DNA from: an uncultured Oscillospiraceae bacterium
GTDB lineage: Bacteria > Bacillota > Clostridia > Oscillospirales > Ruminococcaceae
Length of the DNA: 64,000 nucleotides
Assembly (NCBI GenBank): GCA_949299455.1
Contig: CASGAN010000003.1
Span: 62,001 to 126,000 of the forward strand
Direction: 5' to 3'
Each line of letters starts with the position of its first letter. The first letter of the stretch is position 1. The notes under the pieces were generated by a model, which had not been told where the DNA came from, did not search any database, and was given only the letters and a program-made list of their open reading frames with translations. The translations under genes were made by a program, and so were the position numbers. This document shows positions 1-64,000 of the stretch, piece by piece.

Positions 1-40
1 AAAACAGCCGCTTTATGTATAACGAGGAGGTGCAAACAGA

Positions 41-295
41 ATGCCGAACATCAAATCCGCTAAAAAAAGAGTTCAGGTGAACGCAGTCAGAGCTGCTCGC
101 AACAAAGCTGCAAACTCTGAGCTGAAAACAGTGCTCAAAAAAGCAAACACCGCTATTGAAACAAACAGCGACGACAAAGCAGAAGCTGTCAAGGTTGCAA
201 TCAAAAAAATCGACCAGGCTTGTGCAAAAGGTCTGATGCACAAAAATAAAGCTGCAAGAAAAAAATCGCAGATCATGCGCAAAGCAAACGCGTAA
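41..295 (+). CDS. rpsT: 30S ribosomal protein S20
   Basis: An 84-residue, very Lys/Arg/Ala-rich protein beginning MPNIKSAKKRV, the hallmark start of S20, which binds 16S rRNA in the body of the small subunit. Length is normal for the family. A clear GAGGAGG lies about 10 bases before the ATG. The gene is monocistronic here: an intrinsic terminator follows within 20 bases of the stop. Its promoter lies outside the window. Identification is by family knowledge and is secure. Confidence 0.97.
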   Translation: MPNIKSAKKRVQVNAVRAARNKAANSELKTVLKKANTAIETNSDDKAEAVKVAIKKIDQACAKGLMHKNKAARKKSQIMRKANA

Positions 296-313
296 TTTTT
301 TCGCAGAAACGCA

Positions 314-346
314 AACGGAAACGAGGGTGTGTCGTTTCCGTTTTTT
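314..346 (+). terminator. Intrinsic terminator of rpsT
   Basis: An 11-bp perfect stem (AACGGAAACGA paired with TCGTTTCCGTT) with a 7-base loop is followed by six T. It sits directly after the rpsT stop. Confidence 0.9.
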
Positions 347-353
347 GTTTTGC

Positions 354-382
354 TTGACAAAAGTGGCTCTGTCCGTTATCAT
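354..382 (+). promoter_or_regulatory. Sigma-A type promoter for the 57-aa membrane protein
   Basis: TTGACA at 354-359 and TATCAT at 377-382 are separated by exactly 17 bases. The predicted start of transcription falls about at the ribosome binding site AAGGAGG (390-396), so the leader would be only a few bases long. Confidence 0.7.
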
Positions 383-404
383 AAGTAAAAAGGAGGAATT
401 GCCG

Positions 405-578
405 ATGAAAGAACTTCGTTCATCCGAGGAAAAAACGAAAACGACCCTTCCGATCATTTCCCTGCTGCTCATGATTGCTGCGCTCGCAATGACTTCTGCT
501 TATGTGCTTTATAAATACACAAGCGACCGCTCTTATCGCCGCAAATGGAAAGATTATGACGACTGCGGTCTTGCATGA
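405..578 (+). CDS. Small single-pass membrane protein, unknown function
   Basis: 57 residues. The N-terminus (1-13) is charged, residues 14-36 form one hydrophobic helix (LPIISLLLMIAALAMTSAY), and the C-terminal 20 residues are basic/acidic (DRSYRRKWKDYDD). The start is fixed by AAGGAGG at 390-396. The gene has its own promoter and its own terminator, so it is a stand-alone unit and probably really expressed. I do not recognise a family. The layout could fit a small regulatory membrane peptide, but nothing in the sequence shows what it does. Confidence 0.7.
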   Translation: MKELRSSEEKTKTTLPIISLLLMIAALAMTSAYVLYKYTSDRSYRRKWKDYDDCGLA

Positions 579-586
579 CAAACAAT

Positions 587-620
587 AAAAAACCGGATGC
601 ATTTGCATCCGGTTTTTATT
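587..620 (+). terminator. Intrinsic terminator after the small membrane protein
   Basis: Stem AACCGGATGC (591-600) with GCATCCGGTT (605-614), 4-base loop, T-rich tail. It starts 12 bases after the stop codon. Confidence 0.9.
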
Positions 621-631
621 TTTGGCATAAA

Positions 632-671
632 GAAAATCATCCGAACACAATTTGCGTTCGGATGATTTTCG
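632..671 (-). terminator. Terminator of the GH38/GH130 operon
   Basis: A 15-bp perfect stem (632-646 with 656-670), 18 bases beyond the stop of the mannosidase gene, with T-rich sequence following on the minus strand. It faces the plus-strand terminator at 587-620, so the two convergent units are insulated from each other. Confidence 0.8.
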
Positions 672-688
672 CTTTCTCTGTATCGGTT

Positions 689-3600
689 TTATTTGAGTGT
701 CACTTTGAATGTCTTGATCTCAAACGGTTTGATCTCAAACGACAGGCGGTCAGTGTTTTCAACCGGTGTGCCGATCTCATTTTCGATCAGATCGCATTCG
801 ACCATGCGTGCAACCGGAACGTTCCAGTTCATCGTGACCTGGGTACGGCGGTTGTGATCCTCGTACATACGAACGATGACACCGCTGCCGTCCTCGGCAC
901 GTTTAACGGTTTCTGCAATGACGTTCGGTGCGTCCACGGTAAACAGACTTGCAAAGGTGAGCGATTCGTCGCCGTCTTTTGTCATGCGGAACGCATATGC
1001 CGGAACGTTTAGACAGTATGCTTCATGCTGTACGAATGCTTCGTTGTAGTCGCCTTCGTGCGGCAGAACGGCATAAGTGAACCAGTGCTCTTCCTGGTCG
1101 GTGGTCGGATTCGGCACAACACCCGATTTGATGAGTGTGAGCGTCATCTTACCGTCGTGGATGCCGTGACCATATTTGCAGTCATTGAGGATCGATACAC
1201 CGTAGCCGCCCTCGGACAGGTCTGCCCATTTATGGCCGCAGACTTCGAATTTCGCGCCGTCCCAAGAGGTGTTCTTGTGTGCCGGGCGTTTCAGGCTGCC
1301 GAACTGGATGTCGTAGGTTGCTTCGCTTGCATTGACATCCACTTCAAACTCAGTCTTGAGCAGAAGCTGGTGCTGTTTCCAATCCACATGGGTCTTGAAG
1401 TCGATGCGGCGGCTGTTTGTATAGAAGATGATATCCTGGTCGATGATCGAATCGCAGAATTTGAACTTGTTACGCAGGACCAGACGAACCGGACCGTTTT
1501 CGATCCACTCAGAGGAGAGAAGCTCGTCCACTACCCAGCTCTTCTGAGTGTAATAGATCTCGATATCCCAGTTATCATAGTAAATCGGTTTATCCTCGTA
1601 CACACGCAGCACGTTGCCGAGTCCGCCTTTACGCAGAACTTCGCGGTTTGCCTCTTTATCAAAGATGCTGACAAACTGGCGTGCGTTATTGAGCTGAATA
1701 CGGTAGTACGGCGTTTCGATCTCATTGAGTGTATGGATGACCGTTTTTGCCTCCGGTTTAATAGGATCGGTGCACGGTGTGAGCGCTTTATAGCCTTTTG
1801 CCGGAATGGTTACGCCGGAAATCATCAGCTTGCCATCGGTGGTGCGCTGTGCCGGAACGGTGCAGCCGCACGGCAGTTTGAACGAAGTGACGTTCTCATA
1901 GCCCTCAGCCGGAACAGTGATCTCATCCGAACGATCGAACGACAGGGTGTTGAATACGACGAGATCGTCTTTCTTTGCCTTGATTGCGCCTGCGATTGCT
2001 GCGAGTTTTTCCTCGATCAGCTCGTGGCCGCGTTTTTCAAGCGCTTCGTATTCCACTTTGGTGACTTCGTATACTTCTTTGATCGAAGAACCCGGCAGAA
2101 TGTCGTGGAACTGATTCAGAAGGATGGTTTCCCAGCTGTCGTGAATCTCTTTTGCGTCATACGGCACACCGAGGATGGAAGCCAGGATGCTGAAGAACTC
2201 GACGTCCTGCCACAGAAGCTCGCATTTACGGTTGCTGCGTTTGTTTCTTGCCATCGAGGTGTAGGTGCCGCGGTGATACTCGAGGTACAGCTCGCCGACC
2301 CATTTCGGCAGATCTTTGTTGTCTGCAACGCGGGCATACAGCTCTTTGAAGTACTCCTCCGAACGCTCCATGCGGACTTTCGGCGAACCGGTGATGCCTG
2401 CTTCCATGCGGACACCTGTTTCAACCATTTTTCTGGTCGGGCCGCCGCCGCCGTCACCAAAGCCATAGCAAACGAGGATATCGTTATTCAGATCTTTGTG
2501 CTGATAACGCTCCCAGCCACGCATCAGGCAGACCGGGTCGAGCTGACCGTTATAGGTGGTATAGAAGCTGTCTTCCGGCTGATGCTCGTCCTGTGTGGTG
2601 ATCAAGTGGGTGAAGATTTCGCTGCCGTCGATTCCCTTCCACCAGAAGGTGTCCACCGGCAGTTTGTTGAACTGGTTCCATGCGATTTTGGTCGTCATGA
2701 AATATTCAATGCCCGATTTTTTCATGATCTGCGGCAGTGCAGCCGAATAGCCGAATACGTCCGGCAGCCACAGGATTTTATTCTCTTTGCCGAATTCATT
2801 GCGGAAGAACTGTTTGCCGTGCAGGAACTGACGGACAAGGCTCTCGCCCGATGTCACGTTGCAGTCTGCCTCGACCCACATGCCGCCTTCCGGCTCCCAG
2901 CGTCCTTCTGCAACGCGGGCTTTGATTTTCTCAAACAGCTCCGGATAACGCTCTTTGACGAACTGGTAAAGCTGCGGCTGGCTCGACATGAATTTGTAGT
3001 CCGGATATTCTTCCATCAGTTTTAACACCGTCGAGAACGAACGAACAACTTTTTCACGCGACTGCGAAACGGTCCACCACCATGCCACGTCGATGTGGGT
3101 GTGACCGATACAGGTTGCGATGACTTCGTCACTGCCTGCCAGGTTTGTGTACACTTCTTCTTTCAAGAACGCGTTGCATGCATCCACGGAATCATAGAAC
3201 TCTTTCGAGTACGGAACGCGCAGGTCGAGCAGGTTGATTGCTTTTTCGAGTGCTAATTGCAATTTGATGCGGCTCTGGTTGTTTTTATCCAGACGGCTCA
3301 CAATGCGGTTCGGAACATTCAGGTTATAGTAGCAAGCCTGCACAGCGGCGTCGACTTCCATCATGCAGCCCGACAGACGCAGGTTTGCTGTCGAGCCCTT
3401 GTTGTGGTCGTTGTCGCGGCCGGTGTATGCCTGCAAATCGATGACATAGCGGTCGCCGGCTTTTGCACAGTCGGTGATTTTGACTTCCTGGTGGTTGGTG
3501 TCAAGACCCTGGGTGATCTCGCCGTTTACAAACAATAAGAACTGCGGGTTGACAGCATCCCAGAAGGTCACCTGTGTGACAAAGTTAAACCACAGCGGTT

Positions 3601-3844
3601 TCTTATCAAAGCTCTCCGGCACAACCACTTCTGCACGGAACCAATAGTGTGCGTCCGGGCCCGGCCAGATGTCGGATGCAGCGTTAAAATTCTGCCACGG
3701 GGTGCTGTCTGCATCAGCCTGTGCAGGGGTCAAGAAAAAGCCCGGTTTCATCTGAAATTCGGGAATGGAAATACTCTGCACAACGGTCAGCGCACCAAGA
3801 TCTTCGCAGATTTTGTTGACGCGTTCAAATCTGTAATTTTCCAT
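689..3844 (-). CDS. GH38 alpha-mannosidase
   Basis: 1051 residues, the size of cytosolic GH38 enzymes (Man2C1/MngB type). These are zinc-dependent retaining alpha-mannosidases. Visible motifs are the zinc-site HTHIDVAWWW at 248-257, the nucleophile/zinc Asp in LPDVFGYS (Asp362), and NQFHDILPGSS further on, whose His is the usual fourth ligand. An N-terminal beta-rich domain precedes the catalytic barrel and C-terminal beta-sandwich domains follow. No signal peptide is visible, so it is probably cytoplasmic. AAAGGAG precedes the ATG. It lies downstream of the GH130 phosphorylase on the same strand, separated by a stable hairpin. With that partner it would strip alpha-linked mannose from imported N-glycan cores. 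Substrate linkage is inferred. Confidence 0.93.
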   Translation of the reverse strand: MENYRFERVNKICEDLGALTVVQSISIPEFQMKPGFFLTPAQADADSTPWQNFNAASDIWPGPDAHYWFRAEVVVPESFDKKPLWFNFVTQVTFWDAVNPQFLLFVNGEITQGLDTNHQEVKITDCAKAGDRYVIDLQAYTGRDNDHNKGSTANLRLSGCMMEVDAAVQACYYNLNVPNRIVSRLDKNNQSRIKLQLALEKAINLLDLRVPYSKEFYDSVDACNAFLKEEVYTNLAGSDEVIATCIGHTHIDVAWWWTVSQSREKVVRSFSTVLKLMEEYPDYKFMSSQPQLYQFVKERYPELFEKIKARVAEGRWEPEGGMWVEADCNVTSGESLVRQFLHGKQFFRNEFGKENKILWLPDVFGYSAALPQIMKKSGIEYFMTTKIAWNQFNKLPVDTFWWKGIDGSEIFTHLITTQDEHQPEDSFYTTYNGQLDPVCLMRGWERYQHKDLNNDILVCYGFGDGGGGPTRKMVETGVRMEAGITGSPKVRMERSEEYFKELYARVADNKDLPKWVGELYLEYHRGTYTSMARNKRSNRKCELLWQDVEFFSILASILGVPYDAKEIHDSWETILLNQFHDILPGSSIKEVYEVTKVEYEALEKRGHELIEEKLAAIAGAIKAKKDDLVVFNTLSFDRSDEITVPAEGYENVTSFKLPCGCTVPAQRTTDGKLMISGVTIPAKGYKALTPCTDPIKPEAKTVIHTLNEIETPYYRIQLNNARQFVSIFDKEANREVLRKGGLGNVLRVYEDKPIYYDNWDIEIYYTQKSWVVDELLSSEWIENGPVRLVLRNKFKFCDSIIDQDIIFYTNSRRIDFKTHVDWKQHQLLLKTEFEVDVNASEATYDIQFGSLKRPAHKNTSWDGAKFEVCGHKWADLSEGGYGVSILNDCKYGHGIHDGKMTLTLIKSGVVPNPTTDQEEHWFTYAVLPHEGDYNEAFVQHEAYCLNVPAYAFRMTKDGDESLTFASLFTVDAPNVIAETVKRAEDGSGVIVRMYEDHNRRTQVTMNWNVPVARMVECDLIENEIGTPVENTDRLSFEIKPFEIKTFKVTLK

Positions 3845-3875
3845 TTAGAAAAACGACTCCTTTCGTTACACAGCA

Positions 3876-3909
3876 ACAGCCAATAAAAGCCGATGCTTTT
3901 ATTGGCTGT
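3876..3909 (-). other. Intercistronic stem-loop between GH130 and GH38 genes
   Basis: A perfect 15-bp inverted repeat (3876-3890 with 3895-3909) with a 4-base loop. It fills most of the 81-base gap between the stop of the phosphorylase gene and the start of the mannosidase gene. No T-run follows on the minus strand, so it is not a normal terminator. A role in protecting the 3' end of the upstream message, giving unequal expression, is inference. Confidence 0.7.
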
Positions 3910-3925
3910 CAGTCTGCATGAAATC

Positions 3926-4915
3926 TTATAACGAGTTCTCTTTCATGTAGTTGAGAACATCATCCACGGTGGTGAATGCAAGACCGGTTACAGTGTCTGC
4001 ACAGCCGTAGTAGATTGCGATTCTGCCGGTTTCTGCGTCCGTCAGTGCTGCACACGGGAACACAACGTTCGGAACGTCGCCGACACACTCATACAGTTTC
4101 TGCGGAGAAAGCAGATACGGACGGGTGCGGTATTTGACTTTCCACGGCTCGTCCAGATCAAGCAGCACAGCGCCGAACGAATATACAAAGCCGTTGCAGC
4201 TGTTTAATACGCCGTGGTAGAATAAGAGCCAGCCTTCGTCTGTCTCGATCGGAACAGGACCCGGACCGATTTTCTTCGACTGCCAAGCGGAACGGTCATC
4301 GTTGATGATGCCCATTACATAGCGGTGTTTGCCCCAGTAAACCATATCCGGGCTCTCCGAATAGAAGATATCGCCGAACGGGGTGTGGCCGGTGTCGGAC
4401 GGACGGGAAACCATTGCATATTTGCCGTTGATTTTGCGCGGGAACAATACGCCGTTGCGGTTGTACGGCAGAAATGCGTTTTCGCACTGTACGAATTTTT
4501 CAAAATCGTATGTATATGCGATGCCGATGGTCGGGCCATGGTAGCCGTTGCACCAGGTGACATAGTATCTGTCCTCGATTTTGACGACACGCGGGTCATA
4601 ACGATATTCGCGTTTTAAGATTTCCGGATCTTCGCCTTCGAATTTGATCGGCTCATCTTCAAATTCCCATTTCAAACCGTCTTTCGAACGGCCAACGAAG
4701 ATGTCCATCGAACGGGAACGGTTGTCGCAGCGGAATACGCCGATGAAGCCGTCGCCCCACGGCACAACTGCACTGTTGAAGATGGAGTTCGAATCTTTCT
4801 GCTCATCTCTGTTGATAATCGGGTTCTGGTCAAAACGCCAGACGATGTCTCTGCAATTTTCCGGTTTGTCCTGCCACGGAATGTTCGGCAGAGCACTACC
4901 AATAATTTTTGCCAT
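3926..4915 (-). CDS. GH130 beta-1,4-mannosyl-N-acetylglucosamine phosphorylase
   Basis: 329 residues from the ATG at 4915, chosen because GAGGTG lies just upstream and MAKIIG fits the family start. The protein follows what I remember of UhgbMP (GH130 subfamily 2), including blocks [36 protein letters not shown] and [11 protein letters not shown]. Asp107 in YDPRV is the expected general acid. Enzymes of this type phosphorolyse Man-beta-1,4-GlcNAc to mannose-1-phosphate and GlcNAc (EC 2.4.1.320). It has no signal peptide. The neighbouring GH38 mannosidase supports host N-glycan core use rather than plant mannan, but the exact disaccharide is inferred; related subfamilies act on mannosyl-glucose or mannobiose. 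Confidence 0.9.
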
Positions 4916-5043
4916 ATTACACCTCGTTCTCCGGCGGTTTTTATAAAATGATAAAAAGACACACGATACCTTTTCCGCCGGCAGATATCGGGTCTTGCAG
5001 TGTCGGGGCATGCATCATCATACCGTCCGTACATGTCATTTTC

Positions 5044-5072
5044 ATTATAAACGAAACCGCCGCATTTTGCAA
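5044..5072 (-). promoter_or_regulatory. Promoter of the GH130-GH38 operon
   Basis: On the minus strand, TTGCAA (5067-5072) and TATAAT (5044-5049) are 17 bases apart. The leader would be about 120 bases. I saw no clear operator or riboswitch in the rest of the 4916-5171 gap. Confidence 0.65.
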
Positions 5073-5171
5073 TCGGTTTTGTCCATATTTTTGAAAAAAT
5101 CGTCTACTTTTCGGAATTGAACAAAACGGTAATTGTAGGAATCTACAAAACACAAGAAAAACTCCCGGCAA

Positions 5172-5206
5172 GAAAAAAGCCGCTTTGCCCCAAAGGCAAA
5201 CGCGGC
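5172..5206 (-). terminator. Terminator of the polysaccharide deacetylase gene
   Basis: A GC-rich stem (about 5179-5189 with 5195-5206, one mismatch) followed on the minus strand by six T. It is 11 bases after the stop codon. Confidence 0.85.
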
Positions 5207-5216
5207 CAGACGAATA

Positions 5217-6170
5217 TTAAAGCGCAGCAATGACATAGTTTTTTTCACGCAGTGTATCGATTACATCACCGAGCATCTCTGCGTTGTCTTTTGAAACGCT
5301 GTGCAAAAGATAGATTGCACCATTGTGTGCCGCTTCTGTGACTTTCGGAAATGCTTTGTCCACACCCATCTGTTTATTCACATCATAATCTGCATACGCA
5401 AAGCTCCAGAACACCGTGCGGTATCCAAGCTTTTGTGTGAGTGCCAGCGTGCGCTCCGACCACTCGCCCTTCGGCGGACGGAACAGTGTCATTTCGTATC
5501 CATACGTTTCAAGGATATAATTATGCAGCTCGATGATATCGTTTGCGGCATCCTCCACAGAAATCGTCGGCATCGACTTGTGGCTTGCGGTGTGGTTGCC
5601 GATCACATGCCCCTCGTTGATCATTCGTTTGATCAAATCGGGATTTGATTTTGCATAGTGCATCGTCACAAAGAATACAGCTGTGCACTGTTTTTCTTTT
5701 AATGTGTCGAGAATTTTTGTTGTATATCCGTTTTCATATCCCTGGTCAAATGTGAGATAAATTGCCTGCTCCGTCGCGGGCATAATAAATGATGCATTAT
5801 ATTTTCGGTATTTTTCCTCATACTGCTCGCAGGAAACGGGACGGTTTTGATCATTGACCTCTTTTCCCTGTCCCCAGCCGTGCAGCGTGTTATCAAGCGA
5901 TGAAATATCCGAAAAATCGAACGCACCGGCGTCGAGCGGTGCGTTCGTCGGTGCAGTTTCATCGGATGAAGCAGAGGATTCCGGCATCAGATTTGAGTTG
6001 AAATCGGAAGTAAATTCCGACACCATAGACTCCCCTTCTGACATAAGCGACGACAGATCGGATTCTGCTTTGGAAGTGGTTTCTTCCTGTTTATTCTTTG
6101 TACATCCCGAAAACAGAAGTGATACGGCAAGGCACACACCCACCGCAGCAACGATTGTTTTTCTTTTCAT
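5217..6170 (-). CDS. PdaA-like polysaccharide deacetylase (probable spore-cortex de-N-acetylase), lipoprotein-like
   Basis: 317 residues. The N-terminus has a lipoprotein-type signal (hydrophobic 6-20, then LLFSGC with Cys23), followed by a Ser/Glu-rich linker to about residue 75. The NodB deacetylase domain follows with the PdaA-type motifs TFDQGYENGY, GNHTASH, RPPKGEWSERTL and LLHSVSKDN. PdaA proteins de-N-acetylate N-acetylmuramic acid on the way to muramic-delta-lactam in spore cortex. The start is supported by AAAGGAGG seven bases upstream. It stands alone between two terminators. Other peptidoglycan deacetylases share the fold, but the motif set favours PdaA. Confidence 0.88.
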   Translation of the reverse strand: MKRKTIVAAVGVCLAVSLLFSGCTKNKQEETTSKAESDLSSLMSEGESMVSEFTSDFNSNLMPESSASSDETAPTNAPLDAGAFDFSDISSLDNTLHGWGQGKEVNDQNRPVSCEQYEEKYRKYNASFIMPATEQAIYLTFDQGYENGYTTKILDTLKEKQCTAVFFVTMHYAKSNPDLIKRMINEGHVIGNHTASHKSMPTISVEDAANDIIELHNYILETYGYEMTLFRPPKGEWSERTLALTQKLGYRTVFWSFAYADYDVNKQMGVDKAFPKVTEAAHNGAIYLLHSVSKDNAEMLGDVIDTLREKNYVIAAL

Positions 6171-6240
6171 GAGGATTCCTCCTTTCTAAAAACAAGTATG
6201 TCCGTCATCGATTTGTTTATGCGAAACATTTTTTAAAAAT

Positions 6241-6280
6241 GAAAAGACAGGAAGCCAGCTGGGCTTCCTGTCTTTTCAAT
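6241..6280 (-). terminator. Terminator of the sigma factor-serpin unit
   Basis: A long near-perfect stem (AAAAGACAGGAAGCC with GGCTTCCTGTCTTTT) directly after the serpin stop; strong in both orientations. Confidence 0.9.
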
Positions 6281-6292
6281 CTGTTTCCTTGG

Positions 6293-7714
6293 TTATTCAG
6301 GCCGGTAGACACTGCCTGCAAAAAGCGGGAGACCGTCGTCACTGGTGACGACAAAAAGGAAGGGACGGTCGAGCACAAAGTCCATCTCATCCTCCGGCGG
6401 CGGTGCGGCACCGGCAAAATACATCGCTGTGTAAGCGGCGGCTGTCACACCCTCCTCGTCGATTGCCACGCGTACACCATGACTGGCTTTTGAAACAAAG
6501 ATGTCCTTCATATTCGTCATGGCGGAAAAATCGGCTGTTTTCTGGTCAAATACATCCGTTACGCCAAGTGATTTGAACACTTCGCGCAGATCCGTCTGCG
6601 ATGAGATGTCAAACTTCGGCACGGAGAGGTTGATCTTTAACGTTTTACGGTTCTCCCATTTCCCGTTTGACCGCAGAAATTCCATCAATTCATCTCTTTG
6701 AAGCAATTCCTGCACACGCACACCCTCCTCCGGCAAAATAAACCACATCGTGCCGCCGCCGTTTTCAAGAGGCTGTGCCACGGCACCGAACTGCTCCGCC
6801 CAGTAATACGTTTCCTGTCCCTGGCTGTGCATAAAGTCGCAGGTCATATCACCGGACAGTGAATGAAACACATCCGGCGTAGTATTCTCCTTACTGAAGC
6901 CGTTCGCCCACTTTGCCTGATAGTGCATAGCAGATGCGAGCGCCAGCACAGTTTCCGCATCGAATGCGGCATTTTGTGTCTGCTCTTTAAGCAGTCCGCC
7001 TGTCTGTTCATCAAGCCATCCCTGCAGTGCCTTATGAAAACCGTCAGACCCCATTTCCCCCTGATACGAAGAGGCATAATAGGTATCCGCCAAACGCTCC
7101 ATTGTCTCCGGAATAAACGAAATCCCCTCATTGAGCCAGACCGAGTTTGCCAGAATACAGGTGGTGGCACCGTCATTGCGGTACTGACCGTTCCACACGG
7201 CATATGCCTGACTGCGCAGCGCTTCGATGCTGTCCGTACCAAGCAGGCTGAGAATCTGCCCGCGGCTTTCCCCGCCGGTAAGCTCTGCCAGCATTCCAAG
7301 CGTCATATACGCACTCAGCGGGGCATATACCTTATTTTCTCCCTCTTCGCCGGACAGTGTCTGCCGGATACTGCTTTCAAAAAAGTTCTCAAGCCCATTC
7401 GCATATCCTGACGGCTGCTTCTGCGCTTGCACGGAACTTTGCCATGCGTCAAACTGTTGTTCAAAAAAAGGACTCATCTGATCCGGATAGGATGCCATCT
7501 GCGGATAAACAGCCTCATTGATCGCATAGGCAGTCGTGAAAAATGACGGATTTGACGCATACAGCCACCCGCTGACCGCTACTGCCGCAATAAGAACTGC
7601 CGCCGCTGCCCGCATCCACCACGAGGGTTGGCGGCGATACCGGTTCCTTTGGCTTCTTTCAAGCAGACGTTCATCCGCTTGCCCAATCGCTTGATATAAA
7701 TCCTCTCTATTCAT
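6293..7714 (-). CDS. Membrane-anchored serpin (candidate anti-sigma partner)
   Basis: 473 residues. Residues 1-30 are a charged cytoplasmic stretch (MNREDLYQAIGQADERLLER), 34-52 a transmembrane helix, 55-100 a linker, and about 105-473 a complete serpin fold. The reactive-centre hinge DEEGVTAAAYT starts at 419 with small residues as in inhibitory serpins. Counting from the hinge Gly puts P1-P1' near Ala-Ala, suggesting elastase-like targets. FVLDRPFLFVV and the C-terminal strand are present. The start overlaps the sigma gene by 8 bases and has its own AAAGGAGGG. The short N-terminus resembles proteins encoded beside ECF-type sigma genes in Clostridia, so sigma binding inside and a protease trap outside is my inference. 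Confidence 0.88.
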   Translation of the reverse strand: MNREDLYQAIGQADERLLERSQRNRYRRQPSWWMRAAAAVLIAAVAVSGWLYASNPSFFTTAYAINEAVYPQMASYPDQMSPFFEQQFDAWQSSVQAQKQPSGYANGLENFFESSIRQTLSGEEGENKVYAPLSAYMTLGMLAELTGGESRGQILSLLGTDSIEALRSQAYAVWNGQYRNDGATTCILANSVWLNEGISFIPETMERLADTYYASSYQGEMGSDGFHKALQGWLDEQTGGLLKEQTQNAAFDAETVLALASAMHYQAKWANGFSKENTTPDVFHSLSGDMTCDFMHSQGQETYYWAEQFGAVAQPLENGGGTMWFILPEEGVRVQELLQRDELMEFLRSNGKWENRKTLKINLSVPKFDISSQTDLREVFKSLGVTDVFDQKTADFSAMTNMKDIFVSKASHGVRVAIDEEGVTAAAYTAMYFAGAAPPPEDEMDFVLDRPFLFVVTSDDGLPLFAGSVYRPE

Positions 7715-8269
7715 CGAAAAATCCCTCCTTTATCAAATGCTGCCGAAGCCGTGTTCTTGTCCGGCTGAGCAGCACAGACACATGGTTGCGCGTCATACCA
7801 TAAGACGCCGCAATTTCACCGATGGGCTCGGTGAAAAAATACCGGCGCAGAAACACATCTCCCTCGCGTACCGGAAGTGTGCGGAGAAAGGCGTTCACAG
7901 ACTGTGCAAGTTCCTTTGCCGTCAGTGTGTCCTCCACATCGCACGCGGACGGAATACACTGCGACAACTCCTCAAGCGCCAGACTCACCTGACCGCCGCC
8001 CCGCTTCTGTGCTGTGCGGTGCCGCCACAGATCGAATGCAATGCGGCGGGTCAGCTTCGCAAAAAACATCCGCAGTGCATCGGGACGGCTCGGCGGAATC
8101 GCATTCCACGCATGAAGCCAGGTGTCATTCACACACTCTTCGGAATCCTCTCTGCTTTGCAGGATATGATGCGCAACGGTGAAACAGTATGCCCATATTT
8201 CTCATTCGAACGAACAATGGCATCCGGACACCGCCGCCAGTACAGTGCAATAATCTGTTTATCTTCCAT
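7707..8269 (-). pseudogene. ECF-type sigma-70 factor, frame broken at 8192-8194
   Basis: The natural start is the ATG at 8269, behind AAAGGAGGG. That frame runs for 45 codons (MEDKQIIALYWRRCPDAI...) and ends in TGA at 8133-8135. The sigma sequence continues in another frame from about 8191 (AYCFTVAHHILQSREDSEECV, written here as adjacent pieces AYCFTVAHHILQ and SREDSEECV) to the stop at 7707. Restoring one G to the GGG at 8192-8194 gives one 187-residue protein, normal for the family, with region 2 (NDTWLHAWNAI) and region 4 (IGEIAASYGMTRNHVSVLL). The downstream piece could restart at the ATG at 8132, which abuts the TGA. A homopolymer sequencing error, a real mutation, or a stop-restart arrangement are all possible. 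Confidence 0.8.
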
Positions 8270-8444
8270 AAACGCCCTCCTTTCGTGCCTGAAAAGACTT
8301 TCACTCTATAAGACGAAAAAAAGCAATCAATATTACGGTTTATTTTAACAACAGTGTATCATATTTTTACCGGTTTCGCCATTCACGGGCTTTTTATCAT
8401 AGAATGAAGTTTTGCAATTCCAAAAAAGGAAAAGCAAAAAAGCG

Positions 8445-8473
8445 TTGACAATCAAGCAAAACCATGATATTAT
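8445..8473 (+). promoter_or_regulatory. Promoter of the first initiator tRNA gene
   Basis: TTGACA (8445-8450), 17 bases, TATTAT (8468-8473), about 20 bases before the mature tRNA 5' end. Confidence 0.7.
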
Positions 8474-8493
8474 AATTAGACAATCAAGAATAT

Positions 8494-8569
<76 letters not shown>

Positions 8570-8602
8570 TGTTGTCCTGCCAAAATAGATGCAGGGCGGA
8601 AA

Positions 8603-8636
8603 ACCCCAGTAACCATGCGGTTTCTGGGGCTTTTTC
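8603..8636 (+). terminator. Terminator of tRNA-fMet copy 1
   Basis: CCCCAG (8604-8609) pairs with CTGGGG (8624-8629), followed by CTTTTT. Confidence 0.75.
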
Positions 8637-8722
8637 GTGTCAAAAAACTGATGTGATTTTTTTGGATGCCAACCTCAAAAAACAGGGGTTGGAGGGGACT
8701 TGAACTAAAACATAAGGATTTT

Positions 8723-8837
8723 AAGGGCAGATTTTGCAATTTAATTCGTAAAGTCTGCCCTTTTTTCGTTTTTCTAATTGTTAAATTTTTATGTCTGAAA
8801 GCGGATGTGATAAATGATCATTGCATCCGCTTTTTTT
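8723..8837 (+). terminator. Two further terminator-like hairpins in the gap after the tRNA
   Basis: AAGGGCAGA (8723-8731) pairs with TCTGCCCTT (8754-8762), then T-run. GCGGATG (8801-8807) pairs with CATCCGC (8824-8830), then seven T. Together with 8603-8636 they leave no coding sequence between the tRNA and 8897. The first may be the residue of a lost unit. Confidence 0.6.
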
Positions 8838-8896
8838 ATTTTGTACTTCACTTCCTGCCGAGGTTTCGTAAATATAAAAGGAAGGAGTTATGCCCT

Positions 8897-9040
8897 ATGC
8901 AGTATTTTGATAAGGACGGCAGAGAGATAAAAGCCGGAATGAAACTTCTCATGGAAGACGGCAGCATAACACGGTGGATAGTTAACATGGAGCAAAAAAG
9001 GCAAAAAGAAGGTTGTATGGCGGTGCTGCAGCCGGCTTGA
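8897..9040 (+). pseudogene. Chimeric small ORF at a deletion junction
   Basis: 47 codons with GAAGGAG 11 bases upstream. Residues 1-27 (MQYFDKDGREIKAGMKLLME...) look like a normal small protein of mobile elements. From about residue 28 (base 8979) the DNA is the recombinase fragment read in the wrong frame (NMEQKRQKEGCMAVLQPA). The most likely history is a deletion that joined the 5' half of this gene to the 3' half of a recombinase gene. Whether the chimera is translated is unknown. Confidence 0.6.
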
Positions 9041-9578
9041 CTACGGAACAAAATACTGTACGGACTCTCTCACCGTGGAAGAAGAACAGTTAAAGAAGGC
9101 AGTCGTCAGAACCATTAACAAATTCAATGCCGAAAACGCTGCCACATACCGTATGCTTATGCGTTCTACCATCGGAGAAGCAATCGGCCTCAACGGCGGA
9201 TCAGACGAGATTGACCTGCTTGAAAGACGGATCGATGCCCTCAACAAGAGAATGCTCGCCCTTGTAAACAGCACCGTAGAAAACGGTGAAGATATCGAGG
9301 AATATGAGGATGAATTCAAATCCATCTCCGAACAGATACAGCAACTGCGGAACAGGATAACAGCAATTCAAGAAAGTAATCAGAAAGACGGTGAACTTCA
9401 GGAGCGATTAAAAACAATCCAGTCCATTATCGATGAGAGAGAATCGAACAAGGATACCTACGATGAATCCATCGTAAGACAGATGATAGAATGCATCAAG
9501 GTGTTCAAAGACGGAAGACTGCTCGTTATCTTCGGCGGTGGATATGAAGTGGAGATAAATATCGAAGAAACAGAATGA
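8982..9578 (+). pseudogene. C-terminal remnant of a large serine recombinase
   Basis: In this frame the sequence opens after a TAG at 8979 and reads TWSKKGKKKVVWRCCSRLDYG, i.e. the last half of the zinc-ribbon region of large serine recombinases (pieces VVWRCCSRLDYG and TKYC are the usual signature), then a long coiled coil (about 70-150) and the usual C-terminal strand GRLLVIFGGGYEVEINI. The resolvase domain, the recombinase domain and the first two zinc cysteines are missing. A GTG at 9075 could start a 167-residue protein from the coiled coil. It is on the plus strand, unlike the intact recombinase at 14980, so it is probably from an earlier or different insertion. Confidence 0.85.
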
Positions 9579-9594
9579 AAAGGAGAAAATTGAA

Positions 9595-10342
9595 ATGACC
9601 GTAAATGAGCAAATCAATGAATTCAACAAAGAAATATCGCCATTCTATATCGTAGCACACGATAACGGCGACTATAGCCTGTGCCTCGCTTTCAGCTTTC
9701 TCGAAGACGAATATGCGGATTACGGGCAGGCAGCCTTTGATGCCTACGCAAAAGAAATCGGACAGCCGGAAAGAGATCGGCAGGGATTCTGCACACACGG
9801 AAACGGATATGAATGGGATGCCGCTTTCAAGGAAGCCTTTAAGGACGATCCCAACATTCGCCAAATTCATTTTGACAGTGAAGCCGGCAGTTTTTTCTGC
9901 GACAGTCCCGACCTGCCCGTGATCATGGACTTTGCAAAGTGATTCAAAGCATTGGTAGATGACACCGAAGCCTTTACTCCGATTGTATCCGCAGGTATCA
10001 GGCAATACGAGAAGGAACAGAGTGAATATGAAGAAATCCAATATACAATAAAAGGGCGCATTATGGATTACAGCGACTGCACCATAGATGTGCGCACCGT
10101 ACAAGGCGATATCCGACTGACACCCGGAGATATCAAAGACCTGCTTGACAATGAAGTCGAACACATCCGAATCGGGGATGAAACAATCCCTGCAAAACTT
10201 CTTGATGCAGGATGCCGACAGAATACAGCGTGACCTATTCAACCCCGGCGTGTATCGGCTTATCACCAATGAAGCATTCGAGATGCAGGAACATCCCATT
10301 GAATACAGTGAACCGACTGCAAATGACTCACAGCAAATGTAA
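9595..10342 (+). pseudogene. Unknown protein, possibly Imm51-like N-terminal part; nonsense plus frameshift
   Basis: AAAAGGAG precedes the ATG at 9595. The frame reads 115 codons (to MDFAK) and hits TGA at 9940, then continues without break in the same frame (FKALVDDTEAFTPIV) to a stop at 10233. From about 10203 the apparent continuation (MQDADRIQRDLFNPG ... SQQM) lies in another frame to 10342. The intact ancestor would be about 248 residues. The block with a Glu-Ala-Gly motif (FDSEAGSFFCDSPDLPVIMDF) recalls the Imm51 family of toxin immunity proteins as I remember it; this is unverified. CGA to TGA at 9940 is the simplest first lesion. Two independent lesions argue for a dead gene. Confidence 0.65.
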
Positions 10343-10344
10343 AA

Positions 10345-10420
10345 GCAAACAGCGAACAGACCGTATAATCTGTTCGCTGCCTGCACTCTTTATCTGTTTC
10401 AAGAGGCGAATTTAATCCTC
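10345..10420. repeat. Left copy of a ~76-bp direct repeat bracketing the ATPase gene
   Basis: Contains the hairpin CAGCGAACAG / CTGTTCGCTG and a degenerate version of the coding end of the ParB-like gene at 12033. Compared by eye with 11995-12071 it is roughly three quarters identical, with 15 of 15 matches at the start and 10 of 10 in the second hairpin arm. The last nine bases overlap the ATPase stop region. Confidence 0.75.
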
Positions 10421-11779
10421 ATACAGATCATTGCCGTCAAGACAAGGAATGCCCGGATGAACGCTTTCAAATCCATTGATAGAGATAAACCCTATCGTTC
10501 CGATTTTTAGTTCTGGGATAGCCTGCACCTGCATAATTTCGGTTTCTATCTGCTTATCGGTCATGGGTGATGCTAAATATTTTGCTTCGTAGATATCAAA
10601 AGCGGTTTTTGTTTTGATAACAACATCAAATTCACCATTCTTCTTTGCCTTTGCATCATCGTAATAAAATGTTCCGATGTTGAGAATGCCTTTTCGTTTT
10701 CCGCTTTGGACTTGCATGGAAAAATAAGAACGGCATATATCTTCAAATCGGTAAGATATGAAGGTGATAAGGGAATCTTTGATATACGCCTCATAAAAAG
10801 CTTCTGCTCCTAAAACCTGCAGGGCGCTTTTATTGCTGTAAACATAGGTGTAAAAGAAACGCAGGAGATTGTCGGTCAGTTCGTATCGAGCCATTTTATT
10901 GTTATTGGGCTTATTTATCGGGGCGACTTTGGACACAAGTTCCATGTTCAGCAATACCTTTAATTGTTTACTGAGCAGTCCGTTTCCGTCCATAGACAGT
11001 TTCGATTCAATCTCCGAATATTTCTTTTTGCCGTTTGCAATGGAAAACAGAATACGCTCGGCATTGCTGCTTGTAGACAAATCCGAGATCAACAGATTAT
11101 CCGCATAATGAAAGATTGCACTTGACGGATTGAGGATTGTGGAGATAATATTCTGCTCCAATGATTCTTTCGGATGCAGTAATTCATTGACAAAAGGCGA
11201 TCCGCCAAACACAGCATACATGGCGGCCTTATCATAAGGAGTCTTATCCGCATAAAACTGTGCGGTTATTTTGTAATCCAATTCTTTCAGACAGATAACG
11301 GAATCAAACCTGCCGTACAGAGCATTGCCTTCCTCCAGCAAATCCTTCATGATTGAAATATGAGAACCGGAAATAAAAAGCCGTATGTTTTTGATGTGAT
11401 TGTCAATGATACTCTGGAACATAGAGTCAACTGTTTTTGCAGGAGTGAACTCTTTCATGTAAGGATACTCGTCAATAACGATATTGAAAGTTTCCGGAAG
11501 CGTATTCAGATACGCAAACAGATCAATGAAGTTATCAAAAGACATCCGGACAGGCAGAACCTTTGCCGCCAATAACACCGAAATCAGTCCGTCAACATTA
11601 TCTTTCATCGGAGCCTTTAAGCACTCGTAATAGACGGTTTTATTCGCATCTTTTTTGAGTGCGTGAGTAATAAGCGTAGTTTTACCTATTTTTCGTTTCC
11701 CGTAAACCATAACGCTTGCAGTATTTTTTGAAAGGGCTTTCTTTATGATGGCAAGCTCCTTTTCCCGACCTATAAACAT
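10412..11779 (-). CDS. AAA+ ATPase with C-terminal DUF234-type nuclease-like domain
   Basis: 455 residues from the ATG at 11779, preceded by AAAGGGGTG. It begins MFIGREKEL, then a Walker A variant GKRKIGKTTL near residue 30, a Walker B-like NIVIDEYPYM near 115, then a winged-helix region (MDGNGLLSKQLKVLLNMELV). The C-terminus has the E-x-D ... E-x-K pattern (GEFDVVIKTKTAFDIYEAKY), as in the PD-(D/E)XK-related DUF234 domain of archaeal-type ATPases. These proteins are common cargo in bacterial elements and their function is largely unknown; defence or toxin-like roles have been proposed. It has its own promoter and operator and sits in a duplicated repeat, so it looks like a separately inserted module. 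Confidence 0.85.
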   Translation of the reverse strand: MFIGREKELAIIKKALSKNTASVMVYGKRKIGKTTLITHALKKDANKTVYYECLKAPMKDNVDGLISVLLAAKVLPVRMSFDNFIDLFAYLNTLPETFNIVIDEYPYMKEFTPAKTVDSMFQSIIDNHIKNIRLFISGSHISIMKDLLEEGNALYGRFDSVICLKELDYKITAQFYADKTPYDKAAMYAVFGGSPFVNELLHPKESLEQNIISTILNPSSAIFHYADNLLISDLSTSSNAERILFSIANGKKKYSEIESKLSMDGNGLLSKQLKVLLNMELVSKVAPINKPNNNKMARYELTDNLLRFFYTYVYSNKSALQVLGAEAFYEAYIKDSLITFISYRFEDICRSYFSMQVQSGKRKGILNIGTFYYDDAKAKKNGEFDVVIKTKTAFDIYEAKYLASPMTDKQIETEIMQVQAIPELKIGTIGFISINGFESVHPGIPCLDGNDLYED

Positions 11780-11793
11780 AGCGCACCCCTTTG

Positions 11794-11851
11794 CTGAATT
11801 TATTTTCACTGAAACTAAATTCAGTATAAATTGTTTATTGAGATTTGTCAA
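11794..11851 (-). promoter_or_regulatory. Promoter and inverted-repeat operator of the ATPase gene
   Basis: On the minus strand TTGACA (11846-11851), 17 bases, TATACT (11823-11828). A perfect 9-bp inverted repeat, TAAATTCAG (11816-11824) and CTGAATTTA (11794-11802), overlaps the -10 edge and the start of transcription, where a repressor would act. The repressor is not identifiable here. Confidence 0.65.
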
Positions 11852-11994
11852 TACAAAAGTCGTTGAATTAGAAAAAAGTTCAATATTATTTTGCTTCCGA
11901 TTTCCGAAAATATAATTGTGTTTTACCTGTCTTTCATAGAAACAATACTCATAGGTAAGGAACAAGATGAAGAAGTGGTCTTAAAAACGGAAGT

Positions 11995-12071
11995 GCAAAC
12001 AGCGAACAGGCAGCATGGTCTGTTCGCTGTTGTTACTCCTCTTCTGTTTCAAGAAGCGAATCAAATTCCTC
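11995..12071. repeat. Right copy of the direct repeat; gene end plus terminator hairpin
   Basis: Holds the last codons of the ParB-like gene (SLLETEEE, stop at 12033) and the following hairpin AACAGCGAACAG / CTGTTCGCTGTT (11998-12030), which is the natural terminator-like end of the minus-strand operon. The other copy is at 10345-10420. Confidence 0.75.
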
Positions 12072-12914
12072 CGAATCATCAAATTCCTCTTCGCCTGCAT
12101 CATTCTCAACCCAAAGAGAAACATCACGCTCATATAGCATACGGATATTAAGGCGATATGCGGCACTTTTCTTTTTTCCGTTGTACTCAATAATCATTGC
12201 CTCGGCAAACCCCATAGAACCCGGTCTTCTCTCTTTGGCAATGCGCGTCAGTGCCTTGATGGACATCGCTCCGCACTTCTCTTTGAAAACCTCTTCGTTT
12301 AATTGTCCCTTGTAGATGACAACAAGTTTGGCAACGGCATTGAGAATATTGGCAGAAAACGAATTCATATCACCCTCCCACGCACCGATAATCAATCGGA
12401 GAACACGACTAAGGACATGAATGCCGTACTTCTGATAAATGGTTTCAAGCGAGGAGACGGCACAGATGACGCCCGGTGCTCTCTTTGCACCGATTTCAAG
12501 ACCGTATGACTCCACCAAATCACGAATCATAAGCTGATCCTGATTCTGTGCTTCGAGATTAGCCATGAATACTTCGTAAGGCTGCAGAGGTTTCACAAAC
12601 TTCATCTGATTGGCGAAAATATCGGCCTCGTGGGAGTAGGAAAGATCATCATATATCATGCACCACACCGGCGTCTCCCGAGATCCGGATACCTTTGCAA
12701 CAATCTCAATGGTATGCTGACCGTTGAAAACATAGTTAATCCCGTCACGGCGGCTGACCTTTACGGGATTGATCTGGTAAAGGTCAAAATTTTCCGCCGC
12801 TTTCTCAATGTGAGCTTGGGAAAGGTTTCGCTGATAATCTTGGTTTGAAACAAGGTTTTTTATCGGAATCTTTTCAAAATACACATTGGGGACGAATTGG
12901 TCTAAGCAACTCAC
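12033..12914 (-). CDS. ParB-like nuclease-domain protein (second of a pair)
   Basis: 293 residues, GTG start overlapping the stop of the upstream ParB-like gene (GTGA). Residues 13-75 form a ParB/Srx-like N-terminal domain (IPIKNLVSNQDYQRNLS, then NYVFNGQHTIEIVAKV, where GQHT stands for the usual G-x-H-R). The middle has helices like those of element-borne ParB relatives, and the tail is very acidic (EEEFDDSEEFDSLLETEEE). It is the last gene of the recombinase operon. ParB relatives act in partition, as CTP-switch clamps or as nucleases; which applies here is not visible. Confidence 0.75.
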   Translation of the reverse strand: MSCLDQFVPNVYFEKIPIKNLVSNQDYQRNLSQAHIEKAAENFDLYQINPVKVSRRDGINYVFNGQHTIEIVAKVSGSRETPVWCMIYDDLSYSHEADIFANQMKFVKPLQPYEVFMANLEAQNQDQLMIRDLVESYGLEIGAKRAPGVICAVSSLETIYQKYGIHVLSRVLRLIIGAWEGDMNSFSANILNAVAKLVVIYKGQLNEEVFKEKCGAMSIKALTRIAKERRPGSMGFAEAMIIEYNGKKKSAAYRLNIRMLYERDVSLWVENDAGEEEFDDSEEFDSLLETEEE

Positions 12915-13864
12915 GATTCATCCTCCTTTATCGCTGTGATCATTTCTTCGACACTGTCCTGCAGAGATTGCAACGCATCCATCAGTCTGTATTTCGCATA
13001 GGAAGACACAATAGAAAGATCTGCTCTGCTGCGGGTGCGTTCAATAGAACTCGACCATGACGGAATAGTGAGAATCAGACTGCTGACCTCGGCATCCGGA
13101 TCAAAAGCCGGCATATCCTTGACAGAAGGCCCCTGCGGTTCGTCATTATCCTCCGACTCTCTCCTTCCCATATTATTAATAGCGGTGCGAGTCCGCTTAT
13201 ACTGAACAAAAGGAGCAGCTTTTGCATCAATTTTACGGTTAACCTTACGCATCTCATCAGGTGACAGCCTTGACAGCTCAACAACATTTTTGTGAGAGAT
13301 TTTATAATTACCCGACAAAATCTTGTTTACCAGTTTCGGTTCGTGCTTGCCGATCTCATCAAGTGCCCGTGAATAGTTTGCATACTTCTGAACTGTCCCA
13401 TGCGAGATGTGGTGCTCATCAGCAATTCGTTCTGCAGTGCGGTGCGTTATCTCTGCCATAGTCAGCCCCTCGGATGCATTAAAGTGATCGTCAGCGGTGT
13501 ATTGATTGACTCCCCGGGCATTCCGCTTGCTTGTCATGATTTTTTCATTCTGATACTGCAAGCCTATCAGGTACTTGCGTGTTTCTTCCGAAATATTTCG
13601 TCTTCCGAGCTGATTAGAGCAAATCCAAGCGATAACCGCCTCCCGACAGTCGAAATCCATCTCTTGAATTTGAAAAGGGATCTTGTGCCGATGGCAAATC
13701 TCATACCGATTATGTCCGTCAACAATAATTCCGTTCCAAGTGATAATCGGCTCACGGCAACCGTCCGTCATGATATTGCTTTCCAACTGAAGATACTCTG
13801 CTTTTCGAAGCTTTGGTATCAACGCCTTAAACTCGGGATCAATTTTTAATCGCAATAACTCCAC
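12911..13864 (-). CDS. ParB-like DNA-binding protein (first of a pair)
   Basis: 317 residues. The GTG start follows GGAGGT and directly abuts the TAA of the preceding gene. The N-terminus has a ParB-type pocket (REPIITWNGIIVDGHNRYEI, with GHNR as the G-E-R-R-like motif), then a helix-turn-helix region (ERIADEHHISHGTVQKYANYS) and a C-terminal part of charged helices. Unlike chromosomal ParB there is no ParA next to it and no parS-like palindrome was seen. Position behind the recombinase genes suggests binding to the element's own DNA, for example at attachment sites; this is inference. Confidence 0.75.
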   Translation of the reverse strand: MELLRLKIDPEFKALIPKLRKAEYLQLESNIMTDGCREPIITWNGIIVDGHNRYEICHRHKIPFQIQEMDFDCREAVIAWICSNQLGRRNISEETRKYLIGLQYQNEKIMTSKRNARGVNQYTADDHFNASEGLTMAEITHRTAERIADEHHISHGTVQKYANYSRALDEIGKHEPKLVNKILSGNYKISHKNVVELSRLSPDEMRKVNRKIDAKAAPFVQYKRTRTAINNMGRRESEDNDEPQGPSVKDMPAFDPDAEVSSLILTIPSWSSSIERTRSRADLSIVSSYAKYRLMDALQSLQDSVEEMITAIKEDES

Positions 13865-14245
13865 TTAATTACCTCCCTCGACACGCATCATCGTGTCCAA
13901 CGAAAAGAAAGCTATCTTCTCATTAGGACGAACTTCTCCCGTCAATCTGTATGTACAGTCCTTCTCTAATTTTGGGAGTAAAGACATCAAAGTTGATACC
14001 AACTGTTTGCTGTAAATCTCAAAGGATGCATCTGTTTTAAAAAAGGAATAGTTGACTATATGTGTGTCTTTATCCCTTTTATCAAGTCCCCGGATGGCAA
14101 CAATTTTCTCCGTAGGATTAACAAGAAGCTGCAAAAACTTAGGTTGTCCGAGCTTCACTAATGTCGTTCTGTGAATGCGAATCCTATCCTTTTTCATGTC
14201 AATGGCAAAAGGCACGGTAATTTTGTTCTCATCCATTTTCACCAC
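13865..14245 (-). CDS. Stand-alone recombinase-tail paralogue, short form
   Basis: 126 residues, start inside the end of the preceding gene (17-base overlap). The core RIRIHRTTLVKLGQPKFLQ followed by LLVNPTEKIVAIRG matches the same block in the next gene upstream (ITFNKCKIYVNTASLSKF ... VLINRETKILALRP) and in the C-terminal tail of the serine recombinase (VTFNHKKIKFSTACVRKF ... LLINPISRKFAVRP). A second shared block is CTYRLTGEVRPNEKIAFFSLD, matched by YKLLGTVIHSKGEYLLAFDL and YRILGSLYEQDGEIAYIFDV. No known fold or function is recognised. It may be a subunit of a multi-protein integrase. Confidence 0.75.
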   Translation of the reverse strand: MVKMDENKITVPFAIDMKKDRIRIHRTTLVKLGQPKFLQLLVNPTEKIVAIRGLDKRDKDTHIVNYSFFKTDASFEIYSKQLVSTLMSLLPKLEKDCTYRLTGEVRPNEKIAFFSLDTMMRVEGGN

Positions 14246-14999
14246 CTCCGATTAATGTCGCTTCAGAGGGCAAACTCAGCACCGAATCCGCACCGTTATC
14301 ATCGGAAACAGGTTCAGTATGTTTAGTCGAATTATCTTTAATTGCATAAATAGCGTATCCGTCAAAGATATTAACCTGCATCGACTGCCGATGTTCATAG
14401 AAAGGCAAACCAAATTGGTTTTGCCAACCGGATGGAAATACCGGCGTTCTTGATGCTTTGGGCTTTTCACCCTCCGCATAGGTTCTCTGATAAACCTCAG
14501 TGGATGACAAGTCGAAAGCAAGCAAGTATTCACCCTTGGAATGGATGACCGTCCCGAGCAGCTTATAGCGGAAATCGGGATTCCACTCCATCATAGTAAA
14601 TATTTTTGCAAAGAACAGCTTGCAGGTAATCTGCTTCGGCTTCCGCTTTCCCTTAGACATGTAACACCAAGGGAATGAATCCCTTTCACCTTCACAGCAA
14701 GGCCGCAGAGCAAGGATCTTCGTCTCACGGTTGATGAGTACCTGCATGTATTCAGTATTGGGAAACTTGGACAGACTTGCGGTGTTAACATAGATCTTGC
14801 ATTTATTAAAGGTGATGGACGGCTCTCGAAGGTGGGCGAAGAACTCTCTTCTGACGACTTGGAAGTCACCGAAGTCAAAATCCTCACCCATATCAAGTAT
14901 TTCTTCCCCTTCGGAGAGTATCGGCCTCTTTTCAGGCTCAACCTCATTGCCCGAGGGGAATCGGCTATAGTTTAATTGCTCATCCATATTGCCTTGCAT
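14229..14999 (-). CDS. Stand-alone recombinase-tail paralogue, long form
   Basis: 256 residues; ATGs at 14999 and 14987 are both possible, each close behind AAGG. Residues about 38-215 align along the whole tail domain of the adjacent recombinase: REFFAHLREPSITFNKCKI, then QVLINRETKILALRP, then MMEWNPDFRYKLLGTV, then PVFPSGWQNQFGLPFYEH, each with a counterpart there (SEFFENTRNPNVTFNHKKI, LFGWNTDYKYRILGSL, ESWTNTFGKEFYIHE). The catalytic resolvase part is absent. It overlaps the recombinase stop by 20 bases, so co-translation is likely. Probably a partner that shares the recombinase's DNA- or protein-binding tail. Confidence 0.78.
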   Translation of the reverse strand: MQGNMDEQLNYSRFPSGNEVEPEKRPILSEGEEILDMGEDFDFGDFQVVRREFFAHLREPSITFNKCKIYVNTASLSKFPNTEYMQVLINRETKILALRPCCEGERDSFPWCYMSKGKRKPKQITCKLFFAKIFTMMEWNPDFRYKLLGTVIHSKGEYLLAFDLSSTEVYQRTYAEGEKPKASRTPVFPSGWQNQFGLPFYEHRQSMQVNIFDGYAIYAIKDNSTKHTEPVSDDNGADSVLSLPSEATLIGGGENG

Positions 15000-16878
15000 T
15001 CCTTGCTTCCTCCATGTTTATCCCTTTTAACTCTTCTTGAATAAATGCCTTTATTTCCGCAAAGCTTGTGATATTGCGTCGCTCCTCAGAAGCCACAATC
15101 TGACCTTCCAAACGGAGCATCCAATCCTCCTCGCTTTGCCGTTCCAGTTCGGCAAGAGTCTTTTCGTGAATATAAAACTCCTTGCCGAAAGTGTTTGTCC
15201 ATGACTCAGGAATCGCACGGATACGCTTCCCCGATGGCATTAACGGCTGTACCACAGGTTTGCCGTCAACGGTTGTGCCTTGCGTGGGCAGCACATAATT
15301 TTTGAAATATGCCTCTGAATCCTTCACATCGAAGATATATGCAATTTCACCGTCCTGCTCATACAAAGAACCGAGGATGCGGTATTTATAGTCCGTATTC
15401 CAACCAAACAGAGAATAGACAGTCTCGCTGAACGCAGCGGTAGACACATCTTTCGGATAATACTTTCCGAAATCCAACTTAGAGAAAACCACGGCATTAC
15501 GGTTGTTCGGTGTGGTCGGACGGACGGCAAACTTCCGGCTGATCGGATTGATAAGCAGTTCAACAGCATTGTTTTTATCAAATTTACGGACACAGGCGGT
15601 GCTGAATTTGATCTTCTTATGATTAAAAGTCACATTGGGATTGCGTGTGTTCTCAAAAAATTCAGAACGGGTAATCTCAAAACCTCTTAAATCAAAATCA
15701 CCGGCTTGTACTTCAATATTGAATTCTTCCAAATCCTCTGTTATTTCGGACGGATCGTAGACACTGCGGCAAGCTTCAAAATAGTGCTGTTCCTTGAAAC
15801 CCGACCACCGGGGATTAATGACAACAAAGCCTTTTAGCATTCCGCTGTCAATGACACGAAGCTCGGGCATGATGCTTTTATTGCCGTACTTCATATTGTC
15901 AAGCAGATGCTGAACGGCAATATAATCATCTCTTGAAACGATTCCCTCATGGTGGTCGTAGTACCAACTGTGCGGTCTTGCATTAATATTCTTTGCTTTC
16001 TTGTGGCTTTTAAAGCTGACAGTATAAGTCTTTCGGGTAAATACATCTCCACAGTGCCTTTCGTTGCGGAGAATCTGCACAATAGAATTGGATGTCCACA
16101 AGGTGGTATTGCCCTTGTAGGAGGCCTTTTCGAGAGCAATAAATGCATCGGCAATCTGCTGCGTGGAATACCCATACAGATACATAAAAAACGCAAGTTT
16201 TACGGTGTTTTTCTCATCGGGATTGATGACCAAGTCGCCGTCTGCATTCTGATAATATCCGAGAAGCCCTCGGGTCAGTGGCAGTCCGTTATCCAATCGC
16301 ATACGCAGAGAGGACTCCATGCTGCGGCTTCGGGTATGGGACTCTTCCTCTGCCATAACCGACTGAAAAGAAAGCGCCATCTGCGAATCATCATTGAGAG
16401 AAAATATCGCTTCGCTTTCAAAAAAGACACCGACAGGCGGCTTCTGCTCGGTTAAAGAACGGATGGTACCGAGGAAGTCCTCAACATTACGGGCAAAACG
16501 GGAAACGCTCTTTGTGATAATAAGATCAAGTTTATGAGCCTTGGCGTCCGACACCATTTGATTGAACGCATCCCGATGCTTAGTGGAAGTGCCGGAGATA
16601 CCCTCATCAGCATATATCTTGACAAGTTTCCAATGCGGATGCTTCTGAACAAAGTCCTCGTAATACTTCTTTTGCAGCTCGTAGGAAGTTGTCTGCCGGA
16701 TATCGTCTGTCGAAACACGAACATAGATGCCCACGTGCTGTTCCACATCGTTGTCGTAAAAATCGATTGGTTTCTCCTCGGGTATGTATTTATATTTACT
16801 GCGGTCAAAATCTGCATTAATCCGGCGTCTGACCCGTTCCTTCGCCGCCGCTTTATCTCTTCTCTTATCTGTATTCAT
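14980..16878 (-). CDS. Large serine recombinase with an unusual C-terminal tail
   Basis: 632 residues. The resolvase domain is at about 47-190 with catalytic Ser56 in IYVRVSTDD, Arg54, and SVSRFARN (Arg127, Arg130). The recombinase domain (PF07508 type) is at about 200-335. The usual zinc ribbon and coiled coil of large serine integrases are not recognisable; instead residues about 385-580 form a separate domain that recurs in the two following genes. All catalytic residues are present, so it should be active. It overlaps both neighbours (4 bases upstream, 20 downstream). As the only recombinase here with a complete active site, it is the probable integrase of the element. Confidence 0.92.
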   Translation of the reverse strand: MNTDKRRDKAAAKERVRRRINADFDRSKYKYIPEEKPIDFYDNDVEQHVGIYVRVSTDDIRQTTSYELQKKYYEDFVQKHPHWKLVKIYADEGISGTSTKHRDAFNQMVSDAKAHKLDLIITKSVSRFARNVEDFLGTIRSLTEQKPPVGVFFESEAIFSLNDDSQMALSFQSVMAEEESHTRSRSMESSLRMRLDNGLPLTRGLLGYYQNADGDLVINPDEKNTVKLAFFMYLYGYSTQQIADAFIALEKASYKGNTTLWTSNSIVQILRNERHCGDVFTRKTYTVSFKSHKKAKNINARPHSWYYDHHEGIVSRDDYIAVQHLLDNMKYGNKSIMPELRVIDSGMLKGFVVINPRWSGFKEQHYFEACRSVYDPSEITEDLEEFNIEVQAGDFDLRGFEITRSEFFENTRNPNVTFNHKKIKFSTACVRKFDKNNAVELLINPISRKFAVRPTTPNNRNAVVFSKLDFGKYYPKDVSTAAFSETVYSLFGWNTDYKYRILGSLYEQDGEIAYIFDVKDSEAYFKNYVLPTQGTTVDGKPVVQPLMPSGKRIRAIPESWTNTFGKEFYIHEKTLAELERQSEEDWMLRLEGQIVASEERRNITSFAEIKAFIQEELKGINMEEARNARQYG

Positions 16879-17501
16879 CCAATCAAACCTCGAATCGGCT
16901 CACCGTCACAGAGCGTTTTATGTCCTTCGGGAAAGAATTCCAAGGAAAACATGTCATCTGTATAATAGGTAGCAAGTGTAAATATGTTTTCTGAAACAAA
17001 GTAAATCCCAACCGGATGCTCTTGGGCAGCAAGGATACTTGCAAGAAAGGTTATCTGTCTTTCTCCGTCCTTGCGAACTACATTGGAAACCTTCTGCGTG
17101 ATAATGAGGTCTATTTTACCCGTAAAGCAATCGTCAATCAGGCGTTTCCACTCGGGAGCATTCTCCATGTTCGGTGCGGTTTGCCCTTCATCAATATAGA
17201 AATCAACCAATGTCCACTTAGGACATAAATCAATGGCTTCCTTGAAATGAGCAATGTGCTTCTCAAGATAGTTTTCATGCTTGGTCTGATTGAAATAGCG
17301 AATATATACACCGATTTTATACGGATGTGAAGGATGCGGATACTGTTTGCGGATGGAAGCCATCTGCAAGCGGTGAGCGGCAATTCTTTCTGCTTTTTCC
17401 GAATCTCCGCCTATCAGCATCGCAACAGAAGCAGGAGCTTCATCGAGAACAAGCTCAGAATCGTTTGCCGTAAGTTTAAGTTGAGTATTGTTTTCTTCCA
17501 T
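16875..17501 (-). CDS. Resolvase-domain protein lacking the catalytic serine
   Basis: 208 residues, first gene of the operon, with GGGAG seven bases before the ATG. Residues about 62-195 clearly follow the resolvase fold of the next gene (KIGVYIRYFNQT against HVGIYVRVSTDD; FYIDEGQTAP; DLIITQKVSNVVRKDGERQ; GIYFVSENIFTL against GVFFESEAIFSL). At the nucleophile position there is Phe70 instead of Ser, and the first catalytic Arg is Asn in VSNVVRK. There is no recombinase domain after it. It therefore cannot cut DNA by the family mechanism and is probably a structural or regulatory partner of the active recombinase. Confidence 0.82.
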   Translation of the reverse strand: MEENNTQLKLTANDSELVLDEAPASVAMLIGGDSEKAERIAAHRLQMASIRKQYPHPSHPYKIGVYIRYFNQTKHENYLEKHIAHFKEAIDLCPKWTLVDFYIDEGQTAPNMENAPEWKRLIDDCFTGKIDLIITQKVSNVVRKDGERQITFLASILAAQEHPVGIYFVSENIFTLATYYTDDMFSLEFFPEGHKTLCDGEPIRGLIG

Positions 17502-17895
17502 TGGTTTATCTCCCGAGGTTATTATTTTTCTGAGGGTGTCCTCATTTTCTGAATGATCTGCCGAACATTCAAAAAACAGTCTTAAGTTTATTATATTAGC
17601 TTCAGCCGTTATGGAAATAATCCTGTAGTCAACAAATCAACCTATGGTTCAAATTCGACTTAAAAAATTTGTAAAACTGTGTATCGCTGACTCGAATTAA
17701 AGGTAAAACTGACGAAAAGCAAACTCTTTGGCATAAGCCCTTGTTGATAATGCAGTTCTATATAAACTATTGAAGCACGATTTATACAGAAAGAAGAATT
17801 TTCGGATTTATCACAAAACTGCTGGACTTATAAAAGGTTATGTGGCATTGTTGTGTTGCCCGAAAGGTAAAGTAAAATACGGAGGTAGAAAACCA
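17502..17895. other. Divergent intergenic region
   Basis: No gene is seen. On the minus strand TATAAT (17590-17595) about 95 bases before the operon start is a possible -10, but its -35 is poor. On the plus side the GTG at 17896 has GGAGGT at 17881-17886. The stretch 17600-17880 is AT-rich without clear repeats. Confidence 0.4.
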
Positions 17896-18270
17896 GTGAC
17901 AACAGAAAAAAACGATGTAGTCAAGGCAATCGGGACGATATGCCGCACCGCCAAAACAATGATGATAGTAAACGGTGAATACGAGGACGGAACAGTTCCA
18001 AAGCTTGAAGAAACGGCTGCCGCCCTTGCAAAGCACTTCGACCTCGGGGATGAGGTGATGGATAAGTACCGGGAAGAAATCGAAGCATCTAAGGAACTTG
18101 AATCAACCCCCGGAACAGCGGTAATAGATGTCGAGGATGCACAGGACATTATATTCGAGATGTGCAACAGTCTCACCGATCCGAAGGAGATCATGAGCCA
18201 CATGTTCAATGCCCGGGAACTGATGTATCTAAGCAACAAAGAACTCGAACAAAGAGAATCACTGTGGTAA
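17896..18270 (+). CDS. Unknown helical protein of the element
   Basis: 124 residues from a GTG chosen because GGAGGT lies nine bases before it; frames reading further up have no binding site. The protein is acidic, almost all helical (TTEKNDVVKAIGTICRTAK, then DAQDIIFEMCNSLTDPKEI), with no signal or membrane segment. It is transcribed away from the recombinase operon. No family is recognised. Size and position would suit an element regulator or excision helper, but there is no helix-turn-helix that I can point to. Confidence 0.6.
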   Translation: MTTEKNDVVKAIGTICRTAKTMMIVNGEYEDGTVPKLEETAAALAKHFDLGDEVMDKYREEIEASKELESTPGTAVIDVEDAQDIIFEMCNSLTDPKEIMSHMFNARELMYLSNKELEQRESLW

Positions 18271-18424
18271 AAAAAGAGTGAGAGTGCATCGGCAAGTAGA
18301 TGCACCCTCGGTTTTCGTTAAATTCAAAATATCGGAAGATAAGCAAACAGAAAAGGACATTTTTCCAACCTTAAAACAGAGTATTCAGACATTTATCCAA
18401 CTTTGGCGACTGATATTTTATAAG

Positions 18425-18464
18425 AACGCAAAAAAAAGAAACAGATCAGCGAACTGACCTGTTA
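18425..18464 (-). terminator. Terminator of the minus-strand XRE gene
   Basis: Stem AACAG-TCAG / CTGA-CTGTT with one mismatch (about 18441-18463), followed on the minus strand by TTTCTTTTTTTT. Confidence 0.75.
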
Positions 18465-18827
18465 GAAATCGTAATTGTCTTTTTTGGAGTGCATTGTGAT
18501 TTTTAACTCTTTCACGATTTTCAGTATAGATTCTGTCTCGGCGGCGGTGCAATCCGAAAGCAGATCGGAAAACTCATTCTGAAGGAAACCCTTAACCTCG
18601 GGGATGTCGGGACGGAGCAAAAAATCAGCAGAAACCTGCAATGCCTCGACAAGCTTAATAAAAGTATACAGGTTCATTTTAACCTTGCCGAGCTCAAGCG
18701 CACTTATTTGAGGAAGGCATAGATGTGCCTTTTCAGCCAACTCGGCTTGACTCATTTTCTGTTTGACTCTCTCTGCTCTGATGCGAGAGCCGATTTGCTT
18801 GAAAACTTCCATTTCCAAGTCTTCCAC
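18462..18827 (-). CDS. XRE-family transcriptional regulator (minus-strand member of a divergent pair)
   Basis: 121 residues from GTG 18827, seven bases after AGGGGG; a GTG two codons earlier is too close to the binding site. Residues about 10-65 are a Cro/CI-type helix-turn-helix (IRAERVKQKMSQAELAEKA, LPQISALELGK). The C-terminus (FSDLLSDCTAAETESILKIV) matches the end of the plus-strand regulator at 18957 (FAALLADCTTYEKRIMLDLI), so the two are paralogues. Position between the integration operon and the cargo genes suggests a phage-like control switch. Confidence 0.88.
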   Translation of the reverse strand: MEDLEMEVFKQIGSRIRAERVKQKMSQAELAEKAHLCLPQISALELGKVKMNLYTFIKLVEALQVSADFLLRPDIPEVKGFLQNEFSDLLSDCTAAETESILKIVKELKITMHSKKDNYDF

Positions 18828-18956
18828 AGGCACACCCCCTTAATATAAGTTACAAAATATTATATAGTCCCGAGCCTATAATGTATATAAACGCTAAACT
18901 TAATTAACGGTCATAGACTATGATAGAAACATCAAAATTTTTAGGAGGTTTCTACT

Positions 18957-19313
18957 ATGACCACACATGATATTGAAGTTCTCGGTGCAAAAGTAAAGGC
19001 GATCAGAAAAAAACGGGGGTTTACCCAAGCACAGCTTGCGGAGCTTGTTGAGTGCTCCAACACCTACATTTGCTATGTAGAAAAAGGGACAAAATGCATG
19101 AGCCTTGACATGTTTATTTATGTTGCCAACGCACTCAATGTGTCGGCAGACGAATTACTGCAAGACTTCTTGGAAAACACTATCGCTGTTTCCAACCACG
19201 AATTTGCAGCTCTGCTTGCAGACTGCACGACATATGAAAAACGGATTATGCTGGATCTTATTATCTCGGCAAAGAAGTCGTTGCGTGAAAACCGCCGTCT
19301 TTTCCGCCCCTAA
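18957..19313 (+). CDS. XRE-family transcriptional regulator (plus-strand member of a divergent pair)
   Basis: 118 residues, AGGAGG nine bases before the ATG. The helix-turn-helix is at about 8-63 (KVKAIRKKRGFTQAQLAEL, NTYICYVEKGTK). The C-terminal helix pair is shared with the paralogue at 18462. It is divergently arranged from it across 129 bases that would hold both promoters. It probably controls the cargo genes that follow on the plus strand. Between its stop and 19549 there is only a loose hairpin (GGCAG...CTGCC, 19411-19437) and no gene. Confidence 0.88.
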   Translation: MTTHDIEVLGAKVKAIRKKRGFTQAQLAELVECSNTYICYVEKGTKCMSLDMFIYVANALNVSADELLQDFLENTIAVSNHEFAALLADCTTYEKRIMLDLIISAKKSLRENRRLFRP

Positions 19314-19548
19314 CTATATTTTACCCAAAAGGAACGGCAATGTAATAATCCCGTAGACACAGAATAAACCCTCGGTTAAAAAGCACAGACTTACTTAACC
19401 AAACAGTTAAGGCAGCAAGGAAAAACCCTTACTGCCTCATTCTGCTGCCCAAAATTACATTTTATACAGATATCACTACATTTTCTGAAATGCCAAGACA
19501 AAGACATAAGATATCAGTATAATGATACACGGAAAGGTGGCAAAGAGC

Positions 19549-20259
19549 GTGATCTACTATACCGGCGACATACACGGTCAAAAATATGAAATCGCCCGCT
19601 TTTGTAAGCGGTTCAACCTAACGAGAGAAGATACGGTAGTGATCCTTGGCGATGTGGGGGCGAACTACTGCGGAGATGAAAGGGATAAAGAACTGAAGCA
19701 AGCACTCAACAGTCTCAAGCCCACAATTCTCTGCATTCACGGCAATCATGAAATGCGGCCGGAAAAGATATCCTCATACAACGAAAAGAAATGGAACGGC
19801 GGCACCGTATGGTTTGAAGAAGACTATCCGACTTTGCTGTTTGCAAAGGACGGCGAAATCTACACGATGGAAGGTATTCGGCATATTGCCATCGGCGGTG
19901 CATACAGTGTGGACAAGTTTTTTAGATTGGCTCGTGGATACGGCTGGTGGGAGGATGAACAGCCTTCTGAAGAAACCAAGGCGTATGTGGAACAACAGCT
20001 AAAAGTCAATCAGGTTGATGTTGTCCTCTCCCATACCTGCCCATTCAGGTACGAGCCGACTGAGGTATTTCTTTCCGGCATCGACCAAAGCACAGTAGAT
20101 ACAAGCATGGAGGAATGGCTCGGCAGGATTGAAGAAAACATCAGCTATACCGCTTGGTTCTGCGGACACTGGCATATCAACAAGAGGATTGATAAAATGC
20201 ACTTCCTCTTTCACGGATTCGAATCGAGTGAACAGTTTCAGGAGATAGAGAATGGATAA
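19549..20259 (+). CDS. Metallophosphoesterase 1
   Basis: 236 residues from GTG at about 19549, preceded by AAAGGTGG; an in-frame ATG nine codons upstream lacks a binding site. Calcineurin-like motifs are in order: GDIHGQ, VILGDVGANY, IHGNHE, LSHTCP, GHWH, giving all metal-binding residues. Such enzymes hydrolyse phosphomono- or diesters (proteins, nucleotides or nucleic acids). No DNA-repair domain is attached, so the substrate is unknown. It is the first of three metallophosphoesterases within 4 kb, each of a different subtype. Its last bases overlap the next gene. Confidence 0.88.
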   Translation: MIYYTGDIHGQKYEIARFCKRFNLTREDTVVILGDVGANYCGDERDKELKQALNSLKPTILCIHGNHEMRPEKISSYNEKKWNGGTVWFEEDYPTLLFAKDGEIYTMEGIRHIAIGGAYSVDKFFRLARGYGWWEDEQPSEETKAYVEQQLKVNQVDVVLSHTCPFRYEPTEVFLSGIDQSTVDTSMEEWLGRIEENISYTAWFCGHWHINKRIDKMHFLFHGFESSEQFQEIENG

Positions 20260-20446
20260 GCAAGAGAGAACCGTGAAAGCCGGACAATTTAATATCTTAA
20301 TGACCTTTGCCGTAAGATATGCCCTCGGCAGAGAAGTGCACGCTCCGGACACCGTTCACAATATGATTCGGGAGAATCTCGAAAATCTTAACGAACAAGC
20401 CAAGCAAGGTATCATTCGAGACATCAGAAACTACATAGCAGCATGA
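20252..20446 (+). CDS. Small unknown protein overlapping metallophosphoesterase 1
   Basis: 64 residues, start within the end of the preceding gene (8-base overlap) and GGAG seven bases upstream, so translational coupling is likely. It is helical and charged (QFNILMTFAVRYALGREV, then VHNMIRENLENLNEQ), with no membrane segment. No family is recognised. Similar short proteins often sit beside element-borne phosphoesterases, but no function can be given. Confidence 0.6.
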   Translation: MDKQERTVKAGQFNILMTFAVRYALGREVHAPDTVHNMIRENLENLNEQAKQGIIRDIRNYIAA

Positions 20447-20518
20447 AATCATCCCGAACATCTCGGCTTGGGGAGAAGTCATGCAAAAATTACAGCACGA
20501 AGAAAGGACGGAATAAAG

Positions 20519-21169
20519 ATGCCCAAGATATTCTTTACAGGCGACCTACACTTCGGTCACGAAAATGTACTCGCCTTTGATAAGCGGCCGTTTGCCTCGA
20601 TCGAGGAAATGGATACGGAGCTGATTCGCAGATGGAATAATGAGGTGTGAAAGGGTGATCTTACCTATGTCCTCGGAGATATGATTTGGAAGACACGCAA
20701 CGATGACGCTCCAAGTCTTATTAAAAGCCTCAACGGACAAATCATTCTAATTAAAGGTAACCACGACCGCTTTCTCCACAATGCCAAAGCCAAGGCTGCT
20801 CTCGCAGGGCTGAAGGACTATGACGATATCTGCGTTGTCCTTGAAGACGGCATGCAGAAAAGAGTGATCCTTTCTCATTACTTCACACCCATGTACAACG
20901 GACACCGGTATCAGGCAATCCACCTGCACGCACATTCTCACTTCACGGACGAAGCCGACTACGAGGTGGATTTTGCGGAAAAGCTCAATGCGGAAGGTAT
21001 CCGGAACCAAATCTACAATGTGGGCTGTATGTATTGGAATTACGAACCTGTCACCTTGGATGAGATTATCGCCCACGGCAAAACAGTACGTCCGAATTAC
21101 GGTACAAGAGTAACAGAACTTAAGGATGATGCAGAAGATGGCGAGATATTACAGGCTGATCCTCGATGA
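20519..21169 (+). pseudogene. Metallophosphoesterase 2, interrupted by an in-frame TGA
   Basis: AAAGGA lies ten bases before the ATG. The first 43 codons hold the first metal motif (GDLHFGHENV) and end WNNEV at TGA 20648-20650. The same frame continues KGDLTYVLGDMIW, then IKGNHDR, ILSHYF and HAHSHF to the stop at 21169, so every active-site motif of the family is present in frame and only the one codon is wrong. GGA to TGA or TGG to TGA are the simplest lesions. The intact protein would be 216 residues. Natural readthrough cannot be excluded, but the element's other broken genes favour decay. Confidence 0.82.
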
Positions 21170-21767
21170 CTATTCGGCAGCCGCCTTTACAAGTTTCAGC
21201 AAATATTATTTCGGAACACTCGAGCAGCTAAAAGGGCTGTTTGATGACATTCGATCCGAAGAAAATACTGCCAAAAGCCATGCAAGCATCCTCTCGACCT
21301 TTGACCGGTTTCTTGCCGGAGAAAAGAACATTAAGCATTATGCAGCGTATCAAGGAGTCCCGTTTCTTGTGCCTGCAAAGATATTGGGAACGGAAACATC
21401 CGTGCTGACCGATTACCAATGGACGCATCTCAACACATGGCTATGGCCGTATTATATGAAATGTGACAAGGCTGAGAGCGAACACCTTTGGATATCCTGC
21501 CGCGGCGAATACTTTCGATGCATTCGGACGGAATTTACCAATCTGCAATACGGAACTGACCAAGAAAATTATGAACCTCTCGGTATGATGATTTGGGGGT
21601 ATCCCGGACAAATCCAAGGGAAGATCGGAAATCTGCATAACCAATTATTTGTTGCAGAGAAACAGTTTAAAAGTAAAACAGAGGCTCTGAATAACAGAAT
21701 GAACTTCATAACAAATCCCGATCCCGACTTCTCCAAAATTCTGGAAGATGTATTCGGGGACGGTTAA
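21126..21767 (+). CDS. Unknown protein of the element
   Basis: About 213 residues; ATGs at 21126, 21129 and 21138 are all near an AAGG and the real start is uncertain (MARYYRLILDDYS from 21138 is an attractive N-terminus). It overlaps the end of metallophosphoesterase 2 by up to 44 bases. It is rich in aromatic residues (TDYQWTHLNTWLWPYYMK, MMIWGYPGQIQGK) with a charged C-terminus. No domain is recognised and no membrane segment is seen. Confidence 0.6.
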   Translation: MMQKMARYYRLILDDYSAAAFTSFSKYYFGTLEQLKGLFDDIRSEENTAKSHASILSTFDRFLAGEKNIKHYAAYQGVPFLVPAKILGTETSVLTDYQWTHLNTWLWPYYMKCDKAESEHLWISCRGEYFRCIRTEFTNLQYGTDQENYEPLGMMIWGYPGQIQGKIGNLHNQLFVAEKQFKSKTEALNNRMNFITNPDPDFSKILEDVFGDG

Positions 21768-21785
21768 GGAAAGGAACGATATGAG

Positions 21786-22310
21786 ATGGAAAATGAAAGC
21801 CAAATAAAAAGGGCATTTTGCTATGCCTGTTTTCCAAAAACATCAGAAGCGGTTGACGATGCATTGATGACCGCTTGTATCAACGAAGCATTACCGCAGG
21901 TAAACACTTATGTGGTAAAATCTTTTGTTGATGTTGACAACAAGAAGCAGCCGAAAAACAGGCCGAACTGGAACGCTATGATCGAAGAATGCCAAGAGGA
22001 AAACATCAATTTGATTGTTCTCCCCGAAGTCGCAATGCTGGCGCATAACACTATGGATGCGATCCTTTATGCAAAAGAAGCAAAACGCAAATACGGCGTA
22101 GACATGTATTTCCTTATTGAACGGCTCGACACCGCATCCGAGGATGCTGATGAGAGGATCGATGTTTATTTGATGCTTCAGGAGCAGCTCGAACAGCAGC
22201 AGAAACAAAAGAAGAAACTCAGAAAGCTATTCAGAGAATTAGGAGAAGTGATGGATGCAGACGGAAAATCCCGAAGAAATTACGATTACTATGGAGCAAG
22301 ATTTGTATGA
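21786..22310 (+). CDS. Degenerate resolvase-like protein without catalytic residues
   Basis: 174 residues, AAGGAA upstream. The region NWNAMIEECQEENINLIVLPE, read as WNAMIEECQE then NINLIVLPEVAMLAHNTMDAI and YGVDMYFLIERLDT, follows the resolvase pattern (F-x-M ... KIDLIITKSVSRFARN ... GV-x-VYF ... E-x-(I/L)-DT). Both catalytic arginines of SRFARN are replaced (AMLAHN), and the N-terminal IYVRVST position reads CYACFPKTS, so the nucleophile is not conserved. The C-terminus is a Gln/Lys-rich coiled coil (QEQLEQQQKQKKKLRKLF). It is the second catalytically dead resolvase-like protein of the element. Role unknown. Confidence 0.6.
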   Translation: MENESQIKRAFCYACFPKTSEAVDDALMTACINEALPQVNTYVVKSFVDVDNKKQPKNRPNWNAMIEECQEENINLIVLPEVAMLAHNTMDAILYAKEAKRKYGVDMYFLIERLDTASEDADERIDVYLMLQEQLEQQQKQKKKLRKLFRELGEVMDADGKSRRNYDYYGARFV

Positions 22311-22446
22311 GGAAGCCTCCAAAGTGTGTGCCGAGCTTGGCACTACCATTGAGGAAGTAACGGTGGAGTTTCTTAAATTCTGCATTGTTCCCGAGAATCT
22401 GCCGAGGGTGAAAGAAATTCTCGGCATAGAAAAAGCACCTGCGTGA
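22255..22446 (+). CDS. Small RelB/DinJ-like ribbon-helix-helix protein
   Basis: 63 residues, AGGAG nine bases upstream, start inside the end of the preceding gene. The sequence ITITMEQDLYEEASKVCAE then LGTTIEEVTVEFLKF resembles the strand-helix-helix of RelB/DinJ antitoxins. No toxin gene of the RelE/YafQ type is adjacent, so it may be an orphan antitoxin or a small regulator. A short hairpin (GCACCTG / CAGGTGC, 22434-22459) follows its stop. Confidence 0.5.
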   Translation: MQTENPEEITITMEQDLYEEASKVCAELGTTIEEVTVEFLKFCIVPENLPRVKEILGIEKAPA

Positions 22447-22592
22447 TAACAGGTGCTGATTCAGAATAAATTGCTTCCACCGATTTATGTTATCCCAATT
22501 ATCCCCCTTTATTATTCATCTGTGCCAAGTGGGATAACTCAAATAAGTTTAAAATAAAGCCACCTTTCGAAAGGAGGCAAAGAAGAAAGTAA

Positions 22593-23294
22593 ATGAACTA
22601 TGTAATGTCCGACATTCACGGCAACAGCGAGAGGTTCGGGAATGTCATACAGAAAATCAACCTGCAGCCCGATGACACGCTATATATCCTCGGTGATATC
22701 ATTGACAGATATCCCGATGGAATTCGCTTGCTGCGGAAAATAATGAAAATGTCAAACGCCAAGATGCTCCTCGGCAATCACGAACATATGATGATGGATG
22801 CGCTTGCAAATCCGTTAGACTGTGCGGACGAGTGGAGTCGGGAGTATGAAAGAAGCAGCATGATGCGTTTGTGGTACAGCAACGGCGGTGAGGTAACTCA
22901 TAGATATCTCAAACATATCCGAAAAGAACTGCGACAGGAGGTATTCGATTTTATTGGAGCTTTACCTATTAATATTGAAATTGAAGTAAACGGTCAAAAA
23001 TATCTGCTCATCCACGGCGGCGTAGAGAAAAACTATCGTCCCCTCTTTTCAAAATATGACAACAGCAAAGAATATGCAGTATGGTCAAGAAAAAGCTGTC
23101 ACGAAATGATCCCCGATGATGTCATTCTTATTTTCGGTCATACGCCGACAAATCATCTGCAAAGTTCGATACCGATGCAGATTTGGAAATGCGGAAACTA
23201 TATCGGCATTGACTGTGGATGCGGCTACGGTCGTATCGGCAGACTCGCATGCCTGCGGCTTGAAGATATGACGGAATTTTATTCCGATATGTAG
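22593..23294 (+). CDS. Metallophosphoesterase 3, PP1/PP2A-like (PrpA type)
   Basis: 233 residues. Motifs are MSDIHGN, ILGDIIDRYPDG, LGNHEHM, LIHGGVEKNY and IFGHTPT, the set of bacterial Ser/Thr-type phosphatases and Ap4A hydrolase relatives. AAAGGAGG lies 15 bases before the ATG, rather far, and the leader is about 145 bases from the previous gene. The Cys-rich IGIDCGCGYGRIGRLACL block is normal for this group. It differs clearly in subtype from the other two phosphoesterases of the element. Target unknown; protein dephosphorylation is the usual activity of the group. Confidence 0.88.
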   Translation: MNYVMSDIHGNSERFGNVIQKINLQPDDTLYILGDIIDRYPDGIRLLRKIMKMSNAKMLLGNHEHMMMDALANPLDCADEWSREYERSSMMRLWYSNGGEVTHRYLKHIRKELRQEVFDFIGALPINIEIEVNGQKYLLIHGGVEKNYRPLFSKYDNSKEYAVWSRKSCHEMIPDDVILIFGHTPTNHLQSSIPMQIWKCGNYIGIDCGCGYGRIGRLACLRLEDMTEFYSDM

Positions 23295-23303
23295 GAAAGG
23301 AAG

Positions 23304-23777
23304 ATGACCATGCTTGATTTCAAATACTTAATGCCTCTTGATACAATGGAGAGAATCACCCGGCAGCACCTCTGCGACAACTTCGATGCAGTGTTAGAGC
23401 GTGTTGACAAGGAAAACATTGGATTTGTCATTCTCAATGAAGAAGGCAAAGACGGGCAGGTATTATGCCCTGCAAGATGGATGGAATACTGCTTTGACGA
23501 TGACTTCGGATGCATCATCAATAGCGCACTTCGGTACGCCATCCGCAGACATACCTATATGCCCGGTGTTGTGGTGGATTTTATCCGCAAATATATCAAT
23601 ATCCTCGATACCAAGACCATTGAGGTCGCTATCGAGGATATCACCAAGGAACTCGATATGGGCAATGTGGATGATCCGCTCATGTGGGAAAAGCTTAAAA
23701 GCGAGTTGGTAATCCGCAGAGGTTATCTCCATGAGAGGGCAAAGAACTTAGAAAATATGAAAAATAATGAGGACTAA
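23304..23777 (+). CDS. Unknown protein with a Phd/YefM-like N-terminal region
   Basis: 157 residues; ATG 23310 has better spacing from AAAGGA than ATG 23304. The segment ERITRQHLCDNFDAVLERVD, followed by NIGFVILNEEGKD, looks like the N-terminal fold of Phd/YefM antitoxins (helix, then a strand with the pattern 'vi...g...vl'). The remainder (SALRYAIRRHTYMPGVVVDF onward) is helical and is not found in ordinary antitoxins. No toxin partner is evident. It sits 9 bases after metallophosphoesterase 3 and is likely co-transcribed with it. Confidence 0.5.
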   Translation: MTMLDFKYLMPLDTMERITRQHLCDNFDAVLERVDKENIGFVILNEEGKDGQVLCPARWMEYCFDDDFGCIINSALRYAIRRHTYMPGVVVDFIRKYINILDTKTIEVAIEDITKELDMGNVDDPLMWEKLKSELVIRRGYLHERAKNLENMKNNED

Positions 23778-23817
23778 AAATAATTAAAGACTGCTGCGAA
23801 AGAGGGAAAAAGGAAAA

Positions 23818-25059
23818 ATGAAAGCACCAAGTATAGAGAACATGTCGATATGGAATGAAACGGTTTATCATCTTGAACTCAATTCCATGCGGCTGTTTGA
23901 TGAAATAATGGAAATGCTCGGCCGAATTGAACCGATGCGAAGCAACAGCGATTACAAAAGGATATGGCTTTCCGAGGAAAGAGGGACAGTTGCAGACATG
24001 CGCTTCGATGATATCGAAGAAGCAATGGAATACTTCGAAGCCGACAACGAATCCGACCTCAACAACAAGTTCTTGGAACGGTATCCCGATGAAAAATCTT
24101 GGTTTCTGCTGGAATCTTTACACAACGAGGAATGCAGCGTCCTCAAACTCAGGTACTTTACTATCTGTATCTATAACGGGATGCCGGATCATGCAGACAA
24201 AACCGAATATGAGTATACCGATCTTCTGCAATGGATAAAGGACGCTTTGTCTGCAGCACTCACTCAGGCAGAGCAGGGAGAATATCTTGAAATCGTAGAA
24301 AAGGAACTTCCGTACAACTTTCGGTACGGAACGATCAGACGAAAAGAGTTATATGACCGCAGACCAGCCTGCAAGAAGTCTATTCTCAAAGATTTGACCG
24401 ATGAAGAAATCGACCGGTTTATACAAACCATCTCACAGGAAAGAGATGGCTATATTCCCGAGGGCAGAATCAAGAACATGACTTTTAACAGGTATTTTGA
24501 TTACGCTTCCATCGCGTTTCGTGCGGCAGGTTTTGATACCAAAGGCATGACTCCATATGAGCAGTTCAGACGGTATGGCGAGGACTTCGGCGGCAATCTC
24601 TTGGAAAGTCTTCCGCATGACACTCTTGAGGGATTTCTGTATTACTGCGATGACAGTCATCATATGGGAGGTCATCCTTGGGGACTCGTCAGAGGATCGA
24701 GCAGAACCCGGATATACCTGTGGCCACATCGTACTGACGATGGATTCTATTTCACTTTCAACGGCAATGAGGTCTTCATGGCCTATGAGATGGTCAAGAT
24801 GTACTTGGCACTCAAGGACAACGGAATACCCGTCCGTTTCGGCAGTTGCCAAGAGGATATCATCAAATATCTGCGTCAGGATGATTTGATTGGAATCGTG
24901 CCGTCATACGAAATGGCTCTGTACTGTCAGCACGAGTTTCCGAATCAGGAAGTCAAGGCTTTTATGCATTTCTATCCCGATGAGGATACGGATATCGCCG
25001 ACATCATAAAGTGGCAGCCGATCATGCCAATTGTTATGAAGGGAGAAAAAAGTGACTAA
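23818..25059 (+). CDS. Unknown 413-residue protein of the element
   Basis: AAAAAGGAAAA precedes the ATG. The protein is acidic, soluble and without repeats. The middle (MTFNRYFDYASIAFRAAGF, then PYEQFRRYGEDFGGNLL) and the segment SHHMGGHPWGLVRGSSRTRIY are distinctive. A Gly/His-rich turn DDSHHMGGHPWG could be a site, but no catalytic motif is known to me. It is co-oriented with the two preceding genes and is the largest unknown of the element. I recognise neither fold nor family. Confidence 0.65.
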   Translation: MKAPSIENMSIWNETVYHLELNSMRLFDEIMEMLGRIEPMRSNSDYKRIWLSEERGTVADMRFDDIEEAMEYFEADNESDLNNKFLERYPDEKSWFLLESLHNEECSVLKLRYFTICIYNGMPDHADKTEYEYTDLLQWIKDALSAALTQAEQGEYLEIVEKELPYNFRYGTIRRKELYDRRPACKKSILKDLTDEEIDRFIQTISQERDGYIPEGRIKNMTFNRYFDYASIAFRAAGFDTKGMTPYEQFRRYGEDFGGNLLESLPHDTLEGFLYYCDDSHHMGGHPWGLVRGSSRTRIYLWPHRTDDGFYFTFNGNEVFMAYEMVKMYLALKDNGIPVRFGSCQEDIIKYLRQDDLIGIVPSYEMALYCQHEFPNQEVKAFMHFYPDEDTDIADIIKWQPIMPIVMKGEKSD

Positions 25060-25119
25060 AGAAAGCGCGGGTTAGTGATGTTGAAGCATCTAATCCAAAT
25101 ATGGCTTTCATGGTAAGTT

Positions 25120-25192
25120 TTGACCTCATTGAAAGTTGGTGTTATAATAAATAAAGATAAAAGTTTACGGCATGTTGATTGTGACTTCAGAC
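25120..25192 (+). repeat. Promoter-containing repeat, copy 1
   Basis: TTGACC (25120-25125), 17 bases, TATAAT (25143-25148), then a leader segment ending in CTTCAGAC. A copy of the whole block follows the next gene at 25869-25941. This copy supplies the promoter for the gene at 25282. Confidence 0.7.
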
Positions 25193-25281
25193 TGTCTAAA
25201 AGCCAAACAAGCAACCCAAAGTCCCCATGTAAAAAGCACATATATGCATGAATATATTTAAAGAAAAGCAGGGAATGGACT

Positions 25282-25866
25282 ATGAAAGCAGATGTTTACA
25301 GATTTTTTATCGGATATGAAGGCAGCGAAGATAAGATATGGCGACTTGTTGATGTTTCGTCAAATTATTCATTGGCAAAGTTCGGCTATCTTATCCTTTC
25401 CTCTTTTGATACACTCGCCTATCATCTTTTTATGTTCGACTGTGACGGCAAAAATTATCAGGTGGATCCCGATCCGGGTTTTGATGAAAATTCTATCGAT
25501 GCGAGTTTGGTAAAGTTGAGTTTACTTAAACTCAGGGAAGAAGTTCAATTTAAAATGATTTACGATTTTGGTTGTGACCAAACCTTTATAATTAAACTGA
25601 TGGAAATCAGAGAAATGGAAAAGGGGCAAAGCACAAAATATCCTTGCATCATCGACGGTGCCGGAAAAGGGATTCTTGATGATGTTCCGACTTCTGAGTT
25701 TGAGAAAATTGTCAGGAAAATTGATAAAATCGGCAAGTCAGAGCATTACTATTTCTCTCCATACGGGAAAGAAGAACTGTGGGATTATAGGGAGTTTAAT
25801 TTGGACGAAGCAAACCGAATACTCAAATCCGATATTGCTAAAATCCAAATGGGTTTTGAGGGGTAA
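25282..25866 (+). CDS. pRiA4b ORF-3-like protein
   Basis: 194 residues. The family pattern is visible: IWRLVDVSSNYSLAKFGYLI, then HLFMFDCDGKNYQVD, then FKMIYDFGCDQTFIIKL (the usual Y-x-YDFGD-x-W position), then YPCIIDGAGKGILDDVP (usually P-x-C-x-G-x-GA-x-PPED). The function of this widespread plasmid and phage family is unknown. AGGGAATGG lies before the ATG. It has its own promoter at 25120-25148 and is bracketed by copies of that promoter region. The canonical Trp and Asp residues are partly replaced, so it is a divergent member. Confidence 0.75.
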   Translation: MKADVYRFFIGYEGSEDKIWRLVDVSSNYSLAKFGYLILSSFDTLAYHLFMFDCDGKNYQVDPDPGFDENSIDASLVKLSLLKLREEVQFKMIYDFGCDQTFIIKLMEIREMEKGQSTKYPCIIDGAGKGILDDVPTSEFEKIVRKIDKIGKSEHYYFSPYGKEELWDYREFNLDEANRILKSDIAKIQMGFEG

Positions 25867-25868
25867 AC

Positions 25869-25941
25869 TTGTCTTTATTTAAAGTCCGTGTTATAATAGG
25901 CAAAATAAAATTTACGACATTTTGATTGAGGCTTCGAAGAC
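25869..25941 (+). repeat. Promoter-containing repeat, copy 2 (no gene behind it)
   Basis: TTGTCT (25869-25874), 17 bases, TATAAT (25892-25897), then the leader segment ending in CTTCGAAGAC. About three quarters identical by eye to 25120-25192. From 25942 to the hairpin at 26117 no open frame longer than a few dozen codons and no recognisable remnant is seen. Confidence 0.65.
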
Positions 25942-26116
25942 GAAATCTTTTATCAGAAATATGGCATCTATTTTGGTAGGACTTAAAAATTGAGATTTTA
26001 GTTGCGATCTGCATCAGATTATTTGAAAATGGTTTGTAGAAATTCCGAGGAATCCTTATTTCAAGCCATTTTCTTAAAAAATCATGTGGCATCTAAAAAG
26101 GAAGCACAACACACTA

Positions 26117-26148
26117 AACCGGTCAGGCAAATGCTTGACCGGTTTTTC
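26117..26148 (+). terminator. Intrinsic terminator at the right end of the element
   Basis: AACCGGTCA (26117-26125) pairs with TGACCGGTT (26136-26144), followed by TTTTTC. Confidence 0.8.
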
Positions 26149-26155
26149 TGTATCC

Positions 26156-26217
26156 ATCGGAAGCTTTCATTATGTGTGGATGTCTTAAGATATCCACACA
26201 TAATGAAAGCTTCCGAT
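26156..26217. repeat. 62-bp near-perfect palindrome
   Basis: Arms 26156-26181 and 26192-26217 are 26 bases and perfectly complementary. The centre TCTTAAGA is itself palindromic, leaving one G/T pair out of 31 unpaired. No T-run follows. It marks the change from element-type to chromosomal-type genes. It may be an element end, a recombinase or ParB binding site, or a transcription block. Confidence 0.85.
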
Positions 26218-26257
26218 AACACCAGAAAATGCTTGCTGCTTAATTTGCCGGAATCAC

Positions 26258-26314
26258 TTGCAAATCCCTAGAGAATATAGTAAAATGATAGATAAATAAC
26301 ATGTGTTATTTATC
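26258..26314 (+). promoter_or_regulatory. Promoter and TetR-type operator of the 26.3-29.7 kb operon
   Basis: TTGCAA (26258-26263), 17 bases, TAAAAT (26281-26286). A perfect 11-bp inverted repeat with 2-base centre, GATAAATAACA/TGTTATTTATC (26291-26314), covers the transcription start, 22 bases before the regulator's start codon. Placement fits autorepression by the TetR protein encoded next. Confidence 0.82.
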
Positions 26315-26336
26315 TGCCGGAAAGAGAGGTAACCCT

Positions 26337-26927
26337 ATGCCGCCGCGAAAACGCATCCTTCGTGAGGATATTTTAAAGGCTGCAGTCAGTCTGGTTCAGG
26401 AGCAGGGACCGCCGGCGCTTTCGGTTCGGAATATCGCTAAAAGATTAAACTGCTCCACGCAGCCGATTTACTCTGCATTCATCAATATGGACACCTTGCG
26501 TGATGAACTGACGGCTTATGTCAAAGAACATTATCTGTGCACAGAGGCTGACAGTTATAAAGAGATTGCCCTCTCTTTTCTCAACTTTTCCAGACGGGAA
26601 AAAAATTTGTTTCAGCTCGTTTATCTGCGCCAGCGCGCAGAAGACGAAACGCTTTTTGAAGATCCAAACGCAGCGCAGATAATCCGCAAACTCGAAATAA
26701 ACTTGGAACTCTCTTTCGAACAAGCTGCTCAAATGCACCGGAGAATGCAGTATTATTGCTACTCTATGGCCGTTATGATGGCTACCTGCTACATCAATTT
26801 CAGCGAAGAGGAAATCAGCAAAGAACTGACTGAGTATTACCGTATCATTTTAAGTTATTATAAGCAGGTAAAAAGCGAAGAGGAATTACAGCATTGGCTC
26901 AGATGCTCGCGCAATCTGCTGGTATAA
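26337..26927 (+). CDS. TetR-family transcriptional regulator
   Basis: 196 residues; GAGAGG lies eight bases before the ATG. The N-terminal domain is typical (ILREDILKAAVSLVQEQG, then LSVRNIAKRLNCSTQPIYSAF as the helix-turn-helix at about 27-47). The C-terminal ligand domain is all helical. The perfect palindrome at 26291-26314 is its probable operator. It heads an operon with a flavoprotein and a ferredoxin-type reductase, so its inducer may be the substrate of those enzymes. Assignment to the family is secure; the ligand is unknown. Confidence 0.92.
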   Translation: MPPRKRILREDILKAAVSLVQEQGPPALSVRNIAKRLNCSTQPIYSAFINMDTLRDELTAYVKEHYLCTEADSYKEIALSFLNFSRREKNLFQLVYLRQRAEDETLFEDPNAAQIIRKLEINLELSFEQAAQMHRRMQYYCYSMAVMMATCYINFSEEEISKELTEYYRIILSYYKQVKSEEELQHWLRCSRNLLV

Positions 26928-26944
26928 ATCAAAGGAGGAACACT

Positions 26945-28501
26945 ATGGCGAAAAAAGCAAACAAGGCCTATGACGCAGTCGTAATAGGCGCAGGCAACGG
27001 CGGTCTGGTTGCCGCTATCCGGATTTTGCAGGCTGGATATTCCTGTCTGCTCTTAGAAAAACACAATCTGCCCGGCGGCTTTGCAACCAGTTTCAAACGG
27101 GGACGCTTTGAATTCGAAGCAAGCCTGCACGAACTCGACGATTTTGGTTCTCCGGAAGAACCCGGTGAGATCCGTACATTGTTCCGCGATCTGGGTGTTG
27201 AGGACAAGATCGATTGGATTCGGATTCCTGAAGCATACCACCTGATTACCACCGATAAAAAATATGACTGCGTGATGCCTTTCGGGCAGCAGGCATTTAT
27301 CGACAAAATGGTGGAATACTGCCCGGACTCCCGCAAGTCCATCACAGCGTTTTTCGAATTGTGCAATGAAGTGCGCGATGCACAGACATATTCCAGTTCG
27401 GTCAACGGCAACACCGATGCCGCTTATATGAAAAAAACATTCCCGAATTTCATCAAAGCCGGAAGCTATTCGGTGAATGAAGTGCTCGATGCGTTAAAAA
27501 TGCCGCAGAAAGCCAAAGATATTCTCAATGCATATTGGTGCTATCTGGGTGTGGACTGTGACCGCATGAGCTTCTTGCACTATGGTTCCATGGTCATTCG
27601 CTATATTACGCGGGATGCATGGATGCCTAAGATGCGCTCCCATGAAATCAGCTTGGCTCTTGACACCCGCATCCGCGAACTGGGCGGTGATATCTGGTAT
27701 CAATCAGAAGCAGAAAAAATTCTGACTGACAACGACGGCAACATCTGCGGCGTACAGCTTACTGACGGCAAAGTGATCGAAACAAAACACGTTGTCGCCA
27801 ACTGCTCTCCTCACCTGGTGTTTGGCAAAATGCTCGACAAAAAAGCGGTCACCGAACAGATGGTCCGTGCGACCAACAGCCGGAAGTTTGCCGGCCGCGG
27901 CTTTTCACTGTTCTTGGGGCTGAACCGTTCTGCAGAAGAACTGGGCATCATCAGCCACAACTATTTTATTTACGACACAGCCGATACCGTCAAACAGTAC
28001 GATTTGATGAAACAGGTCAGCACAAACCATGTGCAAGCGACTGTATGCTTAAACAACGCATATCCGGAATGTTCTCCGAAAGGCACTTGCATCATGTATT
28101 TTACCACTATGTTCATGTCCGATGACTGGGGAAATGTGACCGAAGAAGAATACTTTAAAATGAAAGATCAGGTCGCAGAGGACATGATCCGTGTGTTCGA
28201 ACGGGAGACCGGATGCAAAATCCGGGATGCGATTGAAGAAATCTGTGTGGCATCTCCGACCACCTATGCCCGTTACTGCGGTCATCCGGAGGGCGTCATT
28301 TATGGATATGAGGCCGCTGACTGGGACAGCCTGATGCCGCGTATGATGATGATGCGGGAGGATGCGCAGATGAGTCCGGGGCTGCGTTTTGCAGGCGGAT
28401 ATGCAATGCGTTCCAGCGGATTTTCGAGCGCCTATGTTTCGGGCGATCTTTCCGGTCGTATGACTGTAGGTGATTTGAAAAAGGAGGCGACGGCAGAATG
28501 A
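26945..28501 (+). CDS. FAD-dependent oxidoreductase, phytoene desaturase/CrtI-like
   Basis: 518 residues from the ATG behind AAAGGAGG. The dinucleotide motif is at about 11-40 (VVIGAGNGGLVAAIRILQAG with an acidic end LLLEKHNLPGG), as in CrtI, CrtISO and all-trans-retinol saturase relatives. SFKRGRFEFEASLHELDDF follows the family's second motif, and the C-terminal FAD motif is GLRFAGGYAMRSSGFSSAY. In anaerobes without carotenoid genes such proteins act as saturases or desaturases on unknown lipids. There is no phytoene synthase here. Its stop overlaps the start of the reductase (ATGA), implying a two-component redox pair. Confidence 0.85.
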   Translation: MAKKANKAYDAVVIGAGNGGLVAAIRILQAGYSCLLLEKHNLPGGFATSFKRGRFEFEASLHELDDFGSPEEPGEIRTLFRDLGVEDKIDWIRIPEAYHLITTDKKYDCVMPFGQQAFIDKMVEYCPDSRKSITAFFELCNEVRDAQTYSSSVNGNTDAAYMKKTFPNFIKAGSYSVNEVLDALKMPQKAKDILNAYWCYLGVDCDRMSFLHYGSMVIRYITRDAWMPKMRSHEISLALDTRIRELGGDIWYQSEAEKILTDNDGNICGVQLTDGKVIETKHVVANCSPHLVFGKMLDKKAVTEQMVRATNSRKFAGRGFSLFLGLNRSAEELGIISHNYFIYDTADTVKQYDLMKQVSTNHVQATVCLNNAYPECSPKGTCIMYFTTMFMSDDWGNVTEEEYFKMKDQVAEDMIRVFERETGCKIRDAIEEICVASPTTYARYCGHPEGVIYGYEAADWDSLMPRMMMMREDAQMSPGLRFAGGYAMRSSGFSSAYVSGDLSGRMTVGDLKKEATAE

Positions 28502-29664
28502 AATTTAAGAAACTTCCCTTTGGCTTTATGGATATGCTGCGGTTTAAAAAGATGGTGCCAGCACGCCGGCAAATGCTGGCGCAGGGAGAAAACAAACCGC
28601 TCCCACAGGAATACCGCACCAATATTCTGGCGAAGAAACTGCACCCCGGCTATATGCAGGTGGAACTGACTGCTGCGCGTTTTCTCACCGATACCATCCG
28701 TGAGCTGACGTTTAAACGCGTAGATGCAGATGCTTTTCCCTTCTTCCGTGCAGGGCAGTATGTTTCGATTCAGATGAAGATCGGCGACAGTCTGGTCAGC
28801 CGTCCATACTCCATCGTTTCCACACCGAAACAAGCCTTGGAAAACAGACTGGTACTTGCAGTGGAGAATGCAGGATTTGTGTCCGGATATCTCAATGAAC
28901 AAGTGAAAATCGGCGATCGGTTTGTTATGACAGAACCGTCCGGTGAATTCCACTATGAAACACTGCGCGACAGCCGCAATATCATCTGCATTGCAGGCGG
29001 AAGCGGCATCACTCCTTTCCTGTCTATGGCAGGCAGCCTTGCTGACGGGGATGAATCCTATTCCATGATTCTGTTCTATGGTGCACGCACAGCGGCACAG
29101 CTTGCTTACAAAGCAGAACTGGAGGCACTGCGCGCACGCTGCAAAGATCTCAACGTCGTATACGTGCTAAGCGATGAGGAGCAGCCCGGCTGTGAAAAGG
29201 GCTTTATATCTGCGGAGCTGATGAAAAAATATACGGATTTAACAAACAGCACGTTCTTCCTGTGCGGCCCTCAGGTCATGTATGATTTTGTCGAAAAAGA
29301 ACTTGCTCCCCTGCACCTGCCGCAAAAGGCAGTCCATCACGATGAAGCCTGCTGCGGTGAGCTGGCTATGGAGCAGGCCGGTCATTTCAATCTCACTGTG
29401 CACATGCGCGATGAAGTCTATGTGATTCCTGCAAAAGCAAACGAGACACTGCTCATTGCTATGGAACGCGCCGGACTCAATGCACCCAACAAATGCCGTG
29501 CCGGTGTCTGCGGCTTCTGCCACAGCAAATGGCTCTCGGGCAGCTATCGGGTTGCAGAAGACCGTGACGGCCGCCGCGAGGCAGACCGTAAGTTTGGATT
29601 TATCCATCCTTGTGTCACGTATCCGCTGGAAGATATGGAGATCGATGTACCTGTAGCTTACTGA
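28498..29664 (+). CDS. Ferredoxin-NAD(P)H reductase-like protein with C-terminal 2Fe-2S domain
   Basis: 388 residues. The N-terminal about 45 residues are an extra segment. The FAD-binding barrel contains GQYVSIQ and RPYSIVSTP, the nucleotide domain GGSGITPFLSMAG and FLCGPQVMYDFV, and the C-terminal plant-type ferredoxin Cys333-x4-Cys338-x2-Cys341-x30-Cys372 (CRAGVCGFC ... HPC). This is the layout of phenol hydroxylase or CDP-6-deoxy-glucoseen reductases and similar electron suppliers. It overlaps the flavoprotein gene by four bases, so it probably delivers NAD(P)H electrons to that enzyme. A CxxC-like pair DEACCGEL between the domains is unusual. Confidence 0.9.
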   Translation: MKFKKLPFGFMDMLRFKKMVPARRQMLAQGENKPLPQEYRTNILAKKLHPGYMQVELTAARFLTDTIRELTFKRVDADAFPFFRAGQYVSIQMKIGDSLVSRPYSIVSTPKQALENRLVLAVENAGFVSGYLNEQVKIGDRFVMTEPSGEFHYETLRDSRNIICIAGGSGITPFLSMAGSLADGDESYSMILFYGARTAAQLAYKAELEALRARCKDLNVVYVLSDEEQPGCEKGFISAELMKKYTDLTNSTFFLCGPQVMYDFVEKELAPLHLPQKAVHHDEACCGELAMEQAGHFNLTVHMRDEVYVIPAKANETLLIAMERAGLNAPNKCRAGVCGFCHSKWLSGSYRVAEDRDGRREADRKFGFIHPCVTYPLEDMEIDVPVAY

Positions 29665-29750
29665 GTCACGCAGAGATGAATCGAACGATCTTTTCGTTTA
29701 AGCGATCCTTTGTTTTCGGATATGATAGAAAAACTGCATTTGTTCGTTAA

Positions 29751-29786
29751 AAAAAGGTGACCGTTTGAAAGCGGTCACCTTTTTTA
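29751..29786 (+). terminator. Terminator of the TetR operon
   Basis: AAAAAGGTGACCG pairs with CGGTCACCTTTTT around an 8-base loop; T-run included in the arm. Confidence 0.88.
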
Positions 29787-29917
29787 AACTCTTTTAGAGA
29801 AATGTCTGAAACACTTACTTCACTCAAATTCTTTTTCTTAATTCATTCGCTGGAGAAAAAACGGTTGCCTAAATTCTTAATCAGCAAGCAACAGGAAAAA
29901 GGCGAACCCGTACCCTC

Positions 29918-30331
29918 ATGCGAAATCGTTTTTTAACAACGATTACAGAGGTTATCAAATACGCAAACATGTCGTCTGTTCCGCAAAATCCTGATATGGA
30001 ACGTGTAATCGCTTATATCAACGAAAATATTTCCGATCTTCTCCCCGTTTCGTCCTTAGCGCAGCTGTGCAATTTATCTGTTTCACGGTTCAAAGTAAAG
30101 TTTTCAGAATACACTGGAACATCACCGCATGAATATGTTCTGTGCAAAAAAATAGAAGCTGCGAAACAGCTTCTTGCAAATCCAAACTACTCTGTTACAC
30201 AAGTATGTTATCAGCTTTCGTTTTCCTCGAGCCAATATTTTGCGACCGTGTTTAAACGAATGACTGGAATGAGTCCCTCTGAATATAAAAAGCTTTATGC
30301 CATCAGCCAATACGGTCATCCGTGGAAGTAA
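29918..30331 (+). CDS. AraC-type DNA-binding domain protein, short
   Basis: 137 residues at most; no good binding site precedes ATG 29918, and ATG 29969 (MSSVPQNPDMERV) is an alternative. Residues about 28-130 are a full two-helix-turn-helix AraC domain (SLAQLCNLSVSRFKVKF, VTQVCYQLSFSSSQYFATVF, MSPSEYKKL). Family members usually carry a 150-200-residue ligand domain in front; here upstream frames are short and give no such domain, so it is either a stand-alone domain or the 3' remnant of a longer gene. It faces the sulfatase gene, with a shared terminator between. Confidence 0.7.
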   Translation: MRNRFLTTITEVIKYANMSSVPQNPDMERVIAYINENISDLLPVSSLAQLCNLSVSRFKVKFSEYTGTSPHEYVLCKKIEAAKQLLANPNYSVTQVCYQLSFSSSQYFATVFKRMTGMSPSEYKKLYAISQYGHPWK

Positions 30332-30337
30332 TTTTCT

Positions 30338-30377
30338 AAAAAAACACCGGACAGAATGTCTGTCCGGTGTTTTTTTA
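30338..30377. terminator. Bidirectional terminator between AraC-type and sulfatase genes
   Basis: AACACCGGACA / TGTCCGGTGTT stem flanked by A-run and T-run, so it works for both convergent genes. Confidence 0.9.
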
Positions 30378-31808
30378 ATGGAATGTATCGATTGTATAGT
30401 CATGATAATGAAATCCGCACCACTTCTGTTTTGTTTGTCCCGGAAATGAAGGCGCATCCCATTTTTTGAGCGTATGATCTTCATTCAATGCGTCTGGAAG
30501 ATTGGTCTCGATCTTTTGCATCATCTGCTCCCACAAATGTGCAAACACTTCCTGATATTCAGGATCGTGCGAGCAGTCATGCGTTTCATACGGATCTTTT
30601 TTCAAATCAAACAGAAGCGTATGTCCGCCGCATGCACAATAAATCAGTTTCATTTGATGCTCCATCACACAAAAATGCTGATTCAAGCTTGTGCCAAAAA
30701 ACGATCTGTCTTCACAAAGCTTCATCAGATCCGTTCCGGTCGCATGGGAAGGAAGCGGTATACCCGCAATCGAAAGAATTGTTGGATAAATATCGTTAAT
30801 TTCCGCAAGATGAGGATTTATGCAGTTTCTTTCAAATGTTCTGCCCAAAGGCGGCATGATAATCAACGGTACATGCGCCGAACCTTCAAAAAACAGATTT
30901 TTGTGCGCCATAAAATGATCACCGAGCATTTCCCCATGATCAGAAGTGAAAATAACCCATGTGTTTTCCAACAAGTTTTGTTCACGTAAACATCCAAACA
31001 ATCGGCCCAGCGCATAATCAATTTGCGTAATCAAAGCATAATAGGCACGACGAGATGCACGAATCTGCTCGGACGAAAACAAATGAATATTTGTATTCTC
31101 ATACGTACCTGCCAAAAATCCCTGCGGTGTCGTTTCAAGTGTTTTAGACCAGTCACCGCGAATCGGTTCGGGAACAGAAATGTCACGATACAATTCCCAA
31201 TAATCCCGGCACGGATCAAACGGCGGATGCGGTTTTGTAAAGCTCGTCCAAAGGAAAAACGGTCTTGTGGGATCGCGTGTCTCCAAAAAATCGACAGAAC
31301 CATCAACTGTCCATGTTGTAATGCTGTCCTTCACATCAACTGTTGAAAGAACCGGCTCAATCTCACATTCTCCAACTCCATGGATTTTAGGGCGTGCACA
31401 CTCCTGGTTTTTATCATACATCCGCATATAATCAAGCGGTAATGTCATTTCTTCAAATCCATAATGTGCACGTGCAGGACTGAAATGCATTTTTCCCATT
31501 GCTTTTGTTTGATATCCTGCATTCGTCAGCAAAGACGGAAGTGTTGTTTTTGCATCCGTTCGTTCCATCATGACACGTGTATGTGCTGCATTGGAAACGA
31601 CACCGCTTTCATATCCTCGATTTCCGATCATAATCGTTGTACGTGAAGGAACACAAATCGGACAATCCGAATAACAATTTGTAAAAGAAATCCCCTCTGC
31701 CGCCAAATAATTCAAGTGGGGTGTGAAAACATATGATGCACCAAGCGCTTGAATCGTATCAAACCGCTGCTGATCGGTCGTAATCAGCAAAATATTATCA
31801 CGGCTCAT
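30375..31808 (-). CDS. Type I sulfatase (Cys-type)
   Basis: 477 residues from the ATG at 31808, behind GGGAGG; a frame extension upstream lacks a binding site. The signature C-x-P-S-R is CVPSRTTIM with Cys52, the residue converted to formylglycine. The metal ligands fit (ITTDQQR near 10; FTSDHGEMLGDH, HKNLFFEGSAHVP). No signal peptide is seen, so it is cytoplasmic. Cys-type sulfatases of anaerobes need a radical-SAM maturase, and a matching gene lies at 55230-56345 in this window. Substrate unknown; sulfated sugars from mucin or glycosaminoglycans are plausible given the mannosidase and phosphorylase genes, but this is inference. Confidence 0.9.
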   Translation of the reverse strand: MSRDNILLITTDQQRFDTIQALGASYVFTPHLNYLAAEGISFTNCYSDCPICVPSRTTIMIGNRGYESGVVSNAAHTRVMMERTDAKTTLPSLLTNAGYQTKAMGKMHFSPARAHYGFEEMTLPLDYMRMYDKNQECARPKIHGVGECEIEPVLSTVDVKDSITTWTVDGSVDFLETRDPTRPFFLWTSFTKPHPPFDPCRDYWELYRDISVPEPIRGDWSKTLETTPQGFLAGTYENTNIHLFSSEQIRASRRAYYALITQIDYALGRLFGCLREQNLLENTWVIFTSDHGEMLGDHFMAHKNLFFEGSAHVPLIIMPPLGRTFERNCINPHLAEINDIYPTILSIAGIPLPSHATGTDLMKLCEDRSFFGTSLNQHFCVMEHQMKLIYCACGGHTLLFDLKKDPYETHDCSHDPEYQEVFAHLWEQMMQKIETNLPDALNEDHTLKKWDAPSFPGQTKQKWCGFHYHDYTIDTFH

Positions 31809-31913
31809 TTTTATCCTCCCATTTATTTTTAAGTCTATTATATCATTTGTCAAATAACGATCAGTCAGTTTTTAACGCGTTTCTTGTTTGAAAAAAGACT
31901 GTTTTTAATGAGA

Positions 31914-31941
31914 ACCAAAATGCATCCCCGTGCATACGATA
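31914..31941 (+). promoter_or_regulatory. Sigma-K-like promoter before the Cys-rich gene
   Basis: AC (31914-31915), 17 bases, CATACGATA (31933-31941) matches the sporulation sigma-K pattern AC-N16/17-CATANNNTA. The match is short and could be chance, but the gene type behind it (small Cys-rich, spore-coat-like) fits. Confidence 0.4.
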
Positions 31942-31970
31942 AGGTATCCTCGTTGAAAGGAGAACCAATC

Positions 31971-32311
31971 ATGCAAAACGGTCAGTATTAGAGGATCAAA
32001 CCTGTCCTGTTACAGGATATCAGTCGGCTTCTATTTGCGTACCGGTCACCGTCAATCCATTCGCAAAGACGGGCGCAACATTCACCAAATGCTGCGGTGC
32101 TCCCATGGTGATGCCAGGAAAAGTGACATGTGAAGGCGAACGAAACGGCGCCTGCGTATTCACCATTTCCCAGGATATCTGCGTAGCGGTTCCGGTTGAA
32201 TTTGGTGCAACCGCAACGGTTGGCGATGCATTTGTCAGCTGTAACGAAGCCTCTGCCGATGACATCTGCACCGGCTGCGGCAAGCCGCCGGCACCGGAAG
32301 TGCTTCCGTAA
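31971..32311 (+). pseudogene. Small Cys-rich protein (possible spore-surface type), frameshifted after six codons
   Basis: AAAGGAGAACC precedes ATG 31971, which reads MQNGQY and then TAG (31989-31991). From there another frame is open to 32311 and reads EDQTCPVTGYQSASICVPV, TKCCGAPMVMPGKVTCEGE, CVFTISQDICVAVPVEFGA, SCNEASADDICTGCG, i.e. a compact protein with about eleven Cys. It has the repeating 'P-V-T-V ... F-A-K ... C-C-G' and 'F-T-I-S-Q-x-I-C-V-x-V-P-V' pattern I remember from spore-former proteins of unknown function. One missing T at 31986-31990 would join the two parts (about 114 residues). Sequencing error or real mutation. Confidence 0.6.
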
Positions 32312-32343
32312 AAAATCCATTTTTCATTTTCTGTACAAACAGA

Positions 32344-34269
32344 TTATTCGAGTTCAAATGCACCGGTATACAGACGATAATAGGTACCCTTTTGTGCAAT
32401 CAAATCGTCATGACTGCCGCGTTCAATGATGCGTCCATGATCGAGCACCATAATCACATCGGAATTTTTGACGGTCGACAGACGGTGTGCAATGACAAAT
32501 ACCGTTCTGCCGTGCATCAGTGCATCCATGCCGCGCTGCACAATCGACTCTGTGCGCGTATCGATCGAGGACGTTGCCTCGTCAAGAATCATGACCGGCG
32601 GATCTGCTACCGCTGCACGTGCAATCGAGATCAGCTGGCGCTGACCCTGTGAAAGACCGCTGCCATCACCGCTGAGCACCGTATCATATCCGTTTGGCAG
32701 CATGCGGATAAATCCGTCCGCATTGGCGAGTTTTGCCGCCGCAATACACTCCTCATCCGTCGCATCGAGCTTGCCGTAGCGGATATTTTCCATGACAGTG
32801 CCGGTAAACAGATTGACATCCTGCAAAACAACACCAAGCGAACGGCGCAGATCCGGTTTTTTGATCTTATTGATATTGATCCCGTCATAGCGGATTTTTC
32901 CGTCCGCAATATCATAAAACCGGTTGATGAGGTTTGTGATCGTCGTTTTACCTGCACCGGTTGCACCGACAAATGCGATTTTCTGACCCGGTTTTGCATA
33001 AATGGACACATCGTGCAGCACGATTTTATCCGGCACATAGCCAAAATCAACGCCGTTTAATTCCACAAAGCCAGTAAGTTCCGTATATGTGACCGTTCCG
33101 TCCTGATGCGGGTGTTTCCAAGCCCACAAACCGGTGTGTGTATCGCTTTCCACAAGCGCATCCCCACATTTTTTCGCATTGACGAGCGTTACATATCCGC
33201 TGTCCTGTTCGCTTTCTTCGTCAAGAAGCGCAAAGATGCGGGATGCACCGGCCAAAGCCATAATGATCGACGAAATTTGCTGCGTCACCTGGCTGATTGG
33301 CATGACAAAGCTTCTGGAAAGCTGTAAAAACGAAGCGATTGCGCCAAGCGTCATCACGCCCATACCCGTCAGCGAGAGATTCATTACCCCGCCCAGCGCC
33401 ATCAATCCGCCCAAAACAGCGATCAGCACATATAACGAATAGCCGAGTGCATTCATAATCGGTCCCAGAATGTTTGCAAACTGGTTTGCTTTTTTGGAGT
33501 GAAGAAAGAGTTCTTCATTTTTCTCATCAAACGCCTGCTCTGTCTTGCGTTCATAGCAGAACACCTTAATGACACGCTGACCGTTAATCATCTCTTCGAC
33601 AAATCCGTTCACCGTACCGAGTGATTCCTGCTGCAAGATAAAGTAACGGCTGCTCTTTGCAGTAACTTTTCCGATCACCTTGAACATCAGAAAGAGGAAA
33701 ACGACCACAAAAAGTGTGAGCCAAACACTCAGCGCCAGCATCGAGAAAAACACTGCCACAACGGAAAAAATCGAAGAAATGGTCTGCGGAATACTCTGCG
33801 ATATCATCTGACGCAGCGTATCCGTATCGTTTGTATAGTGACTCATGATGTCACCATGCGTATGCGTATCAAAATATTTGATCGGAAGAGTCTGCATATG
33901 TGCAAACATCTCATCACGGATCGATTTGAGCGTTCCCTGCGAAACGATCGCCATGATGCGGTTATACATCAAAGATGCCAGCGCACCGATCAGGTAAATT
34001 GCCGCCATTTGACAAAGCGCAAACAAAAGCGGTGTAAACACCGGTGCGGAATCCAGCAAAAGCGGCGCAATATAATCATCAATCAGCTTCTGCAAAAACA
34101 GTGAAGACATCACGCTTGCAAATGCACTGACTGCAATACAGATAAACACAAAAATCAAATGCAGGCGATACGCTTTCATATACGAAAGCAGACGCTTGAA
34201 CGTCTTTTTGTCAAGCTGCTGAAAGCTTTGCTTCATCGAAAACTGCCGGCCATTAGGACGCACTGTCAT
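32344..34269 (-). CDS. ABC exporter half-transporter, canonical subunit
   Basis: 641 residues from ATG 34269, four bases after AAAGGAG, overlapping the partner gene by 17 bases. An N-terminal six-helix exporter domain occupies about 30-330. The ATPase domain has Walker A GATGAGKTT, signature LSQGQ, and Walker B MILDEATSSID with the catalytic Glu. About 40 extra residues (SDTHTGLWAWKHPHQDG) come before the ATPase domain, as in LmrD/BmrD/EfrB-like subunits. With the gene at 34253 it forms a heterodimeric multidrug-type exporter. Behind a MarR regulator, so substrate-induced expression is likely. Confidence 0.92.
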   Translation of the reverse strand: MTVRPNGRQFSMKQSFQQLDKKTFKRLLSYMKAYRLHLIFVFICIAVSAFASVMSSLFLQKLIDDYIAPLLLDSAPVFTPLLFALCQMAAIYLIGALASLMYNRIMAIVSQGTLKSIRDEMFAHMQTLPIKYFDTHTHGDIMSHYTNDTDTLRQMISQSIPQTISSIFSVVAVFFSMLALSVWLTLFVVVFLFLMFKVIGKVTAKSSRYFILQQESLGTVNGFVEEMINGQRVIKVFCYERKTEQAFDEKNEELFLHSKKANQFANILGPIMNALGYSLYVLIAVLGGLMALGGVMNLSLTGMGVMTLGAIASFLQLSRSFVMPISQVTQQISSIIMALAGASRIFALLDEESEQDSGYVTLVNAKKCGDALVESDTHTGLWAWKHPHQDGTVTYTELTGFVELNGVDFGYVPDKIVLHDVSIYAKPGQKIAFVGATGAGKTTITNLINRFYDIADGKIRYDGININKIKKPDLRRSLGVVLQDVNLFTGTVMENIRYGKLDATDEECIAAAKLANADGFIRMLPNGYDTVLSGDGSGLSQGQRQLISIARAAVADPPVMILDEATSSIDTRTESIVQRGMDALMHGRTVFVIAHRLSTVKNSDVIMVLDHGRIIERGSHDDLIAQKGTYYRLYTGAFELE

Positions 34270-36007
34270 CGTCTCCTTTCGTTTGAGATTCATATACTTC
34301 TTTATAAATCGGACTGCTTGCAATCAATTCCTCATGTTTGCCGCATGCCATGATTTTACCGTCTTCCAGTACGAGAATCATATCCGCATGCTCTACAGAG
34401 GCAATTCGCTGTGCAATAATCAGTTTGGTTGTATCCGGAATTTCTTTCGCAAACGCTTCTCGAATCAGCGCGTCGGTTCGTGTATCAACCGCACTGGTGG
34501 AATCGTCGAGAATCAGAATTTTCGGATGCTTTAACAGTGCGCGCGCAATACAAAGACGCTGTTTCTGTCCGCCGGACACGTTTGTGCCGCCCTGCTCGAT
34601 ATAGGTGTCATAACCTTTTGGAAATGCGCGGATAAAGTCGTCTGCCTGTGCAAGCTTACAAACATGGACCAGTTCTTCATCTGTTGCATGCTCGTTGCCC
34701 CAGCGCAGATTTTCTTTGATAGTACCGGAAAACAGAACATTTTTCTGCAGTACCATTGCAACTGCATCACGCAGCACATCCAGGTTATACTCGCGCACAT
34801 CGACGCCGCCCACCTTCACTGCGCCTTCACGCACATCGTACAGACGCGGAATCAGCTGCACAAGGCTCGACTTGGATGCACCGGTCACGCCGATAATGCC
34901 GACCGTGCTACCCGCGGGAATCTCTAAATTGATATCATCTAAAACCGGTTTTCCTTTGTTGCGGTGATACGAAAACGTCACATGCTCAAACGAAATGCTG
35001 CCGTCTGCCACCTCTGTCACAGCATTTTCCGGCGTTGTGATGTCCGGTATTTCATCGAGCAGTTCTACAGCACGCTCGCCGGAAGTGCGCGAAATCGTAA
35101 TCATAACAAACACCATCGACAGACCCATCAGGCTCATCAAAATCTGAGCAGCATAAGAGATGAGGCTTAAAAGCTCACCTGTCGAAAGGCCGAGCGCCGC
35201 ATCGCCGCCGCATGCAACGACTGCACGCGCACCAAACCACGACAGCAGAATAATCGCTGCATACATACAAATCTGCATCAGCGGTGCGTTCCATGCAAGC
35301 TGCTGTTCTGCTTTTTTGAAGTTCTTATAAATCCGTTCGGAGATGGCATTGAACTTTTCCTCTTCATGTGTTTCACGGACAAACGATTTGACCACACGAA
35401 TGCCATGCAGATTCTCCTGCACCACATTATTTAACTTATCATATGTACGGAACACCCGCTCAAAGATCGGATGTGTTTTGATCATAATGAAATAAAGACC
35501 AAATGCCAAAACCGGGATGATTGCCAAAAAGATAATCGACAAATTTGCATCGATCGAAAACGATGCCGCCAGCGAGAAAATCATCATCAGCGGACTGCGC
35601 ACTGCCATGCGGATAATCATCTGATACGTATTTTGCAGGTTGGTGACGTCGGTTGTCAGACGTGTGACAATACTTGCCGGCGAAAACTTATCGATATTTG
35701 AGAACGAAAATGTCTGCACCTTATAAAACATATCGTGGCGCAGATTGCGTGCAAAGCCGCTCGACGCACTTGCAGCAAACCGGCCTGAAATAATGCCGGA
35801 AACAAGCTGTCCCGCAGCTGCCAGCAGCAGCACAATGCCCATTTTGATCACGTAATTCATATTGCCGGCGTCAATACCGTAGTCAATCAAATTTGCCATC
35901 AGCAGCGGAATGATTACCTCGAACACCACTTCGATGCCGATGGTGATCATGGCCCAGATGGAATCTCTTTTCTGTTCGCGGATACTCCGCATCAATTTCC
36001 GAATCAA
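34253..36007 (-). CDS. ABC exporter half-transporter, degenerate-site subunit
   Basis: 584 residues. Six membrane helices (about 15-305), then the ATPase domain with Walker A GVTGASKSS, signature VSGGQ and Walker B ILDDSTSAVD, where Asp replaces the catalytic Glu. This asymmetry is typical of heterodimeric exporters (LmrC, BmrC, EfrA type). It overlaps the MarR gene by four bases upstream and the partner subunit by 17 bases downstream, giving a three-gene operon. Substrates (drugs, lipids or peptides) cannot be read from the sequence. Confidence 0.92.
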   Translation of the reverse strand: MIRKLMRSIREQKRDSIWAMITIGIEVVFEVIIPLLMANLIDYGIDAGNMNYVIKMGIVLLLAAAGQLVSGIISGRFAASASSGFARNLRHDMFYKVQTFSFSNIDKFSPASIVTRLTTDVTNLQNTYQMIIRMAVRSPLMMIFSLAASFSIDANLSIIFLAIIPVLAFGLYFIMIKTHPIFERVFRTYDKLNNVVQENLHGIRVVKSFVRETHEEEKFNAISERIYKNFKKAEQQLAWNAPLMQICMYAAIILLSWFGARAVVACGGDAALGLSTGELLSLISYAAQILMSLMGLSMVFVMITISRTSGERAVELLDEIPDITTPENAVTEVADGSISFEHVTFSYHRNKGKPVLDDINLEIPAGSTVGIIGVTGASKSSLVQLIPRLYDVREGAVKVGGVDVREYNLDVLRDAVAMVLQKNVLFSGTIKENLRWGNEHATDEELVHVCKLAQADDFIRAFPKGYDTYIEQGGTNVSGGQKQRLCIARALLKHPKILILDDSTSAVDTRTDALIREAFAKEIPDTTKLIIAQRIASVEHADMILVLEDGKIMACGKHEELIASSPIYKEVYESQTKGDDDSAS

Positions 36008-36480
36008 ACGGTTTCCTCCTTTAATGCTTTTTGACGCTCACGCTCGGCGGCGTCTATATTTTCCTGCATGCGATTCAAATAGGAAAGCAATGTGGCAGTT
36101 TCTTCGGCGGTAAAGCCTTTTAAAAGAATCTGCTCGAGCATTTCGTGATCGGCGTTGATCGTTTCAAGCAGATCCCTTGCCTGCTTTGTGAGTGTCAGCT
36201 GACGCAGACGCGAATCTGTTTTGCCGACATGCCGTTGTACAAATCCCTTGCGCACCAATAGATCGACAACCTTTGATGCTGTGGAACGTGTCACGCCAAA
36301 GTGACGCTCGATATCACGCAGATGAACGGGGGTGTCCTTTTGCTCCGCGATGAAATGAATCACCCAGGTGTTTGCACCGGTCAGCAAATCATTTTCTCGT
36401 TTATGCGAATAGATATCAACAAACCGGTGAATGGTGGTATTTAACGCGTAAAGCGTCCGCCCGATTCTCTCTATTGCCAT
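36004..36480 (-). CDS. MarR-family transcriptional regulator
   Basis: 158 residues from ATG 36480, ten bases after AAGGAGA; upstream codons run into the promoter. The winged helix is at about 45-110 (VHLRDIERHFGVTRSTASKVV, then the wing HVGKTDSRLRQLTLT). It heads the ABC exporter operon and a perfect inverted repeat lies over its promoter, so it is the probable repressor of the exporter, released by the exported compound. Confidence 0.92.
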   Translation of the reverse strand: MAIERIGRTLYALNTTIHRFVDIYSHKRENDLLTGANTWVIHFIAEQKDTPVHLRDIERHFGVTRSTASKVVDLLVRKGFVQRHVGKTDSRLRQLTLTKQARDLLETINADHEMLEQILLKGFTAEETATLLSYLNRMQENIDAAERERQKALKEETV

Positions 36481-36519
36481 AGATAACGGTCTCCTTTTTG
36501 CGTATAGCCGCATGCAAAA

Positions 36520-36566
36520 TTGTTGGATTTGGTATATATTATAGTTTCCGTATCCAACAAAGTCAA
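36520..36566 (-). promoter_or_regulatory. Promoter and operator of the MarR-ABC operon
   Basis: On the minus strand TTGACT (36561-36566), 17 bases, TATAAT (36538-36543). Perfect 9-bp inverted repeat TTGTTGGAT (36520-36528) and ATCCAACAA (36552-36560) brackets the -10 box, half-sites 32 bases apart (about three helical turns). Confidence 0.8.
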
Positions 36567-36659
36567 GTGAAAAAATTGATTGATGATCGGTTTTTTTGCT
36601 TTTTCTCCCCAGCAAACGGAAGACTTATCGATTTTTTAAACTAAAATAGAAAAAAGATA

Positions 36660-36688
36660 TTGACAAACAAAAGAAAGTATGATAACAT
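36660..36688 (+). promoter_or_regulatory. Promoter of the second initiator tRNA gene
   Basis: TTGACA (36660-36665), 17 bases, TAACAT (36683-36688), same geometry as for copy 1. Confidence 0.7.
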
Positions 36689-36708
36689 ATTTAAGCAATC
36701 GAAAATAT

Positions 36709-36784
<76 letters not shown>

Positions 36785-36790
36785 CACCGA

Positions 36791-36820
36791 AACCGGACAC
36801 AAATTGTGTCCGGTTTTTTT
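36791..36820 (+). terminator. Terminator of tRNA-fMet copy 2
   Basis: AACCGGACAC / GTGTCCGGTT hairpin with 5-base loop and following T-run. Confidence 0.92.
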
Positions 36821-36974
36821 CTTTTCTTTCCATCAAACAGTCTTTCGTGTTCAGCGAAAGGCTTTTTTCATTCTAAACGCAAATCGTTTTCTGCTCCGTC
36901 ATTCTTGAAAAGCAAAGGTGTTTATGCTACGCTATACAAAAAAGCGGTACGGAAACAAAGCAGGAGGAATGTTT

Positions 36975-39176
36975 ATGCACGATAAGAACCGTTTGGAGCA
37001 ATATCAAAACGCAAAAAACGAAGCAGAACATATGGAAGTTGAAGATATTATCTGGCAGATGACGATCTGTGATATAGAACAGTTCTTGACAGACGGCAAA
37101 CTGGATGTCAAAAAGGCGGATGCTTACTTTCATGGACATGCGCCGGGCGGCGTGCTCGCACCCAAGACCTCGCCTGATCAAGCGGCAGAATATATCCGGC
37201 AGTTTAAAAAATATATCAGGGATCATACCAACGGCATTCCGCCTTTGGTGATCTCGGAAATGCTCCACGGCGTCACTTCGCCTCAAATGACGGTGTTCCC
37301 CCAGTCGCTGGCAATGGGTGCTGCATTCGACCGAGATCTGACGCATCGGGTTGCCTGTGCCATTGGCGATGAGGCGGAAAGCATCGGAATCAATCAGGGA
37401 TTGGCACCGGTTTTGGATCTCGCACTGGACCCACGCTGGGGACGTGTAGAGGAGTGTTATGGCGAAGATCCGTATCTCGTTTCAGAGCTTGGCAAACAAT
37501 ACGTAAGCGGTGTGCAATATGCCTCTGACAAAAGACTGCGCATCGCCGCCACGGTCAAACATTTTGCCGTACACGGCAATCCGGAGGGCGGTGTCAATCT
37601 GGCAGCTTCCTCGGTCGGTGAACGTGAGATCCGCCGGCTGTATCTCAAGCCATTCCGCGAAGTCATCACCTCGGAACATCCGCTGTCCGTTATGCCGGCA
37701 TACAGCGAAAACGACGGAATTCCATGCCATCAAAACCAATGGCTGTTGGAGGAGATTCTGCGAAAAGAGCTTGGCTTTGAAGGATATCTGATTTCAGATT
37801 TTGAAGCCATCGATATGCTTCATACGCTCCATCACACCGCCTCCTCTCAACAGGAAGCGCTCATCTTTGCATTCACTGCAGGAGTCGACCTGGAAGCGCC
37901 CGGCATGAAAGACTTTGCTTTGAAAATGAAACAGCTCGTTTCGCGGGGACTGCTCTCAGCAGAGCTTTTAAAACAGCGTGTCGCCAATATCCTGTTTGTC
38001 AAGCATGCACTGCATTTGTTTGACGAACCCACCGCTTCGTCTGCAATGCCGGACTTTGACATGCATCGTGAACTTGCGCTGGAGGCTGCGCGCAAATCGA
38101 TCGTACTGCTCGAAAACCGAGGTAACATCCTGCCCATTCGTGCAGGACAATACGCGAACATCGCGGTGATCGGTCCTGCCGGGAAAACGGTGGAATTTGG
38201 TGATTACAGCATCCGCAAGGAGGTCTCGGCTGTATGGGAGGAAATCGCTGCGGCATTCCCTGAAAGCCGTGTCACCTACGCTCCCGGCTGTGAATATTTT
38301 GATGCAGATGAGAAACTGCTGGCGCAGGCAAATCAGGCCGCGGAAGAAGCAGACTGTATCATTCTGGCGGTGGGTGAACGGAGTGTCACAAACTTCGGCA
38401 TCGGCTGGGGTGTAGAAGATGCAACCATCTCCCTCTGCGGTGAAGGCTATGACAGCTGTACGCTGCGTCTGTCTCCCGCACAAGAAACGCTTTGCCGCGA
38501 AATACTCTCCAAAGGAAAGCCCGTCATTCTGCTGCAAATCGGCGGACGTCCTTTGGCGCTTGGCGATCTTTACACGCAGTGTCAGGGGATTCTCCACTGC
38601 TTCTATGGCGGTGAAATGTTCGCAAAAGCAGCCGCAGATATTTTATCGGGAAAGATCTGCCCGTCCGGACGCCTGCCGGTCTCCATTCCCCGTTCGGTTG
38701 GCAATCTTCCCTGCTACTATCATCATAAGCCCTCTTCCAGAGGATTTTATCACCGTCCCGGCAGTCTTTCGGTACCCGGAAGAGACTATGTCACAGAAAC
38801 GCCCGGTGCACTGTATTCATTCGGCTATGGAAAAAGCTATACGGAATTTGTGTATGAGAATTTAATCGTAGACACTGCCGATTTTGCAGAAAAAGGCTGT
38901 ATCCATGCGACTGTAACAGTGAAAAACACCGGTACAATGGATGCAGAGGACGTCGTCCTGCTCTATGTGCGGGATCTTGTTTCCTCGGTCACCGTGCCGG
39001 TGCGGGAGTTAAAAGGGTTTGCGCGTGTCTTTGTCCCGCACGGTGAACAGGTGCAAGTTTCCTTCACCATAGACCGGAAAGAATTCTGCATTTGGGATGC
39101 GGCGATGCGCTTTGTACTTGAACCGGGAGATTTTGCGATTGCGGTGGGAGATTTGACGCAGATCATCACACTGTGA
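36975..39176 (+). CDS. GH3 beta-glycosidase
   Basis: 733 residues from ATG 36975 (AGGAGG seven bases upstream; an ATG two codons earlier is too close to it). The N-terminal GH3 barrel has GLAPVLDLALDPRWGRVEE and GEDPYLVSELG, KHFAVHGNPEGG, and the nucleophile Asp275 in YLISDFEAIDML. The second domain is at about 360-580 and a fibronectin-III-like C-terminus (LYSFGYGKSYTEF) ends it. There is no signal peptide, so it is cytoplasmic. Members cut beta-glucosides or beta-xylosides; specificity is not predictable here. It is flanked by the tRNA and the glycine riboswitch unit. Confidence 0.93.
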   Translation: MHDKNRLEQYQNAKNEAEHMEVEDIIWQMTICDIEQFLTDGKLDVKKADAYFHGHAPGGVLAPKTSPDQAAEYIRQFKKYIRDHTNGIPPLVISEMLHGVTSPQMTVFPQSLAMGAAFDRDLTHRVACAIGDEAESIGINQGLAPVLDLALDPRWGRVEECYGEDPYLVSELGKQYVSGVQYASDKRLRIAATVKHFAVHGNPEGGVNLAASSVGEREIRRLYLKPFREVITSEHPLSVMPAYSENDGIPCHQNQWLLEEILRKELGFEGYLISDFEAIDMLHTLHHTASSQQEALIFAFTAGVDLEAPGMKDFALKMKQLVSRGLLSAELLKQRVANILFVKHALHLFDEPTASSAMPDFDMHRELALEAARKSIVLLENRGNILPIRAGQYANIAVIGPAGKTVEFGDYSIRKEVSAVWEEIAAAFPESRVTYAPGCEYFDADEKLLAQANQAAEEADCIILAVGERSVTNFGIGWGVEDATISLCGEGYDSCTLRLSPAQETLCREILSKGKPVILLQIGGRPLALGDLYTQCQGILHCFYGGEMFAKAAADILSGKICPSGRLPVSIPRSVGNLPCYYHHKPSSRGFYHRPGSLSVPGRDYVTETPGALYSFGYGKSYTEFVYENLIVDTADFAEKGCIHATVTVKNTGTMDAEDVVLLYVRDLVSSVTVPVRELKGFARVFVPHGEQVQVSFTIDRKEFCIWDAAMRFVLEPGDFAIAVGDLTQIITL

Positions 39177-39204
39177 GTGCATAAAATTCTTCTCACTTTT
39201 TTGT
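39175..39204 (+). terminator. Probable terminator of the GH3 gene
   Basis: GTGAG / CTCAC hairpin followed by six T, directly at the GH3 stop; short stem. Confidence 0.5.
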
Positions 39205-39205
39205 C

Positions 39206-39234
39206 TTGACTTTTACACTTTATTGTGATAGAAT
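39206..39234 (+). promoter_or_regulatory. Promoter of the glycine riboswitch-symporter unit
   Basis: TTGACT (39206-39211), 17 bases, TAGAAT (39229-39234). Confidence 0.75.
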
Positions 39235-39265
39235 ATCGAACATATTAAAAAATGCGACAAATGAA

Positions 39266-39436
39266 GTTTACAGGAAAAGCAGATTCTGCTGCCGAAGGAG
39301 TAACACTTTCAGGCTTCTTGCAATCAAGATGATGACTGTAAATGGATGCGGCTCTGGAGAACGTCCGAATATGGGCTGCCGAAGGTGCAACGCATTGGTT
39401 TTTCCGATGCGAAATCTCTCAGGCAAAAGGACAGAG
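39266..39436 (+). promoter_or_regulatory. Tandem glycine riboswitch
   Basis: Two aptamers in series. The first (about 39266-39342) is closed by TTTACAG / CTGTAAA and contains GCTGCCGAAGGAGTAA. The second (about 39351-39436) contains GCTGCCGAAGGTGCAA and ends CTCTCAGGCAAAAGGACAGAG (given as CTCTCAGGCAAAAGG then ACAGAG), the class signature. It precedes an AGCS-type amino acid symporter, one of the known targets of this riboswitch. Confidence 0.93.
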
Positions 39437-39445
39437 TGAAATATC

Positions 39446-39524
39446 AGGTGCTTTTTTAAAGCACCGCTATTTCGTTTGAACTTGTTTTTCAAAGCCGGAT
39501 TCGTTATGAATCTGGCTTTTTTTG
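39446..39524 (+). terminator. Expression platform of the glycine riboswitch
   Basis: A hairpin GGTGCTTT/AAAGCACC (about 39448-39466) and then a strong terminator, AAAGCCGGATTC / GAATCTGGCTTT with T-run (39491-39524), lie between the aptamers and the gene. Glycine binding presumably decides whether the second hairpin forms. Confidence 0.75.
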
Positions 39525-39556
39525 TTGCTCGCAGAAAGAAAGGGCTTTTGATTAAA

Positions 39557-40924
39557 ATGGAACAGCTTGCTTCGTGGATCAGTACCGTCAGTGATTTTGT
39601 GTGGAACAATTTATTGCTATGGCTGCTTGTCGGAACCGGTATTTTGTTCACGATCCGCACACGATTTGTTCAGCTTCGAAAACTCGGCGAAGGCTTCCGC
39701 AACTTATTCAGCGGATTTTCGCTGAAAGGAAAAAAAGCCGGAAAAGAAGGCATGTCCTCGTTCCAGGCACTGACAACCGCCATTGCTGCACAGGTGGGCA
39801 CCGGCAATATCACCGGCTGCGCAACCGCGCTTTACTCCGGCGGCCCGGGTGCGATTTTCTGGATGTGGGTGTCTGCATTTTTCGGTATGGCAACCATCTA
39901 CGGCGAGGCGGTTCTGGCACAGAAGTTTAAAGCAAAAGACCGCGACGGCGAAGTCACCGGCGGCCCGATTTATTACATCCGTGCACGTTTCACCGGTCGG
40001 TTCGGAAAATTCTTAGCCGGATTTTTTGCACTGGCGATCATCTTTGCACTGGGCTTTACCGGCAACATGGTACAGGCAAACTCCATCAGCGCTGCATTTA
40101 CGACGGCATTCCATATCCCGCCGATCGTCATCGGTATTTTGGTGGCAGTGATGGCAGGCTTTATCTTCATCGGCGGTGTTGCGCGCATTGCATCCATCAC
40201 TGAAAAACTCGTTCCGGTCATGTCTGTTTTCTACGTGCTGGGCTGCCTCATCATCCTCTGCATCAATCACGATATGATTCTCAGTGCGTTCCAGTCGATC
40301 TTTGCGGCTGCATTTAATCCGCAGGCAGTGCTCGGCGGTGCAGTCGGCATCACAGTACGTGAGGCAATGCGCTTTGGTGTTGCACGCGGACTGTTCTCAA
40401 ACGAAGCCGGCATGGGTTCCACACCGCATGCACACGCGCTTGCAAAGGTGGAAAAACCGCAGGATCAGGGTATCATCGCAATGGTCGGCGTATTTTTTGA
40501 TACCTTCATCGTGTTGACGCTGACCGCACTCGTCATCCTTACCTCCGGACTGCTTCAGCCGGGCGTTAAAGGTGCACTTGAGGGCACTGCACTCGCACAG
40601 GCGGCATTCAACCATGCATTCGGTGGATTCGGCAACGTCTTTGTGGCAATCTGCATGTTCTTCTTCGCGTTCTCAACGATTATCGGCTGGTACTTCTTCG
40701 GTGAGCGCAATGTAAAAGCGCTCTTCGGCAAAAAGGCCATTAAAATTTACGCCGCAATTGTTGTGGTATGCATTGCAGTCGGCTCCGCACTCAAAGTCAA
40801 CCTTGTTTGGAACCTTTCCGATCTGTTTAACGGACTGATGGTGTTCCCGAACCTGATTGCACTGCTTTTCCTCTCGTCTATTGTCAAAAAAGCCGCAAAG
40901 GGCGAAGATATTCTCAAAAAATAA
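39557..40924 (+). CDS. Sodium:alanine/glycine symporter, AGCS family
   Basis: 455 residues from ATG 39557, about 12 bases after AAAGGG; upstream in-frame ATGs fall inside the terminator. About eleven membrane helices. The family signature is near residue 75-110 (FQALTTAIAAQVGTGNITG, then GPGAIFWMWVSAFFGMAT). GLFSNEAGMGSTPHAHA is the conserved block near 300. It co-transports alanine or glycine with Na+. The glycine riboswitch in its leader argues for glycine as the regulating, and likely transported, amino acid. Confidence 0.94.
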   Translation: MEQLASWISTVSDFVWNNLLLWLLVGTGILFTIRTRFVQLRKLGEGFRNLFSGFSLKGKKAGKEGMSSFQALTTAIAAQVGTGNITGCATALYSGGPGAIFWMWVSAFFGMATIYGEAVLAQKFKAKDRDGEVTGGPIYYIRARFTGRFGKFLAGFFALAIIFALGFTGNMVQANSISAAFTTAFHIPPIVIGILVAVMAGFIFIGGVARIASITEKLVPVMSVFYVLGCLIILCINHDMILSAFQSIFAAAFNPQAVLGGAVGITVREAMRFGVARGLFSNEAGMGSTPHAHALAKVEKPQDQGIIAMVGVFFDTFIVLTLTALVILTSGLLQPGVKGALEGTALAQAAFNHAFGGFGNVFVAICMFFFAFSTIIGWYFFGERNVKALFGKKAIKIYAAIVVVCIAVGSALKVNLVWNLSDLFNGLMVFPNLIALLFLSSIVKKAAKGEDILKK

Positions 40925-40931
40925 AACAACA

Positions 40932-40975
40932 AGCGCCTGCGCTCCATCAGATAACGGAGAACAGGCGCTCTTTTT
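40932..40975 (+). terminator. Terminator of the symporter gene
   Basis: AGCGCCTG / CAGGCGCT outer stem with an inner CTCC/GGAG pairing, followed by CTTTTT. Confidence 0.8.
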
Positions 40976-40981
40976 GATACA

Positions 40982-41016
40982 CAAAAACGGGATGGCACCG
41001 ATTCGGTGTCATCCCG
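40982..41016 (-). terminator. Terminator of ireB
   Basis: CGGGATG-CACC / GGTG-CATCCCG stem (one mismatch), followed on the minus strand by TTTTTG. Confidence 0.8.
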
Positions 41017-41038
41017 CCTTTTGTTTTGATGAACAAGT

Positions 41039-41284
41039 TTATTCGGACAAATATGCTTTGACCATTGCCTGAAGCAGCTCGTCGCGATCCACATGACGGA
41101 TCAAGCTTCTCGCGTTGTTGTATGTGGTAATATATGCCGGATCCTCAGACAGAATATAGCCAACAATCTGGCTGATCGGATTGTATCCTTTATGACTGAG
41201 CGCATCATACACCGTAGTCAAAATCCGCTTCATCTCCTGATCTTTTTCATTGCTGACCGAAAAAGTCATCGTCTTGTCATACAT
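41039..41284 (-). CDS. ireB: IreB-family regulatory phosphoprotein
   Basis: 81 residues from ATG 41284 behind GGGAGG. The family's conserved N-terminus (MYDKTMTFSV) and core (VYDALSHKGYNPISQIVGYI, SEDPAYITTYNNARSLIR) are clear. In Enterococcus faecalis IreB is phosphorylated by the kinase IreK and restrains cephalosporin resistance. In many Firmicutes it lies beside alaS and ruvX; here it is alone between terminator and pheT. No IreK-type kinase is in the window. Confidence 0.93.
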   Translation of the reverse strand: MYDKTMTFSVSNEKDQEMKRILTTVYDALSHKGYNPISQIVGYILSEDPAYITTYNNARSLIRHVDRDELLQAMVKAYLSE

Positions 41285-41394
41285 CTCGAAAACCTCCCTG
41301 TCTGATTCAATTTCAGATATCCACTTTATTATACAATAAAGAAGCGAAAGAAACAACCTATTTGCGCAAAATCACACAAATATTTTCTCCCATT

Positions 41395-43767
41395 TTACGC
41401 ACGCAGAACGACGTCCATTTTCTCGAGCGCTTTGAGCACGCGTTTCACGGCTGCGTCTGCTTCTGCATCGGTCAGTGTCGACTCTGCCGAACGGAGCACC
41501 ATCGAATACGACACGCTCTTCTTGCCGGCTTCGATCTGTGCGCCCTGGTATACGTCGAACAGTTTCACATCTTCAAGATGCGAACCAGCCGATGCACGGA
41601 TTGCCTTTTCGATCTCGATGATCGGCAGTTCTTCGTTGCAGACAAGGCTCAAGTCACGGGTTGCGGCCGGGAATTTCGGCATCGGACGGTATTCTACAAC
41701 CTCGTCTGCCAAGCCAAACAGCGCGTTTACATCGAGTTTTGCAAGATATGCTTTTGTGCCGATGCCATAGTTCTGCAAAACAGTCGGATGCACTTCGCCC
41801 AGAATGCCGATGCGCACATCGTTTAAGAACAGCACGGCACAGCGACCCGGATGGAAGGTCGGGTGCTCCGTTTCCGGACGGATATCGAACGTTTTGACGT
41901 GCAGACGCTCGAGCAGTGTTTCGACCATACCTTTTAAGGTGTAGAAATCGCAGTCGCCGTAAAGACCGATGGTGACCTGTGCGTTCTCATCCGGCAGATC
42001 CTGTCCTTCTTTTTTGATGTACTCGTTGCCGATCTCATAGCCGAAGAACGATGCGTTGCGGTTGTTGTAGTTGCGGGACAGCACCTCGAGCATCGACGGC
42101 AGTGTGGTGGTACGCATCACGCTTGTATCCTCGCCGAGCGGGTTCGAAATCACGACGCTGTCACGCAGCGGGGACGATTCCGGCAGGCCGATTTTGTCGT
42201 AATATTTCGGGCTGATGAACGAATAGGTCATGACCTCATAGCAGCCGCTTGCCTGCAATGTTTTGTGAATTGTGCGCTCGAATTTTTGGATTGGTGTGAG
42301 CTGTGCTTTTGCAACACCGCGGATCGCTGTGACCGGAATCTTATTGTATCCATAGAACCGTGCGATTTCCTCTGCGATATCGGCTTTGTGCTCCACATCG
42401 CCGCGGAACGACGGCACGATGATCGAATCGCCATCCACAACAAAATCAAGCTGTGTAAGAATGTCGACCATTTCTTCTCTCGACACTTCGATGCCCAAGA
42501 AACGGTTGATCCATGCCGGATCAAATCCGATCACAGTCGGCTCTTTCGGCGAATTGTCCACGTCGATGATGCCGTCAACGACTTCACCTGCATCGAGCAG
42601 TTCGACAAGCTCGCACGCGCGCATGACGGCTTTGTATGTGTTTTTCGGGTCGAGTCCTTTTTCAAACCGTGCGGAGGAATCGGTGCGCAGACCGACGCCG
42701 CGTGCGGTCACACGCACACTGCTGCCCACAAAGTTTGCCGACTCGAAAATAACGGTGTTTGTATCGTCCATGATGGCGCTGTTCTCGCCGCCCATGACGC
42801 CTGCGATTGCAACGGCTTTTTCCTCATCGGAAATGACGAGCATCGACGGCTCCAGTTTGCGCTCCACGCCGTCGAGTGTTTCGATGACTTCGCCCTCGTT
42901 TGCGTTACGCACGATAATGTGACCGCCTGCAACACGTTTTGCATCAAACGCATGAAGCGGCTGGCCGTATTCCAGCATGACATAGTTTGTGATATCTACA
43001 AGATTGTTGATCGGACGAACACCCGATGCACGCAGACGCTCACGCATCCACAGCGGCGACGGTTTTACGCGCACGTTTTTAACGGCTTTTGCTGTATAGC
43101 GCGGGCAGAGCACCGGATTTTCGACAGTGACGCGCAGATATTCGCTGATATCGCCGCCAGAACCTTTGACAACCGGCTCGTGCAGGCGAAGCGGTTTTTT
43201 ATACGTCACAGCCGCCTCTCTTGCAAGACCGATGACACTCAAGCAGTCCGGACGGTTCGGGGTGATCTCAAATTCGACACAGGTGTCGTTTAAGCGGATC
43301 GCGTCATGAATATCCTGGCCGATTTCGCATTCCTCTTCAATGAGGAAAATGCCGTCCTCGATTGCATACGGGAAATCGTGGGTGGTAAGGCCCAATTCAC
43401 CGAGCGAGCAGAGCATACCCTCGCTGACAACACCACGGAGCTTGCCTTTTTTGATTTTTACACCGCCCGGCAGTGTAGCACCGTCGAGTGCCACCGGAAC
43501 GAGTGCGCCTTCGACCACGTTTGTTGCACCGGTGACGATCTGCACCGGCGATTCTTTGCCGACTTCCACCTGACAGATGACCAGATGATCGGAGTTTTCG
43601 TGCGGAACGATCGACAACACTTTGCCGACGACTACATTGCTCACTTCTGCTGCTTCTGTCTGATAGCCCTCCACTTTCGAACCGGACATCGTCATGTCCT
43701 CGGCAAAGGTGTGGGCGTCTGTATCAATCTCAACGAATTCGCTGAGCCATCTCATTGATAAATCCAT
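41395..43767 (-). CDS. pheT: Phenylalanine--tRNA ligase beta subunit
   Basis: 790 residues, normal length. An OB-fold tRNA-binding domain is at about 40-150 (VVGKVLSIVPHENSDHLVIC), B3/B4 editing domain at about 210-390, B5 at about 400-475, the core domain follows, and a C-terminal anticodon-binding domain lies at about 695-790 (YRPMPKFPAATRDLSLVCNE). It forms the (alpha-beta)2 enzyme with PheS, encoded 40 bases upstream in the same T-box-controlled operon. Confidence 0.97.
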   Translation of the reverse strand: MDLSMRWLSEFVEIDTDAHTFAEDMTMSGSKVEGYQTEAAEVSNVVVGKVLSIVPHENSDHLVICQVEVGKESPVQIVTGATNVVEGALVPVALDGATLPGGVKIKKGKLRGVVSEGMLCSLGELGLTTHDFPYAIEDGIFLIEEECEIGQDIHDAIRLNDTCVEFEITPNRPDCLSVIGLAREAAVTYKKPLRLHEPVVKGSGGDISEYLRVTVENPVLCPRYTAKAVKNVRVKPSPLWMRERLRASGVRPINNLVDITNYVMLEYGQPLHAFDAKRVAGGHIIVRNANEGEVIETLDGVERKLEPSMLVISDEEKAVAIAGVMGGENSAIMDDTNTVIFESANFVGSSVRVTARGVGLRTDSSARFEKGLDPKNTYKAVMRACELVELLDAGEVVDGIIDVDNSPKEPTVIGFDPAWINRFLGIEVSREEMVDILTQLDFVVDGDSIIVPSFRGDVEHKADIAEEIARFYGYNKIPVTAIRGVAKAQLTPIQKFERTIHKTLQASGCYEVMTYSFISPKYYDKIGLPESSPLRDSVVISNPLGEDTSVMRTTTLPSMLEVLSRNYNNRNASFFGYEIGNEYIKKEGQDLPDENAQVTIGLYGDCDFYTLKGMVETLLERLHVKTFDIRPETEHPTFHPGRCAVLFLNDVRIGILGEVHPTVLQNYGIGTKAYLAKLDVNALFGLADEVVEYRPMPKFPAATRDLSLVCNEELPIIEIEKAIRASAGSHLEDVKLFDVYQGAQIEAGKKSVSYSMVLRSAESTLTDAEADAAVKRVLKALEKMDVVLRA

Positions 43768-43807
43768 ACTGGTTTCTCCTCACTCTCAAAAACTTCAGGG
43801 TTGCGCA

Positions 43808-44827
43808 TTAAAACTGATCCAAAAAGCGCTGATCGTTTTCAAAGAACAAACGCAGATCGTCAATATTAAAGCGGCGCATAACGATACGCTCAAGACCCAT
43901 GCCGAATGCAAAGCCGCTGTATTCCTCGGGGTCAATGTTGCAGTTTTTGAGCACGGTCGGGTGCACCATACCGCAGCCGAGAATCTCGATCCAGCCCTCG
44001 CCTTTGCACAGGCGGCAGCCTTTGCCGTGGCAGTTGAAGCACATGACGTCAAGCTCTGCGGACGGCTCTGTAAACGGGAAGTGATGCGGACGGAAGCGAA
44101 CGACGGAGTCCTCGCCGTAAAGGCGTTTGACGAAAATTTCAAGCGTGCCTTTTAAGTCTGCCATCGTGACACCGCGGTCGACCACAAGGCCCTCGATCTG
44201 GTGGAACAGCGGCGAGTGAGTTGCATCGATTGCGTCAGAACGGTATACGCGGCCCGGAGAGATCACGCGGATCGGCGGACGGCGTTTTTCCATGGTACGT
44301 ACCTGCACCGGAGAAGTCTGGGTGCGAAGCACGACGTTATCATTGATATAGAAGGTATCCTGTGTATCGCGTGCCGGATGGTCTTTCGGCATATTGAGCA
44401 TTTCGAAGTTATAGTGGTCCAGTTCCACCTCCGGGCCGCTCACGACATCAAAGCCCATGCCTAAGAAGATCTCTTTGACCTCGTCCATGACGAGTGTCAG
44501 CGGATGCGGTTTGCCGAGCGGCTGACGTTTGCCCGGCATGGTCACGTCGATACGCTCTGCACGCAGCTGTTCTGCCAGCTGTTTTTCTTTGAGTACGGCT
44601 GCTTTTTCGGTGATCGCGGTTTCAATCGCTGCACGCACTTCGTTTGCAAGCTGTCCCATGACCGGACGTTCTTCGGCGCTCAATTTACCCATCTGTTTTA
44701 AGATGGCAGTCAGCTCGCCTTTTTTGCCCAAAAACCGAACGCGCAGTGCGTCCAGCGCTTTCGGGTCGTCACAGCTGCTGATTGCCTCAGCTGCTGTGAT
44801 TTTGATGTTTTCCAACGCTGTTTTCAT
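43808..44827 (-). CDS. pheS: Phenylalanine--tRNA ligase alpha subunit
   Basis: 339 residues from ATG 44827 with GGAGGG nine bases upstream. An N-terminal coiled coil (1-90) is followed by the class II catalytic core (motif 2 in [18 protein letters not shown]; motif 3 in [15 protein letters not shown]). A Cys4 insertion [12 protein letters not shown] is typical of many bacterial PheS. First gene of the pheST operon behind a T-box leader. Confidence 0.97.
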
Positions 44828-44884
44828 GTCAAAACCCTCCGTTTTGCTGTTGTTTCTGCTTTGCGTTTGGGTGCAAATGCGCGC

Positions 44885-45165
44885 AAAAAAGCGCTTCCTC
44901 CCCAAAAAGCCAATCTGCTTTTTAAGGGACGAAGCGCAACCGTTCCGCGGTACCACCCTGATTTTTGCCGGAGCAAACACTCTCTGTCCCGAAATAACGG
45001 TGGGAAACCGTTGCCGCCTACTGTCATCGTTTCGGTTCAGCGGCACCGCTCGTGAGGGAACTTCACCGCTCGTTTTGCACAAGCCACTCTCAGCGCACAC
45101 GGCTCTCTCTGTGCTGCAAATCCATGGGGCTACTTTCCTCAGTCCATGCGTTTTTTACACTATAG
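44885..45165 (-). promoter_or_regulatory. T-box riboswitch leader of pheST (specifier TTC)
   Basis: On the minus strand the T-box AGGGTGGTACCGCGG lies at 44945-44959. Stem I features are visible (ACAGAGAGAG, GCTGAGAG) and the specifier is TTC, a Phe codon, in GTGAAGTTCCC (45058-45060). A terminator, GCGCTTC-TCCC paired with GGGGA-GAAGCGC plus TTTTTT, lies at 44885-44937. Uncharged tRNA-Phe should favour readthrough into pheST. Confidence 0.95.
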
Positions 45166-45170
45166 TTATT

Positions 45171-45199
45171 ATGATACCAAATCAGACGCTGTTTTGCAA
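45171..45199 (-). promoter_or_regulatory. Promoter of the pheST T-box operon
   Basis: TTGCAA (45194-45199), 17 bases, TATCAT (45171-45176) on the minus strand. Confidence 0.7.
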
Positions 45200-45230
45200 G
45201 TGGTTTCCCGCCTGTTTTGCCGAAAATCCG

Positions 45231-45259
45231 TTGTAATTCGTATGGTTTCACGATATAAT
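45231..45259 (+). promoter_or_regulatory. Promoter of prmA
   Basis: TTGTAA (45231-45236), 17 bases, TATAAT (45254-45259). It lies back to back with the pheST promoter. The leader is about 100 bases. Confidence 0.75.
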
Positions 45260-45364
45260 AATGATAGCAGTTATGATACTTCGGTTTTAACTGCCGTTTT
45301 CTTTGCTCATACACGGCAGTCAAAAAACATAGTATCAGAAACCAAAACGAACAGGAGTGCTCTC

Positions 45365-46312
45365 ATGAATTATAAACAGATTTCGATTTTCACCACCACC
45401 CCTGCCATCGACATCGTGAGCGGTCTTTTGACGATGCACGGCATCCGCGGCGTCATGATTGAGGATGCGCAGGACTTCACCGACTTTCTTTCCGACACGA
45501 CCATCCACTGGGACTATGTCGAAGAGGACTTGATGCGCTTAAAAACGGTCGAAACAAACGTCACATTCTATCTGCCGGACAATTTGCAGGGCATCGAAAC
45601 GCTCGGCGAAATCAAAAAAGCGCTGCCGCTTCTGCGCGAGGAAAACCCGGAAATTGACTTAGGCCGCTTGGAACTCTCCTTCGCAGATGTAAACGAAGAG
45701 GATTGGTCGACTGCGTGGAAAAAATATTATCACCCGACGAAAATCGGCGACCGGCTTGTCATCGTTCCGTGCTGGGAGGAATACGAAACCGCGCCGAACG
45801 AAGTCCGCGTCACACTCGATCCGGGTATGGCATTCGGCACCGGCACGCACGAAACGACCCGTCTGTGCATGCGGCTGCTCGATAAAACCGTCAAGCCGGA
45901 AAATACCGTACTGGATATCGGCACCGGCTCAGGCATTCTGGCGATCACAGCACTGCTGCTCGGTGCAAAATCGGCAGTCGGTGTGGATATTGACTCTGTG
46001 GCTGTCCGTGTGGCACAGGAGAATGCTGATTTAAACGGCGTCGGCGACAAGATCACCCTGCTGTGCGGCGATCTCACCGAACAGGTATCGGGAACATACG
46101 ATATCATCTGCGCAAACATCGTTGCAGACGTCATTCTGCGCCTTTCTTCCGTAGTGACACGATTCATGCACAAAGATAGCGTCCTGCTCGTTTCAGGCAT
46201 CATCGAGGAACGCTGTGAAGAAATCAAACAGGCACTCACCGAACAGGGACTTGCAGTTCACGAAGTGCTCACCGAAAACGGCTGGGCAGCTATTCGCTTA
46301 ACACTCGCTTGA
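45365..46312 (+). CDS. prmA: Ribosomal protein L11 methyltransferase
   Basis: 315 residues from ATG 45365 behind CAGGAG. The N-terminal substrate-recognition domain is at about 1-110 (FTTTPAIDIVSGLLTMHGI); the Rossmann methyltransferase domain has DPGMAFGTGTHETTRL, VLDIGTGSGILAITA and the ICANIVADVI motif. It trimethylates ribosomal protein L11. In some Firmicutes prmA sits with dnaK-dnaJ; here it is monocistronic. Confidence 0.94.
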   Translation: MNYKQISIFTTTPAIDIVSGLLTMHGIRGVMIEDAQDFTDFLSDTTIHWDYVEEDLMRLKTVETNVTFYLPDNLQGIETLGEIKKALPLLREENPEIDLGRLELSFADVNEEDWSTAWKKYYHPTKIGDRLVIVPCWEEYETAPNEVRVTLDPGMAFGTGTHETTRLCMRLLDKTVKPENTVLDIGTGSGILAITALLLGAKSAVGVDIDSVAVRVAQENADLNGVGDKITLLCGDLTEQVSGTYDIICANIVADVILRLSSVVTRFMHKDSVLLVSGIIEERCEEIKQALTEQGLAVHEVLTENGWAAIRLTLA

Positions 46313-46330
46313 TTTTTGTATTAGATCTAA

Positions 46331-46366
46331 AAAAGCATTGTCTATCCTATCATAGACAATGCTTTT
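46331..46366. terminator. Bidirectional terminator between prmA and the Nudix gene
   Basis: AAAAGCATTGTCTAT / ATAGACAATGCTTTT, perfect 15-bp stem. Its left arm begins inside the last codons of the Nudix gene on the other strand. Confidence 0.9.
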
Positions 46367-46805
46367 CCTTTTTCGCAATATATCTGCTTGCTTCTTCAAA
46401 CAGCAGCGGCTGAATCTGCGGATACGTTAAATACTGCGGTAACGCATCAAACAATTCGACTGTTTCGATTTCACTTGTGATTGTTCCAAGCTGTGAGATG
46501 TCTGCAAAGAATAGTTGTCCAAACGAACGCACTCCCGTTGGATTGACCCGTGTTTTTCCCAATACGCTGTAATAGCAAACGGGCATGATTTCATAAAGAA
46601 TCGCACCGGTTTCCTCACAAAGCTCTCTGCATGCCGCTTCATACAGTGTTTCTCCCGCTTCTCTGTGACCACCTGGAATTTCGAACGTGTCCCGCTCTTT
46701 ATGTTTGGCAAACAGCCATTTCCCCCGATATCGACATACAATCACAACAAAAGTTACCGCCTCATCCGGCACCATATCATGAACGGAAACCTGTAATGTG
46801 TCCAT
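46350..46805 (-). CDS. Nudix hydrolase (MutT-like)
   Basis: 151 residues; GGAGGGG eight bases before ATG. The Nudix box GX5EX7REUXEEXGU runs from Gly46 to about residue 68 (GHREAGETL, RELCEETGA). Upstream CRYRGKWLFAKHK is the usual first strand pair. It cleaves nucleoside diphosphates linked to another group; house-cleaning of oxidised nucleotides is typical for MutT/YtkD-like members, but specificity is unknown. It ends inside the terminator stem. Confidence 0.9.
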   Translation of the reverse strand: MDTLQVSVHDMVPDEAVTFVVIVCRYRGKWLFAKHKERDTFEIPGGHREAGETLYEAACRELCEETGAILYEIMPVCYYSVLGKTRVNPTGVRSFGQLFFADISQLGTITSEIETVELFDALPQYLTYPQIQPLLFEEASRYIAKKEKHCL

Positions 46806-46857
46806 CTGTTCCCCTCCTTTTTATGTTTATTCTATCAACGGCTTTCTTTTATGTCAA

Positions 46858-46890
46858 CAAAAAAGCAGCGGAACATTCCGCTGCTTTTTT
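46858..46890 (-). terminator. Terminator downstream of the 46.9-49.3 kb genes
   Basis: AAAAAGCAGCGGAA / TTCCGCTGCTTTTT, overlapping the stop of the gene at 46889. Confidence 0.88.
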
Positions 46891-47464
46891 ATTCTGACTC
46901 TTCGGAAGGTTCTGCCGCCGTTTCTTTTATAAATGAAGAAAAATCACATCGAAATCCGATCTGCGGAAAGTCGACACAGAGCACCTTTTGCTCTTTTTCG
47001 TCAAACGAAATCGTATAATCGCCTGCATCGCATGTGCCCTTGAGCGTCGTGACACCGTCTTTCCGCGTCACTTCGGCATCCCCGATCGAAACACCGCCCG
47101 ACAGCATGGATAAAAGCGGCTTCATCACCGCCGACTGCGGCACGCCCGATAAATCGAGCGGAAAAGACATATTCCCATATGTCGCCGTAACCGTCTCATC
47201 CTTGAGCAGGAACTTCATCCCCGCAAGCGGTGACGGCTCACATACCGTAAGCGTCACTTCTCCCGTTCCGCTGCTGCCAACCTTGGCGTTCAGCGAAAGA
47301 GATTCGCCGCGAATCGTGGCGTCTGCCTGAAACGGCTCGTGAAACACCTCGCTCGTCTGTTGTTTGATCCCATTTTTCTGACATCCGCGAAACAAAAATG
47401 CAGCACCAATCACCAGTCCGGCCGCCGCGAGCCAAATCGCAATCCGGATTCCTGTTTTCTTCAA
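46889..47464 (-). CDS. Unknown membrane-anchored extracellular protein
   Basis: 191 residues from TTG 47464, chosen because AGGGGG lies seven bases upstream; the first in-frame ATG is further up without spacing to a binding site. An N-terminal helix (IRIAIWLAAAGLVIGAAFLF) ends in RGC, close to but not a standard lipobox. The rest is beta-rich (DATIRGESLSLNAKVGSSG, GEVTLTVCEPS, GDYTISFDEKEQKVLCV). Similar clostridial proteins carry this architecture without known role. It follows nnrD on the same strand. Confidence 0.7.
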   Translation of the reverse strand: MKKTGIRIAIWLAAAGLVIGAAFLFRGCQKNGIKQQTSEVFHEPFQADATIRGESLSLNAKVGSSGTGEVTLTVCEPSPLAGMKFLLKDETVTATYGNMSFPLDLSGVPQSAVMKPLLSMLSGGVSIGDAEVTRKDGVTTLKGTCDAGDYTISFDEKEQKVLCVDFPQIGFRCDFSSFIKETAAEPSEESE

Positions 47465-47521
47465 GCAAACACCCCCTGCATGTCTTATTGTATGCAAGGG
47501 GTGTTTTGTTTATTCCGTTTT

Positions 47522-48394
47522 TTATAAATCAAGTTTTTTCATCACTGCCGGAAGCTCGTCAATCACATCACGGGCGAGCATTCCCGTGAGCGCCATGTGC
47601 TCCGCCAGCCGGTCAGCCGCTGCGCCGTGAATCCAAACAGCGCAAACCGCCGCATCCAACGCTGAAAGGCCCTGCGCTAAAAACGCACCGATCATTCCCG
47701 ACAGAATATCGCCGCTTCCACCTTTGGCCAGTCCGGCATTTCCGGTGGTATTGTGAAACAGCGCACCATCCGGAGATGCAATCACGGTTCGGTGGCCTTT
47801 TAACACGGTCACACATCCGTATGTCTGCGCAAACGTGCGCGCAAGTTTTGCCGGATTCAACAGCACTGCCGAAATTTCGATACCGCACAGACGTGCCATT
47901 TCACCCGGATGCGGCGTCACAACCGGCGTCTGCACACACACTTTGAGCAGTTCCGGTGTTCCTGCGATCGCATTCAGTGCATCCGCATCGAGTAAAAGTT
48001 TACATTTTGTATTTTTAATAATATTTTTTACGATTTGTTTCGTATCATCTGTCACGCCAAGTCCGCATCCGACGACACAAGCCGTCTGTTTTTGAAGATG
48101 CGAAAGCAGTGCATCCGTGCACGATGTATCCAGTCCGCCCTGCTCTGTTTCGCAAAGCGGAAGCGTCATCGCTTCCATCAGTCCGGGAGCCACGCACGAC
48201 ACCACCGATGCAGGTGCCGCCAGTGTGGTCAGCCCGCTTCCGGTACGCATAGCGGCAAGTGTCGCCATCATTGGTGCGCCGACCATTCCGCGGCTGCCTG
48301 CCACAATCGTCAATCGTCCGAAATCGCCTTTATGCGCATCAGGCGCGCGCTTTGTAAGCTTTGTGCAAAGCAGATCACTTGTCACTTCGATCAT
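47522..48394 (-). CDS. nnrD: ADP-dependent NAD(P)H-hydrate dehydratase
   Basis: 290 residues of the YjeF C-terminal (carbohydrate kinase-like) family, repairing hydrated NAD(P)H. Motifs are KGDFGRLTIVAGS at the N-terminus, LLDADALNAIAGTPELL, VVTPHPGEMARL, TVLKGHRTVIASPDG, and the GLAKGGSGDILSGMIGAFL signature. The epimerase half found in fused proteins is absent. It starts three bases after acpS ends, and the acpS-nnrD order is common in Firmicutes. Confidence 0.93.
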   Translation of the reverse strand: MIEVTSDLLCTKLTKRAPDAHKGDFGRLTIVAGSRGMVGAPMMATLAAMRTGSGLTTLAAPASVVSCVAPGLMEAMTLPLCETEQGGLDTSCTDALLSHLQKQTACVVGCGLGVTDDTKQIVKNIIKNTKCKLLLDADALNAIAGTPELLKVCVQTPVVTPHPGEMARLCGIEISAVLLNPAKLARTFAQTYGCVTVLKGHRTVIASPDGALFHNTTGNAGLAKGGSGDILSGMIGAFLAQGLSALDAAVCAVWIHGAAADRLAEHMALTGMLARDVIDELPAVMKKLDL

Positions 48395-48397
48395 GAT

Positions 48398-48763
48398 TCA
48401 TTCCTCCGCAAATTCCGCAATGACGATCGCCTGTGCCGATTCACTTGTGTGGGAAAGGCTCACAAACAGCCGTTTTCCCACCGCCAGCGTTTGGGCTTTT
48501 CCACTCAGTTTTAAATATGGAGCACCCAGTTCATCGCGCAAAACTTCCACTTCACAAAGCGAAAATCCCCGCACACCGGTCCCCATCGCTTTGGAAAATG
48601 CTTCTTTTGCCGCAAAGTGTGCAGCAATTCGCTCAGCACGGTGTGCGCCGACAAACAGCATCTGCTCCTCCTTGCCAAAAAAACGTTCTACAAAACGCGG
48701 TGAAGCAAGACTTTTTTCGATTGCGGCAATCTGCACACAATCAATACCAACGCCGGCAATCAT
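48398..48763 (-). CDS. acpS: Holo-[acyl-carrier-protein] synthase
   Basis: 121 residues. GVGIDCVQIAAIEK holds the Mg-binding Asp; RIAAHFAAKEAFSKAMGTG holds the conserved Glu and Lys; VSLSHTSESAQAIVI ends the fold. It transfers phosphopantetheine from CoA to acyl carrier protein. Its start overlaps the stop of the upstream membrane protein by four bases. Confidence 0.95.
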   Translation of the reverse strand: MIAGVGIDCVQIAAIEKSLASPRFVERFFGKEEQMLFVGAHRAERIAAHFAAKEAFSKAMGTGVRGFSLCEVEVLRDELGAPYLKLSGKAQTLAVGKRLFVSLSHTSESAQAIVIAEFAEE

Positions 48764-49278
48764 AACGTATGAACGCCCGGACGATAATATTTACGGATCG
48801 CCTCGACCAGTTTTTCATTCGGCGTGAAAATCAGCACACATTTCTTGCCCTCGCGGTTTACATACTGAATCATATAATTCTGCGCCGACTGAAACGACTG
48901 TGCCGCATCATATACCACGTCAAACGCCTTTTTGTCAAATTTCGCCGCATCAAATTCGGAAAACAGCGAAATTTTCGGAATCCGGATGGACGCCATACGC
49001 TTGCGTTTGCGTTTGTTGCTGATCTTGTCAATGTCCAGATCGCCGTTTGTAAAAATATATTCAAACTCTAAGTTTAATCCCGACACAATATACCATGTGT
49101 AATATAACACACCGGCAAATACCAGAAAGACAAACGGTCCGTAAGTCGGTCTGAACAAAGAAAACGGAAGCAGCGCACATGCAATCACCAGTCCGCCGAA
49201 AATGATCAAACAATTACGCACAATCTGTTTTGCACTCTTTTGCTGCTTTACAATCTGCTCCAAAAAAATATCACTCAT
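48760..49278 (-). CDS. Two-helix membrane protein (DUF6106-like)
   Basis: 172 residues from ATG 49278 (AAAAGGAG about ten bases upstream; an in-frame TTG at 49287 is too close). Two membrane helices (CLIIFGGLVIACALLPF and FVFLVFAGVLYYTWYIV) are followed by a soluble domain (EYIFTNGDLDIDKISNKRKRK onward, AQNYMIQYVNREGKKCVLIF). It matches what I recall as DUF6106 of Clostridia; this is unverified. Function unknown. First gene of the run DUF6106-acpS-nnrD. Confidence 0.7.
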   Translation of the reverse strand: MSDIFLEQIVKQQKSAKQIVRNCLIIFGGLVIACALLPFSLFRPTYGPFVFLVFAGVLYYTWYIVSGLNLEFEYIFTNGDLDIDKISNKRKRKRMASIRIPKISLFSEFDAAKFDKKAFDVVYDAAQSFQSAQNYMIQYVNREGKKCVLIFTPNEKLVEAIRKYYRPGVHTL

Positions 49279-49335
49279 TTGATTCAACTCCTTTTGTTCA
49301 TGATACCATAATTCTTGAAGATTTTCAATGATATA

Positions 49336-49373
49336 AACAAATATCCGCCTTTTTTCAGGCGGATATTTGTTTA
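49336..49373 (-). terminator. Terminator of the Gld-like ABC operon
   Basis: AAACAAATATCCGCC / GGCGGATATTTGTTT, perfect 15-bp stem with 8-base loop, just after the DUF4340 gene. Confidence 0.85.
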
Positions 49374-49381
49374 AGTTATGC

Positions 49382-50857
49382 TTACCAATCCAAATTTACA
49401 GTTTTACCATTTTTGAGATTCTGCGTTTCGGACAGTACCTTGTTGACGAGGCCTGCTCGTCCGACAAATTTAGAGGTATCGTTGAGCGTAATATACGCTG
49501 CATTGGTTTCATCTACATAAACCCGAACAGTTGCAGTGACACCGTTTTTATAGTGGTAGACGATGGTGAGCTGCTCCGTTCCTTTGATTTCACCAGTATA
49601 GATATCCGTTGCATTTGTCAGCATCAGCAGCTGCAAATACGTACGGCTCTGATCCATATCGACAGCATTGCCGTCGAGTGTAGCGGTATAGTCAGAAGAA
49701 TCGTTTTCATCTTTACCCGGTGTGAGCACCAGTGAATGGGATTCACCTTTCACCGTCACATCAACACTTGAAAGATCGATGATATTCGGCAAAACAAGGA
49801 TGCTTGAAATCATGTCCTTCGGCTGTACACTCTGCCACTCAATGCTGTCAGCAGAAATCACATAGATCTGATCAACATCTTCACGAATCAGGAAGTAACG
49901 ATCAATTTTCGACGGATCAACTTTCTTGCCTTTTTCATATCCGTCTTCCGAATTGAATCCTGCACCCAAGGTGAGTTTTACAGTCGAATTGTTGTCATAT
50001 GTCATTTCGTAAACAGCAGTCGGATTGTCAAATCCGTACTCCGTACGATCCTCGGCAGTAATATTTGCTTTTACGACATCCGAAGCCGACAAGCCGAAAT
50101 TGCCGAAAATCAATGTTTGCAGTTCTGACGATTCAAGAAGTGCAAACTGCGGCTGCCGCATCACAAGATAGCTCTGCTGCGATACATTTTCGCCGAGTTC
50201 ACCGTCTCTTGCTTCTTCAATCACAATGTCATACGGCAAGTCCGGACGGGAAATCGTCACATGATTGATTTTCGGGACTGCCTCCGCATCGTTTTCATCA
50301 AAGCCTTCAATAATCTCCGGATCCAGATATGCATATTGAGACAGCCACAAATTGGTAATCGATGTGCTGGTGATCAAATACACATCGGATTCACCGTCTT
50401 TGCTCACATAATATTTTTCCTTATCTGCTGTTGCACTGCCAATATGATAAGAGTACACATTTCCGTTTGTAAACTTCATTGTAAACGAAATGGCAGGCTC
50501 CGCCAGTCCATAACGGGACAGATCCGCACAGTCCTCCTCAATCACTTCCAATGCAGAAAATGTGCAAAGGTTGCTGAGCGTCTGCTGATACAAATAGTCA
50601 AGCGATTTAAAATCGGCAATATCTTTTACACGGAACAAATCCTCGCCGACATTCTCGATGGTATATTCGCCGGTCGCATTTTTGACATGGAGACTCTCCA
50701 CATCGCTGTACAGCTCGTCAATCAGCGGAAAAGCATTGGTGCTGGGCAGTGAACTTTCTTCGCTCTTCGGCGCGGTCAGCGTCAGCACAATTGCAACCGC
50801 CGCCAAAACCACGACTGCCACACCGCCGAAAATAAGCGCCTTGATTTTTTTACTCAT
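49382..50857 (-). CDS. DUF4340-domain protein, last gene of the Gld-like ABC operon
   Basis: 491 residues. One N-terminal membrane helix (IFGGVAVVVLAAVAIVLTL), then an extracytoplasmic, beta-rich domain repeated twice in outline (YTIENVGEDLFRVKDIADF; VYEMTYDNNSTVKLTLGAG). DUF4340 proteins are encoded with GldG-type ABC systems. Four-base overlap with the GldG-like gene. Its exact role is unknown. Confidence 0.85.
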   Translation of the reverse strand: MSKKIKALIFGGVAVVVLAAVAIVLTLTAPKSEESSLPSTNAFPLIDELYSDVESLHVKNATGEYTIENVGEDLFRVKDIADFKSLDYLYQQTLSNLCTFSALEVIEEDCADLSRYGLAEPAISFTMKFTNGNVYSYHIGSATADKEKYYVSKDGESDVYLITSTSITNLWLSQYAYLDPEIIEGFDENDAEAVPKINHVTISRPDLPYDIVIEEARDGELGENVSQQSYLVMRQPQFALLESSELQTLIFGNFGLSASDVVKANITAEDRTEYGFDNPTAVYEMTYDNNSTVKLTLGAGFNSEDGYEKGKKVDPSKIDRYFLIREDVDQIYVISADSIEWQSVQPKDMISSILVLPNIIDLSSVDVTVKGESHSLVLTPGKDENDSSDYTATLDGNAVDMDQSRTYLQLLMLTNATDIYTGEIKGTEQLTIVYHYKNGVTATVRVYVDETNAAYITLNDTSKFVGRAGLVNKVLSETQNLKNGKTVNLDW

Positions 50858-52314
50858 AAATGCCTCCTGCGAATGAAGATCACAATACCGATGACAAACA
50901 CAATCACCGGAATCACACCGATGAAGAGAATACCGTAAACCTGAAGCTCAGATTCGGTAATCGTAATGGTATCGTACGAAAGGTCAACCGGAAGAATTTT
51001 GACCGGTGTGTCTTTGCCGCAGGTCTGGTTGATGGCTGTAATGACGAAATCGCCGTTGCCGTAACCGCCGTATGTAAGCATCTGCTTTACAAGCATCTGA
51101 TAAGAACCAAACGCAACTACATTGGAAGAAACCGTTGTATTGTCAACACTGCGGGTTTTGGAGCCTTTGACCACAAGGTTCTGCGACTTCTGCTCCTGTG
51201 CGGCAAAATCAAAATCAGAACCTTCGTTAAATGCATCAAACGGAACAAAAATTGTGGTGTCGTTGGAAGAAAGCAAAACAGTTGTGGTGCGGTTGCCCGA
51301 TGTTTCAAACAGTGTGTTGATCGGCACACCGGATACAGAGACGATCGGCAGATCGGAAGAGGACATTTCCTCTTTAAGCGTTTCGTCTGCAACCGAAACA
51401 CTGTGCATCAAACCACCCAGCTGTGTGCTGTAGATGTTGTTCTGATCGGTTTCATAGACAAAGCCGCTCTGCATCTCAATGCCCCAGTCAGCCAAGAAGT
51501 TTTTAAGTACATCGCCCGGTGCAACATTTGCTGCAACAAACAGCATTGTTTTGCCGAATTCACCGTTGTTGTCAAGGTAAGCCGACAGTTTTTCCACCTG
51601 TTCGGTTGTCAGATCTGTTTTCGGCTGCGGCAAAATGACAACATCATATTCGTCGGACAGCTCTCCGGTGAAAATATCGACTTCTGTCACATCGTAGATG
51701 TTCGATTTCAGCAGTTCGGTGAGTCCCGAAACATCGACACCCTCAAGACCGGTGATCAGTGCTGCTTTTGTCACGTTCGCCTCGGTCACATACATAATTG
51801 CAGAGGTAATCACCTGCTCTGCCTGCGAGCTGTATGTCTGTGTGCCGTACTGTGTCTGCGATACAGAAATGAGGCTCGCGGAAGTTACATATTTATACCG
51901 TTTTGCAGTCGAAACGATGATATCGCCCTCTGCAAGTGTTTCCTCCGGATATTCGTCTGCAATGCCCGGATTTTTCTTGAGGCTTCTGAACTCAAGCGAC
52001 ACCTTGGAAGAATGCGTGTCATATGATTTCAAAATCTCATAAATCTGTTTATAATATGTGCCGCTGCTCTCAAACTCTGTTTCTTCTGCCAAAACAGTCA
52101 GTTTGACGTCTTCGGTGATTCCGCCTACAAAATCAATCGAATCCTGTGTCAGGTTAAAGCGCTGATCGGAGGTCAGGTCGATGGTAAGCGGAAACCGGTC
52201 AAGCAGCAGTCCTGCAATCACGTTAATTAAAATCACCGCAACAATAAACGCTGCTGTGATTACTGTTGCAAGCGTGCCGAATTTAAACCGGCGCATTTTA
52301 AAGATATTTTTCAT
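50854..52314 (-). CDS. GldG-like ABC system auxiliary protein
   Basis: 486 residues from ATG 52314. An N-terminal helix (TVITAAFIVAVILINVIAG), a large extracytoplasmic domain (LTIDLTSDQRFNLTQDSIDF, typical of GldG; DEYDVVILPQPKTDLTTEQV), and a C-terminal helix (YGILFIGVIPVIVFVIGIVIF) with RRRHL end. In gliding Bacteroidetes GldG works with GldA and GldF, but this family is widespread in non-gliding Firmicutes with unknown substrate. Fourth-from-start order here is ATPase, permease, GldG, DUF4340. Confidence 0.88.
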   Translation of the reverse strand: MKNIFKMRRFKFGTLATVITAAFIVAVILINVIAGLLLDRFPLTIDLTSDQRFNLTQDSIDFVGGITEDVKLTVLAEETEFESSGTYYKQIYEILKSYDTHSSKVSLEFRSLKKNPGIADEYPEETLAEGDIIVSTAKRYKYVTSASLISVSQTQYGTQTYSSQAEQVITSAIMYVTEANVTKAALITGLEGVDVSGLTELLKSNIYDVTEVDIFTGELSDEYDVVILPQPKTDLTTEQVEKLSAYLDNNGEFGKTMLFVAANVAPGDVLKNFLADWGIEMQSGFVYETDQNNIYSTQLGGLMHSVSVADETLKEEMSSSDLPIVSVSGVPINTLFETSGNRTTTVLLSSNDTTIFVPFDAFNEGSDFDFAAQEQKSQNLVVKGSKTRSVDNTTVSSNVVAFGSYQMLVKQMLTYGGYGNGDFVITAINQTCGKDTPVKILPVDLSYDTITITESELQVYGILFIGVIPVIVFVIGIVIFIRRRHL

Positions 52315-52333
52315 TGCTGATGGTCTCCCTTCC

Positions 52334-53041
52334 TTAGCTCCATCTCTTCTTCTCAAGCGCACGAACTGTCAGGAACAAGAAGACAGCCGCAAAGCTTACG
52401 AAGAACAGAATGTGCGAAACGTTCAAAATACCGCTGACAAAGTCGTTATAGCGTGTCATGAACGAAAGAGAACTAAGCGCGGTTCCGATCCATTCAAATC
52501 CTGCCGGAAGCGCCATTGCAATCGAATCCAAAAGCCAGATAAACAGCGAAATCGCCAGTGTACCGATTGCCGCAATGATCTGGTTTTCTGTCAGAGACGA
52601 AATCAGAATACCGATGGAAATCAGCGCCGCACCGATGAGTGCAATCGCAATATAGTTTCCGAGGAAAACGTTCCAATCAGGTGCTGCGAACGTTGCCAGA
52701 ACGATCTGATACACAATGGTCGACGAAACGCCCATCAGGTATACGACAAATGCAGCAAAATATTTGCCGAGCACGACGCTTGTAATGTTGACCGGCGCCG
52801 TCAAAAGAAGCTGATCAGTTTTTAACTTTTTGTCCTCACTCATGAGTCTCATGGTGAGAAGCGGCACAACCATCAAAACAATGGTGAACATGTTGCTGAA
52901 TACGTACTGAATGTAGTTTGCCTGGCTATAAAGCACGTACCAAAAATAAAAGCCGGAAATGGCATAAATCACGCCGAGAAAAATATATCCGAGCGGAGAA
53001 GAAAAATACGCTTTTAATTCACGTCTGAAAATGGCACCCAT
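52334..53041 (-). CDS. ABC-2 type permease, GldF-like
   Basis: 235 residues with six hydrophobic helices. The start FRRELKAYFSSPLGYIFLGV is the classic GldF/ABC-2 opening, and VPLLTMRLMSEDKKLKTDQL is the conserved cytoplasmic loop. Its ATG overlaps the TAA of the ATPase gene by one base (TAATG). Confidence 0.9.
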   Translation of the reverse strand: MGAIFRRELKAYFSSPLGYIFLGVIYAISGFYFWYVLYSQANYIQYVFSNMFTIVLMVVPLLTMRLMSEDKKLKTDQLLLTAPVNITSVVLGKYFAAFVVYLMGVSSTIVYQIVLATFAAPDWNVFLGNYIAIALIGAALISIGILISSLTENQIIAAIGTLAISLFIWLLDSIAMALPAGFEWIGTALSSLSFMTRYNDFVSGILNVSHILFFVSFAAVFLFLTVRALEKKRWS

Positions 53042-53985
53042 TATTTAATACCTCCGGAATCTTTTGTAAGCTGCAGGAAGATATCCTCAAGCGACATTTC
53101 GCTCGAACGCAAGCCAAGCATCGGCCAGTTGCGCTCTGCCAAGCGTTTGAAGATCTCGCGGCGAACATCGACGCCCTCTTCCGCTTCCACGCTGTATTCA
53201 TAAACGCCTTCTTCTCTTTTTCCGAGAAGGTCGACATTCACCATACCGGTGATGCCGCAAAGCGAACGATACACCTCATTTTCCGGACCGTCAATCAGCA
53301 CAGTGTAACGGCGGTCATTCGACATATTGTGCGACAGGTTTGCAGTGGTGTCGTCTGCGACCAGTTTGCCCTGATTGATAACGACGACTTTGTCACACAC
53401 TGCCTGAATTTCAGACAGAATATGCGAAGAAAGAATAATGGTGTGTTTTTTGCCGAGCTTTTTGATGAGGCTGCGGATCTCGATGATCTGTTTCGGGTCC
53501 AAGCCGACGGTCGGTTCGTCGAGAATCAGCACTTCCGGATTTCCGATCAGTGCCTGTGCCAGTCCCACACGCTGTTTATAACCTTTTGACAGGTTTTTAA
53601 TCAAGCGGTTATAGACGTTTGAGATTTTGACAACATCGCAGACTTCTTTGATGTGCTCGGTTTTGGGCTGTTTTGCTTTTTTCAGGTCATAGATAAAGCT
53701 TAAATATTCTTTGACCGTCATATCAAGATACAGCGGCGGCTGCTCCGGCAGATAGCCGATCGAACGCTTCGCGCGAATCGGATCTTCCAAAATGTCAACA
53801 CCGTTGATCTTGCATTCTCCGCTTGTTGCGGACAGATAACCGGTCAAAATATTCATGGTTGTCGATTTGCCTGCACCGTTCGGACCGAGAAAGCCCAGAA
53901 TTTCTCCGCGGTCCACATGAAAACTGACATCATCGACCGCTAATTTCTGGCCGTATCTCTTCGTGAGATTTTTAATCTCAATCAT
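53041..53985 (-). CDS. ABC transporter ATP-binding protein, GldA-like
   Basis: 314 residues; ATAGGAGGG eight bases before ATG. Walker A GPNGAGKST, signature LSKGYKQR, Walker B VLILDEPTVGLD, switch His in ILSSHI. The roughly 80-residue C-terminal extension (RRYTVLIDGPENEV onward) is usual for ABC-2 ATPases. First gene of a four-gene operon. The 188-base gap upstream shows no clear promoter I trust. Confidence 0.92.
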   Translation of the reverse strand: MIEIKNLTKRYGQKLAVDDVSFHVDRGEILGFLGPNGAGKSTTMNILTGYLSATSGECKINGVDILEDPIRAKRSIGYLPEQPPLYLDMTVKEYLSFIYDLKKAKQPKTEHIKEVCDVVKISNVYNRLIKNLSKGYKQRVGLAQALIGNPEVLILDEPTVGLDPKQIIEIRSLIKKLGKKHTIILSSHILSEIQAVCDKVVVINQGKLVADDTTANLSHNMSNDRRYTVLIDGPENEVYRSLCGITGMVNVDLLGKREEGVYEYSVEAEEGVDVRREIFKRLAERNWPMLGLRSSEMSLEDIFLQLTKDSGGIK

Positions 53986-54173
53986 GGTTGTCCCTCCTAT
54001 GTATTGTTCGGTCAGACGCTTTTGTTTTTATTTTTTGAAAGCCTCTGAGGCGCATGATTCACCTGTAAAATCCCGATAGGTTATACTATAACATAAACGA
54101 AATAAATTTTCCACCATTTCCGTGATAAAAGTGTAGAAAATTTCATTCTCTTTTGTTAATATTCACGAGCAAG

Positions 54174-55214
54174 TCAAAACTGCTCGAATTCATAGACCGT
54201 TTTTGATGCAAAACGTGCTCCTGCTTTTAAGACACAGCAGGGAAATTCCGGTCGATTCGGTGAATCCGGGAAGTACTGTGTTTCCAAACAAAAGCCGCTG
54301 CGTTTTTCGTATGGTTTGCCTGCTTTTCCGACAAAACTGCCGTCCAAAAAGTTTCCGGCATAAAACTGCATGCCCGGCAGATCGGTGAATACACGCATTT
54401 CGATTCCTGTCTCCTCGCAGCGCACACAAGCCGCCTCGCGGAAGCCCTCACCGCGGATGACAAAGTTGTGGTCATAGCCGCCAACCGCCTGCAGGTCGCT
54501 GTTTTCTTCGTCGATCCGTTCGCCGATCGCATGGAAATCGCGGAAATCAAACGGTGTACCTGCCACCTCCGGCAGCTCGCCGGTCGGGATTGCACCGCCG
54601 TCTACGCGTGTGAAACGATCAGCGTTGATTTTGATTTCGTGTGTGCAGATGGTATCGCACCGGTCACCCGACAGATTGAAATACGCATGGTTTGTGAGAT
54701 TGCAGACGGTATCTTTGTCGCTCTGTGCTTCATATGAAATCGAAAGGCCGCCCGTTTCGGTCAGTGCATATGTCACCCAAACGGTCATATTGCCCGGGTA
54801 TCCTTCCTCCATGTCTGCGCTCTTGCAGGTCAGTACGAGTGTTTCACCGCACACCTGTGCATCCCAGTTTTTCGTATGAAAGCCGGTTGGACCGCCGTGC
54901 AGATGATGTTCGCCGTCGTTTTTAAAAAGCGGATACGTTTTGCCGTTTAACGAAAACGACGCACCGCCGATGCGGTTTGCATACCGGCCGACGACTGCGC
55001 CGATAAAGCAGGTCTGTGTTTCATAACCCTGCACATCCGAAAAGCCAAGACAAACGTCTGTCATGGTGCCATTTCGATCGGGCACACGCACGGACTGAAC
55101 AGCAGCACCAAGCGTGATGATGTCTGCTTCGATTTTCCCATTAGACAGCCGGAAACCGCGAACCGGCTCCCCGTTCGCGGCTGTTCCGAATGCATACGAC
55201 TGAATGGTTGTCAT
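54174..55214 (-). CDS. galM: Aldose 1-epimerase
   Basis: 346 residues; AGGGGAGG before ATG. Motifs are GRYANRIGGASFSLNGK, HLHGG, NLTNHAYFNLSGD (catalytic His) and GYDHNFVI, with the catalytic Glu in SGFCLETQYFPDS. It interconverts alpha and beta anomers of galactose or glucose. It is the last gene of a seven-gene minus-strand run; no galactose genes are adjacent. Confidence 0.94.
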   Translation of the reverse strand: MTTIQSYAFGTAANGEPVRGFRLSNGKIEADIITLGAAVQSVRVPDRNGTMTDVCLGFSDVQGYETQTCFIGAVVGRYANRIGGASFSLNGKTYPLFKNDGEHHLHGGPTGFHTKNWDAQVCGETLVLTCKSADMEEGYPGNMTVWVTYALTETGGLSISYEAQSDKDTVCNLTNHAYFNLSGDRCDTICTHEIKINADRFTRVDGGAIPTGELPEVAGTPFDFRDFHAIGERIDEENSDLQAVGGYDHNFVIRGEGFREAACVRCEETGIEMRVFTDLPGMQFYAGNFLDGSFVGKAGKPYEKRSGFCLETQYFPDSPNRPEFPCCVLKAGARFASKTVYEFEQF

Positions 55215-55229
55215 TGATGATTCCTCCCC

Positions 55230-56345
55230 TTATCTGCGGCGGATACGCTGTGCGATTTTAAAAAGGTCATCCGCAGCATATTCAAAAAACGTATAAAACG
55301 CTGGACACAGCGCATTTTTTGTATTTTCTCCAAGCGAGATCGGCTCGCGGTTTCTGCGGCATCCGCCGCGGCACAGCCGGTAATACGGACATGTTTTGCA
55401 GTCGTCCGCAACGGCATATGATGTTTCGACAAACCGGCGGGCATTCTCCGACCGGAGCATCTCATCAAATTCGTCGGTGTGCACATTTCCGATGCGCCAT
55501 TCATCCGTGACATAGAAGTCACACGGATAGACGCTGCCGTCTGCTTCAATCATGAAATAGCAGCTGCAAACACCCGACATTCCGCAGCTTTCCGGCGGAT
55601 ATCCGGCGAGCATCATGACAAGGTTGTCAAAATAACGCACACTGACCGGATGGTTTGTATTCAAGTCCACATACCAGAGTTTAAACAGCTTTTTGAGAAA
55701 TTCACCGTACAGCTCGGGTGTGAGCGAATAGCTGTGACCGCCTGCCGTTTTTAACTCATCGAGGCACGGGATAAACTGCAGATACGAAAACTTCTGCTTT
55801 TTAAAGAAGTAGTAGATCCGTTCGATATTCTCCGCAACGTCGCGGTTGACGGTTGAGAGAATGTTGAACTCGACATGGTGCCGTTCCATGATGCGTGCGG
55901 CATTCACGACGCGTGCAAATGTGCCGTTGCCCTCTGCATCAAGCCGGTATTTGTCATGCACGGCCTGCACGCCGTCGAGCGACAGTCCGACCAAAAAGTC
56001 GTTGTCGTGCAGAAACTGTGCCCACTCGTCGTTCATCGTCATGCCGTTTGTCTGAATCGCATTCGTAACGCGGATATGCTTTGTGTTGTACTTCTTTTGC
56101 AGTTCGATGACCTTTTTGAAAAAATCAAGACCTGCAAGCGTGGGCTCACCGCCCTGAAAGCCGAATGCCGCCATCGTGTCGGCATAGGCGAACGCCTTTT
56201 TGACGATGATTTCAAGCGTTTCCTCCGACATGATGCCGTAGTTTGCAATTTCGCGCCGATTGGCGACATCGCTGTAAAAACAGTAGGCACACCGCATATT
56301 GCATGATGAGGATGCCGGTTTAATGAGCATAGAAATGGCTGGCAT
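55230..56345 (-). CDS. Anaerobic sulfatase-maturating enzyme (radical SAM)
   Basis: 371 residues. The radical-SAM cluster is Cys15-x3-Cys19-x2-Cys22 (SSSCNMRCAYCFY). The rest follows the Clostridium perfringens anSME as I remember it: FGFQGGEPTLAGL, IQTNGMTMNDEWA, LVGLSLDGVQ, LQFIPCLDE. Two auxiliary clusters are indicated by CGMSGVCSCYF, VYPCDFYV and CKTCPYYRLCRGGCRR. It oxidises the active-site Cys or Ser of sulfatases to formylglycine. A Cys-type sulfatase gene is at 30375-31808, about 24 kb away; no sulfatase is adjacent. Confidence 0.93.
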   Translation of the reverse strand: MPAISMLIKPASSSCNMRCAYCFYSDVANRREIANYGIMSEETLEIIVKKAFAYADTMAAFGFQGGEPTLAGLDFFKKVIELQKKYNTKHIRVTNAIQTNGMTMNDEWAQFLHDNDFLVGLSLDGVQAVHDKYRLDAEGNGTFARVVNAARIMERHHVEFNILSTVNRDVAENIERIYYFFKKQKFSYLQFIPCLDELKTAGGHSYSLTPELYGEFLKKLFKLWYVDLNTNHPVSVRYFDNLVMMLAGYPPESCGMSGVCSCYFMIEADGSVYPCDFYVTDEWRIGNVHTDEFDEMLRSENARRFVETSYAVADDCKTCPYYRLCRGGCRRNREPISLGENTKNALCPAFYTFFEYAADDLFKIAQRIRRR

Positions 56346-56359
56346 AAATAAACTTCTCC

Positions 56360-57544
56360 TTATCGGATCGTGATTCCCGGATAGTAGTGGGTCAAAATAA
56401 AGCGGTAATCTTTTCCCGCGGCGGAATAGCCGAGCGCACCGCGCTGACTCATGCCAACGCCGTGACCGTATCCCTTGGTGGAAAACGTGATTACATCGCC
56501 GCTGACCGAAATCGAGGTGATTTTTGTACTTTTTAACTGCGCTGTACCAAACACGCTTTCACGTAAGGTCCGTGCACTCATCTGCACACCGCACACCGGC
56601 AGTGTATAGACAAAATCGCCGTCGGTATAGGTGGCGCCGTCAAGCGAAAACCACGTTTCCGGCTCGCCGCTCACAGAAATGCCTGCGGCAGTAAGCTTCT
56701 GTCGCGCACTTTCTGCCGAGATGGAAAATGTGGTGGGATAGTCGTCGTACGCGCTGTCAACCGCTTTCAAGTACGAAACAGAACTCCCCCACACATACTG
56801 GCTCGACTGTGTGTGACCGCCTGCCGCCGCATGATAGACGGTATTTGCCGGCACACTGCCGTAATAGGCCACCTCGTCGTACACCTCTCGCACAAGCGCA
56901 ATCGTTTTTGCATGCGGTGTGGCATACGACATCGAAGGATATCTGCCGTATGTTCTGCGGTAGTTTTCCATATAGCTGTGGCAGGCAACCGCCTGCGCTT
57001 TATATGCTTCGTAATATTTCGCACTCGGCACCGTATTGGTACCGACAATTTCCCGCTGTACTGCACCTGCTAAAATGAGCAGAAGCTCATCGTCTGGCTC
57101 GCTTTCCTCAGAAGACGGCGAAGAAGACGGTGCGGATGAAACCGGCGGGCGCGAGGAAGCAGGTGAGGATGATTCGGCCGGTGCAGACTCAAATGGAGGG
57201 AGCGATGAGCCGAATATACTTGATTCCGATGACAAAGCGGATTCACCCGGCAGACCGTCCGAAACAGACGGAAGCGGTACAGATGAGAACACGCTCACAT
57301 CGAGCAGATCATCTTCTGAAATGTCAAACGGCAATTCATTTGTTCCGCCGTCAAACCATTCGCCCTCTAACGATGATTCAATCTCGGCAATACCGGGCTC
57401 CTGTCCCTGCACAATGCCTGCAAGCGGGTCCGTCTGCGCGCTTGCCGGCATATATGCAAACGCATCTGCGCTCATACCAACCGATACAGCCAAAACTGAC
57501 ACGGCGGCACCAAACGACGCCAGATGAACCATCCATTTTTTCAT
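56360..57544 (-). CDS. SpoIID/LytB-domain protein (secreted or membrane-anchored)
   Basis: 394 residues. A signal sequence (1-30, GAAVSVLAVSVGMSADAFA) is followed by a linker with a Ser/Pro/Glu-rich, low-complexity stretch (about 85-150: SSPSSEESEPDDELLL and similar), then the SpoIID domain (about 150-394) with YYEAYKAQAVACHSYM around the catalytic Glu region, YHAAAGGHTQSSQYVWG, and STKGYGHGVGMSQRGALGYS. SpoIID is a lytic transglycosylase acting on denuded glycan during engulfment. The linker is much longer than in SpoIID itself, so this may be a wall-anchored or LytB-like member. Confidence 0.88.
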   Translation of the reverse strand: MKKWMVHLASFGAAVSVLAVSVGMSADAFAYMPASAQTDPLAGIVQGQEPGIAEIESSLEGEWFDGGTNELPFDISEDDLLDVSVFSSVPLPSVSDGLPGESALSSESSIFGSSLPPFESAPAESSSPASSRPPVSSAPSSSPSSEESEPDDELLLILAGAVQREIVGTNTVPSAKYYEAYKAQAVACHSYMENYRRTYGRYPSMSYATPHAKTIALVREVYDEVAYYGSVPANTVYHAAAGGHTQSSQYVWGSSVSYLKAVDSAYDDYPTTFSISAESARQKLTAAGISVSGEPETWFSLDGATYTDGDFVYTLPVCGVQMSARTLRESVFGTAQLKSTKITSISVSGDVITFSTKGYGHGVGMSQRGALGYSAAGKDYRFILTHYYPGITIR

Positions 57545-57562
57545 CGCAATTCGTCCTTTCTC

Positions 57563-58546
57563 TTATGCATACGGATTTGCTTTTCCGTGTTGCTCCACCC
57601 AAACCTCCGGCATGATCATATCTTTGTTGATCGTTGCACCTTCGACATTCACTGCATACGGCTCGCCCGGACGCACTTTTCTTGCAACAACCACCATGCG
57701 GTACGGTGTCGGTTTTTCCGGTGTCAGTGTTTCACAAGTCGACAGTGTAATGAACCGGTCGGAGTAATCGACATCGACGGTTGTATTGAAATACGAACGC
57801 TTGTCGATTTCCAAAAGAAACGTTTCAAACTGTTCTTTGGTCATATCCACATAATCGTGATAGCCGAAATAGCCTTCCATATCAGGGTCGACTTCTGCCA
57901 TAAACGCACCGATCACTTTATACTGGCCGCGGCCGTAGATCGTATCGAAGTTGATGATTGGATGCTGTTTATAAAAATCAAGGCTTTTATACTCTTTGAT
58001 CGGCGCAAAATACGAACCGTCGCTTGCCGCATGACCGTAAAGCGTCAGGTTCTGGCTCTGGTCGGTCGGCGTAATCTCTGCACGATAGTCGATAAACGGA
58101 ATACCGAGAATCGATTTGCCGTAAAAATTGCGGCGCAGATAATAGTCGTTATCGTCGCTCTGCACCACAACCGAAGAAAGCCCTGTTCCCTCAATATAGA
58201 CATAGCCTTTGATATCCTGATTGACATTATAAAGCGCATTAAAATCCGAGATAATACCGGTGGTCGGATCGAGCTCCGGTGCAGACTCGGGTGCAACCTC
58301 ATCCGAGGATTCCGTTTTTTGATACAGCTTGTCCGCTTCACTTTGATCGTGACGGATAATGAAATATTTCACCAAAATCAAGCCGCCGCTAATCACTGCG
58401 CCCACCAGACAAATGATTGTCAATGCAAGCAAAATCTTTTGTGACAGTGATTTTTTCTTCGGTTTTGCGTGTGCGCCGCCTTTTCGCGATTTCTTATTCG
58501 TCTTTTCCTCTTGCTGTTCGATTGTCATTTTCTCTTTTTCTTCCAT
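57563..58546 (-). CDS. Class B-like sortase
   Basis: 327 residues from ATG 58546 behind AAAGGAG. A Lys-rich cytoplasmic N-terminus (1-35) is followed by one helix (ILLALTIICLVGAVISGGLIL), a linker, and the sortase domain with catalytic His in LTLYGHAASDG, Cys in ITLSTCE and Arg in PYRMVVVARK. The length and the YFGYHDYVDMTKEQFE insertion point to class B. No sorting-signal substrate is next to it; the neighbouring SpoIID-like protein has no LPXTG-type end. Target unknown. Confidence 0.9.
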   Translation of the reverse strand: MEEKEKMTIEQQEEKTNKKSRKGGAHAKPKKKSLSQKILLALTIICLVGAVISGGLILVKYFIIRHDQSEADKLYQKTESSDEVAPESAPELDPTTGIISDFNALYNVNQDIKGYVYIEGTGLSSVVVQSDDNDYYLRRNFYGKSILGIPFIDYRAEITPTDQSQNLTLYGHAASDGSYFAPIKEYKSLDFYKQHPIINFDTIYGRGQYKVIGAFMAEVDPDMEGYFGYHDYVDMTKEQFETFLLEIDKRSYFNTTVDVDYSDRFITLSTCETLTPEKPTPYRMVVVARKVRPGEPYAVNVEGATINKDMIMPEVWVEQHGKANPYA

Positions 58547-58575
58547 GGTGTGCTCCTTTCCGGATTCAATGGGTG

Positions 58576-59076
58576 TTATGAATCCTGCCGGCAAATGAGA
58601 TCAGCTGTTTTTCGAAACAGCCGAATCACCGTCTCTGTCCGGATATTCTGTCGGTCGTTTCCGCATTCAGCCAATAAATTGAGCCGTTCCCATACGGTGT
58701 TTCCCCGATACGATACGGCAATATACACCGTACCGACCGGTTTGCCTTCGACTGCGCCGGTCGGACCGGCGATTCCGGTGGTGGAAATCCCGACATCGCT
58801 GTTTGCACGCACGCGAACACCTTCCGCCATTTCGCATGCAACCGCCTCGCTCACTGCGCCGTACTGCCGCAGTGATGATTCACGCACGCCGAGCATTTCC
58901 TCCTTGATTCGGTTTGCGTATGTAACCGCCCCATATTCAAACACAGACGAAGCGCCCGAAACCGAGGTGATCGCCGCCGCTGCCATCCCGCCGGTACAGC
59001 TTTCGGCTGTGGCAATCGTGAGGCCGCGTGCAGCGAGCAGTGTTACAAGCGCTTCGGCTTCAGTCTGCAGATTCAT
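58576..59076 (-). CDS. CinA C-terminal-type nicotinamide-nucleotide amidohydrolase
   Basis: 166 residues from ATG 59076; two GTG codons just upstream overlap the thiI stop and sit too near the GGAG. Core motifs are IATAESCTGGMAAAAI, EYGAVTYANRIKEEML, YGAVSEAVACEMAEGV and GISTTGIAGPTGAVEGKPVG. These PncC-type enzymes deamidate NMN. The molybdopterin-binding half of full CinA is absent. Co-transcribed with thiI. Confidence 0.92.
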   Translation of the reverse strand: MNLQTEAEALVTLLAARGLTIATAESCTGGMAAAAITSVSGASSVFEYGAVTYANRIKEEMLGVRESSLRQYGAVSEAVACEMAEGVRVRANSDVGISTTGIAGPTGAVEGKPVGTVYIAVSYRGNTVWERLNLLAECGNDRQNIRTETVIRLFRKTADLICRQDS

Positions 59077-59081
59077 TCTCT

Positions 59082-60260
59082 TCACCACTCCAGACGAATG
59101 ACTTTTTCCTCAATATGTTCGACCGCTTCGGCAAGCAGCGGTTCAAAATCAAACAATGCCTGCGACTCCTCGACGTAGCGGAGTGTCGGACGTGTTTTCG
59201 GCCGTTTCGGCGTAAACACGGTGCAGCAGTCCTCATACGGCAAGATAGATGTTTCAAACGTGTTGATCTTACGCGCGATAGCGACAATGTCCTTTTTGTC
59301 CATGCCGATGAGCGGACGGAACACCGGACGGTCGGATGCTGCGTTTGTTGCCGCAAGCGACAAGATCGTCTGGCTTGCCACCTGACCTAAGCTCTCGCCG
59401 GTAATGAGCGCCGGCAGATCATGCGCACGCGCCACACGCACAGCAATCTCCATCATAAGCCGGCGCATGATAATCGTAAACAGCTCCTCCGGACAGTGGT
59501 CGCGGATCGCTTCCTGCAGTTTCGTAAACGGTACGCAGTAAAACGTAATATTTCCGGTGTAATCGGTCAGCGTCTGAAGCAGTGTTTCCACCTTGTCGAG
59601 CGCACGCGCACTCGTATACGGCGGGCTTACAAAATGGATTGCCGAAATCTTTAAGCCGCGGCGCGCCATCATATAGCCTGCAACCGGGCTGTCGATGCCG
59701 CCCGACACAAGCAGAAGCGCCTGTCCGCTCGAGGAAACCGGCATACCGCCTGCACCCTCGCGCTGTGCACCGTGGATATATGCTGCAAAGTCGCGGATTT
59801 CGACGATGACAGTCATCTGGGGATTATGTACGTCTACGCGCAGATGCGGATATGCCGAAAGCAGTGCCGCACCAACTTCGCGCGAGATCTCCGGCGATTT
59901 GTACGGGAACGATTTGTCCGACCGCTTTGCCTCCACTTTAAACGTGCGGATGCCGGAAAGATCATCTTTTAAATAGGAAACGGCATCTTTTAAGATGGTA
60001 CCCAAATCTTTTTCGGTGACAAGCGCACGCGAATATGCCGCGATGCCGAACACCTTGCCCATTGCGTCACACACTTCGTCCAAATCAATGTCGTCCGATT
60101 TCGGGCGTACGGTGATCGTCGACTGTGCACGCTGAATGTCAAACGCACCGAACGGCTTTAACCGCCAGCGGATGTTTTTGACCAGAATATCCTCAAACGA
60201 ACCGCGGTTGAGTCCTTTTAACGCAATTTCTCCTGTTTTTAATAAAATGGCTTCGTTCAT
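59082..60260 (-). CDS. thiI: tRNA uracil 4-sulfurtransferase
   Basis: 392 residues. An N-terminal ferredoxin-like and THUMP region is at 1-170 (KTGEIALKGLNRGSFED), the PP-loop SGGIDS at 186-191, and ITGESLGQVASQT follows. The C-terminal rhodanese domain of E. coli ThiI is missing, as in most Firmicutes, where sulfur comes from a dedicated cysteine desulfurase. That partner gene lies 8 bases upstream. It makes 4-thiouridine in tRNA. Confidence 0.95.
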   Translation of the reverse strand: MNEAILLKTGEIALKGLNRGSFEDILVKNIRWRLKPFGAFDIQRAQSTITVRPKSDDIDLDEVCDAMGKVFGIAAYSRALVTEKDLGTILKDAVSYLKDDLSGIRTFKVEAKRSDKSFPYKSPEISREVGAALLSAYPHLRVDVHNPQMTVIVEIRDFAAYIHGAQREGAGGMPVSSSGQALLLVSGGIDSPVAGYMMARRGLKISAIHFVSPPYTSARALDKVETLLQTLTDYTGNITFYCVPFTKLQEAIRDHCPEELFTIIMRRLMMEIAVRVARAHDLPALITGESLGQVASQTILSLAATNAASDRPVFRPLIGMDKKDIVAIARKINTFETSILPYEDCCTVFTPKRPKTRPTLRYVEESQALFDFEPLLAEAVEHIEEKVIRLEW

Positions 60261-60268
60261 AGTTTCTC

Positions 60269-61414
60269 CTATCCTCTCACCCGCTGTTTTGCGAGTGTCT
60301 GTTCTCCTTCTAAAATTGCCGACACGAGTATATCGATCATCTCTTCTGTCGTGTCGGGCGAAAAGCTAATGCGCAGTGTTTCGTCCGCTGTCATGCGGTC
60401 AACGCCGAGTGCGTCCATGACATGACTGTGCGCGCCTTTTGCACAGGCGCTTCCGCTCGATACATAGATGCCTTTCTGCTCCAAAAAATGCAGCATCGTC
60501 TCTGAGCGCACACCGAACACGGACAAACTCACGATATACGGCACACATGCATCGCTTGACCGGAATGACACGGCTTCATTCTGCGAAAACGCATCGTACA
60601 GCCGTTTTGACAGCGCTTCGTAATGCGCCATGCGTGCAGACAGCTTCGTCCGCTGTGCAGCCACTGCCGCACCGAACGCCGCGATCATCGGCACCGGCTC
60701 TGTTCCCGAGCGCACGCCGTTTTGCTGGCCGCCGCCGGTAATCTGGGGGATAAGCCGCACGCCTTTTTTGACAATCAGCGCACCGATTCCCTTTGGCGCA
60801 TAGACCTTGTGGCCGCTGATGCTCATCAAATCAACCGAAAGTACCGGAAACCGAATCGGAAGCTTCAAAAACGCCTGCACGGCATCGGTGTGAACCAGCA
60901 CGTCGGGCTTTTTCGCTTTGACTGCCGCGGCAATCTCTGCAATCGGCAGCAAAAGGCCCGTTTCGTTATTGACCATCATACAGCTCACAAGCGTTGTATC
61001 GCTGTCGACTGCATCGGCAAACGACTGCGCGGAAAACGTACCGTCTGCTTGCGGCTGCACCGTTTTCACGGTGAATCCCTGCTGTGCGAGTGCATGCGCC
61101 GTTTCAAGCACGGAAGGATGCTCCACCGCCGAAATCACGATCGTTTTGCCGCGCCGGATTTTTGCCTGTGCTGCACCGACAAGTGCCAGGTTGTTCGATT
61201 CCGTTGCACCCGAGGTGAACACAATCTCCGACACATCACATTTTAACGCAGCTGCAATCTGCTTTTTCGCTTCTTTGATGCACTTTTCCGCCGCAAAGCC
61301 CACATCGTGCAGTGAGGACGGGTTGCCATATGTCTTTGTCATAGCGTTTACACACGCGTCGACCGCCTCCGCACACGGTTTTGTTGTCGCACTGTTATCG
61401 AGATAAATTTCCAA
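60269..61414 (-). CDS. Cysteine desulfurase (ThiI partner, NifZ/IscS type)
   Basis: 381 residues. The PLP site is Lys203 in SISGHKVYAPKG; TSGATESNNLAL and NNETGLLLPI are conserved; the catalytic Cys lies in YVSSGSACAKG near 326. It is immediately upstream of thiI, the arrangement of the NifZ-ThiI pair in Firmicutes, so sulfur delivery to tRNA is its likely main job; an Fe-S role is also possible because no IscU is adjacent. First gene of the seven-gene run to galM. Confidence 0.93.
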   Translation of the reverse strand: MEIYLDNSATTKPCAEAVDACVNAMTKTYGNPSSLHDVGFAAEKCIKEAKKQIAAALKCDVSEIVFTSGATESNNLALVGAAQAKIRRGKTIVISAVEHPSVLETAHALAQQGFTVKTVQPQADGTFSAQSFADAVDSDTTLVSCMMVNNETGLLLPIAEIAAAVKAKKPDVLVHTDAVQAFLKLPIRFPVLSVDLMSISGHKVYAPKGIGALIVKKGVRLIPQITGGGQQNGVRSGTEPVPMIAAFGAAVAAQRTKLSARMAHYEALSKRLYDAFSQNEAVSFRSSDACVPYIVSLSVFGVRSETMLHFLEQKGIYVSSGSACAKGAHSHVMDALGVDRMTADETLRISFSPDTTEEMIDILVSAILEGEQTLAKQRVRG

Positions 61415-61450
61415 TCGGTTCGCCCTTTCCTTGATTCAATAGATGATTTT

Positions 61451-61479
61451 ATTGTACCGCGTTTCACAAAAATCCGCAA
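61451..61479 (-). promoter_or_regulatory. Promoter of the cysteine desulfurase-thiI-...-galM run
   Basis: TTGCGG (61474-61479), 17 bases, TACAAT (61451-61456) on the minus strand. Confidence 0.65.
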
Positions 61480-61535
61480 CCCTTTTCTTGCCTGCATCCA
61501 GGTTTTGCCGAGGGGAAATGTGACAAATCTGTTAT

Positions 61536-61564
61536 TTGACTTTATAACGATTCGTTGGTATGAT
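61536..61564 (+). promoter_or_regulatory. Promoter of the SanA-like/DUF1287 pair
   Basis: TTGACT (61536-61541), 17 bases, TATGAT (61559-61564); divergent from the desulfurase promoter. The leader is about 20 bases. Confidence 0.75.
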
Positions 61565-61591
61565 GGACATAAGAAACGGAGGGGATTTTTC

Positions 61592-62272
61592 ATGTCACAT
61601 CACATCTCTCGTTTGCTCTTTCGGCTGATTCTCTTTGCGGTCATTGTGTGCGTGCTGTGTGCATCGTTTGTATTTGCCGCCGACTTTTTTGTCCGCCACA
61701 ATTCCGCCGATGCCATCTTGACCGAAACGGAGGCCAGCACAAAGTCGTTTGACTGCATTTTGGTGCTCGGTGCAGGTGTACGCAGCGGCGAGCCAAGCCC
61801 ACTGCTTGCCGAACGGCTTGATATGGGCATTTCGTTGTTTCGAGCAGGCGTGTCCGACCGCATTCTTGTAAGCGGTGACCACGGGCAAAAAGATTATGAT
61901 GAAGTAAACGTTATGAAATCATATGCGGTCGCGCGCGGAGTAAACTCCGATGCGGTTTTCATGGATCATGCCGGATTTTCCACATATGAAAGCATGTATC
62001 GTGCAAAAGAGATCTTCGGTGTAAAACGCGTGCTGATTGTGACGCAGGAATATCACCTCTCGCGTGCAATCTATGATGCGCGTGCAATGGGAATGGAAGC
62101 GTATGGCGTAAGCGCCGACAAAACACGTCTTGCCGGACAGCTCAGCCGCGATTTCCGCGAGATCTTTGCTCGTGCAAAGGATGTTATTTACTGCGCGGTG
62201 AAACCAAAGCCAACCTATCTTGGGGAAGCCATCCCCATCGGAGGAAACGGCAATGTTACAAACGATTCGTGA
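61592..62272 (+). CDS. SanA/YdcF-like DUF218 membrane protein
   Basis: 226 residues from ATG 61592 behind GGAGGGG. An N-terminal membrane helix (LLFRLILFAVIVCVLCASFVF) is followed by the DUF218 domain: CILVLGAGVRSGEPSPLLAERL, ILVSGDHG, YDEVNVMKSYAVARGV, STYESMYRAK, RVLIVTQEYHLSRAIYDAR. SanA-like proteins affect envelope permeability and vancomycin sensitivity in enterics; biochemical activity is unknown. It overlaps the DUF1287 gene by 20 bases. Confidence 0.9.
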   Translation: MSHHISRLLFRLILFAVIVCVLCASFVFAADFFVRHNSADAILTETEASTKSFDCILVLGAGVRSGEPSPLLAERLDMGISLFRAGVSDRILVSGDHGQKDYDEVNVMKSYAVARGVNSDAVFMDHAGFSTYESMYRAKEIFGVKRVLIVTQEYHLSRAIYDARAMGMEAYGVSADKTRLAGQLSRDFREIFARAKDVIYCAVKPKPTYLGEAIPIGGNGNVTNDS

Positions 62273-62969
62273 AGTAAAAAGCCGGTTTTTATCGGGAATC
62301 TGTGCCGTTTTTCTGCTGTGCATTCTTTGGTATGTACTCGTGCTTACCGGTTTTGCCGCTGTTCCGTTTTACACAAACGAGGACTTTTCCCTTTCGATCA
62401 AACAAAGCGGCGTCGATTTCAACGAAAACGGCATCGACGACACGCTCGACCTGCTCATCGGTGCACGAAAAGATGCACAAAACCGTCCTGTATATGACGG
62501 CAGCTATGTAGCAGGCGGCTATCCGCCCGAGGACCGCGGTGTCTGCACCGATGTGATCTGGCGGGCATTCCGTGAGGCGGGCTATTCATTAAAAGAGATG
62601 GTCGATACTGACATCCGTGCGTCGATTGCTGATTATCCCCGAACCGGCGGCGTGCGTGATGCAAACATCGATTTCCGCCGAGTGCCGAACCTGCGGGTAT
62701 TCTTTTCAAAATACGCACAGACACTCACTACCGATCCGACTCACATTGCCGCATGGCAGGCAGGCGATATCGTCACATTCGGCGACCATCATATCGGCAT
62801 CATTTCCGACCGGCGAAATGCACAGGGGATTCCATTCCTCATCCACAACAGCGGACAGCTCCGCCGCGAAGAAGATGCGCTGCAGCGATGCGGCACAATC
62901 AGCGGTCATTTCCGGTTTGACGGCAATGCACTGCCGGATGAATTGAAAATTGCATTCGAACCCACATAA
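62253..62969 (+). CDS. DUF1287 protein (YijF-like), membrane-anchored
   Basis: 238 residues from ATG 62253, eight bases after GGAGG. One N-terminal helix (ICAVFLLCILWYVLVLTGF), then the DUF1287 domain: SYVAGGYPPEDRGVCTDVIW with a Cys, and GDIVTFGDHHIGIISDRRN with a His, the Cys/His layout of NlpC/P60-like amidases. It is translationally coupled to the SanA-like gene, so a joint envelope role is plausible. Confidence 0.88.
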   Translation: MLQTIREVKSRFLSGICAVFLLCILWYVLVLTGFAAVPFYTNEDFSLSIKQSGVDFNENGIDDTLDLLIGARKDAQNRPVYDGSYVAGGYPPEDRGVCTDVIWRAFREAGYSLKEMVDTDIRASIADYPRTGGVRDANIDFRRVPNLRVFFSKYAQTLTTDPTHIAAWQAGDIVTFGDHHIGIISDRRNAQGIPFLIHNSGQLRREEDALQRCGTISGHFRFDGNALPDELKIAFEPT

Positions 62970-62971
62970 CA

Positions 62972-63008
62972 ACACCGCACAGGACAGCTGTCCTGTGCGG
63001 TGTTTTGT
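62972..63008. terminator. Bidirectional terminator after DUF1287 and GNAT genes
   Basis: ACACCGCACAGGACA / TGTCCTGTGCGGTGT stem followed by TTTTG. Confidence 0.9.
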
Positions 63009-63009
63009 T

Positions 63010-63489
63010 TTAACCACGATATTCGTATTCATAAAGCATACGCGGCTGACCGCGGAAGATCTCCTCGGTTACGGCACCTGTCCGGCGAAAGCCGCATGCT
63101 TCAAAAAACTGCATACTGCCGGGATTATCCGCATAGATTTCCGCTTTCAAACGTACGCCGGCTGACCGCTCACGCTCCGCTTTGCACAGCAGGCCGAGCG
63201 CTTTTTTGGCATAGCCGTTTCTCCGGTGTGCCGGCTTTATAACAACACCGACATATGCAGTTGTTTCGTCAAGCCGATAGCATTCGATTTTTCCGGCAAC
63301 GATGTCCTCATCCACAATCATATACACTGCAAGCGGCGTATTTTTCTCCCGGCGCGCTTCATACGCCTGTGCAATCTCTTCGCGCGTACGCGGCGTTTCA
63401 CATCCGGAAAGATATGCCGTTTCCGCATCGTTCTCGAGTTCAAACAAGTCGGTGAAATACATTTCTTCCACCGGAACAAGCTCTGTCAC
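63010..63489 (-). CDS. GNAT-family N-acetyltransferase
   Basis: 159 residues from GTG 63489, placed six bases behind AAGGGGAGG; an in-frame ATG nine codons upstream has no binding site. The acetyl-CoA loop is VVIKPAHRRNGYAKKALGLL, with AEIYADNPGSMQFFEACGF as the usual last strand-helix. Substrate unknown; members acetylate proteins, polyamines or drugs. Confidence 0.88.
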   Translation of the reverse strand: MTELVPVEEMYFTDLFELENDAETAYLSGCETPRTREEIAQAYEARREKNTPLAVYMIVDEDIVAGKIECYRLDETTAYVGVVIKPAHRRNGYAKKALGLLCKAERERSAGVRLKAEIYADNPGSMQFFEACGFRRTGAVTEEIFRGQPRMLYEYEYRG

Positions 63490-63542
63490 CGAAACCTCCC
63501 CTTCCGTTGTTTTCATCGAATATACCACATGCGAAGAGCAGC

Positions 63543-64000
63543 TTACTGAATCATTTCGATTCCTCTGAGCAAATTGGTCTTCGAAATGGCACCCATCGCA
63601 CCGGTGACGATATTTCCGTCTTTATTGATGAAATAGGTAGTCGGCAAGGAGGAAACACCGTATTTCATGGCTGCATCCTGGTTTACGTCATACAGCACCG
63701 GAAAAGAAAAGCCTTGTTCTTTTACAAACCGCTCGCCTTTTTCCTTTGTTTCCTGCATTCCGTCGACCATGTCGACCATCAAAAACACAACTTCGCCGTC
63801 AAGTTCTTTCGCCACTGCATCAAAATCGGGCATTTCCGATTTGCAAGGCGGACACCACGATGCCCAGAAATTGAGTACAATCGGTTTGCCGATATAATCC
63901 GAAAGCGATACTTCATTCCCCTCTGCATCGACTGCCGTAAAATCAACATACGGAATCGTCTGCGCAGATTGTTCTGCATCCGGTGTCTGTACTTCTTTTG
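63543..64000 (-). CDS. TlpA/ResA-like thiol-disulfide reductase, N-terminus beyond the window
   Basis: The last 152 or so residues are visible. The redox motif is WCPPC in IVLNFWASWCPPCKSEMPDF, the cis-Pro loop is VSSLPTTYFINKDG, and the segment before the domain (TPDAEQSAQTIPYVDFTAVD) is a linker typical of lipoprotein or membrane-anchored members. The insertion near DMVDGMQETKEKGERFVKEQ fits the AhpC/TSA-type TlpA group. It reduces extracytoplasmic disulfides. The start codon and any signal peptide lie past base 64000. Confidence 0.9.
   Translation of the reverse strand, partial: KEVQTPDAEQSAQTIPYVDFTAVDAEGNEVSLSDYIGKPIVLNFWASWCPPCKSEMPDFDAVAKELDGEVVFLMVDMVDGMQETKEKGERFVKEQGFSFPVLYDVNQDAAMKYGVSSLPTTYFINKDGNIVTGAMGAISKTNLLRGIEMIQ

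Follow-up and report, generated by a model that had tools for sequence, protein, structure and literature searches.

A conserved six-gene operon of temperate Clostridia phages as a possible accessory, ParB-assisted serine recombinase module

Six adjoining genes in the DNA analysed here (the window, 64,000 nucleotides from an uncultured Oscillospiraceae bacterium) encode a large serine recombinase, a recombinase relative without the catalytic serine, two free copies of the recombinase tail and two ParB-like proteins. The present analysis adds a 36-bp palindrome on the upstream side of the operon, present in each of the two clades of its relatives. We tentatively read the operon, while allowing that this may well be wrong, as an accessory, ParB-assisted serine recombinase module in the lysogeny region of temperate Clostridia phages that is not the phage integrase. 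The gene order is conserved in many gut-bacterial viruses, often beside ordinary integrases, and the operon therefore probably performs a separate job on viral DNA.

The six open reading frames, as listed for the window, all lie on the minus strand between 12033 and 17501, and neighbouring frames overlap, in transcription order from g1 to g6, by 4, 20, 17, 0 and 4 bases; the coordinates and the overlapping or abutting arrangement given by the first-pass annotation were both reproduced. The first gene, g1 (16875..17501, 208 aa), encodes a resolvase-fold protein with Phe70 in place of the catalytic serine and is found in one clade only. It is followed by g2 (14980..16878, 632 aa), a large serine recombinase in which a different tail replaces the zinc ribbon, by g3 (14229..14999, 256 aa), the g2 tail domain as a free protein, and by g4 (13865..14245, 126 aa), the core of that tail as a short free protein. 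The last two genes are g5 (12911..13864, 317 aa), ParB-like with a ParB N-domain and helical domains, and g6 (12033..12914, 293 aa), a ParB-like DUF6551 protein. Upstream of the operon and on its strand is an HTH gene, hthM (18462..18833; Pfam HTH_3, 7.7e-10), and divergent from it on the plus strand is an HTH repressor-like gene, hthP (18957..19313; Pfam HTH_3, 6.5e-10). Relatives of hthM occupy the equivalent position in many loci of the clade with g1, and hthP relatives also adjoin the operon in other loci.

The g2 protein has the Pfam Resolvase (1.1e-23) and Recombinase (PF07508, 2.8e-18) domains, and its best sequence relative in the PDB is 3g13, the N-domain of a conjugative-transposon recombinase (E 1.3e-41). 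Residues R54, S56, K123, R127, R130 and E179 are invariant in 64/64 sequences, so that the Ser56, Arg127 and Arg130 earlier described as intact in the window copy are intact throughout. No zinc-ribbon family is among the Pfam matches of g2, and residues 335-420 contain at most one cysteine in 58 of the 64 sequences. Measured against the features of large serine recombinases, g2 thus possesses the Resolvase catalytic and PF07508 domains and lacks the zinc ribbon, a feature that is not strictly defining, as 10 of 42 streptococcal ICE serine integrases are without one in the available portion of PMC4701971. The g1 protein has a weak Pfam Resolvase match (E 4.8e-5), and its profile aligns with the N-domain of g2 at 99.6% in hhalign. 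Its nucleophile position, correctly placed at Phe70 in the earlier reading of the window, is Phe in 35 and Tyr in one of 36 sequences and serine in none, and the position aligned with Arg127 of g2 is Asn in 35 and Gly in one. By its sequence, g1 is predicted to be a dead subunit that has been kept dead across relatives. It was detected in 35 of 63 non-redundant loci and was undetected in the other 28; the dead subunit is therefore not part of the core.

Profile comparison supports the view that g3 and g4 are free tails of g2. The g3 profile matches the g2 tail at 99.8% over 171 columns (g2 columns 417-601; hhalign) and that of g4 does so at 97.3% over 97 columns, with g4 matching g3 at 96.2%; the g3 match spans the tail including its C-terminal part, and the g4 match is confined to the core. 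The predicted model of g3 has a pLDDT of about 90 for core residues 61-140 and 66 overall, and it has no significant relative among solved structures. The ParB-like character previously assigned to g5 and g6 also stands. The predicted fold of g5 retrieved a pNOB8-like ParB-N domain in Foldseek (E 8.1e-6, probability 1.00), followed at the next ranks by Noc and ParB (E 2e-3 and weaker), and its PHROG profile match is ParB (2.2e-7); on the predicted model, g5 has a ParB fold. The g6 protein matches Pfam DUF6551 (1.7e-30) and a ParB-like PHROG (8.7e-18). ParA (PF13614) was absent from 24 of 25 carrier records, many of which may be fragments and three of which are named phages deposited as complete, in a scan whose control was positive in 14/14 genomes; the operon is therefore not a normal partition system. 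The available text of PMC12704722 describes phage DUF6551 fusion proteins that bind CTP or ATP in vitro, as well as orphan ParBs on plasmids and prophages, and the words recombinase and integrase occur 0 times in the main text.

All recovered loci came from searches that used one of the six genes. The complete gene order is present in 18 of 26 genome loci, six more being cut at a contig end or interrupted in g5, and in 15 of 16 viral loci, of which two have a cut end gene; g2, g3, g5 and g6 occur in order in 63 non-redundant loci. The identity of g2 is 54-84% across genome and viral loci in other genera and 44-45% in two named phages, and that of g4 is only 31-55% across relatives. Recurrence of the same order in other genera at these divergences indicates that the six-gene arrangement is not due to chance. 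The first-pass annotation had proposed a search for this order in other genomes and had named independent scattering of the six genes in relatives as a finding that would refute its reading; the order was recovered at the above frequencies and scattering was not seen in these gene-seeded loci. Carriers include three named Ca. Heliusvirales records (PV036434, PV036453 and PV036458), in which the operon genes are labelled hypothetical, and a record of 74 kb that encodes portal, terminase, capsid and tape-measure proteins. For two operon copies (L021 and L024), a search of neighbouring genes found none that encode phage structural proteins. A conjugative element was set aside as carrier, no PF03432 relaxase being present on 10 virus records.

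A recognisable consensus palindrome is present in 46 of the 63 loci. In 38/63 loci, compared with 5/315 shuffles, the arms match at 13 or more of 16 positions, and these 38 include some inverted repeats of other kinds; 17/63 loci have no recognisable palindrome, and none was found in the whole records G061 and G062. Scanned records with the palindrome contain one or two copies, and its half-site, at 18 bp, has a length that fits serine-integrase sites. The best site in the window is a weak candidate copy at 17617..17652, about 130 bp upstream of g1, with a score of 13.4; the best scores of shuffled pieces up to 20 kb have a 95% value of 11.1 and a maximum of 19.5, and the candidate is therefore weak by its score and owes most of its support to position. 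With an earlier matrix no site in the window scored above 13. Where palindromes are paired, they flank the two HTH genes, the second site lying about 1 kb away, and the central dinucleotides match in 0/9 pairs. The two flanking sites therefore cannot be ordinary partners, and an invertible switch between them was rejected on the same count. No recombination product of the palindrome or partner site for it was seen. Visual inspection suggested that a second upstream palindrome family, GAGTGAG...CTCACTC, probably represents hthM gene terminators, and it was set aside.

Divergence of the site tracks that of two operon domains when all loci are pooled, but inconsistently so inside each clade. In the pooled set of 45 loci the partial correlation is 0.26 for the g2 recombinase domain (0/1000 permutations) and 0.22 for the g5 ParB domain (1/1000), and there is no tracking of the g2 catalytic domain, the g2 tail or g3. 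Adjustment for clade gives 0.25 (5/1000) and 0.22 (16/1000), respectively, and neither domain gives a significant whole-site signal when the clades are taken singly. In the clade lacking g1 the g2 recombinase domain correlates negatively with the site (-0.22), and the outer half-site taken alone gives 0.27 for the g5 ParB domain (3/1000) and 0.28 for the N-terminal part of g6 (2/1000). The signal is carried by g1, the gene nearest the palindrome, in the g1 clade, and by g2 rather than g5 in a 19-locus subset.

It is possible, though doubtful, that the operon encodes a ParB-gated recombinase, in which nucleotide-controlled clamps at the 36-bp palindrome license g2, with a pseudo-recombinase and free tails as partners, for a second step of recombination or maintenance in temperate gut phages that does not depend on the integrase. 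In the preferred reading as an accessory module, g2 and its non-catalytic partners g1, g3 and g4 would assemble at the palindrome together with the ParB-like proteins, which would form an NTP-controlled clamp or bridge and determine the moment at which one copy of the site meets another; the palindrome-bound complex may also regulate the operon. The most likely job would be plasmid-style maintenance, such as the resolution of phage-genome dimers or tandem copies, rather than integration. For comparison with plasmid multimer resolution, in which a serine recombinase works on a single site per replicon close to its gene, there are one or two sites per record with the palindrome, and the centres of two-site records match in none of the nine pairs.

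The first-pass annotation had regarded the six proteins as a multi-subunit integrase. The unit itself, the conserved dead state of g1 and the ParB fold of g5 have stood; the role as the element's integrase is not supported, since ordinary large serine recombinases occur near the operon in 25 of 43 checkable loci (non-redundant and with 4 kb or more of downstream sequence). Of these loci, 23 have two or more such frames no farther than 5 kb from g6, 2 have one and 18 have none, some of the 18 having them farther away, and extra recombinases are present on the same record in G061, G063, G065-G067, G073, G075, G077 and G078 and about 5 kb from the operon in PV036453. An ordinary recombinase pair adjoins the lysis genes in PV036434 and lies within about 3 kb of them in PV036453 and PV036458, the lysis-gene neighbourhood being the expected position of an integrase in phages. 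In many loci, moreover, the palindrome is not at an element end: the HTH genes stand on one side of it and the operon on the other, and both flanks are intact. That the proteins form an integrase or direction-control complex, acting alone or with the ordinary pair at att sites, is accordingly judged unlikely, although certain records favour it: in L048 (G008) the operon abuts endolysin-like and holin genes with no ordinary recombinase between, and g2 (with g1 where present) is the sole resolvase-family protein seen in G007, G008, G062, G064, G069, G072 and G076. However, G062 has a tyrosine-integrase domain, in a frame of only 183 aa, and the other six, in which no further integrase, serine or tyrosine, was seen, may be fragments. 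Tyrosine integrases were found in 0/10 virus records and in 3/21 records of another set. The g2 module may serve as the integrase in records without another one, and the available part of PMC4701971 lists serine-integrase triplets as the module by which some Streptococcus ICEs integrate.

A lysogeny-control or immunity complex, in which recombinase-derived and ParB-like proteins repress at the palindrome, is rather unlikely. Such a complex would suit the location of the operon in the lysogeny region, the paired sites that flank the HTH genes, and the position of the palindrome at the operon's upstream end, where, in 18 aligned loci of the g1 clade, a conserved TATAAT stands about 40 bp beyond its centre. 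The TTGAC inside the site, however, has a normally spaced -10 box in 4/37 cases against 12% in shuffles, and the palindrome was therefore rejected as a plain -35 box. The analogous MrpR of phage SPbeta is a tyrosine-recombinase-fold protein of lysogeny control whose recombinase function is lost, according to the available text of PMC10516654, whereas g2 retains the six checked catalytic residues in every sequence; g1 alone would fit a loss of the MrpR type. The palindrome may also be merely the operator of the HTH repressors, unrelated to g2-g6, with the target of the module elsewhere, and we consider this improbable. The HTH genes and the operon stand on either side of it, and hthP has the highest partial correlation with the site (0.37; 46/500) in a 9-locus g1-clade subset, but the HTH proteins are unremarkable in larger sets (hthP-like 0.13, 53/1000, 39 loci; hthM-like -0.11, 740/1000, 19 loci), as they are by clade (0.18 and 0.01, respectively, in 14 g1-clade loci; hthP-like -0.13 in 19 g1-less loci). 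Position in the lysogeny region would accommodate a prophage anti-phage or superinfection-exclusion system, and an ATPase gene beside the operon matches PADLOC family PDC-S27 (3.8e-38); yet g1-g6 have no PADLOC match at E 0.01 (library of 2023) and the ATPase has relatives in only three of 42 loci (L015, L038 and L043), making such a system very improbable.

As a putative accessory recombinase module, the operon differs from each system with which it was compared. Large serine recombinases, a main tool of genome engineering, are viewed as single-protein machines aided by a small direction factor. With phiC31 integrase and SPbeta SprA (PF00239 and PF07508) g2 shares the catalytic and recombinase domains and the checked residues, but it is without a zinc-ribbon family, has a tail in common with g3 and g4, and is accompanied by fixed partner genes and often by separate ordinary recombinases. 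Several serine-recombinase proteins are encoded together in staphylococcal CcrAB, in which both are active. The serine triplets of Streptococcus ICEs do likewise (PMC4701971, in part); unlike either, the operon has a partner lacking serine in 36/36 sequences, tail-only proteins and two ParB-like genes. ParB partition systems and orphan phage ParB-DUF6551 proteins resemble it in the ParB fold of g5, the DUF6551 of g6 and a palindrome near the operon start; the operon differs in its lack of ParA in 24 of 25 records and in its link to a recombinase. Recombinase and ParB-type functions also occur together, with a site near the promoter, in RP4 par and in P1 Cre-lox with ParAB. The operon is similar to these plasmid resolvase and maintenance loci in both respects, but has a large serine recombinase, a dead partner and tail proteins, in phages that often also carry integrases. 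The carrier accessions were not found in the open-access literature searched, and no operon combining a recombinase, inactive or multiple recombinases and ParB was described in the titles and abstract openings that the searches listed; the nine core genes of Heliusviridae do not include the operon block in the available part of PMC9226167. If the proposed mechanism is true, a pseudo-enzyme, free tails and ParB-type switches would constitute a new control of a large serine recombinase, and ParB clamps would be tied to recombination instead of segregation. The proposal gives a testable function for a set of adjoining genes, labelled hypothetical in the three named records, from phages of the human gut (Ca. 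Heliusvirales).

In the window, the six-gene module is itself intact within a decayed prophage piece. The surroundings are regarded as decayed because they contain a truncated recombinase and a phage gene broken by an in-frame stop. The former belonged to the ordinary large serine recombinases and survives as a C-terminal remnant (9075..9578, plus strand), with the N-terminal part gone and no full-length frame; its residues 1-164 are 63% identical to a 543-aa recombinase at the equivalent position in L035. The latter is a phosphoesterase gene (20468..21169, plus strand), read as two frames (20468-20650 and 20681-21169) in one phase with one stop between, and L035 has an unbroken relative with 82% identity to it. 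Element ends at the tRNA-Met copies at 8494 and 36709 were rejected, the first copy lying in a conserved place in two same-genus genomes; one copy was seen in those genomes, and no att site was located. In an empty-site comparison for L021, relatives align only with the left gene and slightly past it, and the direct repeats of L021 (59 families) look chance-like among the 20 listed. The recombinase remnant, the two HTH genes and the upstream palindrome were absent from the first-pass annotation, as was one more degenerate resolvase-fold protein in the window, at 21786-22310.

The six minus-strand genes at 12033-17501, g1 to g6 in order of transcription, are present with the overlaps described in the first-pass annotation, as the ORF coordinates confirm, and the identities it gave to their products are borne out. 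The large serine recombinase g2 contains Resolvase and Recombinase domains, with no zinc-ribbon match in the Pfam search, and the residues that had been read as intact (S56, R127 and R130) are kept together with R54, K123 and E179 in 64 of 64 sequences (63 loci plus the window). The resolvase-fold protein g1 was said to lack its nucleophile, and that position is indeed held by Phe in 35 of 36 sequences and by Tyr in one. Because the Phe and the surrounding residues (Y66, I67, R68, N71, Q72 and T73, each kept in 35 or 36 of 36) persist across the 36 sequences, g1 looks like a conserved pseudo-enzyme rather than a decaying copy. The g3 and g4 products, described as free copies of the g2 tail, are homologous to it, and domain and profile matches support the designation of g5 and g6 as ParB-like. 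Going upstream from the operon, a same-strand HTH gene is followed by a divergent HTH gene and by phosphoesterase genes; a 166-aa plus-strand ORF that separates the HTH gene from the operon in the window (17770-18270) has no match in Pfam, NCBIfam or PHROG.

The predicted model of g5 (mean pLDDT 83.8) has as its best structural match a pNOB8-like ParB-N (E 8.1e-6, probability 1.00); Noc and chromosomal ParB rank next with less significant E-values. The g6 product is a member of the DUF6551 family. A 2025 survey reports one phage DUF6551 fusion that bound CTP and another that bound ATP (PMC12704722). ParA was not found in 24 of 25 records by a search whose control was positive in 14 of 14 genomes, so that most of the 25 carriers probably lack a normal partition system.

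With g2 as query and one genome per species, 26 loci were recovered, and all six genes are uninterrupted and in order in 18 of them. Contig ends cut g6 in L025 and truncate L010, L023, L031 and L032, and L034 has a distant recombinase only. About 1.1 kb of inserted DNA splits g5 in L020 (12979-15296 of that locus). A single 871-aa ORF at 9162-11777 of L030 runs from most of g2 straight into g6, without g3-g5, and reflects either a true gene fusion or faulty assembly of the MAG. Gene order is kept in 15 of 16 viral contigs, with g6 end-cut in L036 and g1 in L039; the viral contig L038 is without intact g5 and g6. After further scans, 171 loci with at least 200 bp of upstream sequence, several of them windows on the same contigs, had g2, g3, g5 and g6 in order, and removal of near-identical loci left a non-redundant set of 63, with g4 detected in 54. 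Since g1 is found in 35 of the 63, the operon falls into two clades, with and without a detected dead subunit. Around the host the module is patchily distributed: 3 of 21 neighbourhood genomes, the window's own among them, have g6 profile matches of nearly full length, and a fourth has two partial matches.

An inverted-repeat search upstream of the operon revealed an imperfect 36-bp palindrome with a half-site of about ATAAACCAGNGGTCAA and a 4-bp centre. Arms matching at 13 or more of 16 positions were found in 38 of 63 loci, compared with 5 of 315 shuffles; the 38 include some inverted repeats of other kinds, for example probable terminators. A recognisable consensus palindrome was accepted in 46 of 63. 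In 14 of 21 loci of the g1-less clade its centre is 70-79 bp upstream of g2, and the best match in the window (17617-17652) is weak (13.4) but at the expected place. Where a second copy was found, it lies ~1 kb away, beyond the two HTH genes. Scans of larger records at a score threshold of 13 found one palindrome in G006, in G064 and in 50-kb, 27-kb and 40-kb stretches of three named phages, two in G004 and G065, and none in G061 or G062. The central dinucleotide is common to both sites in 0 of 9 two-site pairs, and any recombination would therefore have to pair one site with its own copy on another molecule or repeat. Because a TATAAT lies ~40 bp past the palindrome centre in 18 aligned g1-clade loci, binding at this site could also regulate the operon.

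On the premise that a site and its binding protein should diverge together, candidate binders were compared by partial rank correlations with permutations. Across 45 loci, palindrome divergence follows whole g5 (0.30, 2/1000 permutations) and g6 (0.20, 13/1000), with no signal for whole g2 (0.07) or g3 (-0.11). Within the g1 clade the signal is carried by g1 (0.34, 3/500), and within the g1-less clade by g6 (0.26, 2/500) and g5 (0.17, 32/500). When the hthP-like repressor, encoded by the divergent HTH gene (18957-19313 in the window), was added for 39 loci, g5 reached 0.41 (0/1000) and hthP 0.13 (53/1000); in the 19 loci with a gene like hthM, the same-strand HTH gene (18462-18833), g2 carries the signal (0.37, 10/1000) and g5 does not. 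By domain, the g2 recombinase domain (0.26, 0/1000) and the g5 ParB domain (0.22, 1/1000) stand out, the g5 C-terminal part is weak (0.15, 46/1000), and the g2 catalytic domain and tail, g3, g6 and the middle helical region of g5 give no signal. Both domains persist when clade is allowed for (0.25, 5/1000 and 0.22, 16/1000); inside a single clade neither reaches significance with the whole site, and the g2 recombinase domain is negative (-0.22) in the g1-less clade. In that clade the outer half-site alone tracks the g5 ParB domain and the g6 N-part, and the inner half-site weakly tracks the g2 catalytic domain (0.23, 18/1000). Many such tests were run, and collectively they favour g5, perhaps with g2, as the putative palindrome binder.

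From the observed parts of the operon, their conservation and the palindrome, we infer a mechanism in which g2 and its dead (g1) and tail-only (g3, g4) partners would form a complex at the palindrome, ParB-like clamps would gate this complex, and recombination at the site would serve maintenance, for example dimer resolution. No description of such an operon was found in the open-access literature, judged mostly from titles and the starts of abstracts. The composition of CcrAB does not match that of g1-g6. Streptococcus serine triplets (PMC4701971), orphan ParBs (PMC12704722) and MrpR (PMC10516654) are also unlike the operon in composition.

The first-pass annotation had taken the operon to be a multi-subunit integrase, and the neighbouring genes indicate that it is not simply the integrase. 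Of the 63 non-redundant loci, 43 extend 4 kb or more past g6. Within 5 kb on the opposite strand, 23 of the 43 have at least two ordinary recombinase ORFs (large serine recombinases of the usual kind, other than g2), 2 have one and 18 have none, so that an ordinary recombinase is near in 25 of 43. The count is a lower bound, because in L022 the first recombinase, ~3 kb past g6, is masked by an overlapping ORF. Of the 18, PV036453 has recombinases ~5 kb off, and G061, G063 and G065 have them about 8-40 kb off. In favour of the integrase reading, no other integrase was seen in six records (G007, G008, G064, G069, G072 and G076), and in G008 (locus L048) the operon borders directly on genes for a peptidoglycan-binding protein and a holin, and no recombinase intervenes. 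G004 and G068 each gave only a single weak extra resolvase match, and G062 contains a short tyrosine-integrase domain but no resolvase besides that of the operon. All these records may be fragments.

A search with g3 matched 19 phage records, of which 16 carry PV0364xx accessions, and the three whose taxonomy was checked (PV036434, PV036453 and PV036458) belong to Ca. Heliusvirales. PV036434 carries a repressor, g2-g6, two opposed recombinases (an annotated integrase and a hypothetical protein), an endolysin and tail genes in that order, and the other two contain these parts as well, separated by a few genes; g2-g6 are annotated as hypothetical in all three. The 74-kb record G006, which has g1, carries portal, terminase, capsid and tape-measure genes, then a recombinase pair and then the operon. 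Both clades therefore occur on phages. No phage structural genes were found among the neighbours searched in L021, L024 or L011, where the operon and HTH genes have chromosomal or cargo genes next to them, for example a nitronate monooxygenase gene together with non-ribosomal-peptide genes in L021 (7000-15700) and helicase genes in L024; these copies could be relics or a free-standing unit.

In the window, the ordinary recombinase is reduced to 9075-9578, which matches part of a 543-aa recombinase in L035 at 63% identity, and one in-frame stop interrupts a phosphoesterase gene; the element here is therefore a piece of a decayed prophage in which the six-gene operon is intact. A same-genus genome, G033, has a 3,934-bp part of it that takes in g6 and the end of g5 and is 99.7% identical, versus 90-94% for matching chromosome stretches, and the element thus arrived or was exchanged recently. 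Two identical tRNA-Met genes are present: the copy at 8494-8569 has a conserved place in two same-genus genomes, and that at 36709-36784 is inside a stretch missing from one of the two. On contig 16 of G033, two other tandem recombinase ORFs lie within ~4 kb of the same tRNA-Met gene, which suggests an integration hotspot. The stretch 6226-8430, with one gene that is sigma factor-like by eye, has no counterpart at this position in two same-genus genomes; both continue from 6226 to the tRNA-Met with hardly a gap. An ATPase gene at 10412-11965 (ATPase_2/DUF234; PADLOC PDC-S27, E 3.8e-38) is flanked by two 77-bp direct repeats (10345-10420 and 11995-12071, 78% alike), an arrangement resembling a small cargo cassette; a relative of this gene lies past g6 in L015/L043. 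A degenerate resolvase-fold protein at 21786-22310 (Pfam Resolvase, 5.6e-6) is by eye without the usual catalytic residues, and its best other match among the loci compared (2e-9) is an ordinary recombinase. A small ORF at 9595-9942 has a sub-threshold Imm51 match (9.1e-5).
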